A stretch of 29,297 nt of DNA from Candidatus Altarchaeota archaeon (GTDB lineage Archaea; SpSt-1190): contig JAUUZA010000005.1 of NCBI GenBank assembly GCA_030590165.1, positions 1 to 29,297 of the forward strand, read 5' to 3'. The number at the start of each line of letters is the position of its first letter. Positions within the stretch are counted from its first letter, which is position 1. This document shows, in pieces, positions 1 through 29,297 of the stretch. The notes below the pieces were generated by a model that worked only from the letters and a program-made list of their open reading frames with translations, made no database searches and had not been told where the DNA came from. Position numbers and translations under genes: made by a program.

Positions 1-2321
1 ACTGTGATGGTAAAAGTTTAGGAACTAAACTTGAAGATGGCGTTTGTGGTCTTAGTAATGATGAATGTAGTAAAAGAACCGAGCCAACTGAGATTGAAGA
101 GGTAACCTTTAGTCCAATTGAAAACATCATTTCAAGTAGCAAAGCGACATCTTCTGAGAATTATGAGTTTTGGGTGAATTATACTGCTGATGCTAAACTT
201 GTTTTTGAATTTGAAAGAAATATGTGGCTTGAAGACATTCCAAGTGAATTTAGTTTCATGAATGATATTATAATTAGTAAAGATGGCGCGAGTTTGACAT
301 ATGAGGATTTAATCGATTATTCAATTGATTTGGAAAGTATCATTTCAGATAAACCATATGGTTCGAAAACCTTTGATTTTGAAGTTAGACATCGTAATTA
401 TGAATTCTTAGATGTAAGTGTAATAATTAATACTAAGTATAGTTCAGAAACGCATTTAACTTTCCCAGAAACGCCTCATGATTGTTTTTACAGAAGTTCA
501 GAAACAGAAGGAGTGATATGTAATCCCCCTGAAGAGGCGAATGTTATTGTTACTTTTAGTTCGGACGCTTCTGGAGGGCCTGAGATTGGTATTGATGGTT
601 TAGCTTCAGACATTCAAGATGAATGTACTCTTGACGGAGAAAAAATATTAATTAATTGGGATGAAGAAGCGTCAAATTCAATGATGAGTTTAGATTTAGG
701 GAAATATTATGCTATAGGTAATATGAGTATTGACACCCGTGAATTAAGTGTAGGTAGACATTATCTAACATGTGAAATGGGTTCAGATCCATTTATCTAT
801 ACTTCAAAGGGCGAATCATACATAGTTGTTTATGGCGCACTCAAGACAATTGAAACTTCAGTTTCAGATTATAGTGAATTAGTTCCAGGAAGCAGTTACA
901 CTATTTTAATTTCAAAAGTTAAGGACGAATTAGACAATGTTGTTCCATTTTATACTTATTCCTGGAGTTTAGAACAAGGAGAAAGAAAAATTCAATTCGG
1001 TCAGACTGACAGAGTGAATATTCCTTACGGATTTAATGAAGGGTCTGCTGAATTAGTTTTGAATATAAACTCAGATTATTATGATTCACTTGAAGTTCGT
1101 TATCCGTTAAATATTAGAATTCCACAACAAATTGCTGCGAGTACAACACCTGGTTTAGTTTATGTTCCTTTAAGTGGTTCAGATGGAATAAATGCTAAAC
1201 TCCTCTTATCAAATAATGGACCCAGTGTAGATGTTGATATTGTTTTTGCTGTTCCTGATGAGGATGAAATTAGTATGGATTTAAGTAAGTCAACAGTTAA
1301 TGTAGAAAGTTTTGGATTTGACGAAGTTCCATTTACTTTTACTGTTCTTGCAAGTAATTTTGAAAAAGATTATTCTATTAAATTTAATACTTGGATTAAT
1401 GACAAATTCCAAGACCAAGCAATATTACGCGTAATTCAAACAACTCAATCTATCTATGCATTTGATGTTGGGGGTGACCTTGATAGTCATCCATCTATTG
1501 ATTTAGTGTATGATTCTGCTGAAAGAAATTTAACTGTTTTCAATATAGGGACTATGGATGATTCATTTATTATTAATTCTGAATTGGATTTGAGTGAATA
1601 TGAATTTAAATTAGGTGCCGGAAAATCAAAAGAAGTGACAGTAACTGCGAAGCGAGAAGGGACCTATAGTGTTTGCGTCAAAACAATAAGATTTTTGGAA
1701 AAAGAACCAAAATGTATTGAAGTGATAGTTGTTAAAAAAGAAGTTACCCCCTCAATAAGTGCTGAACATCAGGAAATATCAATAGACCCAAGAAATGGTG
1801 GCGGTTTTAATTTAGAATTAACAACAGCCGAGTATTCGGGTGATTATGTAGTTGAATTTGAATCAAATTTCACTATTAATGATTATGAAGAACCAATGGA
1901 TGAAGGCGTAACAGAAATAATTTCGATACCATTTACAGTTGATAAATCTGGTAGATATGAAATTAAAGCATTGGCTTATCCAAAAAAATATCCTGAAAAG
2001 AGTGCTGAAACTAAATTCACAATTGATGTTATACTCCCAGCTCCGTATGAAGTTGAATTAATGCTTGCTGCATTGGAAGGGGAAGAAATAACGAATGTAG
2101 ATATGTTGAATCAATTAGAACTTGCAAGAAGAAAGATGAGCGAGGGAAACTTTGAAGATGCTAAAGCCATACTGGAAAAATTGAGTGAAGAACTTGAAAG
2201 AGTTAATGTGATTGAAAACTTTAAAGTTTCAGCTGAGTTTATGAAACCTACTAAGTCATACACTTTTGCAATTCTTGGTGTCATTGTTATTGCAGCAGGG
2301 GCAGTTTTATACCTCAAATAA
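1..2321 (+). CDS. Large secreted surface protein, C-terminal membrane anchor (5' end outside window)
   Basis: The reading frame is open from the first full codon (position 3) with no stop until TAA at 2319-2321, so the gene starts upstream of the window; a GTG at 174 is only an internal codon. About 772 residues are visible. They are rich in Asp, Glu, Ser, Thr and Tyr, with beta-strand-like stretches suggesting several Ig/CARDB-like modules. A Cys-containing patch sits at the extreme visible N-terminus (pattern CDGK...VCGL...DEC). Near the C-terminus is a charged helical segment (ARRKMSEGNFEDAKAILEKL), then a single hydrophobic helix (FAILGVIVIAAGAVLYL) ending in Lys, typical of a cell-surface protein held by a C-terminal membrane anchor. 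I cannot name a family. It could be an adhesin or S-layer-associated protein. The gene ends 26 nt before srp54, which has its own TATA box. Confidence 0.75.
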   Translation, partial: CDGKSLGTKLEDGVCGLSNDECSKRTEPTEIEEVTFSPIENIISSSKATSSENYEFWVNYTADAKLVFEFERNMWLEDIPSEFSFMNDIIISKDGASLTYEDLIDYSIDLESIISDKPYGSKTFDFEVRHRNYEFLDVSVIINTKYSSETHLTFPETPHDCFYRSSETEGVICNPPEEANVIVTFSSDASGGPEIGIDGLASDIQDECTLDGEKILINWDEEASNSMMSLDLGKYYAIGNMSIDTRELSVGRHYLTCEMGSDPFIYTSKGESYIVVYGALKTIETSVSDYSELVPGSSYTILISKVKDELDNVVPFYTYSWSLEQGERKIQFGQTDRVNIPYGFNEGSAELVLNINSDYYDSLEVRYPLNIRIPQQIAASTTPGLVYVPLSGSDGINAKLLLSNNGPSVDVDIVFAVPDEDEISMDLSKSTVNVESFGFDEVPFTFTVLASNFEKDYSIKFNTWINDKFQDQAILRVIQTTQSIYAFDVGGDLDSHPSIDLVYDSAERNLTVFNIGTMDDSFIINSELDLSEYEFKLGAGKSKEVTVTAKREGTYSVCVKTIRFLEKEPKCIEVIVVKKEVTPSISAEHQEISIDPRNGGGFNLELTTAEYSGDYVVEFESNFTINDYEEPMDEGVTEIISIPFTVDKSGRYEIKALAYPKKYPEKSAETKFTIDVILPAPYEVELMLAALEGEEITNVDMLNQLELARRKMSEGNFEDAKAILEKLSEELERVNVIENFKVSAEFMKPTKSYTFAILGVIVIAAGAVLYLK

Positions 2322-2347
2322 TTTTAAGGGCAAAGTTATGTGATATT
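2322..2347 (+). promoter_or_regulatory. TATA box for srp54
   Basis: The gap between the surface protein and srp54 contains TTTTAA at 2322-2327, centred about 24 nt before the GTG at 2348. There is no Shine-Dalgarno-like purine tract close to the start, which fits a leaderless transcript beginning at the GTG. Confidence 0.5.
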
Positions 2348-3637
2348 GTGATTGGTGAATTAGGTAAGCGTTTAAGAAATTCGATTAGGTCTTTTGCTTC
2401 GAAAGGTAGGGTTAATGAGAAGGAATTGTCTGAATTAGTAAGGGAATTACAAAGGGTCCTTATTTCAAGTGACGTCAACGTAAAACTGGTTTCTGAGCTG
2501 TCAAAAAGAATTAAAAAACGAAGTTTAAATGATAAACCTTTACCTGGATTAACTGTCAAAGAACACGTTTTAAGAGTGGTTTATGATGAGCTTGTGGCAT
2601 TAGTGGGTTACGGTGTTGAAATTCCTCTGAAAAATGACATAAAATTAGCTGTTCTTGGTCTTTTTGGTTCAGGAAAGACCACAACTTCAGCAAAATTAGG
2701 TTATTGGTTAAAAAAGAAAGGAGTTAAACCTATTTTAGTAAGTTTAGATAAGGATAGACCTGCAGCATACGATCAATTGAAGCAACTGGGTGAAAAAATG
2801 GGGTTAATTGCTGAAAGGGAAGTTACAACAAGCCCTTTCATTGTTGATACTGCAGGAAGAGACGCTTTAAGTGATGAGATGCTTAAAGAAGCAAGTAAAA
2901 TTATTAATAAACTTAAACCCGACCATGTTTTTCTTGTTATTCCTGCAGAAATGGGTCATGAAGCAGGTAAACAGGCATTAGCTTTGAAAAAATTAATCAC
3001 GTCAGTAATTATTACAAGAATGGATGGTTCTGCCAAGGGAGGTGGTGCTCTCGCAGCGTGTGCCAACGCAGGAGTCCCAATAGCTTTCATAGGAATTGGT
3101 GAAAGAGTTGAAGACCTTGAATTATTTGACCCAAAAAGATATACTTCAAGACTTTTGGGTTGGGGTGATATCAAAGGACTATTGGAAAAGGCCGAAGAAG
3201 TGAAAACTGAAGTCGGTATGCTTGATTTTAATAATCTTAATATGGTGAGTTTCTATAAACAAATGGAAGCCTTAACAAAAATGGGACCATTTGAAAAAGT
3301 ACTTCAAATGGTTGGACTCACAGACCTCGATAAAAAGACCACTGGTGATATGAAATCAAAATTAAAGAATTACAAATCAATAATTGATAGTATGACCTTG
3401 CCTGAAAGATTAGACCCAGACATAATAAATAGTTCAAGAATTGAAAGAATTGCAAAAGGGAGTGGGACTTCCTCACAAAGTGTTAGAAGTCTTTTGAAAG
3501 AATTTAATATGATGAAAAAGATGGTTAAACGAATGTCAAAGGGAAAATTTAAAGGAATGAAAGGGATGAAGGGAATGAAAGGTATGAAGGGAATGAAAGG
3601 AATGAATTTAAAAGCCCTTAAAGGTATGAAATTTTGA
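2348..3637 (+). CDS. srp54: Signal recognition particle GTPase SRP54, shortened I-box
   Basis: SRP54 binds signal peptides and SRP RNA and docks with FtsY to send ribosomes to the membrane. The 429-residue product has an N-terminal four-helix domain, a GTPase domain with G1 GLFGSGKTTT (104-113), RPAA (137-140), DTAGR (167-171), G4 TRMD (223-226) and GIGER (249-253), and a Met-rich M domain from about 290. The M domain separates it from FtsY. Two features are odd. Only about 26 residues lie between RPAA and DTAGR, where family members normally have about 45, so most of the insertion-box element is missing. The G4 motif has Arg where Lys is usual. The C-terminus is a KGM repeat (402-419). The start is GTG, chosen from the N-domain length and the TATA spacing. 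The stop overlaps the next start (TGATG). Confidence 0.95.
   Translation: MIGELGKRLRNSIRSFASKGRVNEKELSELVRELQRVLISSDVNVKLVSELSKRIKKRSLNDKPLPGLTVKEHVLRVVYDELVALVGYGVEIPLKNDIKLAVLGLFGSGKTTTSAKLGYWLKKKGVKPILVSLDKDRPAAYDQLKQLGEKMGLIAEREVTTSPFIVDTAGRDALSDEMLKEASKIINKLKPDHVFLVIPAEMGHEAGKQALALKKLITSVIITRMDGSAKGGGALAACANAGVPIAFIGIGERVEDLELFDPKRYTSRLLGWGDIKGLLEKAEEVKTEVGMLDFNNLNMVSFYKQMEALTKMGPFEKVLQMVGLTDLDKKTTGDMKSKLKNYKSIIDSMTLPERLDPDIINSSRIERIAKGSGTSSQSVRSLLKEFNMMKKMVKRMSKGKFKGMKGMKGMKGMKGMKGMNLKALKGMKF
3551..3604 (+). repeat. 9-bp tandem repeat encoding (KGM)6 in srp54
   Basis: Six in-frame 9-bp units of the form aa(a/g)-gg(a/g/t)-atg encode Lys-Gly-Met six times at residues 402-419. Third-position differences between units (aaa/aag, gga/ggg/ggt) indicate that the repeat is not brand new and may be kept at the protein level. 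Confidence 0.9.
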
Positions 3638-4167
3638 TGCTTGGACGATTGATTTTATATTACAGTTTGTTTTTGCCTGCAAGTTTAGTTTTGGTTTTTT
3701 GTCCAATTGGTGTGCAAATTTTATTTCTTTTATTTTTAATATTAGTGACCGCTGCGCTTCCCTACTCCAAAAAGTTTATTATAAATTCACTAAAACGATT
3801 ACCGAGTTTTATTGTTCTTTCTATTTTGATAGTTTTTGGATTTTCTTTAATGGCAGATTTCATAGAATTTTTAGTGTTAAGAATTCACCCACACTTAATT
3901 TTATTATGGTTTATTCCAATTTATGTTGGCTTTAGATTATTGACTCTACCTTGGATTTTTATTAATGAAGGTTTTGAAGCCCCTTTAATTTGTTTTAAAA
4001 TAAATTCAGCAATAAATTGGAGAATTGTTTCAATTCTTATTATATTGTGGTTTATTTCAATGATTTTTCCATATGCCCCTTTTTTTCTTTTCGTTCCAAT
4101 CTCCTTTTTGATTAAAAATTTTATAATTTCTGCACAAAAGGTTAATAAAACACCAGTATTGGACTAA
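3637..4167 (+). CDS. Small polytopic membrane protein, unknown function
   Basis: A 176-residue, very hydrophobic protein with about five or six predicted transmembrane helices (roughly residues 4-24, 26-43, 57-78, 85-105, 127-146 and 147-163) and short Lys/Arg-containing loops. The start is ATG at 3637, which overlaps the srp54 stop by one base (TGATG); a TTG one codon earlier is less likely. The stop lies 2 nt before ileS, so it appears co-transcribed with srp54 and ileS. Its place behind srp54 is suggestive of a role at the membrane, but no family motif is visible and I do not recognise it. Confidence 0.8.
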   Translation: MLGRLILYYSLFLPASLVLVFCPIGVQILFLLFLILVTAALPYSKKFIINSLKRLPSFIVLSILIVFGFSLMADFIEFLVLRIHPHLILLWFIPIYVGFRLLTLPWIFINEGFEAPLICFKINSAINWRIVSILIILWFISMIFPYAPFFLFVPISFLIKNFIISAQKVNKTPVLD

Positions 4168-4169
4168 AA

Positions 4170-7031
4170 GTGGATGTTTCAAAATACTGGTCTAAGTTAA
4201 ATTTAGTTAAGAAAGTTCAGAAAACGGAGGAGGGAAATGAAAATTTTTGGCTTTTAGATGGTCCGCCTTATCCGAATGCTGCGGCCCACATGGGGCATGT
4301 TAGGGGAGTAACAATTAAAGATATGTTAATTAAGATGAAAATTATGCAGGGTAAAAATGTCTGGATAAAACCAGGTTTTGACACGCACGGTTTACCCATT
4401 GAGAATAAAGTTGAAAAAGAGTTAGGAATAAAGAATAAAGAAGATATTGAAAAACTGGGCGTTTCAAAATTTATGAAAAAATGTAAAGATTTTGCAACAG
4501 GTAATATTAATAGTTGGATGGATTTTTACAAAGATTTGGGTATTTGGTTTGGATGGGAAAAACCATACTTAACACTTCAAAAAGAATATATGAATTCAAT
4601 TTGGTGGTCAATTTCAACTCTTTTTAAAAAAGGATTAATCAAAGAAGGCACAAAACCATTTTATTGGTGTCCTCATTGTCAAACAGTCTTAAGTGGGTAT
4701 GAAGTTACTGATGAATATAAAGAGCTTGAAGACCCAAGTGTTTTTGTAAAATTCAAAACAAATAAAGGATTTTCACTTCTTGCTTGGACTACTACTCCTT
4801 GGACTCTTCCAGGTAATACTGCTTTAGTTGTAAGAGGAGATGCAATTTATGTTAAAGTAAAAGTGAATGATGAAGTAATAGTTCTTGCAAAAAAACGGCT
4901 TGAAGTTTTAGACAAGTTTGATATAAAATTTGAAATTATTGAAGAACTAAAGGGAAAAGATTTGGAAGGAATTGAATATTCTCCAGTTATTGATTGTTCT
5001 GCCCAATCTTCAATCAAAAAATCAAAAACAGGGCGTCGTGTTTATTTAAGTAAACAAGTAATAAAACAAAAAGTTTCTGGAAAAGTTTTAAGTAAGAAAG
5101 AAGTGAAGGATGAAACATTAGTGGAACATTTTACAAATCTTGATGAGGGGACTGGTGTTGTTCACTGTGCACCAGGTCATGGTCCTGCTGATTTTGATTT
5201 AGGGAAAGAATATAATTTTGAAGTTCTAAGTCCAGTAAATGAAGTAGGTAGATTTACTGAAAAGGTAGAACCTTTCAAGGGTAGACGAGTTAGGGGAGCT
5301 AATCCAGATATTGTTGATTATCTAAAAGAAAAGGGAACTTTACTTGGTTTTGAGAAAATAAGACATAGATCTCCTGTTTGTTGGCGATGTAAGACGCCTT
5401 TAATTTTTAGATTGACAGACCAATGGATTTTGGATATTAGTAGTATAAAAGATAAAATGCTTAGTGAAGCAAAGAAGGTAGAATGGCGTCCTGAATTTGC
5501 AAGAGAACGAATGATAACTTGGCTTAGTAATGCTAAGGATTGGACACTCTCAAGACAAAGATATTGGAATACACCTTTACCTATTTGGAGATGTAAAAAT
5601 AATCATATTAAAGTTATTGAAAGTTCTGAAGAATTAGAAAAAATTAGTGGGAAAGAAGTGAACGACCTTCATCGTGATGTCGTTGATGATATTCACTTTG
5701 ATTGTAGTGAATGTAATGAAAAAATGACTCGTATTGAAGATGTTCTTGATGTTTGGTATGATTCAGGTTCTGCCAGTTTTGCAGTTCCCGGTTATCCAAA
5801 AAATAAAAAATTTGAATCAATTTTTCCAATAACTTATGTTGATGAGGGTCAAGATCAGATTAGAGGTTGGTTTTATACGCTCATGGTTTTAGGTGTTTCT
5901 CTTTTTGATAGAGCACCATATAAAAAAGTAACAATGCATGGATGGGTTGTTGACACTAAGGGAGAAAAAATGAGTAAGAGTAAGGGAAATTTTGTTACTG
6001 GTCGAGAAGCGCTTAAACAATTAGGTTCAGACATATTAAGATTTTATATTTTATGGGAGTCAGCACCTTCTGATATTATTAGATTTAACCCCGATAGAGC
6101 AAGAAAAGAAATTGGAAAAATGTTTTTCATATGGAAAAATATTAGTTCATATTTAATGAAATTCTCAGGGAAAAATCCAATAAAAAGTGAATTACGAATT
6201 GAAGATAATTGGATTTTGAGTAAATTTAATTCAATGATAAAAGATTTTTTGAAAGAAATAAAAGAATATAATCTTCATCACGCAACAAGAAAAGTTTTCA
6301 AGTTTTTAGTTGAAGATTTTAGTAGAAAATATATGAAATTGGCAAAGGATAGAGTTCGTGATGGGGATCAGACGCCTTTATGGGTTTTGAAACAAATTCA
6401 TTTTGACTTATTGAAGTTGGTAGCTCCAATTTCCCCTTTCTTTTCAGAAGAAAAATACCAAGAATTCAAAGAAAAATTTGGTGGGAAGGAAAGTATCTTT
6501 TTTGAAAGATATCCAAGTTTTGATGAATCAAAAATAGACACTAAACTAGAAAAAATATTTGATGATGCATTTAGTATTGTTGAATTAATTTTAGCTTACA
6601 GAAATGAAAAGGGAATTGGACTTAGATATCCAATTAGGTGCGTTTCAATTAAAGGCCTTGATATTTCAAAAGTTGAAACTTTAATAAAATTTTTATCTAA
6701 TGTAAAAAGAATTGGGGATTGTAAAGGAGACTCAATTAATCTTAATAATATAAAAATTGAAATTGATTCAATTCAGGGTGAAAGTGAGCTTAAAGCGGGA
6801 TATTTTAGGGAAATGTCACGGAGAATTCGTTCTTTACGTAAAAAGGCTGGGCTTGAACCACATCAAAAAATTAAACTTTATTTATGGGGAGATAATATTC
6901 TTCTTAATTTAATAAAGGATTCAAAAGAGTTCAATACAAAAATAGGTGCACTTGAAATTAAATTTGATGAGGGTGGAAAAATAAAACAAACTTGGAAGAT
7001 TAAAGGCATGGACTTTGGTGTTGGAATATAA
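4170..7031 (+). CDS. ileS: Isoleucyl-tRNA synthetase
   Basis: This class Ia synthetase charges tRNA-Ile with isoleucine. The 953-residue protein shows the HIGH signature as HMGH (40-43) after LLDGPPYPN, the family segment GFDTHGLPIE, a CP1 editing domain with TTTPWTLPGN and GHGPADFD, a Zn-type CPHC cluster near residue 167, further Cys pairs (CWRC and CSEC), DQWILD, and KMSKS at 600-604. The C-terminal anticodon-binding region is present. At 953 residues it is shorter than many archaeal IleRS proteins (about 1,000-1,060), mainly towards the C-terminus. The start is GTG at 4170, two bases after the preceding stop, so it is the last gene of the srp54 run. IleRS rather than ValRS is supported by DTHGLPIE and the overall order of motifs. 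Confidence 0.94.
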   Translation: MDVSKYWSKLNLVKKVQKTEEGNENFWLLDGPPYPNAAAHMGHVRGVTIKDMLIKMKIMQGKNVWIKPGFDTHGLPIENKVEKELGIKNKEDIEKLGVSKFMKKCKDFATGNINSWMDFYKDLGIWFGWEKPYLTLQKEYMNSIWWSISTLFKKGLIKEGTKPFYWCPHCQTVLSGYEVTDEYKELEDPSVFVKFKTNKGFSLLAWTTTPWTLPGNTALVVRGDAIYVKVKVNDEVIVLAKKRLEVLDKFDIKFEIIEELKGKDLEGIEYSPVIDCSAQSSIKKSKTGRRVYLSKQVIKQKVSGKVLSKKEVKDETLVEHFTNLDEGTGVVHCAPGHGPADFDLGKEYNFEVLSPVNEVGRFTEKVEPFKGRRVRGANPDIVDYLKEKGTLLGFEKIRHRSPVCWRCKTPLIFRLTDQWILDISSIKDKMLSEAKKVEWRPEFARERMITWLSNAKDWTLSRQRYWNTPLPIWRCKNNHIKVIESSEELEKISGKEVNDLHRDVVDDIHFDCSECNEKMTRIEDVLDVWYDSGSASFAVPGYPKNKKFESIFPITYVDEGQDQIRGWFYTLMVLGVSLFDRAPYKKVTMHGWVVDTKGEKMSKSKGNFVTGREALKQLGSDILRFYILWESAPSDIIRFNPDRARKEIGKMFFIWKNISSYLMKFSGKNPIKSELRIEDNWILSKFNSMIKDFLKEIKEYNLHHATRKVFKFLVEDFSRKYMKLAKDRVRDGDQTPLWVLKQIHFDLLKLVAPISPFFSEEKYQEFKEKFGGKESIFFERYPSFDESKIDTKLEKIFDDAFSIVELILAYRNEKGIGLRYPIRCVSIKGLDISKVETLIKFLSNVKRIGDCKGDSINLNNIKIEIDSIQGESELKAGYFREMSRRIRSLRKKAGLEPHQKIKLYLWGDNILLNLIKDSKEFNTKIGALEIKFDEGGKIKQTWKIKGMDFGVGI

Positions 7032-7037
7032 TAATAA

Positions 7038-7116
7038 AAGGGTATGATGAAGTGAACACCCTCTGAATCCAATCCTTAGGGATTGGGTGATGATGATGAC
7101 TTTTTTTCTGACCCTT
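7038..7116 (+). ncRNA. Candidate C/D-box guide sRNA
   Basis: The short gap between the ends of ileS and argS carries the elements of an archaeal C/D-box RNA in order. These are a 5' stem AAGGG (7038-7042), C box ATGATGA (7044-7050), a 12-nt guide (7051-7062), D' box CTGA (7063-7066), a linker containing the perfect hairpin CCAATCC/GGATTGG (7069-7075 with 7080-7086, loop TTAG), C' box GTGATGA (7087-7093), a second guide that is mostly T, D box CTGA (7108-7111), and the matching 3' stem CCCTT (7112-7116). The D'-C' linker is longer than usual but folded. The second guide is low complexity, so only the first looks functional. The T7 run inside it (7101-7107) could instead simply end ileS transcription. 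Confidence 0.5.
7101..7107 (+). terminator. T-run downstream of ileS
   Basis: T7 lies 70 nt after the ileS stop, beyond a 7-bp hairpin (7069-7086). Archaeal termination commonly occurs at T-runs. The run also lies inside the candidate sRNA, so the two readings compete. Confidence 0.35.
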
Positions 7117-8753
7117 CACATTTTTTCTGGAACATCTATACCTAGTAAATTAAGTCCAGTCTGTAATGTAGTGAATGTGATTTTTGAAATCCATTCCTTT
7201 TCTGGAATTCCACCAAGTCTTTTAGCAACATAAAGTTCATTGAATGCTTGTGAGGTCTTTATTAAAAAATTTGCAATTAAATCAGGTCGCCTTAATTTTG
7301 CAGAGTTAAGTACACTAAATCTGAATTTAATAAGTTTTCTTGCAAGGGAAATTATGTCGTCATCAAGTCCAGCTTTACCTTCTCCGAATTTTTCAATAAT
7401 TCTTTTTGCACGAATTGCAGAGTATTGAATATATGGTCCTGTTTCCCCGTCAAAGGAAAGCATATTCCAATTGAAAACAATATTACGTGTTCGATTATTT
7501 TTTAGGTCGGCAAATTTGACGGCTCCAATTCCAATCTTTTCGGCAATTTCTAGGTCAGAGTCGCCTCTTTCAGACATAATGTTTTTTACTTTTTCAATAG
7601 ATTCATTTAATAAATCTTTTAGAAAAATAACACGACCTTTTCTTGTACTCATTTTACCTTCAGGAAGTCGTATTAATCCAAAATCATTATGTTCCATTTT
7701 AGCAGTAACTTCTGATTTTGAAAGTGCTTCAAATAATTGGTGAAAATGAAATTTTTGTTCACTTCCAACAACATAAAGCATTAAATCTGGATTGAATTTT
7801 TTGAATCTCCAAAGTCCTGAGGCTAAATCTCTTGCCGAATAAATAGTAGTTCCATCACTTTTTTGTAATATAAGTGGTGGGTTTCCTTCAATAGGAATTA
7901 CTATTGCTCCTTGGTCTTTTTTTGCAATTCCTTTTTCAAGTAAGTCGTCAACGAGTTTTTTGGCGTCATCAACAAATTTACTTTCACCTGCGTCAATAAG
8001 TTCAAGGATATTTAATTTTTTGTAAGTTTTGTTAAATTCTTTTAAACTGAGTTTTCTGAATTTTTCCCAGAGTTCAACAGCTTTTTTATCTCCCTTTTCA
8101 AGTCTTATAAACCATTCATTTGCTTTTTCTTCCAATACTGTTTGTTTTTTTGTTTTGTCAAGTTGTATATGATTTTGAAGTGGATTCATTTTTTCTTTTT
8201 CAACTTCTTCATGAAATTTTACATAAAGCCTGAGTAATTCTTTAATGGGTTCTTTTTCTATATCAGAATCCCATTCAGAGTATGCTGCAAGAAGTTTTCC
8301 AAATTGCATACCCCAATCTCCTAAGAAATTGATTCCGTACACTTTCCAACCAAGGAAAGAAAAGATTTTATTTAAACTGTCTCCAATTATTGTGCTTCTT
8401 AGATGTCCAATTGAGAAAGGTTTTCCAATATTTGGGGAAGAGTAATCAATTACAACTATTTTTTTTATTGGCTCAAATTCTATTAAATGATTGAGATTAT
8501 AAATTAAAGCTTCTTTTGTTAAGAAAAAATTAATAAAAGCCCCTTCAGTTCGTATTTCAATGCCTTTAACTTTAATTTGGCTTGCCCATTTTTCTGCAAG
8601 CTCCTTTGGGTTAACACCTCGTTTTTTAGCAAGTTTTAAGGGAAGGGATGTTGAAAAATCTCCAAATTCCTTAAATTCCATGAAAAAAGCAGTTTCTCCA
8701 GAAATTTTCTTAAGTTGGAGTTTAACTTCTTTAACTAAATTCTCAATGAACAC
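7116..8753 (-). CDS. argS: Arginyl-tRNA synthetase
   Basis: Charges tRNA-Arg. The 545-residue class I synthetase has SSPNIGKPFSIGHLRS with the HIGH-type signature SIGHL (114-118), the Trp/Gln segment GDWGMQFGKL, the tyrosine-containing SARDLASGLWR, the KMSKS-equivalent KMSTRKG (367-373), and a DALR-type C-terminal anticodon domain (YIQYSAIRAKRI) ending in PEKM, as ArgRS proteins usually do. The length is normal. The start is GTG at 8753; a TATA-like CCTTAAAATAA (8772-8782, minus strand) is centred about 24 nt upstream, fitting a leaderless message. It is divergent from the HerA-like gene and convergent with ileS, and its stop abuts the candidate sRNA. Confidence 0.95.
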   Translation of the reverse strand: MFIENLVKEVKLQLKKISGETAFFMEFKEFGDFSTSLPLKLAKKRGVNPKELAEKWASQIKVKGIEIRTEGAFINFFLTKEALIYNLNHLIEFEPIKKIVVIDYSSPNIGKPFSIGHLRSTIIGDSLNKIFSFLGWKVYGINFLGDWGMQFGKLLAAYSEWDSDIEKEPIKELLRLYVKFHEEVEKEKMNPLQNHIQLDKTKKQTVLEEKANEWFIRLEKGDKKAVELWEKFRKLSLKEFNKTYKKLNILELIDAGESKFVDDAKKLVDDLLEKGIAKKDQGAIVIPIEGNPPLILQKSDGTTIYSARDLASGLWRFKKFNPDLMLYVVGSEQKFHFHQLFEALSKSEVTAKMEHNDFGLIRLPEGKMSTRKGRVIFLKDLLNESIEKVKNIMSERGDSDLEIAEKIGIGAVKFADLKNNRTRNIVFNWNMLSFDGETGPYIQYSAIRAKRIIEKFGEGKAGLDDDIISLARKLIKFRFSVLNSAKLRRPDLIANFLIKTSQAFNELYVAKRLGGIPEKEWISKITFTTLQTGLNLLGIDVPEKM

Positions 8754-8823
8754 TTTAAATTAGACTCTGGCTTATTTTAAGGTTTAGCGATATCCATATT
8801 TATTAATCAAAAGCTATACATTT
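8754..8823. promoter_or_regulatory. Divergent leaderless promoters, argS and HerA-like gene
   Basis: The 70-bp gap holds two TATA-like boxes. CCTTAAAATAA on the minus strand (8772-8782) lies about 24 nt before the argS GTG. ATATTTATTA on the plus strand (8796-8805) lies about 24 nt before the GTG at 8824. Neither start has a Shine-Dalgarno sequence. Confidence 0.55.
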
Positions 8824-10782
8824 GTGTCAGTACTCTTTGGTGCAAGTAAAGGCCTCATAAAAAAGTATGGGGACGGAAAAAATATGTATGTTGCGAGAAC
8901 TGACGCAAGTGAAGATTTTTTTGTTGATTCAATTAAACCTCACGTAATTTTTATTTGTGGTGCGAGGGGGTCTGGGAAGAGTTATACTATGGGTGTGCTC
9001 GTTGAAGAACTTGCTTACAAAAATGATGCCGTTGCTAGTATTGTTGTAGATCCGATTGGTGTTTTTTGGAGTATGAAAAAGGCAAATAAAAGTGAAAGAG
9101 AAAAAGAAAGTTTAGAAAAATGGAATCTTGAACCGAGGGGATTTGATAATATTAGGGTTCTTGTACCAATTGGTGCGAAAAAACTTCCACCTCAAAGTTT
9201 TCAAGGTTATTTTTCTCTAGAACCAAGTGAATTAACTGCAAGTGATTGGACTTTTACATTTGGACTTGAGCGCTTTTCACCTGCTGGGCTTTTAATTGAT
9301 AATGCAATCCAAAAATTAGGTGATTCATTTGATATTGATGATTTAGTTCATATAATTGAAACTGATGAAGATTTTCAAAGTAAAGAGCGTGGATTTTCAA
9401 GGCAAACTCGCAGAGGTTTAATTTCAAGATTTGAAAGTGCAAAGTTTTGGGGGATTTTTGGAAAGAAACCAACACCATTGGAACACATTGCTCAATGTGG
9501 GAAGGTTACGGTTCTTGATATTTCATTTTTAGAAGAAGCTGTTGCTGCAATGGTCGTTGGAATTATTGCAAGAAAATCACTTGATAGGCGAAAGATTGAA
9601 AGTAGAAAAGAAGCTCTTGGTCAACCGTCAAATTTCCCTCCAATTTGGCTTTTTATTGATGAAGCTCATATTATGGTTCCAAAAGATAGAAAAACAGCTG
9701 CAAGTGACAGTATAATTGAGTATGTTAAACAAGGACGTAAACCGGGATGTTCAATAGTTTTGGCGACTCAGCAACCGAGTTCAATTAATAGTGAAGTCTT
9801 GAGCCAACTTGATATGATGTTTGTTCATCAATTAGTTTTTGAAGATGATATTAAAGCAGTTAGAAAAAGAATGCCAGCAGCTTTACCAAAAGAATGGAAT
9901 GTTAATTTTATTCGTAAATTAAAAATTGGTGAAGCCCTTGTAGGCGATAGGGAAACTACTGGTGTAGCATTGATTAAAACAAGACCAAGAATGAGTCAAC
10001 ACGAAGGACGTAGTACTTTGGCTCTTGAAAAGTTAACGCCAATATTAGAAGTGAAAGACCCAATTATTAAAACTGATGAAATTGAAGAGTTAGAAAAACA
10101 GAGTGAATTTAAAAAAGCAAAAAAGAAAGTAAGAGGAAAAAGAATTTCCTCCCTTAGAAGTAAATTAGATTTGGAAGACATTGAAGAATTATTATCTAAA
10201 AAAACAGGATTTGCATTATTCAAAAGAAAAGAAAAGTATGATGTAAAAATGAAAGTGTATTGGCCTTTTTGGTTGGTTAAGGGGATGGGGCTTGAGGGAA
10301 GCATTGAGTTTTTGTTTGATGGTATTTTTGGAGAAATAGAAGGTTCTAAAGGACTTCAACGTCTAATTGAGTTAAATCCTTTGGCTGCAAGAATTATGAA
10401 TGGTCCGGGAACTCTTGAAGTTATTTCTAAAAGATGTGGGGCAGATTCACGCATGGTAAAACTTCAACTTAATAGATTAGTGAATTTTGGGTTGGTTAAG
10501 GTTAGTGGAAAAGTTGATAAGAAGTATATTCCAAAATTAGCCTTCCCTTCAAAACTTAAACAATTTACTCGAAAAGTTATAGATGTAGTTCCTGAAGGAA
10601 GAATTATGAAACCAATTTTTGATCCCGACAGAAAATTATGCAAACTTTTAGGGATAAAATTAATTGAAAAAGAATTAATTTATATTCCGTTTGCACTCTT
10701 TAGAACAGTGAAGAAACAACAGATTTGGGTAAATCTTGCAACTGGTGAGATGGAGCAAAGAAGAATTAAGTTGAAAATATAA
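8824..10782 (+). CDS. HerA-like AAA+/FtsK-superfamily ATPase with C-terminal winged-helix-like region
   Basis: The 652-residue protein has Walker A GARGSGKS (46-53), a HerA-type beta-rich start, an Arg-rich segment FSRQTRRGLISRF (191-203), Walker B LFIDEAH (276-282), and sensor-like ATQQPS (314-319), all typical of HerA/DUF87 hexameric DNA or protein translocases. Beyond about residue 400 there is a Lys-rich linker and a long extra domain. It includes a probable winged helix around 525-575 (GTLEVISKRCGADSRMVKLQ) and a basic C-terminus. No nurA nuclease gene is nearby, so classical end-resection HerA is not certain; this subgroup may act differently. The start is GTG, placed by the TATA spacing. 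The 3' end overlaps the convergent membrane-protein gene by 17 bp. Confidence 0.85.
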   Translation: MSVLFGASKGLIKKYGDGKNMYVARTDASEDFFVDSIKPHVIFICGARGSGKSYTMGVLVEELAYKNDAVASIVVDPIGVFWSMKKANKSEREKESLEKWNLEPRGFDNIRVLVPIGAKKLPPQSFQGYFSLEPSELTASDWTFTFGLERFSPAGLLIDNAIQKLGDSFDIDDLVHIIETDEDFQSKERGFSRQTRRGLISRFESAKFWGIFGKKPTPLEHIAQCGKVTVLDISFLEEAVAAMVVGIIARKSLDRRKIESRKEALGQPSNFPPIWLFIDEAHIMVPKDRKTAASDSIIEYVKQGRKPGCSIVLATQQPSSINSEVLSQLDMMFVHQLVFEDDIKAVRKRMPAALPKEWNVNFIRKLKIGEALVGDRETTGVALIKTRPRMSQHEGRSTLALEKLTPILEVKDPIIKTDEIEELEKQSEFKKAKKKVRGKRISSLRSKLDLEDIEELLSKKTGFALFKRKEKYDVKMKVYWPFWLVKGMGLEGSIEFLFDGIFGEIEGSKGLQRLIELNPLAARIMNGPGTLEVISKRCGADSRMVKLQLNRLVNFGLVKVSGKVDKKYIPKLAFPSKLKQFTRKVIDVVPEGRIMKPIFDPDRKLCKLLGIKLIEKELIYIPFALFRTVKKQQIWVNLATGEMEQRRIKLKI

Positions 10783-11620
10783 TTTTTTCAACTTCTTTAG
10801 TTTCTTTATTTACGCCTCCTGTTGCTTCAAGAATTTTAAGAAGTATAATGGCAAAAATTCCTGATAGACCAGAAAGAAGATTCCCTAAAAATTGGAAGAC
10901 AGTAAATATTGCAAAGGCCATGACGGCCTTAAAAACCCAATCATAATCCCCAATAAGCATCATAACTTGGTTCTCAAGTGATGAAACAAGAATATTTTGA
11001 ATTGTTTCGTTTTTCGAGAAAGTTGGAAATTGATTTTCAAGTTGTTGAATAAATCCAAGTTCAAGTTCAGTCCGTTGGTCATTAAGCGTTGAGATACATA
11101 AAATATTATCTCCACATTGTCCACTTATCATTTCATTCACTAGTGAATCAACACATTCTTGACCGGTATATGTGGTTTCACATCCTATGACGGGAACTAA
11201 TAAATTTATTGCTAATCCCGAAACGGCAGTAGGGATTTTAAATTGAATGCTGTTATAGATTACTAAAACTGAGATTAGAACAAATATAGTGTACCCAGAA
11301 AATGCGACTTTTGCTAAGTTTTGAATTTTTGGTTCAATCATATTATTTTCTGCTGAATTTACGACTGAATTCCCGATGAATGCAAATATGAATAAACCGA
11401 GAGCGCGCAAATCAAAGAAAGCAAAAAGTAAAAGAGGTAAAATAAAAAAAGAAGGCATTTTAATAATTCCTGCAATTGTTATTAAACTCCCAAAAAGAAC
11501 TATAAGAACAAGACCAATAATAGACCCAGGGTTTAGATTAATTGAAATTGGATTAAATTTTAATAAAAATAAGCCGGTTATTAAGATTAAAACTGCAATT
11601 AATTCCTTACAGTACTTCAC
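10766..11620 (-). CDS. Polytopic membrane protein with a four-Cys external loop
   Basis: A 284-residue protein with hydrophobic segments at about residues 8-26, 31-54, 56-86, 103-126 and 230-268 (possibly two helices). Between them is a hydrophilic domain of about 90 residues with four cysteines (CETTYTGQEC...GQCGDNILC), probably disulfide-bonded outside the cell. The start is GTG, with a minus-strand ATAAATA box (11641-11647) about 24 nt upstream. The last 17 bp overlap the end of the HerA-like gene. I do not recognise the family, and the neighbours give no functional clue. Confidence 0.75.
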   Translation of the reverse strand: MKYCKELIAVLILITGLFLLKFNPISINLNPGSIIGLVLIVLFGSLITIAGIIKMPSFFILPLLLFAFFDLRALGLFIFAFIGNSVVNSAENNMIEPKIQNLAKVAFSGYTIFVLISVLVIYNSIQFKIPTAVSGLAINLLVPVIGCETTYTGQECVDSLVNEMISGQCGDNILCISTLNDQRTELELGFIQQLENQFPTFSKNETIQNILVSSLENQVMMLIGDYDWVFKAVMAFAIFTVFQFLGNLLSGLSGIFAIILLKILEATGGVNKETKEVEKIIFST

Positions 11621-11640
11621 AATATTCTATTTTTGATTTG

Positions 11641-11647
11641 TATTTAT
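11641..11647 (-). promoter_or_regulatory. TATA box for the four-Cys membrane protein
   Basis: ATAAATA on the minus strand is centred about 24 nt before the GTG at 11620, so this gene can be transcribed separately from the wecB-like gene that ends 41 bp upstream. Confidence 0.45.
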
Positions 11648-11661
11648 GTCTTATAGCTTTA

Positions 11662-13047
11662 TTATAGAAAATCAACTTTAGATTCTTTTAGAATTCCCTT
11701 TACTTCGGGAACGGTTCTCATTAGACTAAAATCGCTGTCAATAAGGCCTTTAATTTTTTGAATTATTTTTATGTTTACATCTTTTCCATAGAGTCGTTTT
11801 GGATTTGTCATTTTATCGAGGATGTCTTCTCTTCGCATTACAAAACGAATCATATTATCAACAAAACCTTTATGCGGTGGAACTAAAATATTTGAATGTG
11901 CTTTATTCACTGTTTCAGGTCGGTCTGTATTGTAACGTACGGTTAAGCAAGGAATTTTTAGTTCATTCAATTCTTCTTGCATACTACCAGAATCAGTTAA
12001 TTCAGCAGCACACCTTCCTGACCTCAAAAATTCCATTACATGTGCATAATTTTTCCAAAGTGGAGTGAATACAAAGTTGTCATAGGTTTTACTCATACTA
12101 ATGATTTTAGTTCTTAAGTTGAATTTCTCAAGAGAATTTTTGGTTCCTGGAAGTTCCACCCACACAATTGGTTGTCCCTCCTTGATTAGACTTGTGATTC
12201 CATCAAAGAAAGCCTTAAAACGAGATTCAGTTAAGTTTATTCGCCTATGTAAGTCCGCCCTTATCCAATTATCATATTTTTCCAGTTCTGGGTAAATATC
12301 AAAAACACTATGTTCTAATTTTGTTTTTTTAGTGAATTCCATTGTATCGACTATACCATTTCCAACAGTGAATATTCTGTCGCTTGGATATCCTTCTCTA
12401 ATTAAATGTTCACGATTAAGTGGGAGGGGTGTGAAGTGAATTTCAGAACTTGCTCCAGCGACAAAAGTGTCCCATTGTTCTGGGAAGGGTTCTTGTCTTG
12501 AAAGATGCCATTCACCATACCATTGTTTTTCAAAAAAGTTTGCGGGACTTGATAAATCAAGTTTTGGAGACATCCCACGTAATCCTGCTTCATTCTGAGC
12601 TACTTTTTGAGCAGTTCCAAGCATCCATCCTATTGGAAAAATTCCAGCAGCTAATGTATCTCCATGAACAATTGGTAGAAATTTTGTTTTTGGGAATTCT
12701 TTTTTTAAATATCTTCCAACAAATCCAGCTTTTGCCACAGTTTCATAGCTTTTTTGTAACATATCTCCCCTAATTCCTAAATCGAAGGCTATGTAGGGAG
12801 TTATATCAAATTCTTTGAGTCCAAAACCCAATAAATTATCGTAGTGTTGACCAGTATTAATTACAATTACAGGAACGCCTAATTTTTTACTTGCAGGCAA
12901 AAGTCCCCATTGCTTATAAAAATCAGGTTTTGTGGCCGTTACAACACACAAAACAAAATCTTCACCTTTAATAGAATCAAGAACCTTTTGATGAATTTTA
13001 ATTTCACCAACCTTTGTTGTATTGTTAAGTTTTAACATTTTATTCAC
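11662..13047 (-). CDS. wecB: UDP-N-acetylglucosamine 2-epimerase family protein (WecB-like)
   Basis: WecB-type epimerases interconvert UDP-GlcNAc and UDP-ManNAc for surface polysaccharide or N-glycan precursors. Family marks include TATKPDFYKQWGLLPA near the start, NTGQHYD, VHGDTLAAG, QNEAGLRG, VGNGIVDT, HRRINLTESRF, and the UDP-binding LTDSGSMQEE followed by PCLTVRYNTDRPET. At 461 residues it is longer than usual (about 370-390). Much of the surplus falls after EAGLRG, in a Trp-rich stretch (FFEKQWYGEWHLSRQEPF) where the common form has a short PEE.NR segment. The start is GTG at 13047, overlapping the preceding stop by 4 nt (GTGA), which argues for translational coupling. A different sugar-nucleotide substrate is possible. 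Confidence 0.8.
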   Translation of the reverse strand: MNKMLKLNNTTKVGEIKIHQKVLDSIKGEDFVLCVVTATKPDFYKQWGLLPASKKLGVPVIVINTGQHYDNLLGFGLKEFDITPYIAFDLGIRGDMLQKSYETVAKAGFVGRYLKKEFPKTKFLPIVHGDTLAAGIFPIGWMLGTAQKVAQNEAGLRGMSPKLDLSSPANFFEKQWYGEWHLSRQEPFPEQWDTFVAGASSEIHFTPLPLNREHLIREGYPSDRIFTVGNGIVDTMEFTKKTKLEHSVFDIYPELEKYDNWIRADLHRRINLTESRFKAFFDGITSLIKEGQPIVWVELPGTKNSLEKFNLRTKIISMSKTYDNFVFTPLWKNYAHVMEFLRSGRCAAELTDSGSMQEELNELKIPCLTVRYNTDRPETVNKAHSNILVPPHKGFVDNMIRFVMRREDILDKMTNPKRLYGKDVNIKIIQKIKGLIDSDFSLMRTVPEVKGILKESKVDFL

Positions 13048-13355
13048 AGCTCTTTGAGTAGTTCTTTTAGTTTTTTATAAGGAACGCCTAAAACTGGGTC
13101 ATTTGGAATGTCCTTTAAAAATTGTTTTTTTAGTTTTTCAAATTTATCTTTTGATTTTTCCAAAGCTTGACCTATATTTTTACCCTTGTCTACAAGGTTT
13201 GATACTAAAAAGTCCATTTCTTTTGATAGCGTATTTAATTCACCTAGAAAACGATGTTTTATTGCCGGAGAATCAATTTTAAAAAGTTTTTCTCTTTTTT
13301 CATCGAAAAAAGTTTGAATTTGGAGTCTGGCTGCGTTTCTTTCGTCGGATTTCAT
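13044..13355 (-). CDS. Small helical, coiled-coil-like protein
   Basis: A 103-residue, highly charged, Lys/Glu-rich protein that is probably all alpha-helical (for example KSDERNAARLQIQTFFDEKR and ALEKSKDKFEKLKKQF). It has no signal peptide or membrane segment. The start is ATG at 13355; a minus-strand GATAAAATAG (13376-13385) is about 24 nt upstream. Its stop overlaps the WecB-like start by 4 nt (GTGA), so the two are made together and may act together. The family is not recognised. Confidence 0.75.
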   Translation of the reverse strand: MKSDERNAARLQIQTFFDEKREKLFKIDSPAIKHRFLGELNTLSKEMDFLVSNLVDKGKNIGQALEKSKDKFEKLKKQFLKDIPNDPVLGVPYKKLKELLKEL

Positions 13356-13395
13356 ATTAGTATAAGTATTTTAAACTATTTTATCTTTAATTATT
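13356..13395. promoter_or_regulatory. Back-to-back TATA boxes, coiled-coil gene and sepF
   Basis: A 40-bp gap serves two divergent genes. TATTTTAAAC on the plus strand (13367-13376) is about 25 nt before the sepF ATG. GATAAAATAG on the minus strand (13376-13385) is about 25 nt before the ATG at 13355. The boxes nearly touch, so the two promoters may compete for TBP. Confidence 0.45.
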
Positions 13396-13716
13396 ATGTT
13401 CAAAAAGATTCTAAATAAATTTAGTAGGATTTCAGGTAAGGAACACGTGATTTACCCAAAAATGGGAAATCCAACACCAAAAAAAGAAATGAGAATTAAG
13501 ATTTTTAAAGCCGAAAAAATAGATGATTTTTCTGATTTAAGGGCTTGTATGGAAAAATCTCCGGTTGTTTTTGTAAATGTTAGTGCCATTATGGGGAGTG
13601 ACCTTCAGTCATTTGTTGAGCGAATTAAGATTTTCAGTAAACAATCAAGCAGAATAGTTTGCGGTCTTGATAAGAATTGGATTATAGTTTCTCAAAGTGA
13701 AATTGAAAAACTCTAA
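13396..13716 (+). CDS. sepF: Archaeal SepF-like cell-division protein
   Basis: SepF anchors FtsZ to the membrane in archaea that divide with FtsZ. The 106-residue protein begins with a short amphipathic, basic helix (MFKKILNKFSRISG), as expected of the membrane-targeting sequence, then a spacer and the compact SepF core: RIKIFKAEKIDDFSDLRACM, VVFVNVSAIMGSDLQSFVER, and a C-terminal ICGLDKNWIIV-type strand (here IVCGLDKNWIIVSQS). Length and domain order match the family. No ftsZ gene is in the window. The start is ATG, leaderless by TATA spacing. Its last 4 bp overlap the end of the convergent proS. Confidence 0.8.
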   Translation: MFKKILNKFSRISGKEHVIYPKMGNPTPKKEMRIKIFKAEKIDDFSDLRACMEKSPVVFVNVSAIMGSDLQSFVERIKIFSKQSSRIVCGLDKNWIIVSQSEIEKL

Positions 13717-15152
13717 TAAGATTTACCCCAATATAACCAGTATTTTGCTTCCTTTTTGCAATTTATACAAATTTGATTTTTTATTGAATCTTGTTTAAGA
13801 GGTATAATTCTTGGTCCGCCTTCTGATTTGTTTTCAAGTTCTTTTTCACATTCTTCCCTACTGCAATGTGGGATTAAGGCCCATTGTTTTGAATTAATTG
13901 CAGTTTTCAAATCTTTTACAGTTTTAGGTTTTGCCGTGTGAGTTTTAACAAATTCTTTGGCTCTTGTAAAAAGATTGTTGTGAATTTTCTTCAGAAACGT
14001 TTCTAAGGTTTCTTGTATATTGTTTTCCTCAATGGCAATTTTTTCACCAGTATCGCGTCTTACTATTATGAATTTTTTATTATCTACATCTCTAGGTCCA
14101 ATTTCAATTCTTAGTGGAACTCCCTTGAGTTCCCAATCATTGAATTTCCATCCAGCAGTATAACCTTCACGATTGTCAAAGTGAATGCGTAACTTTGTTT
14201 TGTTAAGCTTTTTTTCAAGTTCTTTACATTTTTTGATTACTTTTTCTTCCTTACCCTTGAAAAGTATTGGAATTATGACAGCCTGAATTGGTGCTACTTT
14301 TGGCGGTAGGATTGCTCCTTTATCATCCCCGTGAGTTAGAATTACACCACCTAATAAACGGGTTGAAGTTCCCCAGCTTGTTTGCCATCCAAAATGCCAT
14401 TTTTCATCTCTTCCAAAAAATTTAACTTCATATGGTTTTGCAAAATTATGACCCAGCATATGACTAGTTCCCATTTGTAGTGCTTTACCATCTGACATTA
14501 AAGATTCAATTCCGAGTGTGAACTCTGCTCCAGCAAATTTGTCTGAATCAGTTTTTTTTCCTTTTACTACAGGTATTGCTAAGAGGTCTTCACTTAATTT
14601 TGCATATTCTTCCAAGGCCCAAGAAGTTTCTTTTTCTGCTTCTTCTTTTGTTTCGTGAACGGTGTGACCTTCCTGCCACAAAAATTCTCTTCCTCGTAAA
14701 AATGGTTTAGTCATTTTTGTTTCCCAACGCATAATGTTACACCATTGGTGCACTTTCATTGGTAATTGACGATAACTTTTGAGCCACTTGCTGAACATTG
14801 CATACATTATAGTTTCACTCGTTGGACGAATTGCCAATTTTTCATCAAGTTTATTTTTTCCGGCGTGTGTTACCCAAGCAACTTCTGGTGTGAAACCACT
14901 AAAATGTTCAGCTTCTTTTTTTATGAGACTTTCAGGTATGAGCATTGGAAAATAATAATTTTGAACTCCATGTTTTTTTATTGCATCATTAAAAACTTCT
15001 TGAATCTTTTCCCAAATGGCATAACCCCAATGTTTAATGACTATACATCCTTTAACTGGTGAGTAATCTGCAAAATCTGCCTTTAGTACAGTTTGTTGAT
15101 ACCATTCTGGGGCATCTTCCTTTTTTACAGTTAAACCTAATTCTTCGCTCAT
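13713..15152 (-). CDS. proS: Prolyl-tRNA synthetase, archaeal/eukaryotic type
   Basis: A class II synthetase that charges tRNA-Pro. The 479 residues match the short archaeal/eukaryotic form without the bacterial insertion editing domain. Visible are VKGCIVIKHWGYAIWEKIQ, YYFPMLIPES, motif 2 RPTSETIMY followed by MRWETKMTKPFLRGREFLWQ, motif 3-like LLGGVILTHGDDKGAILPP, an anticodon domain, and a C-terminal extension with Cys pairs (HCSREECE...ICINCKKEA) for zinc and a final Tyr. The start is ATG at 15152, overlapping the preceding hypothetical gene's stop (ATGA), so it is the distal gene of that short operon. Confidence 0.95.
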   Translation of the reverse strand: MSEELGLTVKKEDAPEWYQQTVLKADFADYSPVKGCIVIKHWGYAIWEKIQEVFNDAIKKHGVQNYYFPMLIPESLIKKEAEHFSGFTPEVAWVTHAGKNKLDEKLAIRPTSETIMYAMFSKWLKSYRQLPMKVHQWCNIMRWETKMTKPFLRGREFLWQEGHTVHETKEEAEKETSWALEEYAKLSEDLLAIPVVKGKKTDSDKFAGAEFTLGIESLMSDGKALQMGTSHMLGHNFAKPYEVKFFGRDEKWHFGWQTSWGTSTRLLGGVILTHGDDKGAILPPKVAPIQAVIIPILFKGKEEKVIKKCKELEKKLNKTKLRIHFDNREGYTAGWKFNDWELKGVPLRIEIGPRDVDNKKFIIVRRDTGEKIAIEENNIQETLETFLKKIHNNLFTRAKEFVKTHTAKPKTVKDLKTAINSKQWALIPHCSREECEKELENKSEGGPRIIPLKQDSIKNQICINCKKEAKYWLYWGKSY

Positions 15153-15709
15153 AAAGGAAGATAATTCTGGTTCGTAAAAAAGCTTTGGTATCCCGTTTTT
15201 TTGGATAATGCTATGTATACTGAATCTAAAAGGGTTTTAGCATTTTTTGCGTGGCTTTTTTTGAGAAATTTAAGTTTTAAATCTCCTACAGTTACTGTGT
15301 GTTTATTATTATAACCTGTTTCAGGTAAAATCCATTCGCTAGTTTCAAATTTACTTCCGTTGTAAAGTAAACTACAAAAGAAAGTTTTAAGATAGGTATC
15401 AAAATTATTTATTTGGATATAATCGAAAAACAATTTTTCATTATCTTTTTTTGAAGTATTTTGAATATTTGATGGACAATATTTTCTTGCTTCTTCTAAA
15501 CCTTTTTCAATGTCTTTGAAATCAGCCCCTTGTCCAAAAATAATTTTATTTTCCTTTGAATAAGAAACATTTTGGAATACCTTCAGTTCTTCAAGTGTGT
15601 CAGCAACTAAGGTTTCCCCACATCTTTTCAAATAAAAAATATTGTCGTTTTTAACTAAATTTTGCTTTTGTCCAAATTTATTCTCTTTATACTTAGAGAT
15701 ACGCAACAT
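15149..15709 (-). CDS. Hypothetical protein upstream of proS
   Basis: A 186-residue soluble protein rich in Lys, Asn, Phe and Tyr, with three Cys (RCGET, ARKYCPS and FFCSLL). It has no signal peptide, transmembrane helix or motif that I recognise. The start is ATG at 15709, with a minus-strand TATTAAAAT (15728-15736) about 23 nt upstream. The stop overlaps the proS start by 4 nt, so it is co-expressed with proS. The Lys/Asn-heavy composition differs from the housekeeping neighbours and suggests a fast-evolving or lineage-specific gene. Confidence 0.7.
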   Translation of the reverse strand: MLRISKYKENKFGQKQNLVKNDNIFYLKRCGETLVADTLEELKVFQNVSYSKENKIIFGQGADFKDIEKGLEEARKYCPSNIQNTSKKDNEKLFFDYIQINNFDTYLKTFFCSLLYNGSKFETSEWILPETGYNNKHTVTVGDLKLKFLKKSHAKNAKTLLDSVYIALSKKTGYQSFFTNQNYLPL

Positions 15710-15727
15710 AAAAGTCTATTCACTTTG

Positions 15728-15736
15728 ATTTTAATA
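15728..15736 (-). promoter_or_regulatory. TATA box for the hypothetical-proS pair
   Basis: Minus-strand TATTAAAAT is centred about 23 nt upstream of the ATG at 15709, matching the leaderless pattern seen at other genes here. It lies within the loop of a TTCACTTT/AAAGTGAA inverted repeat (15719-15726 and 15755-15762). Confidence 0.45.
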
Positions 15737-15767
15737 GTTAATGATTTTTTTAAAAAAGTGAAAACCC

Positions 15768-16235
15768 TCAAACAGCTTTATAATAATCATGAGATGTATT
15801 GAATGAAGACATAATTCCTTGTAGACAAGTTGCACTTTCAGAAGAAGGCATTTCAATTGAAAATTTTATTTCTTGTTTGTAATTTGAAATGGGGCCATAA
15901 TTAATAGTATTATTATTACGTGTAATTGACCAAACATCACCCAGCGTTGCAGAAATTAACTTTGCAATTTTACCACAATAAAAAATTGCAGATAAACAAT
16001 TATTTTTTTCTACTTTTTCCTTTATATCGATGTCTTCAAGTAAATCAGAAACTGTTTTGTAAGCATTTCCCATCCAATCATAACTTTCTTTTGGAAAGTT
16101 TTGAGAAAGCCTGTCATATTTTATAACATTTCTTATTTGATTTATTTCTTTTGAAAAGTCGAGCGGTGGTTCTAAAATAGTTTTTTCTTTTTGATAAGAT
16201 ATTTGTGTGTTTTTAGACACATAAAATTCCCTCAC
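15768..16235 (-). CDS. Hypothetical protein, Asn/Ser-rich
   Basis: A 155-residue protein with no detectable signal peptide or membrane helix and three Cys (NNCLSAIFYCG and ATCLQG). Helical character is suggested in the first two thirds and short strands at the end (INYGPISNYKQEIKFSIEMP). The start is GTG at 16235; an in-frame TAG lies just upstream, so no longer form exists. It shares a 59-bp divergent gap with elp3. I do not recognise it. Codon and residue use resemble the other orphan gene downstream, and both may be lineage-specific. Confidence 0.65.
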   Translation of the reverse strand: MREFYVSKNTQISYQKEKTILEPPLDFSKEINQIRNVIKYDRLSQNFPKESYDWMGNAYKTVSDLLEDIDIKEKVEKNNCLSAIFYCGKIAKLISATLGDVWSITRNNNTINYGPISNYKQEIKFSIEMPSSESATCLQGIMSSFNTSHDYYKAV

Positions 16236-16294
16236 CTCACACTAATATGCTTTCTTTTTGAAAAGTTTTATAGTGGTGTGTTTTTTGTTTGAAT
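16236..16294. promoter_or_regulatory. Divergent promoter region, hypothetical gene and elp3
   Basis: TTTTATA on the plus strand (16266-16272) is about 26 nt before the ATG at 16295 and decides that start over the TTG two codons earlier. Read on the other strand, the same box is TATAAAA and could drive the minus-strand gene with a leader of a few bases. Confidence 0.5.
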
Positions 16295-17629
16295 ATGAGG
16301 AAGCCTCGTCGTAGTCTTAGTGGTGTTGCAGTGATTGCTGTGATGGCACCAAGTTTTGATTGTCCTGGTGAGTGTTTGTTCTGTTTTAGGGGTGAGGGTG
16401 CTGCCCAAAGTTATACTGGAAAAGAACCGTCTGCACGAAGAGCTTTAAGACATAATTATAATCCACATGAAATAACAAGAGTAAGACTTGAACAACTTGA
16501 ACTTAATGGGCATCCAATAGATAAATTAGATGTGATAGTAATGGGCGGGACTTTCAATTTTTACCCCAGAAAGTTTCAAGAAAATTTTGTAAAAAGAATT
16601 TATGATGCTTGTAATGGTATTGATAGTAAAACGTTAGCTGAAGCAAAAAAAGTGAATGAAACTTCCAAACATAGAATAATTGGTTTGACTTTTGAAACAA
16701 GACCAGATTGGGCGACCTTAGATGAACTTAATTGGTTACTCGAAATGGGTGCGACAAGGATTGAACTTGGGATTCAAAGTACGGACGATGAGGTATTAAA
16801 GTATAATAGACGCGGTCATGATGTTGCTGAGAGCATTCGTGCTACTAAAGATGCTCGTGACCTTGGGTTTAAAATTTGTCATCATATTATGCCTGGGCTT
16901 CCTTCTTCTAATGAAGTTAAAGATTTGGAAACTTTTGAAAGGGTGTTTAGTGAAGAATTAATGCCCGATATGCTAAAAATTTATCCAACAATAGTAGTTG
17001 TTGGTTCTGAGTTAGATGAACTTCAGAGGAAGGGGAAGTTTACGCCTTTGTCAGTGGAGGAGGCCATAAAAATTATTGCTAAGGCAAAAGAATTTGTTCC
17101 ACCGTGGATAAGGATTATGCGAATTCAAAGAGATGTTCCTGTCCAAGAGATTTCAGAGGGAGTGAAAAAAGGAAATTTAAGGGAACTCGTTTGGAAAGCA
17201 ATGGAAAAACCTTGTCAGTGTATAAGATGTAGGGAAGTGAAATTAGCAATTGATATTCAACCTGAATTGATTGAACGTAGATATATGGCTGGTGGAGCAG
17301 AAGAAGTTTTTCTAAGTTATGAAGACAAGAAAAAAAATAAAATTATAGCTCTACTTCGTTTGCGTTTATTAAAAAGATTTTTAAGACCTGAACTTGAAGG
17401 CGCTGCAATGATTAGGGAGATTCGTGTGTTTGGTCCTGAAGCAAAAATTGGGGAGAAAGGACTTTGGCAACACAAGGGATTTGGAAGAAAATTGATGAAA
17501 CGTGCTGAAAAGATAATTAGAGAAGAAGGTTATAGGAAGGTGGCGATAATTTCAGGGATAGGAGTCAGAGAATACTTCAAGAAACTTGGATATGAGCTTG
17601 AAGGGTTATACATGACGAAAACATTATAA
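16295..17629 (+). CDS. elp3: Elp3-like radical-SAM tRNA uridine acetyltransferase, N-terminally short
   Basis: Elp3 forms the cm5-type modification on wobble U34 of tRNA using a radical-SAM domain and acetyl-CoA. This 444-residue protein starts almost directly at the core (RRSLSGVAVIAVM). The iron-sulfur motif is C23-x3-C27-x2-C30 (CPGECLFC), a canonical spacing; archaeal Elp3 usually has CPHGKCIYC-like spacing. Next come QSYTGKEPSARRA, MGGTFNFYP, GLTFETRPDW and ELGIQSTDDEVL, then Cys CQCIRCRE before a GNAT domain with acetyl-CoA loop QHKGFGRKLM (from 392) and GIGVREYFKKLGYE. The usual 80-90-residue N-terminal tRNA-binding region is absent. The start is ATG at 16295, set by the TATA box about 26 nt upstream. 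Confidence 0.88.
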   Translation: MRKPRRSLSGVAVIAVMAPSFDCPGECLFCFRGEGAAQSYTGKEPSARRALRHNYNPHEITRVRLEQLELNGHPIDKLDVIVMGGTFNFYPRKFQENFVKRIYDACNGIDSKTLAEAKKVNETSKHRIIGLTFETRPDWATLDELNWLLEMGATRIELGIQSTDDEVLKYNRRGHDVAESIRATKDARDLGFKICHHIMPGLPSSNEVKDLETFERVFSEELMPDMLKIYPTIVVVGSELDELQRKGKFTPLSVEEAIKIIAKAKEFVPPWIRIMRIQRDVPVQEISEGVKKGNLRELVWKAMEKPCQCIRCREVKLAIDIQPELIERRYMAGGAEEVFLSYEDKKKNKIIALLRLRLLKRFLRPELEGAAMIREIRVFGPEAKIGEKGLWQHKGFGRKLMKRAEKIIREEGYRKVAIISGIGVREYFKKLGYELEGLYMTKTL

Positions 17630-17650
17630 TTTATTTAGTGAGTAGAAGGA

Positions 17651-17660
17651 TTTTTTAATC
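17651..17660 (+). promoter_or_regulatory. T-rich TATA-like box before the EamA gene
   Basis: TTTTTTAATC is centred about 24 nt before the GTG at 17679. The same T6 could end elp3 transcription, whose stop is 22 nt upstream. Confidence 0.35.
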
Positions 17661-17678
17661 TATTGTTTTTAGATTACT

Positions 17679-18098
17679 GTGTTGAAGATGGAATCTTGGT
17701 TAATTTATGTAATAATTGCTTTCTTTCTTTGGGGTATTGGGGGAATAATTTCAAAACTTGCGACTAGTGGTATGAGCGCAAAGGGTGTATTTGCATATCA
17801 TATTGTTGGAGTTATGTTGGCTGGTTTGATTGGTTTTTTGTTTTTTGATTTAAGATTAGAGTCAGGTAATCAAGGAATGTATTTAGGGATTCTTCTTGGA
17901 TTTTTTACAATAATTGGTGAATTATTTTATTTAATGGCAGTTAGTAAGGGAAATGTGTCGGTTGTTACGACTATAAGTGCTCTTTATCCTTTAGTAACGA
18001 TTATACTTGCTGCAACTTTTTTGAAAGAAATAATTACATTGAAACAAGGAATAGGGATGATTTTTGCAGTATTGTCTATAATTCTTCTTGCTTCGTAA
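17679..18098 (+). CDS. Half-size EamA/DMT-family membrane protein
   Basis: A 139-residue hydrophobic protein with four or five helices. It carries the EamA pattern: an N-terminal helix with WLIYVIIAFFLWGIGGIISK, then HIVGVMLAGLIGFLFF, LGILLGFFTIIGELFYLMAVSKG (cut here by my notation), the family segment SVVTTISALYPLVTIILA, and an ending TLKQGIGMIFAVLSIILL. It is one EamA repeat, like the small COG2510-type proteins, so it probably works as a dimer. The transported substrate is unknown. The start could be GTG 17679 (better TATA spacing) or ATG 17688. A T7 run (18110-18116) follows the stop. Confidence 0.75.
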   Translation: MLKMESWLIYVIIAFFLWGIGGIISKLATSGMSAKGVFAYHIVGVMLAGLIGFLFFDLRLESGNQGMYLGILLGFFTIIGELFYLMAVSKGNVSVVTTISALYPLVTIILAATFLKEIITLKQGIGMIFAVLSIILLAS

Positions 18099-18109
18099 AT
18101 TGAGAATTA

Positions 18110-18116
18110 TTTTTTT
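18110..18116 (+). terminator. T-run after the EamA gene
   Basis: T7 starts 11 nt after the stop codon and precedes the separate rpoH promoter, as expected of an archaeal T-run terminator. No clear hairpin is seen. Confidence 0.45.
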
Positions 18117-18162
18117 CTGGAAAGCGTGGATAAGTGCTTTAGGTGTCGTATCTGACCAAAAT

Positions 18163-18171
18163 CTTTTAAAT
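18163..18171 (+). promoter_or_regulatory. TATA box for rpoH-trmO
   Basis: CTTTTAAAT is centred about 24 nt before the ATG at 18192. It makes the in-frame GTG at 18174 unlikely as the start, because that codon would lie upstream of the expected transcription start. Confidence 0.5.
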
Positions 18172-18191
18172 ACGTGAAAGGATTTTGTGCT

Positions 18192-18602
18192 ATGAAGGAT
18201 ATCGTCCGTTTGCTTGATAATATTAGTTATAAGGAATTAGCCCGTATTTGTGGTGAAGAAGAATTGCCAAAAAGTGGAAAGAAAATTGTAATTATTAAAA
18301 GATTGGTTGAACATTTGCCAGAAGAAAAACTTCGTTCACATTTAATTGAATTTATGGGTATTGGAAAAAAGATTGCAGAACACAATTATGTTCCGAAACA
18401 TAGAATAATGAATGAAAAAGAAATTCAAGAATTGATTTTGAAACTTGGAATAAAACGATGGCAATTACCAAAGATTTTTGACAAAGACCCAATGTCAATG
18501 CTTATTGGGGCAAAACCTGGGGATATTATTGAATTGACTAGAAATAGTCAAACTGCAGGAGAGTCAATTTATTATCGACTTGTTATTAGAAGCGGCGTGT
18601 AA
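18192..18602 (+). CDS. rpoH: RNA polymerase subunit H (Rpo5) with N-terminal SAP-like extension
   Basis: The C-terminal half (about residues 62-135) is the conserved Rpb5/RpoH domain of archaeal RNA polymerase: HNYVPKHRIM, IKRWQLPKI, GAKPGDIIELTR and TAGESIYYRLV. Archaeal RpoH is usually only about 75-85 residues. Here about 60 extra N-terminal residues precede it, and residues 11-50 resemble a SAP DNA-binding motif (ISYKELARI, then LPKSGKKIVIIKRLVEHL with the LPxSGKK turn). It is not beside rpoB/rpoA genes, where rpoH commonly sits. The start is ATG 18192 by TATA spacing, giving 136 residues. trmO begins 2 nt after its stop. Confidence 0.9.
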   Translation: MKDIVRLLDNISYKELARICGEEELPKSGKKIVIIKRLVEHLPEEKLRSHLIEFMGIGKKIAEHNYVPKHRIMNEKEIQELILKLGIKRWQLPKIFDKDPMSMLIGAKPGDIIELTRNSQTAGESIYYRLVIRSGV

Positions 18603-18604
18603 TC

Positions 18605-19066
18605 TTGATTTCCTTCGAGCCTATAGGAAAAATTGTTTCTGAAATTGAAGACCCAAAAAAATTAGAAATAGCTTGTGAACAAGGTTTAAATTGTAAAATA
18701 AAATCGAAAATTATTTTGAATTCAGATCTTGAAAGAGGGTTGAAAGGGATTGAAAAATTTTCACACATATTTGTTATTTATTATTTACACAAAGTGGAAC
18801 ATATTGAAGTTCTTACTTCGCCTGTCCCTTCTTCTATAAAGTGTGATAAAAAAGTTGGAATTTTTGCATCAAGGGCACAATATAGACCGAATCCTATTGC
18901 TGTTCGTTTAGTAAAACTTTTGAGAATAAAAAATAACGAAATTTTTGTTGAGGGATTAGATGGAATAAATGGTAGTCCGGTTTTGGATATCAAACCATAT
19001 GTTCCTGGTTTTGACCGACCAGAAAGTTTCAAGATTGCTGATTGGTATACTTGGTTTGATGAGTAG
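18605..19066 (+). CDS. trmO: tRNA (adenine37-N6)-methyltransferase TrmO family
   Basis: TrmO (TsaA/YaeB, UPF0066) methylates N6 of t6A37 in tRNA with S-adenosylmethionine. The 153-residue beta-barrel protein shows FEPIGKI at the start, LERGLKGIEKFSHIFVIYYL, the signature GIFASRAQYRPNPIAV (85-100, with RPNP at 94-97), and GSPVLDIKPYVP (123-134). The length suits an archaeal TrmO without the extra C-terminal domain. The start is TTG, 2 nt after rpoH; no closer ATG or GTG preserves the conserved FEPIG segment, so co-translation with rpoH is likely. Confidence 0.88.
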   Translation: MISFEPIGKIVSEIEDPKKLEIACEQGLNCKIKSKIILNSDLERGLKGIEKFSHIFVIYYLHKVEHIEVLTSPVPSSIKCDKKVGIFASRAQYRPNPIAVRLVKLLRIKNNEIFVEGLDGINGSPVLDIKPYVPGFDRPESFKIADWYTWFDE

Positions 19067-19107
19067 TATTTCTAATTTTGAATTAATTATGAATATTTAG
19101 CTGTTTG

Positions 19108-19117
19108 ATATATAAAT
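19108..19117 (+). promoter_or_regulatory. TATA box for the histidine phosphatase gene
   Basis: ATATATAAAT is centred about 27 nt before the ATG at 19140, with no Shine-Dalgarno in between, indicating a leaderless message. Confidence 0.5.
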
Positions 19118-19139
19118 TAAAAATGTCTTGAATTATTAA

Positions 19140-19721
19140 ATGAAATTAATAATTACGAGACATGGGGAAACAATAGAAAATCAAAATAAGATATGTCAAG
19201 GTCAAACAGGTGGAAACTTGTCAGAAGAAGGCATTGAACAGATAAAAAAATTAGGAAAACGATTGAAAAATGAAGCTATTGACATTATTTATTCAAGTGA
19301 TTTAAAACGAACTATTGATACTACTTGTGAAATTTTAAAACATCAACCGGAAATTGAGGTAGTTTATGATAAAAGATTACGTGAAAGGTATTTAGGAAAA
19401 TTACAAGGTTGCAAATTTCCAAATAGTTGGGATTGGGCTAATCTTCCAAAATATGTTGAATCTGATGAAAAAATGTGTTTTAGGGCAAAAGAAATTTTTA
19501 AGGAAATTCATCAAAAGAATAAAAACAAGACAGTTCTAATTGTTGCTCATGGTGGTTTGAATATGGCATTGTTTTCTGTAATATTCAATAAAGGTTTCAC
19601 TTCACTTTTAGAATTTAATGAAAGTAAGAATGCGTCAGTTTCCATTTTTGAGCTAAAAAATGATGAAGTTCCAATAATCCACTTATTAAATTGTGTGAAA
19701 CATCTAGATTCTGGATTTTAA
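19140..19721 (+). CDS. Histidine phosphatase (phosphoglycerate mutase-like)
   Basis: A 193-residue protein of the histidine phosphatase superfamily, branch 1. The catalytic RHGET is at 7-11 (phosphohistidine acceptor His8), the second Arg segment is IYSSDLKRTIDTT, the acid/base region is RLRERYLGKLQG, and the second catalytic His lies in VAHGGLNM. The size fits CobC- or GpmB-like small phosphatases rather than full cofactor-dependent phosphoglycerate mutase, so the substrate cannot be given. It is a single-gene unit, convergent with the 5S rRNA gene. Confidence 0.85.
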   Translation: MKLIITRHGETIENQNKICQGQTGGNLSEEGIEQIKKLGKRLKNEAIDIIYSSDLKRTIDTTCEILKHQPEIEVVYDKRLRERYLGKLQGCKFPNSWDWANLPKYVESDEKMCFRAKEIFKEIHQKNKNKTVLIVAHGGLNMALFSVIFNKGFTSLLEFNESKNASVSIFELKNDEVPIIHLLNCVKHLDSGF

Positions 19722-19736
19722 CTTAGAAGAAAAAGA
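19722..19736 (-). terminator. T-rich 3' tail after 5S rRNA
   Basis: Read on the minus strand, directly after the 5S helix I, the sequence is TCTTTTTCTTCTAAG, a T-rich stretch expected to end transcription. Confidence 0.45.
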
Positions 19737-19857
<121 letters not shown>

Positions 19858-19876
19858 ATGTAGATATGTAAATGCT

Positions 19877-19885
19877 CTTTAAAAT
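19877..19885 (-). promoter_or_regulatory. TATA box for 5S rRNA
   Basis: Minus-strand ATTTTAAAG is centred about 24 nt upstream of the 5S start, so the rRNA gene has its own promoter rather than depending on read-through from ppa. Confidence 0.5.
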
Positions 19886-19895
19886 CTTTTTCATT

Positions 19896-19903
19896 AAAAA
19901 AAA
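19896..19903 (-). terminator. T-run after ppa
   Basis: Minus-strand T8 begins 3 nt after the ppa stop codon, before the 5S promoter, and is a likely archaeal terminator. Confidence 0.5.
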
Positions 19904-19906
19904 GGT

Positions 19907-20419
19907 TTATTGGATAGATTTAGTCACATATTTCTCTGCTTCATCTCTACCTTTCCAATCTTTTAGTTTTACCCATTTTCCCGGTTCAAGATCTTTATAA
20001 TGTTCAAAGAAGTGTTTAACTTTATCAAGAGTAATTTGAGGTAAATCGTTGATTTCTTTAATTTCTTCAAAACTTTTATCTAATTTACTAATTGGAACTG
20101 CTAAAACTTTTTCATCCATTCCTGCTTCATCTTCCATAACAAGCATTCCAATTGGTCTGCAACGAATAACACTTCCTGGAATGACTGGTTGAGCACTTAC
20201 GACGAGTACATCAACAGGGTCTCCATCTTGAGCAAGAGTTCCTGGAATGAATCCATAATTGAAAGGATAATACATTGATGTGAAAAGAAAACGGTCGACA
20301 AAAATTGCTCCACTTTCTTTTTCAATTTCATATTTTATTGAGCTATTTGCAGGGATTTCTACCACAACAAAAAGGTCTTTTGGAACATTTTTACCGGGAG
20401 ATATTTTTTTGATATCCAT
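19907..20419 (-). CDS. ppa: Inorganic pyrophosphatase, family I
   Basis: Hydrolyses pyrophosphate to phosphate and so drives tRNA charging and nucleic-acid synthesis. The 170-residue protein has the family I layout: [31 protein letters not shown], the metal-binding signature [29 protein letters not shown], and a C-terminal [16 protein letters not shown] helix. The length is typical. The start is ATG at 20419, with minus-strand ACTTAAAG (20439-20446) about 23 nt upstream. It is followed by a T8 run and the 5S gene. Confidence 0.96.
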
Positions 20420-20495
20420 GCTCTTACAATATATAGGTCTTTAAGTATGTTTTTTTCTCCAATAAATAATAAATATAGTGAGGTGGATGTATTAA
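20420..20495. promoter_or_regulatory. Divergent promoters, ppa and korAB
   Basis: Minus-strand ACTTAAAG (20439-20446) serves ppa. On the plus strand, TAATAAATATA (20466-20476) is about 25 nt before the korA GTG. GAGGTG at 20480-20485 could act as a Shine-Dalgarno if transcription starts further upstream, so korA may be leaderless or leadered. Confidence 0.45.
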
Positions 20496-22121
20496 GTGGA
20501 ATTTCAGATAACTATAGCCGGTGAAGCCGGTCAGGGAATAGCTAAATCTGCGGAGATTGTATCTAAAGACTTTGTTTCACGTGGTTTTTATGTCTTTAAT
20601 TATCGTGATTATGGTTCGTTAATTAGGGGTGGAGAAAATTTTAATGTCTTAAGAATTAGTGATGAACCTGTATACAGTAACGATTGGACTAATGATTTTG
20701 CGATTCTTTTTGGGAAGTTTTCGTCACATCATTTGAATAAAATGAAACAAAATGGGATATCAATTGGAACTCTTGAAGGGGTTCAAGCTAAAATGAATCC
20801 GAGTTTAATTATTAAGGAAATTGGGGCAAATAAAATTGTTGAGAACGCAGTTTTACTTGGGGCTCTTTACAAGGCAATGGGACAACCAATTGAAGCTTTA
20901 ATTAAACAAATGGAAACTTATGGTAAACACACAAAAGTGAATCAAATTGCGGCGCAAAAAGGTTATGATACATATAATGGAGAAGTGAATGAAATAAGAT
21001 TCAATGTGCGAAAAGGAAATAGATATTATGTTAGTGGGAGTAATGCAATTTCACAAGGTGCGATTGCTTCAGGAATGGATTTGTATATAGCGTATCCAAT
21101 GACTCCAGCTACTCCTGTTCTTCATATTTTAGCAAGAGTGAAAGATGATGTTAGAGCAATTCAATTAGAAAATGAAATTGGTGTAATTAGTGCGGGACTT
21201 GGTGCAAGTTTTGCAGGAGCTAATGTTATGGTTGGAACTAGTGGTGGTGGGTTTGCTTTAATGAATGAGGCCTTGAGTCTTCAAGGAATTTCAGAAATTC
21301 CAATTGTTACATATATGTGTATGAGACCGGGTCCTGCTACGGGAATACCAACATATACTGGACAAGGAGACATGCAATTTGTGTTAAACAGCGGTCACGG
21401 TGAATATTCAAAAGTTGTTATTGCCCCAGGAGATCCTAAGGAAGCATTTGAACGAACGGCTGAAGCATTTTATTTAGCTAATAAATATAGGGTGTTAAGT
21501 GTTTTATTAACTGATAAGCATTTAGCTGAAAGTGATTATACTTTTGATTCGTCCCCAACTTTTAGGGTGAAACCAACAAGAAATTTAGTGAATCAAAGTA
21601 AGGATTATCTGAGTTATAAAATAACGGAAGATGGTAATTCCCCAAGAGCGGTTCCCGGAAAAGGAATAGCACGCGCAACAAGTTATGAACATGATGAAAT
21701 GGGTTATACTGTTGAAGAAAGTGAAAAGATTAAGATTATGGTTGAAAAAAGATTAAGAAAAGCAAAAACACTTGAAGATGCAGTCAAAAAACTTGAACCA
21801 ATTACTGTTTATGGAAAGGGTAAACGACTTGTAATTAGTTGGGGTTCAACTAAGGGTGCAATTGTTGATGCAATTAAGCTTCTTGAAGATACAAGATTTT
21901 TACAAATTTCATACCTTAAACCTTTCCCGAGTGAAGAAGTTAAAAAAGAAATTGAGGAAAGTTTGGATGTAGCAATTATTGAAAATTCAGCAACAGGTCA
22001 AATAGCTGCATTAATTAGGGAAAATACAGGACTCGAAATAAAAAAGAAAATTCTCAAATATGATGGGCGTCCATTTGGATATTTAGAATTAGCAGACAAA
22101 ATTAAGGAGATGTTTAAATGA
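20496..22121 (+). CDS. korA: 2-oxoacid:ferredoxin oxidoreductase, fused gamma-alpha subunit
   Basis: One half of an enzyme that oxidatively decarboxylates a 2-oxoacid to an acyl-CoA and reduces ferredoxin (or runs in reverse). The 541 residues hold an N-terminal gamma domain of about 175 residues (ITIAGEAGQGIAKSAEIVSK, FNYRDYGSLIRGGENFNVLR), then the alpha pyrimidine-binding domain (ISQGAIASGMDLYIAYPMTP, QLENEIGVISAGLGASFAGA, TSGGGFALMNEALSLQGISE, RPGPATGIPTYTGQGD) and a C-terminal domain (VISWGSTKGAIVDAIKLL). This gamma-alpha fusion is typical of the two-subunit 2-oxoglutarate-type (Kor/Oor) enzymes, but pyruvate or other 2-oxoacids cannot be excluded. The start is GTG. The stop overlaps korB by 4 nt (ATGA). 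Confidence 0.92.
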   Translation: MEFQITIAGEAGQGIAKSAEIVSKDFVSRGFYVFNYRDYGSLIRGGENFNVLRISDEPVYSNDWTNDFAILFGKFSSHHLNKMKQNGISIGTLEGVQAKMNPSLIIKEIGANKIVENAVLLGALYKAMGQPIEALIKQMETYGKHTKVNQIAAQKGYDTYNGEVNEIRFNVRKGNRYYVSGSNAISQGAIASGMDLYIAYPMTPATPVLHILARVKDDVRAIQLENEIGVISAGLGASFAGANVMVGTSGGGFALMNEALSLQGISEIPIVTYMCMRPGPATGIPTYTGQGDMQFVLNSGHGEYSKVVIAPGDPKEAFERTAEAFYLANKYRVLSVLLTDKHLAESDYTFDSSPTFRVKPTRNLVNQSKDYLSYKITEDGNSPRAVPGKGIARATSYEHDEMGYTVEESEKIKIMVEKRLRKAKTLEDAVKKLEPITVYGKGKRLVISWGSTKGAIVDAIKLLEDTRFLQISYLKPFPSEEVKKEIEESLDVAIIENSATGQIAALIRENTGLEIKKKILKYDGRPFGYLELADKIKEMFK

Positions 22122-22972
22122 TAAATTTGAATACGTCAGAACAAAATACATGGTGTCCCGGATGTCATAACTTCGTTATATTAAGTTGTGCAAAAAAAGC
22201 AGTAAGTGAATTAATTAATGAGGGTCACGCTAAACATGAAGATTTTGTTACTGTTACTGGAATTGGTTGTCATGCAAAATTGTATGATTATATAAACACA
22301 AGTGGATTTTATGGACTTCATGGAAGAGCCATTCCTACTGCAAATGGAATAACTTTGGGGAATCCAAAACTTAAAGTAATGACCTTTGCTGGTGATGGAG
22401 ATGTATATGCCGAAGGAATAAGTCATTTTATAAATGCTGCAAGGGTAAATCCAAATTATGCTTTGTTTGTGAATAATAACAAAATTTTTGCACTTACTAC
22501 TGGACAAGTTACCCCAACATCTGAAAAAGGTTTTCCTGGAAGAAGTACTCCTAAAGGAAACCCATTCACTCCAATGAATCCTGTTTCACTTGCACTTGAA
22601 GCTGGAGCAAGTTTTGTTGCAAGAGAGTATTCACTTGATGTGAAAAATTTGACAGAAACTATGAAAGCTGCAATAAAACATAAGGGGTTTGCATATGTAG
22701 ATATTATTCAACCGTGTATTACTTTTCACAATTTTACTGAATATGTAAAAGATAAAATGTATAGATTAAATGGACCTTTTGAATACAAAAAAGCGATGGA
22801 AAAAGCTAAAGAATGGGATTATTCAGATAGTGCAGATGCCAAGATTCCTGTTGGAATTTTTTATGAAGAAGAAAGACCGACATTGAGCGATTTATTTGAT
22901 AATAAAAATTGGAGTGAGGCTTATCCTGAAAGAAAAATAAATTCCGCGCTTTGGGAGCGTTTTAAAGTCTAA
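22118..22972 (+). CDS. korB: 2-oxoacid:ferredoxin oxidoreductase, beta subunit (TPP-binding)
   Basis: The thiamine-pyrophosphate and iron-sulfur subunit that partners korA. The 284-residue protein has the [4Fe-4S] ligand segments WCPGC (near residue 12) and GIGC, a further candidate Cys in IIQPC, HGRAIPTANGITLGNP, and the TPP/Mg motif GDGDVYAEG followed by NPNYALFVNNN. No separate delta (ferredoxin-like) subunit gene follows, so electrons should pass from this cluster directly to free ferredoxin. It is translationally coupled to korA (ATGA overlap). Strong T-runs follow the stop. Confidence 0.93.
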   Translation: MINLNTSEQNTWCPGCHNFVILSCAKKAVSELINEGHAKHEDFVTVTGIGCHAKLYDYINTSGFYGLHGRAIPTANGITLGNPKLKVMTFAGDGDVYAEGISHFINAARVNPNYALFVNNNKIFALTTGQVTPTSEKGFPGRSTPKGNPFTPMNPVSLALEAGASFVAREYSLDVKNLTETMKAAIKHKGFAYVDIIQPCITFHNFTEYVKDKMYRLNGPFEYKKAMEKAKEWDYSDSADAKIPVGIFYEEERPTLSDLFDNKNWSEAYPERKINSALWERFKV

Positions 22973-23009
22973 AATAGAGTTTATTTGTTAATTCTACCTT
23001 CTTCCTATT

Positions 23010-23037
23010 CTTTTTTTAGTTTTTTCTATCTTTTTTT
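23010..23037 (+). terminator. Multiple T-runs after korB
   Basis: Three close T-runs (T7 at 23011-23017, T6 at 23020-23025 and T7 at 23031-23037) lie 38-65 nt after the korB stop. Serial T-runs without a hairpin are a typical archaeal termination zone. Confidence 0.6.
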
Positions 23038-23056
23038 CATTTCTTTTTAATTTAGA

Positions 23057-23070
23057 GAAACCTTTTTATG
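23057..23070 (+). promoter_or_regulatory. BRE/TATA element for the RimK-like cassette
   Basis: GAAA (23057-23060) followed by CTTTTTATG (23062-23070) resembles an archaeal BRE plus TATA box. Its centre is about 19 nt before the ATG at 23085 but about 25 nt before the in-frame GTG at 23091, which may be the real leaderless start. Confidence 0.5.
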
Positions 23071-23084
23071 TCGATAATTTTGGA

Positions 23085-24011
23085 ATGAAGGTGGTGTCTA
23101 GGGCAAGAGTTGCGATTGTTGGTCCTGCTGAATTTAAAGATAAAATTATGCCGGCGTTTTTCAAGAAGTTTTCAACAGTAATGTATTTTCCGTCTGAAAG
23201 TGTGAAGCTTAGTGTTGGAAAAAAAACAACAGCAATTGCAGGTAATTTAGATATTGGGACTTTTCACTACGTTTTATTATTACCAAAACAATCCAAGAAA
23301 GAATTTTATTGTACTCTTTCGGCAATTTTATCAAAACGAACAAAAGTTTCTGCACCAAAAGATACTCTTCTTTATTTTTGGAATCGTCCTGCAATGTTAA
23401 GGCGAATTTCAAGTGCCGGAGTTCCTATTGAAAGGTCGGCTTCAATTTCTCAAGATGTTGCTTTTAATTTTATTAAAGATAATTTCAAATTTCCAATTGT
23501 TCTAACGACACCTAAAGGAAAAGAAATAAGAGTTAATAAAGAAGAAACACTTAAAGATGTTCTTTCACTTTTTTCTGCAGGTCACACAGTTTCCATTAGA
23601 AAACCAATGAAGAATGCAGAAGAATATGTAACATTTGTTAGTGAGAAAGAAACAGTTGGATTCAAAGTAGTGAATGATAAAAAACTTCCAGTTAAAGTGG
23701 GTTCAGATATTTCTTCATTAGCACAAAAAGTTAGAAGGAAATTTAATCTTGATTTTTGTTCTATTAAGTTTATTAAGAAAGGAAAGAAAATTTGTGTGAG
23801 AGACATTAAACTTGTTCCTGATTTTGAGGCTTTTTTTAATGTTTCAGGAAAAGATGTTGCGACAGTAATGGCAAATGAAATTATTCATAAAATTACTGTT
23901 CCTGATATTTCTGAACTATTTGAAAAGACAATAACTGGAATTGGAAAGATTATTGATAAAGCAGCGAGGTGGGTAAGTAATGAAATTAGCAATCTTAGGG
24001 CCTTTAAGTAG
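23085..24011 (+). CDS. ATP-grasp pseudoenzyme, degenerate paralogue of the next gene
   Basis: This 308-residue protein lines up by eye with the RimK-like protein encoded next to it: RPAMLRRISSAGVPIERSAS against NKFLTLVRLAEKGIPVPETH, FKFPIVLTTPKGKEIRV against MTYPLVLKLLYGSKGVG, and NLDFCSIKFIKKGKKICVRD against GTQICGVDIMSSPDGPVIIE. Key catalytic positions are changed. The ATP-binding Lys is Thr141, the Gly-rich loop is lost, and the three metal ligands Asp, Glu and Asn correspond to Lys228, Arg239 and Ile241. It is therefore probably inactive as a ligase and may bind substrate or regulate its partner. The start is ATG 23085 or GTG 23091 (see promoter). It overlaps the next gene by 32 nt. The C-terminal tail (about 270-308) has no counterpart. 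Confidence 0.75.
   Translation: MKVVSRARVAIVGPAEFKDKIMPAFFKKFSTVMYFPSESVKLSVGKKTTAIAGNLDIGTFHYVLLLPKQSKKEFYCTLSAILSKRTKVSAPKDTLLYFWNRPAMLRRISSAGVPIERSASISQDVAFNFIKDNFKFPIVLTTPKGKEIRVNKEETLKDVLSLFSAGHTVSIRKPMKNAEEYVTFVSEKETVGFKVVNDKKLPVKVGSDISSLAQKVRRKFNLDFCSIKFIKKGKKICVRDIKLVPDFEAFFNVSGKDVATVMANEIIHKITVPDISELFEKTITGIGKIIDKAARWVSNEISNLRAFK
23966..23972 (+). promoter_or_regulatory. Shine-Dalgarno for the RimK-like gene
   Basis: GAGGTGG, matching the archaeal 16S anti-Shine-Dalgarno, lies 7 nt before the ATG at 23980, inside the preceding gene. It fixes the start of this internal operon gene and contrasts with the leaderless first genes. Confidence 0.65.
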
Positions 24012-24855
24012 GAATTATGAAGAAATACGATTATTGGAAGAAGGAAAGAAACTTTTTGATACTGTTAGTTATTTTCCCATACCTCAAGTAGTTATTGAAA
24101 CTAATGGAAAAGGTTCTGAATTGACTTTTAAAAATAAAAAACTAATAAATTATGATGTTATTTTACCTAGAATTCCGAGAACTTACAAAAATTTTGGAAC
24201 TTCAATTATTGAAGCTTTGTACGCTTCAGGAAAATCCTTACCACTTGAACCTTGGTCAATAATTGCATCTCATAATAAATTTTTAACCTTGGTGCGACTT
24301 GCTGAAAAAGGAATTCCCGTTCCTGAGACTCACCTTTCACTTAAACGTTCAGTTCTTGAGAGTGTATTTGATGATATGACTTATCCTCTTGTTTTGAAAT
24401 TACTTTATGGTTCAAAAGGAGTCGGAGTTATGTTTGCCGATTCGAAGCAATCAGCAATAAGTATAATGGATGCACTTGAGCGATTTGATGAACCAATGTT
24501 TGTTGAAAGTTTTATTCCACCGGGAAATGAAGATATCCGTGCTTATGTAATAGGAAATAAAGTTGTTGCAAGTATGAAGCGTGTTGCTCATGAAGAGGAA
24601 AGGCGTGCAAATATTGGAATGGGCGGTGAAGGTTTTCCGTATAAACTTACAACTGAAGAAAAAAAATTAGCAATTAAATCTGCAAAAGCAATGGGAACGC
24701 AAATTTGTGGTGTTGATATTATGTCTAGTCCCGACGGTCCTGTAATTATTGAAACAAATGTGAATGCACAGTTTCAAGGAATTGAAAAAGCAACTAAAAA
24801 AAATATAGCAAAAAAAATTCTTACATATGTTAAAGGTAGAGTACATGAAAAGTAA
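23980..24855 (+). CDS. RimK-like ATP-grasp ligase
   Basis: RimK-family ATP-grasp ligases form amide bonds between a carboxylate and an amino acid: glutamate onto ribosomal protein S6 in bacteria, or steps in lysine/arginine, coenzyme F420 and tetrahydromethanopterin pathways in archaea. The 291 residues contain the ATP-binding Lys in YPLVLK140, the Gly-rich loop YGSKGVG (143-149), VESFIPPGNEDIRAYVIG (175-192), basic MKR and GEGFP segments, and Mg ligands Asp246, Glu258 and Asn260 in CGVDIM and IIETN, all intact. An N-terminal pre-ATP-grasp domain occupies about 1-95. It is the middle gene of a three-gene overlapping cassette. No substrate can be deduced, and a role in protein tagging is only one possibility. 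Confidence 0.9.
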   Translation: MKLAILGPLSRNYEEIRLLEEGKKLFDTVSYFPIPQVVIETNGKGSELTFKNKKLINYDVILPRIPRTYKNFGTSIIEALYASGKSLPLEPWSIIASHNKFLTLVRLAEKGIPVPETHLSLKRSVLESVFDDMTYPLVLKLLYGSKGVGVMFADSKQSAISIMDALERFDEPMFVESFIPPGNEDIRAYVIGNKVVASMKRVAHEEERRANIGMGGEGFPYKLTTEEKKLAIKSAKAMGTQICGVDIMSSPDGPVIIETNVNAQFQGIEKATKKNIAKKILTYVKGRVHEK

Positions 24856-25555
24856 ATGGCTAAATCGGCTAATTGAGTATGGCAGTTATGGTGACGCCCC
24901 TATTGTTTTTATTGCGCCTCATGAAGGGGGTGAATTAATAAAAATTGATGTTGGTGAGTCTAAACAAATTGTAGAAATAAGTGAGAGAGGAACAGGTTAT
25001 TTAGTTAAGTTAGCCGCAAAACAAATTGGAGCTACTTTTATTATTAATCAAGTTCCACGTATTCAAGCTGATTTTGCGAGAGATCCAAAGCTTTTAGGAA
25101 AAGGAGAAATTTTTAGATATTTTTTACTTGGAAAACGGCGTGAACTTAAGTGTCACATTAATAATAATTATTTGAATCTAATGGAACGATTTCATGGATT
25201 AATTGAAAAATTAAATCCTTCTTTTATAATTGATTTTCACAGAATGAGTAGTGAAGATATTGATATTAGGCTTGGATTTGGTGTTGGTCGTAAGTATATT
25301 GGAGGGAGTGAAAATGCACTTGACTTTAGGAAAAGAATATTTAATAAATCAAATTTTGATGATTTAAAAATTATGATAAGTAAACGAGTTCTTGCTGGGG
25401 AGAGTGAATTTATTCTTAATAAACATCACAAAGGAAGACGAGCGGCTTTAGTTGAATTTAGTTCTCAAAGGGGATTTGATTTGGAAAAAGGTAAAATTTC
25501 TGCTCGATATGAAACTTTTGTAAAAAAATTAGCGGAAGTTTCAAATGAATTTTAA
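24845..25555 (+). CDS. N-formylglutamate amidohydrolase-like metalloprotein
   Basis: A 236-residue soluble protein that resembles the N-formylglutamate amidohydrolase (FGase, Pfam PF05013) fold, related to M14-type zinc carboxypeptidases. An early PHEGGE box (His26, Glu27 and Glu30) follows a hydrophobic strand, then ADFARDPKLL in place of the family Asp-Arg segment, HINNNYLNLMERFHGLIEKL, the second metal/His strand FIIDFHRMS, and a late LVEFSSQRGF with the conserved Glu. Such enzymes hydrolyse amide bonds next to glutamate-like groups. The start is taken as ATG 24845 (ATG 24827 is an alternative adding six residues), overlapping the RimK-like gene. It ends 2 nt from the convergent AP endonuclease. 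The match is at fold level and the activity is inferred. Confidence 0.65.
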   Translation: MKSKWLNRLIEYGSYGDAPIVFIAPHEGGELIKIDVGESKQIVEISERGTGYLVKLAAKQIGATFIINQVPRIQADFARDPKLLGKGEIFRYFLLGKRRELKCHINNNYLNLMERFHGLIEKLNPSFIIDFHRMSSEDIDIRLGFGVGRKYIGGSENALDFRKRIFNKSNFDDLKIMISKRVLAGESEFILNKHHKGRRAALVEFSSQRGFDLEKGKISARYETFVKKLAEVSNEF

Positions 25556-25557
25556 AT

Positions 25558-26316
25558 TTAATCTAAATCTATTATTATTCCGACGGGAACATGGTCTGAA
25601 CCGAGCGTATCACCTAAAATAAAAGCTTTTTTTAAATTAGTTGAAATTTGTTTTGAAATAGTAAAATAGTCAATACGCCACCCAATATTTTTATGTCTAG
25701 CATTCGATCGATAAGACCACCAGCTATATTGAATTTTTTTTGGGTGAAGATAACGAAAGGTATCAATTTGATTTTGTTTCAAAAAAGAAGTCATCCAATC
25801 TCTTTCATTTTGAGTGAATCCCGGATTGGTTTTATTTTGTTTAGGTCTTGCAATATCAATTTCTTGATGAGCAACATTAAAATCACCACAAATAATTACT
25901 GGCTTTTTCTTTTCAAGTTTTTTGACGTGATTTAATATTGCATTATTAAAATCAAGTTTAAAATCTAATCTCTTGAGACCGTGTTGTGAATTGGGAAAAT
26001 AAGCAGTAATAAAAAAGAAAGTTTCAAATTCTGCAGTTATCACTCTTCCCTCTCTATCAAATTTTTCAACTCCCATTCCATTTATTACTTTTAATGGTTT
26101 TTTCTTTGAAAGAAAGGCAGTTCCGGCGTATCCTTTTTTTTCGGCAGCATTCCAAAATAAAAAATAATTAGAGAAAGTTTTAGGAAGCTCAGGTTTTTCA
26201 TCAAATTTAATTTCTTGAAAACCAATTATGTCGGGAGATTCCCTTTCTAAGAAGCAATAGAGACCTTTCTTAATACTAGCTCTCCAACCGTTAACATTCC
26301 ATGATAGAAGCTTCAC
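25558..26316 (-). CDS. xth: AP endonuclease / exodeoxyribonuclease III (xth family)
   Basis: Cuts the DNA backbone 5' of abasic sites in base-excision repair. The 252-residue protein has the full ExoIII/APE1 motif set: LLSWNVNGWRA at the N-terminus, IGFQEIKF with the metal-binding Glu, ITAYFPNSQHG, GDFNVAHQEIDIA, FTQNERDWM, YSWWSYRSNARHKNIGWRID, and the catalytic SDHVPVG near the end. The length is normal. The start is GTG 26316, supported by minus-strand CCTTATTAAG (26336-26345) about 24 nt upstream. It is divergent from the surface-protein operon and convergent with the RimK cassette. Confidence 0.95.
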   Translation of the reverse strand: MKLLSWNVNGWRASIKKGLYCFLERESPDIIGFQEIKFDEKPELPKTFSNYFLFWNAAEKKGYAGTAFLSKKKPLKVINGMGVEKFDREGRVITAEFETFFFITAYFPNSQHGLKRLDFKLDFNNAILNHVKKLEKKKPVIICGDFNVAHQEIDIARPKQNKTNPGFTQNERDWMTSFLKQNQIDTFRYLHPKKIQYSWWSYRSNARHKNIGWRIDYFTISKQISTNLKKAFILGDTLGSDHVPVGIIIDLD

Positions 26317-26374
26317 ATAGATGGGAAAAGAAGAGCTTAATAAGGCTTATTTATCTACCTTCATGATTATTATT
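26317..26374. promoter_or_regulatory. Back-to-back promoters, xth and surface-protein operon
   Basis: CCTTATTAAG on the minus strand (26336-26345) serves the xth GTG. GCTTATTTATC on the plus strand (26345-26355) is about 25 nt before the GTG at 26375. The two boxes meet within 20 bp. The plus-strand box places the surface-protein start at 26375, not at the upstream ATGs (26321, 26363). Confidence 0.55.
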
Positions 26375-27898
26375 GTGAGAAAACAACTCTTCATTTTATT
26401 GTTTATTTTTTTGTTTTCAATAGTCAGTGCTTATGAAATAGACATTCAAACAAATTCAAGTGTTTATGCTCATGAATCTTTCAATATCAAGGCATATGTT
26501 ACTGATGAAAGTGTTCCTGTTTCTAATCCAGATTGTTATATTGAATTTTATTTAGATGATGATTTAATTCAGGAAGATAATATGGCGGCATATGAAGAAT
26601 ACGCCCAGACCATAGGAAGTTTTTCTTCAGAAGGAAGTTATGAAGTGAATGTCTCGTGTTATGGAGTTTCTAAAATTACCAACATTGAAGTAATTTCTAA
26701 TTCAGATTCACATCTTAGTGTATCTGGGGGAAATTCATTGAACGACATTGCATATCTCACTATGACTTATGAAGATAGATATGATTCTCCAATAAATTCA
26801 GCAGATTGTTCTGGAAGTGTTTATATTGATGATGATTTCTTTAAGAGCGTAACATTATATTTTATAGGTTCAGGAACATATTCTGGAAATTTTATAGTTG
26901 ATGAAGTTGGGGATTACAGGGTTTCTATAACTTGTTCTGCTTCGTCATATTCAGATTCAAGAGATATTGAGACTTTTTCACTTTCTGCAATTCCTGTTTC
27001 TATATCTATTAGTAACCCAACATTAACAGGCAATTTTGGAGATACTGTAAATACAGATATAACAATAAGTCCGTCAACCACTATTTGCACTTCTAATTAT
27101 GGGACGTTAACAAAAAAATATTCAACACGATATTCATTGAGTGTTCCTTTGGATTTTATTGATATTAAATCTGTTATTATAAGTTGTTCTGCTCCAGAGC
27201 ATTTGAGTCATTCAAAAACAATTTCCATTAATTCAAAGAAATTAAATACACAACTTGAAGTAAAAATTACTCCTGAAATAATTTATTCTTTCCAATTATT
27301 TTCCATATATCCAAATTTCTATGATGTTTATGGGAGGCCTGTTTATGATGCGTCGTGTATAATAACTGCAGATATTTCGTCAACAGACGTGAAAAGCTTT
27401 CAAGGGGCAGTTTTTGGCGCTCCTGTTGGACCAAGTGATTTAGAAGTGGGAATTATATGTTCAAAATTTGGTTATGAACAAATAAATAAAAAATTTAAAC
27501 TAAAAATAGTTCCCATTCCTCTTTATGGAACGCTTCAATTTCCTGAAAAAGTTAAACAAGAGGAAAATTTTGATTTTGTTATGACTCTAAATCCAAGAAT
27601 AAATGCAAATTGTTCTCTTGAAGGAAAAATAAATTCGAGGGCTGGGAGTGTTTCTCAACGCATTAGTAAAAAAATTAATTTGAATGGACGTGGTAAAATT
27701 GAATTACAATTGAACGGTTCTGGAACTTTTGAGTTTGAGGTATCTTGTTCTCCAACTGGATATACTGTTTTTAAAGAGGAAGGCGAGATTGAAATTACGC
27801 TTTTGTCTAATGACGAAGAAATAAAAGCGACATTAATTTTAACTGTGCTGACAATAATTCTTGCAGCAGGATTCATGCTGATTAGGAAGTGGTTATGA
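26375..27898 (+). CDS. Secreted surface protein with five Cys-paired Ig-like repeats and C-terminal anchor
   Basis: From GTG 26375 the 507-residue product begins with a clear signal peptide (RKQLFILLFIFLFSIVSA, cleavage before YE). Its start is supported by a TATA box 25 nt upstream; longer starts add a non-signal-like prefix. The body contains five successive beta-rich units of about 80-100 residues. Each has a Cys pair: PDCYIEF...VSCYG, ADCSGSV...ITCSA, TICTSN...ISCSA, DASCIIT...IICSK and NANCSLE...VSCSP. The spacing fits Ig-like domains with one disulfide each. A C-terminal helix (ATLILTVLTIILAAGFMLI) and RKWL form a membrane anchor with a short basic tail. The family is not named; adhesin or envelope scaffold is plausible. 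The stop overlaps the next gene (ATGA). Confidence 0.8.
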   Translation: MRKQLFILLFIFLFSIVSAYEIDIQTNSSVYAHESFNIKAYVTDESVPVSNPDCYIEFYLDDDLIQEDNMAAYEEYAQTIGSFSSEGSYEVNVSCYGVSKITNIEVISNSDSHLSVSGGNSLNDIAYLTMTYEDRYDSPINSADCSGSVYIDDDFFKSVTLYFIGSGTYSGNFIVDEVGDYRVSITCSASSYSDSRDIETFSLSAIPVSISISNPTLTGNFGDTVNTDITISPSTTICTSNYGTLTKKYSTRYSLSVPLDFIDIKSVIISCSAPEHLSHSKTISINSKKLNTQLEVKITPEIIYSFQLFSIYPNFYDVYGRPVYDASCIITADISSTDVKSFQGAVFGAPVGPSDLEVGIICSKFGYEQINKKFKLKIVPIPLYGTLQFPEKVKQEENFDFVMTLNPRINANCSLEGKINSRAGSVSQRISKKINLNGRGKIELQLNGSGTFEFEVSCSPTGYTVFKEEGEIEITLLSNDEEIKATLILTVLTIILAAGFMLIRKWL

Positions 27899-28326
27899 TG
27901 TTAGGGGATTTATTCGGAGTTATGCTTGAACATTCATTCTTGATGATAATTTTTCTTGTGGATTTATTCATTATTTTTGCTATTATTTCATTTATTTTTG
28001 GTAAGATATATGGGACGAAGCGACCGGATAGGTTTATTTTATTATTTTTGAAACGATTTGCCATGAGACATCGTGTTGGCACGCCTAAAAATATGAAAGA
28101 ACTTTATGATTATGCCCTTGATATTTATATTAAAAAAGGGATAATTTCTCGTAGAGATGGGACTGGATTTAAAGCCAGAAGAAAAATTCTTGAAAAAATT
28201 GAGGACAAAGAAAAAGAAATAATTAAATCAATTTTTGACGGTTTTGAAGCTACAAAATATGGAGGAGGACTTTTGAATGAGAAAGAGCTTATTTCTTATT
28301 TGCTTAATCAGCTTAGTAATGTTTAA
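27895..28326 (+). CDS. Small membrane-anchored protein in the surface operon
   Basis: A 143-residue protein with one long N-terminal hydrophobic region (FLMIIFLVDLFIIFAIISFI, roughly residues 14-36), then a basic cytosolic domain (RPDRFILLFLKRFAMRHRVG, KNMKELYDYALDIYIKKGII) that is predicted helical. The start is ATG 27895, overlapping the preceding stop (ATGA); ATG 27898 or GTG 27889 are alternatives. Its 3' end overlaps the next gene by 50 nt. The family is not recognised. Its place between two anchored exoproteins suggests a membrane partner for them. Confidence 0.75.
   Translation: MMLGDLFGVMLEHSFLMIIFLVDLFIIFAIISFIFGKIYGTKRPDRFILLFLKRFAMRHRVGTPKNMKELYDYALDIYIKKGIISRRDGTGFKARRKILEKIEDKEKEIIKSIFDGFEATKYGGGLLNEKELISYLLNQLSNV
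28261..28268 (+). promoter_or_regulatory. Strong Shine-Dalgarno for the third operon gene
   Basis: GGAGGAGG lies 8 nt before the ATG at 28277 and inside the preceding gene. It fixes the start and explains translation despite a 50-nt overlap. Confidence 0.7.
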
Positions 28327-29275
28327 TGTATCTGCAACCTTTGTTGTTCCAGGTTCTAATGAAACAGTTTATGCTGCCTCTTTTCTTCCCTCAGCACTTC
28401 TTGAGCTTGAAAATCAAAGTAAATTTGTTTTGTTTAATGAAGAAGGATTTCCATATGGATTTATTGATGATGGTAGTTTTGTGACTTCTCTTCAATATGG
28501 AAATTTAACAATTTTACCTTATTTAGGTGAAGATAGTGTAGTTATTGGAAGTTCTTCTTTGGAGAGCGCTTCGCTTGATATTGCATCCTTACGAAATGAA
28601 TATGGAGAAGAAATTGATTGGGATTTGTTGCGAGAAAATGATTTTTCAAAATATGCTTATTATTCACAGCGTTATGACGATTTAGAAGATTTTCTCAAAG
28701 AAGGTCTTGGGGTGGACACAAAACAGAAATCAATTGATTTTATGAATGAATTAAATCCCTCTGCTCTAAATGATTTGAATAATGTTTTTGAAGCGTTGGA
28801 AGATCAAGCGATTGGTAATTCACACTATGATGAGCTTCTTGACGTATTAAATAAAATGAATAATGAAGATTTAAGTAAATATTTAGATGAGGAAACATTA
28901 TCAAAAGTGAATGAATTTATGGATGATTTAAAAACAGATCTCGCGAAAGATTTGTTAAAAAATATTATAGATAATGTGGGAAAAGATGAACTTAAACTTT
29001 TGTATGATTTAATGAAGCAAATTGATCCAAGTATTTTATTTGATATTGCAAAGGAGTATACACGAAAATTAGCAAGTGATGGGACACTTGATAAAATTGG
29101 AGAGACTCTTAAAGATTTAGAAATAAGTAGTGAGATTAAAAAAACTTTTGCTGAAGGAACTAAAAATTTCTTGAAAAATACTTTGTGGGATATTCTTCCA
29201 AAAAATATATCATATTATTTATTAGCTCTTGCAGTTTTGATTTTTACACTTTCTTTAAGGAGGGTAGGTGGATGA
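28277..29275 (+). CDS. Secreted helical protein with C-terminal membrane anchor
   Basis: A 332-residue protein with a signal peptide (MRKSLFLICLISLVMFNVSA), a short beta-like N-terminal part up to about residue 100, then a long, acidic, helical region (for example SIDFMNELNPSALNDLNNVF, NKMNNEDLSKYLDEETLSKV, LKNIIDNVGKDELKLLYDLM). It ends in a membrane helix (ISYYLLALAVLIFTLSL) and RRVGG. The helical region may hold degenerate repeats of about 35-40 residues. The start is set by a strong Shine-Dalgarno (GGAGGAGG). The stop overlaps the next start (ATGA). The family is unknown. Confidence 0.78.
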   Translation: MRKSLFLICLISLVMFNVSATFVVPGSNETVYAASFLPSALLELENQSKFVLFNEEGFPYGFIDDGSFVTSLQYGNLTILPYLGEDSVVIGSSSLESASLDIASLRNEYGEEIDWDLLRENDFSKYAYYSQRYDDLEDFLKEGLGVDTKQKSIDFMNELNPSALNDLNNVFEALEDQAIGNSHYDELLDVLNKMNNEDLSKYLDEETLSKVNEFMDDLKTDLAKDLLKNIIDNVGKDELKLLYDLMKQIDPSILFDIAKEYTRKLASDGTLDKIGETLKDLEISSEIKKTFAEGTKNFLKNTLWDILPKNISYYLLALAVLIFTLSLRRVGG

Positions 29276-29297
29276 AAAAGAAATTTAAGGAATTTAC
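29272..29297 (+). CDS. Start of the fourth gene of the surface operon (cut by window edge)
   Basis: ATG at 29272 overlaps the preceding TGA (ATGA) and follows an AGGAGGGTAGGTGG tract at 29258-29271, a good Shine-Dalgarno region. Only the first eight codons (MKKKFKEF) are visible, so the product is unknown, but the coupling shows that the operon continues. Confidence 0.5.

Follow-up and report, generated by a model that had tools for sequence, protein, structure and literature searches.

Background

The LysX/ArgX enzymes, which work with the LysW carrier, are RimK-fold ligases, and a partner hydrolase releases their product at a later stage. N-Formylglutamate amidohydrolases (FGases) and poly-gamma-glutamate hydrolases cut glutamyl or acyl-glutamate amides, and amidoligases are reportedly the subject of a 2009 study by Iyer et al. 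The RimABK system of Pseudomonas comprises the glutamate ligase RimK, the retropepsin RimB and the phosphodiesterase RimA (PMC11957791, PMC7343187), and RimB removes the glutamates that RimK has added (PMC11957791). The Rlo operon, also from Pseudomonas, encodes the retropepsin RloA, the seven-transmembrane inactive transglutaminase RloB and the ATP-grasp protein RloC (PMC12239564).

Here we describe a three-gene cassette, ORF1-ORF2-ORF3, found in a stretch of archaeal DNA of 29,297 nucleotides (the window). The trio, which is present in several archaeal lineages with tiny genomes, probably adds an amino-acid tag to some target and removes it again.

Results

Organization of the cassette

A first-pass annotation of the window had described three plus-strand genes behind one BRE/TATA element, and its coordinates and overlaps were exact (Table 1). 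ORF1 and ORF2 overlap by 32 nt, and ORF2 and ORF3 by 11 nt if ORF3 begins at ATG 24845 or by 29 nt if it begins at ATG 24827. The start at ATG 24845 is favoured because the ORF3 proteins of relatives align best from its equivalent. For ORF1, GTG 23091 may be the true start, since this start is used in relatives, and the TATA centre would then lie approximately 25 nt upstream. The promoter element was present as described, and a similar AAAsCTTTTTAT motif was found upstream of ORF1 in two family members (ACAAACCTTTTTATG and GGAAGCTTTTTATCC) and, in weak form, in two further ones. Across the window and five relatives, ORF1 and ORF2 overlap by about 29-41 nt; in L039 they share 4 nt. Such overlaps are consistent with translational coupling.

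Genes encoding the alpha and beta subunits of a 2-oxoacid:ferredoxin oxidoreductase (KorAB) are located just upstream of the trio in the window (20496-22972). They were rejected as cassette partners, since they adjoin the trio in G005 and G006 and not in G001, G004 or the Aenigmatarchaeota loci. Elsewhere in the window, an SRP54-like gene (2348-3637) encodes a protein whose C-terminus is a GMK repeat (KGMKGMKGMKGMKGM).

Table 1. Features of the window cassette and of related archaeal loci
Feature	Location	Strand	Remarks
ORF1, RimK-fold pseudoenzyme	window 23085..24011	+	308 aa; start may be GTG 23091
ORF2, RimK-type ATP-grasp amide ligase, predicted active	window 23980..24855	+	291 aa
ORF3, FGase/poly-gamma-glutamate-hydrolase-fold amidohydrolase, likely Zn (predicted)	window 24845..25555	+	236 aa; alternative start 24827
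BRE/TATA-like element GAGAAACCTTTTTATG upstream of operon	window 23055..23070	+	direct reading; putative function
MscS-type channel genes	L113 3287-4894; L114 3829-5394; L115 7367-8899		before degenerate/active RimK pair
MscS-type channel genes	L116 8656-10224; L117 3078-4649; L118 3210-4709		before degenerate/active RimK pair
Retropepsin-like PF05618 gene overlapping active/degenerate RimK pair	L137 5119-7237		pair behind it; recalls bacterial rimB-rimK
Array of RimK, degenerate RimK, MscS-like, permuted ATP-grasp and two FGase-like genes	L132 5397-11030	-
Circularly permuted ATP-grasp	L009 9686-10582; L010 8722-9618; L040 10149-11039
Circularly permuted ATP-grasp	L132 7318-8256	-	within RimK/FGase-like operon
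Class-I GATase and permuted ATP-grasp; CP_ATPgrasp_2-like gene on opposite strand	L040 7831-11039		beside L040 trio

A predicted active and a degenerate RimK-type protein

Profile searches identified ORF2 as a RimK-type ATP-grasp ligase, with scores of 151.7 bits against PF08443 (E 2.2e-44; cut-off 21) and 188.9 bits against TIGR00768 (cut-off 143.4), and it is the sole PF08443 match in the source genome (724 kb, 88% complete). Catalytic residues were compared by aligning 11 ORF1 and 11 ORF2 proteins with E. coli RimK, whose numbering is used here; they include two ATP lysines, the glycine loop and the Mg ligands D248, E260 and N262. The equivalents of K100, K141, the glycine loop, D187, R189, R203, R211, N213, D248, E260 and N262 were kept in all 11 ORF2 orthologues. 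With a complete RimK-type ATP, Mg and substrate site, ORF2 is predicted to be active, in agreement with the earlier claim that the middle protein retains the RimK catalytic residues.

Several specific identities of ORF2 were rejected using NCBIfam equivalog cut-offs. ORF2 scored 133.5 bits against LysX (cut-off 275.6), 133.6 against the tetrahydromethanopterin ligase MptN (350), 146.8 against the S6:glutamate ligase RimK (PRK10446; 331) and 49.9 against the F420 glutamate ligase CofF (300). In a 67-row IQ-TREE phylogeny, the LysX, MptN and RimK references grouped together, across a branch with support of 98/93 from ORF2, so that the tree also argues against the first three identities; it had no CofF row, and CofF was judged on the profile only. 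The first-pass annotation had named grouping with a known lysine, F420 or methanopterin ligase as counterevidence to its reading; neither the tree nor the NCBIfam models placed ORF2 with the lysine or methanopterin enzymes, and the score against CofF stayed below the profile cut-off.

ORF1 matched no Pfam family and gave a weak score of 32.7 bits against TIGR00768. Profile-profile comparison (hhalign) nevertheless related it to the ORF2 family with a probability of 99.7 (E 3.5e-26), and its AlphaFold model (pLDDT 84, with low confidence in the C-terminal 34 residues) matched RimK 7qyr with a VIA Z of 26.4 (rmsd 2.5 over 267 residues), placing ORF1 in the RimK fold; LysX/ArgX were also among the structural matches. 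Residues D187, R189, R211, N213, D248, E260 and N262 were absent from all 11 ORF1 proteins (0/11), and the glycine loop was deleted or replaced across these orthologues. ORF1 is therefore, as had been proposed for the first ATP-grasp protein, a RimK fold that has lost its ATP, Mg and substrate residues and, on this evidence, is not an active ligase. It is read as a pseudoenzyme and not as a decaying gene because it is conserved at 20-49% identity without its catalytic residues. The C-terminal NEISN.R.SK of ORF1 was discarded as a functional motif, since the same bases encode the conserved ORF2 start, MKLAILGP.

An FGase-fold hydrolase

The resemblance of the third protein to FGases, noted in the first-pass annotation, was supported by the fold of its model and not by Pfam profiles. 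The window ORF3 matched no Pfam family, PF05013 included, and lies below sequence-profile detection; the best PF05013 score among its relatives was 17.4 bits, below the cut-off of 28.9 bits. Searches of PDB sequences with ORF3 as a single sequence or as a profile gave nothing convincing, and its relatives were revealed by structure comparison only. The ORF3 model (pLDDT 89.8) matched FGases 2q7s (VIA Z 16.7, rmsd 3.3 over 208 residues) and 2odf (16.6) above all other families, which assigns it to the FGase fold; the next matches were the poly-gamma-glutamate hydrolases 21dc, 5onj and 3a9l (Z ~13), followed by M14 carboxypeptidases. A common fold does not establish a common reaction. Residues H26, R72, D76, R79, H132, D140 and E204 were invariant in 11 ORF3 proteins and are candidate catalytic residues; among them, H26, H132 and E204 were considered as possible metal ligands and catalytic Glu. 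An HxxxE motif was present in only part of the family, and a second metal ligand is not obvious from the alignment.

Conservation and phylogeny of the trio

ORF3 was found in 5/101 and in 6/394 relatives, the sixth of the latter being a 20-bit match that was discounted. The named relatives in the family of the window are labelled 'Candidatus Altiarchaeota' DPANNHV bins and archaeon SpSt-1190. A second archaeal phylum, in which the named members are Aenigmatarchaeota, had ORF3 in 7/156 genomes, one of the seven being a contig-end fragment. These second-phylum loci came from a contig scan with the ORF2 alignment; the contig scan with ORF3 alone as query gave no match. The order ORF1-ORF2-ORF3 was the same in all 11 genomes that have ORF3 and intact flanks (five of the window's family and six Aenigmatarchaeota). 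Conservation of the trio among relatives, which the first-pass annotation had made a test of its reading, was thus observed, and because 11 genomes share the order, with protein identity falling as low as 20-28%, the arrangement is not due to chance. One family member without the trio, G002, has a single RimK (41%). The genes flanking the trio differed between lineages, so that the neighbours give no hint of the target.

ORF2 formed one clade (99/98) and ORF1 another (99/99) in the IQ-TREE analysis, with similar branching, which indicates that the two genes have been co-inherited.

A permuted ATP-grasp protein beside some trios

Directly behind ORF3, G001 and G004 have a fourth gene (ORF4), which encodes a circularly permuted ATP-grasp protein. 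ORF4 matched the RimK, YheCD and TTL models in two out-of-order pieces, its first 50 residues corresponding to the C-terminus of ATP-grasp models and the remainder to the model start. In the non-permuted relatives of L113, L114 and L118, the segment SVD.FFDE..PWI.ELNSKPG is located at the C-terminus; in ORF4, the Mg-binding C-terminal segment has been relocated to the N-terminus. No permuted ATP-grasp was found in the genome assembly of the window (88% complete).

Other archaeal RimK pairs

A wider survey of RimK genes in 91 archaeal genomes identified further active/degenerate RimK pairs in other DPANN-type archaea. In six genomes (L113-L118), the pair lies directly behind an MscS-type channel gene, and in L119 a RimK pair also adjoins MscS. 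A fused domain resembling C39 peptidases was detectable in four of the six L113-L118 MscS proteins, and the catalytic Cys and His of this domain were lost in three of the six, which indicates that not all of the associated 'hydrolases' are active. The degenerate RimK partners of L113-L118 branched apart from ORF1 (IQ-TREE), suggesting that the pairing of active and dead proteins is old or has arisen more than once.

A second FGase-like family, related to ORF3 by profile comparison (probability 95, E 4e-8), was located near RimK genes in L041, L042, L078-L080, L120, L131 and L132. In L131 and L132, genes for RimK, degenerate RimK, an MscS-like protein and two FGase-like proteins lie on one strand; in L120 the family adjoins an unpaired RimK; and L078-L080 have several FGase-like paralogues. 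This family was found in 6/394 genomes, in at least one of which (L133) no RimK is nearby. The hydrolases beside other archaeal RimK pairs therefore include retropepsin-like (L137), C39-like on MscS (L113-L118) and second-family FGase-like proteins (L041, L042, L131, L132). L038 contains a large helicase-like ORF (8074-12402) with an apparent intein interruption at Walker A (GTGK-C...HN-T).

Of the overall interpretation in the first-pass annotation, the co-conservation of a dead/active RimK pair with an FGase-like gene held up, while the multi-lineage theme and the permuted ATP-grasp had been missed.

Discussion

We consider the chances about even that the three genes form a translationally coupled amide-ligase/amide-hydrolase module acting on one amide-linked amino-acid tag. 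ORF1 and ORF2 would form a heteromer in which ORF1 gives a substrate-binding or regulatory surface. ORF2 would use ATP to form an acyl phosphate and join an amino acid, glutamate or one like it, to a carboxylate on a substrate that is a protein or resembles a peptide, and ORF3 may split the amide bond made by ORF2, which would make the tag reversible or limit its length. By analogy, the cassette would work like bacterial RimK-RimB, with an unrelated metallo-type hydrolase replacing the retropepsin RimB. This analogy, which is the best precedent (PMC11957791), and the swapping of one hydrolase type for another beside archaeal RimK pairs strengthen the idea that a tag is written and erased. A broader reading is more tentative, and we hold it to be rather doubtful: a widespread, undescribed archaeal system of reversible tagging, in which an obligate heteromer of active and pseudo-RimK is the writer, the erasers (FGase-like, retropepsin-like or C39-like hydrolases) are exchangeable, and some lineages have tied the system to MscS and the permuted ATP-grasp.

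The extra ATP-grasps and the class-I GATase of L040 make small-molecule assembly the main rival, and together with the FGase-like paralogues of L078-L080 they look equally like such assembly as like protein tagging. The cassette would then make a small molecule decorated with an amino acid, namely a coenzyme, an osmolyte or a short peptide. The RimK pair would add the amino acid, ORF3 would either trim or deprotect an intermediate or serve to recycle the product, and further steps would fall to the permuted ATP-grasp, the CP_ATPgrasp_2-like protein and the GATase found in relatives. The permuted ATP-grasp beside ORF3 in G001/G004 and in the L132 operon fits this proposal, as does the glutamylation of coenzymes by the RimK relatives MptN and MyfB (PMC8141765). 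However, no other biosynthetic gene is located beside the trio in the window, G005 or G006, coenzyme pathway genes were never recurrent next to it, and ORF2 is apart from MptN in the tree and fails the CofF model; we regard this alternative as possible, at a fairly low probability.

A carrier-protein system like LysW/LysX/LysK, in which ORF2 loads an amino acid on a carrier for modification and ORF3 releases the product, is compatible with a ligase and hydrolase pair and with the LysX/ArgX ligases among the structural matches of ORF1, but it appears very improbable, since ORF2 falls short of the LysX model and outside the LysX clade and no carrier gene was found in the cassette or recurrently beside it at the loci. 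Alternatively, ORF3 might be a general scavenging amidohydrolase or peptidase, functionally unrelated to the RimK pair, that stays in the operon because the genes are regulated together. It has no Pfam match or known substrate, and other archaeal RimK pairs lack ORF3 and have different hydrolases. This explanation is unlikely, however, given that ORF3 lies directly behind the RimK pair in every genome with intact flanks, and the second FGase-like family is also found by RimKs in L041, L042, L120, L131 and L132.

If the tagging module is real, DPANN-type archaea with genomes of 0.6-1.2 Mb would have their own version of reversible tagging, with a pseudoenzyme built in and a different hydrolase fold. 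It would give a way to test protein modification or osmoregulation in organisms that are hardly culturable, and the active/dead ligase pairs would form a natural series for studying how pseudoenzymes steer ATP-grasp specificity.

Comparison with known systems

The first-pass annotation knew of no described archaeal system with this trio, and neither such a system nor the combination of a pseudo-RimK with an FGase-fold hydrolase was found in the open-licence literature, the coverage of which is incomplete. Neither ORF2 nor the cassette is a member of RimABK, LysX, MptN or CofF. As in RimABK, a RimK-fold ATP-grasp ligase is co-encoded with a hydrolase, but the hydrolase of the trio has the FGase and not the retropepsin fold, a dead RimK paralogue is present, and there is no RimA; no RimB-type retropepsin was found beside the window trio, and one was found beside a different archaeal pair (L137). 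To our knowledge, a target of the bacterial S6 type is not expected in archaea.

The Rlo operon is comparable in bringing together an ATP-grasp protein, a protease and a pseudoenzyme, and RloB has a parallel in the archaeal MscS-C39 fusions whose C39 domains are degraded. However, the Rlo pseudoenzyme is a membrane transglutaminase and not a ligase, Rlo has no FGase-like hydrolase, and the window trio has no membrane gene. LysX/ArgX-LysW shares the pairing of ligase and hydrolase, whereas ORF2 is outside the LysX model and clade and no carrier gene was seen beside the trio. FGase (PF05013) and the phage poly-gamma-glutamate hydrolase PghP share with ORF3 its fold as well as R...D..R and DxH-type motifs; ORF3, a putative hydrolase, differs in scoring below the Pfam cut-off and in being encoded in a RimK-pair operon. 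Like ORF4, the circularly permuted ATP-grasps PF04174 and PF14403 have a moved Mg-binding C-terminal segment, but ORF4 matches RimK/YheCD/TTL and has a non-permuted counterpart in other archaea. In conclusion, the parts of the cassette belong to known superfamilies, and its logic resembles that of RimK-RimB.
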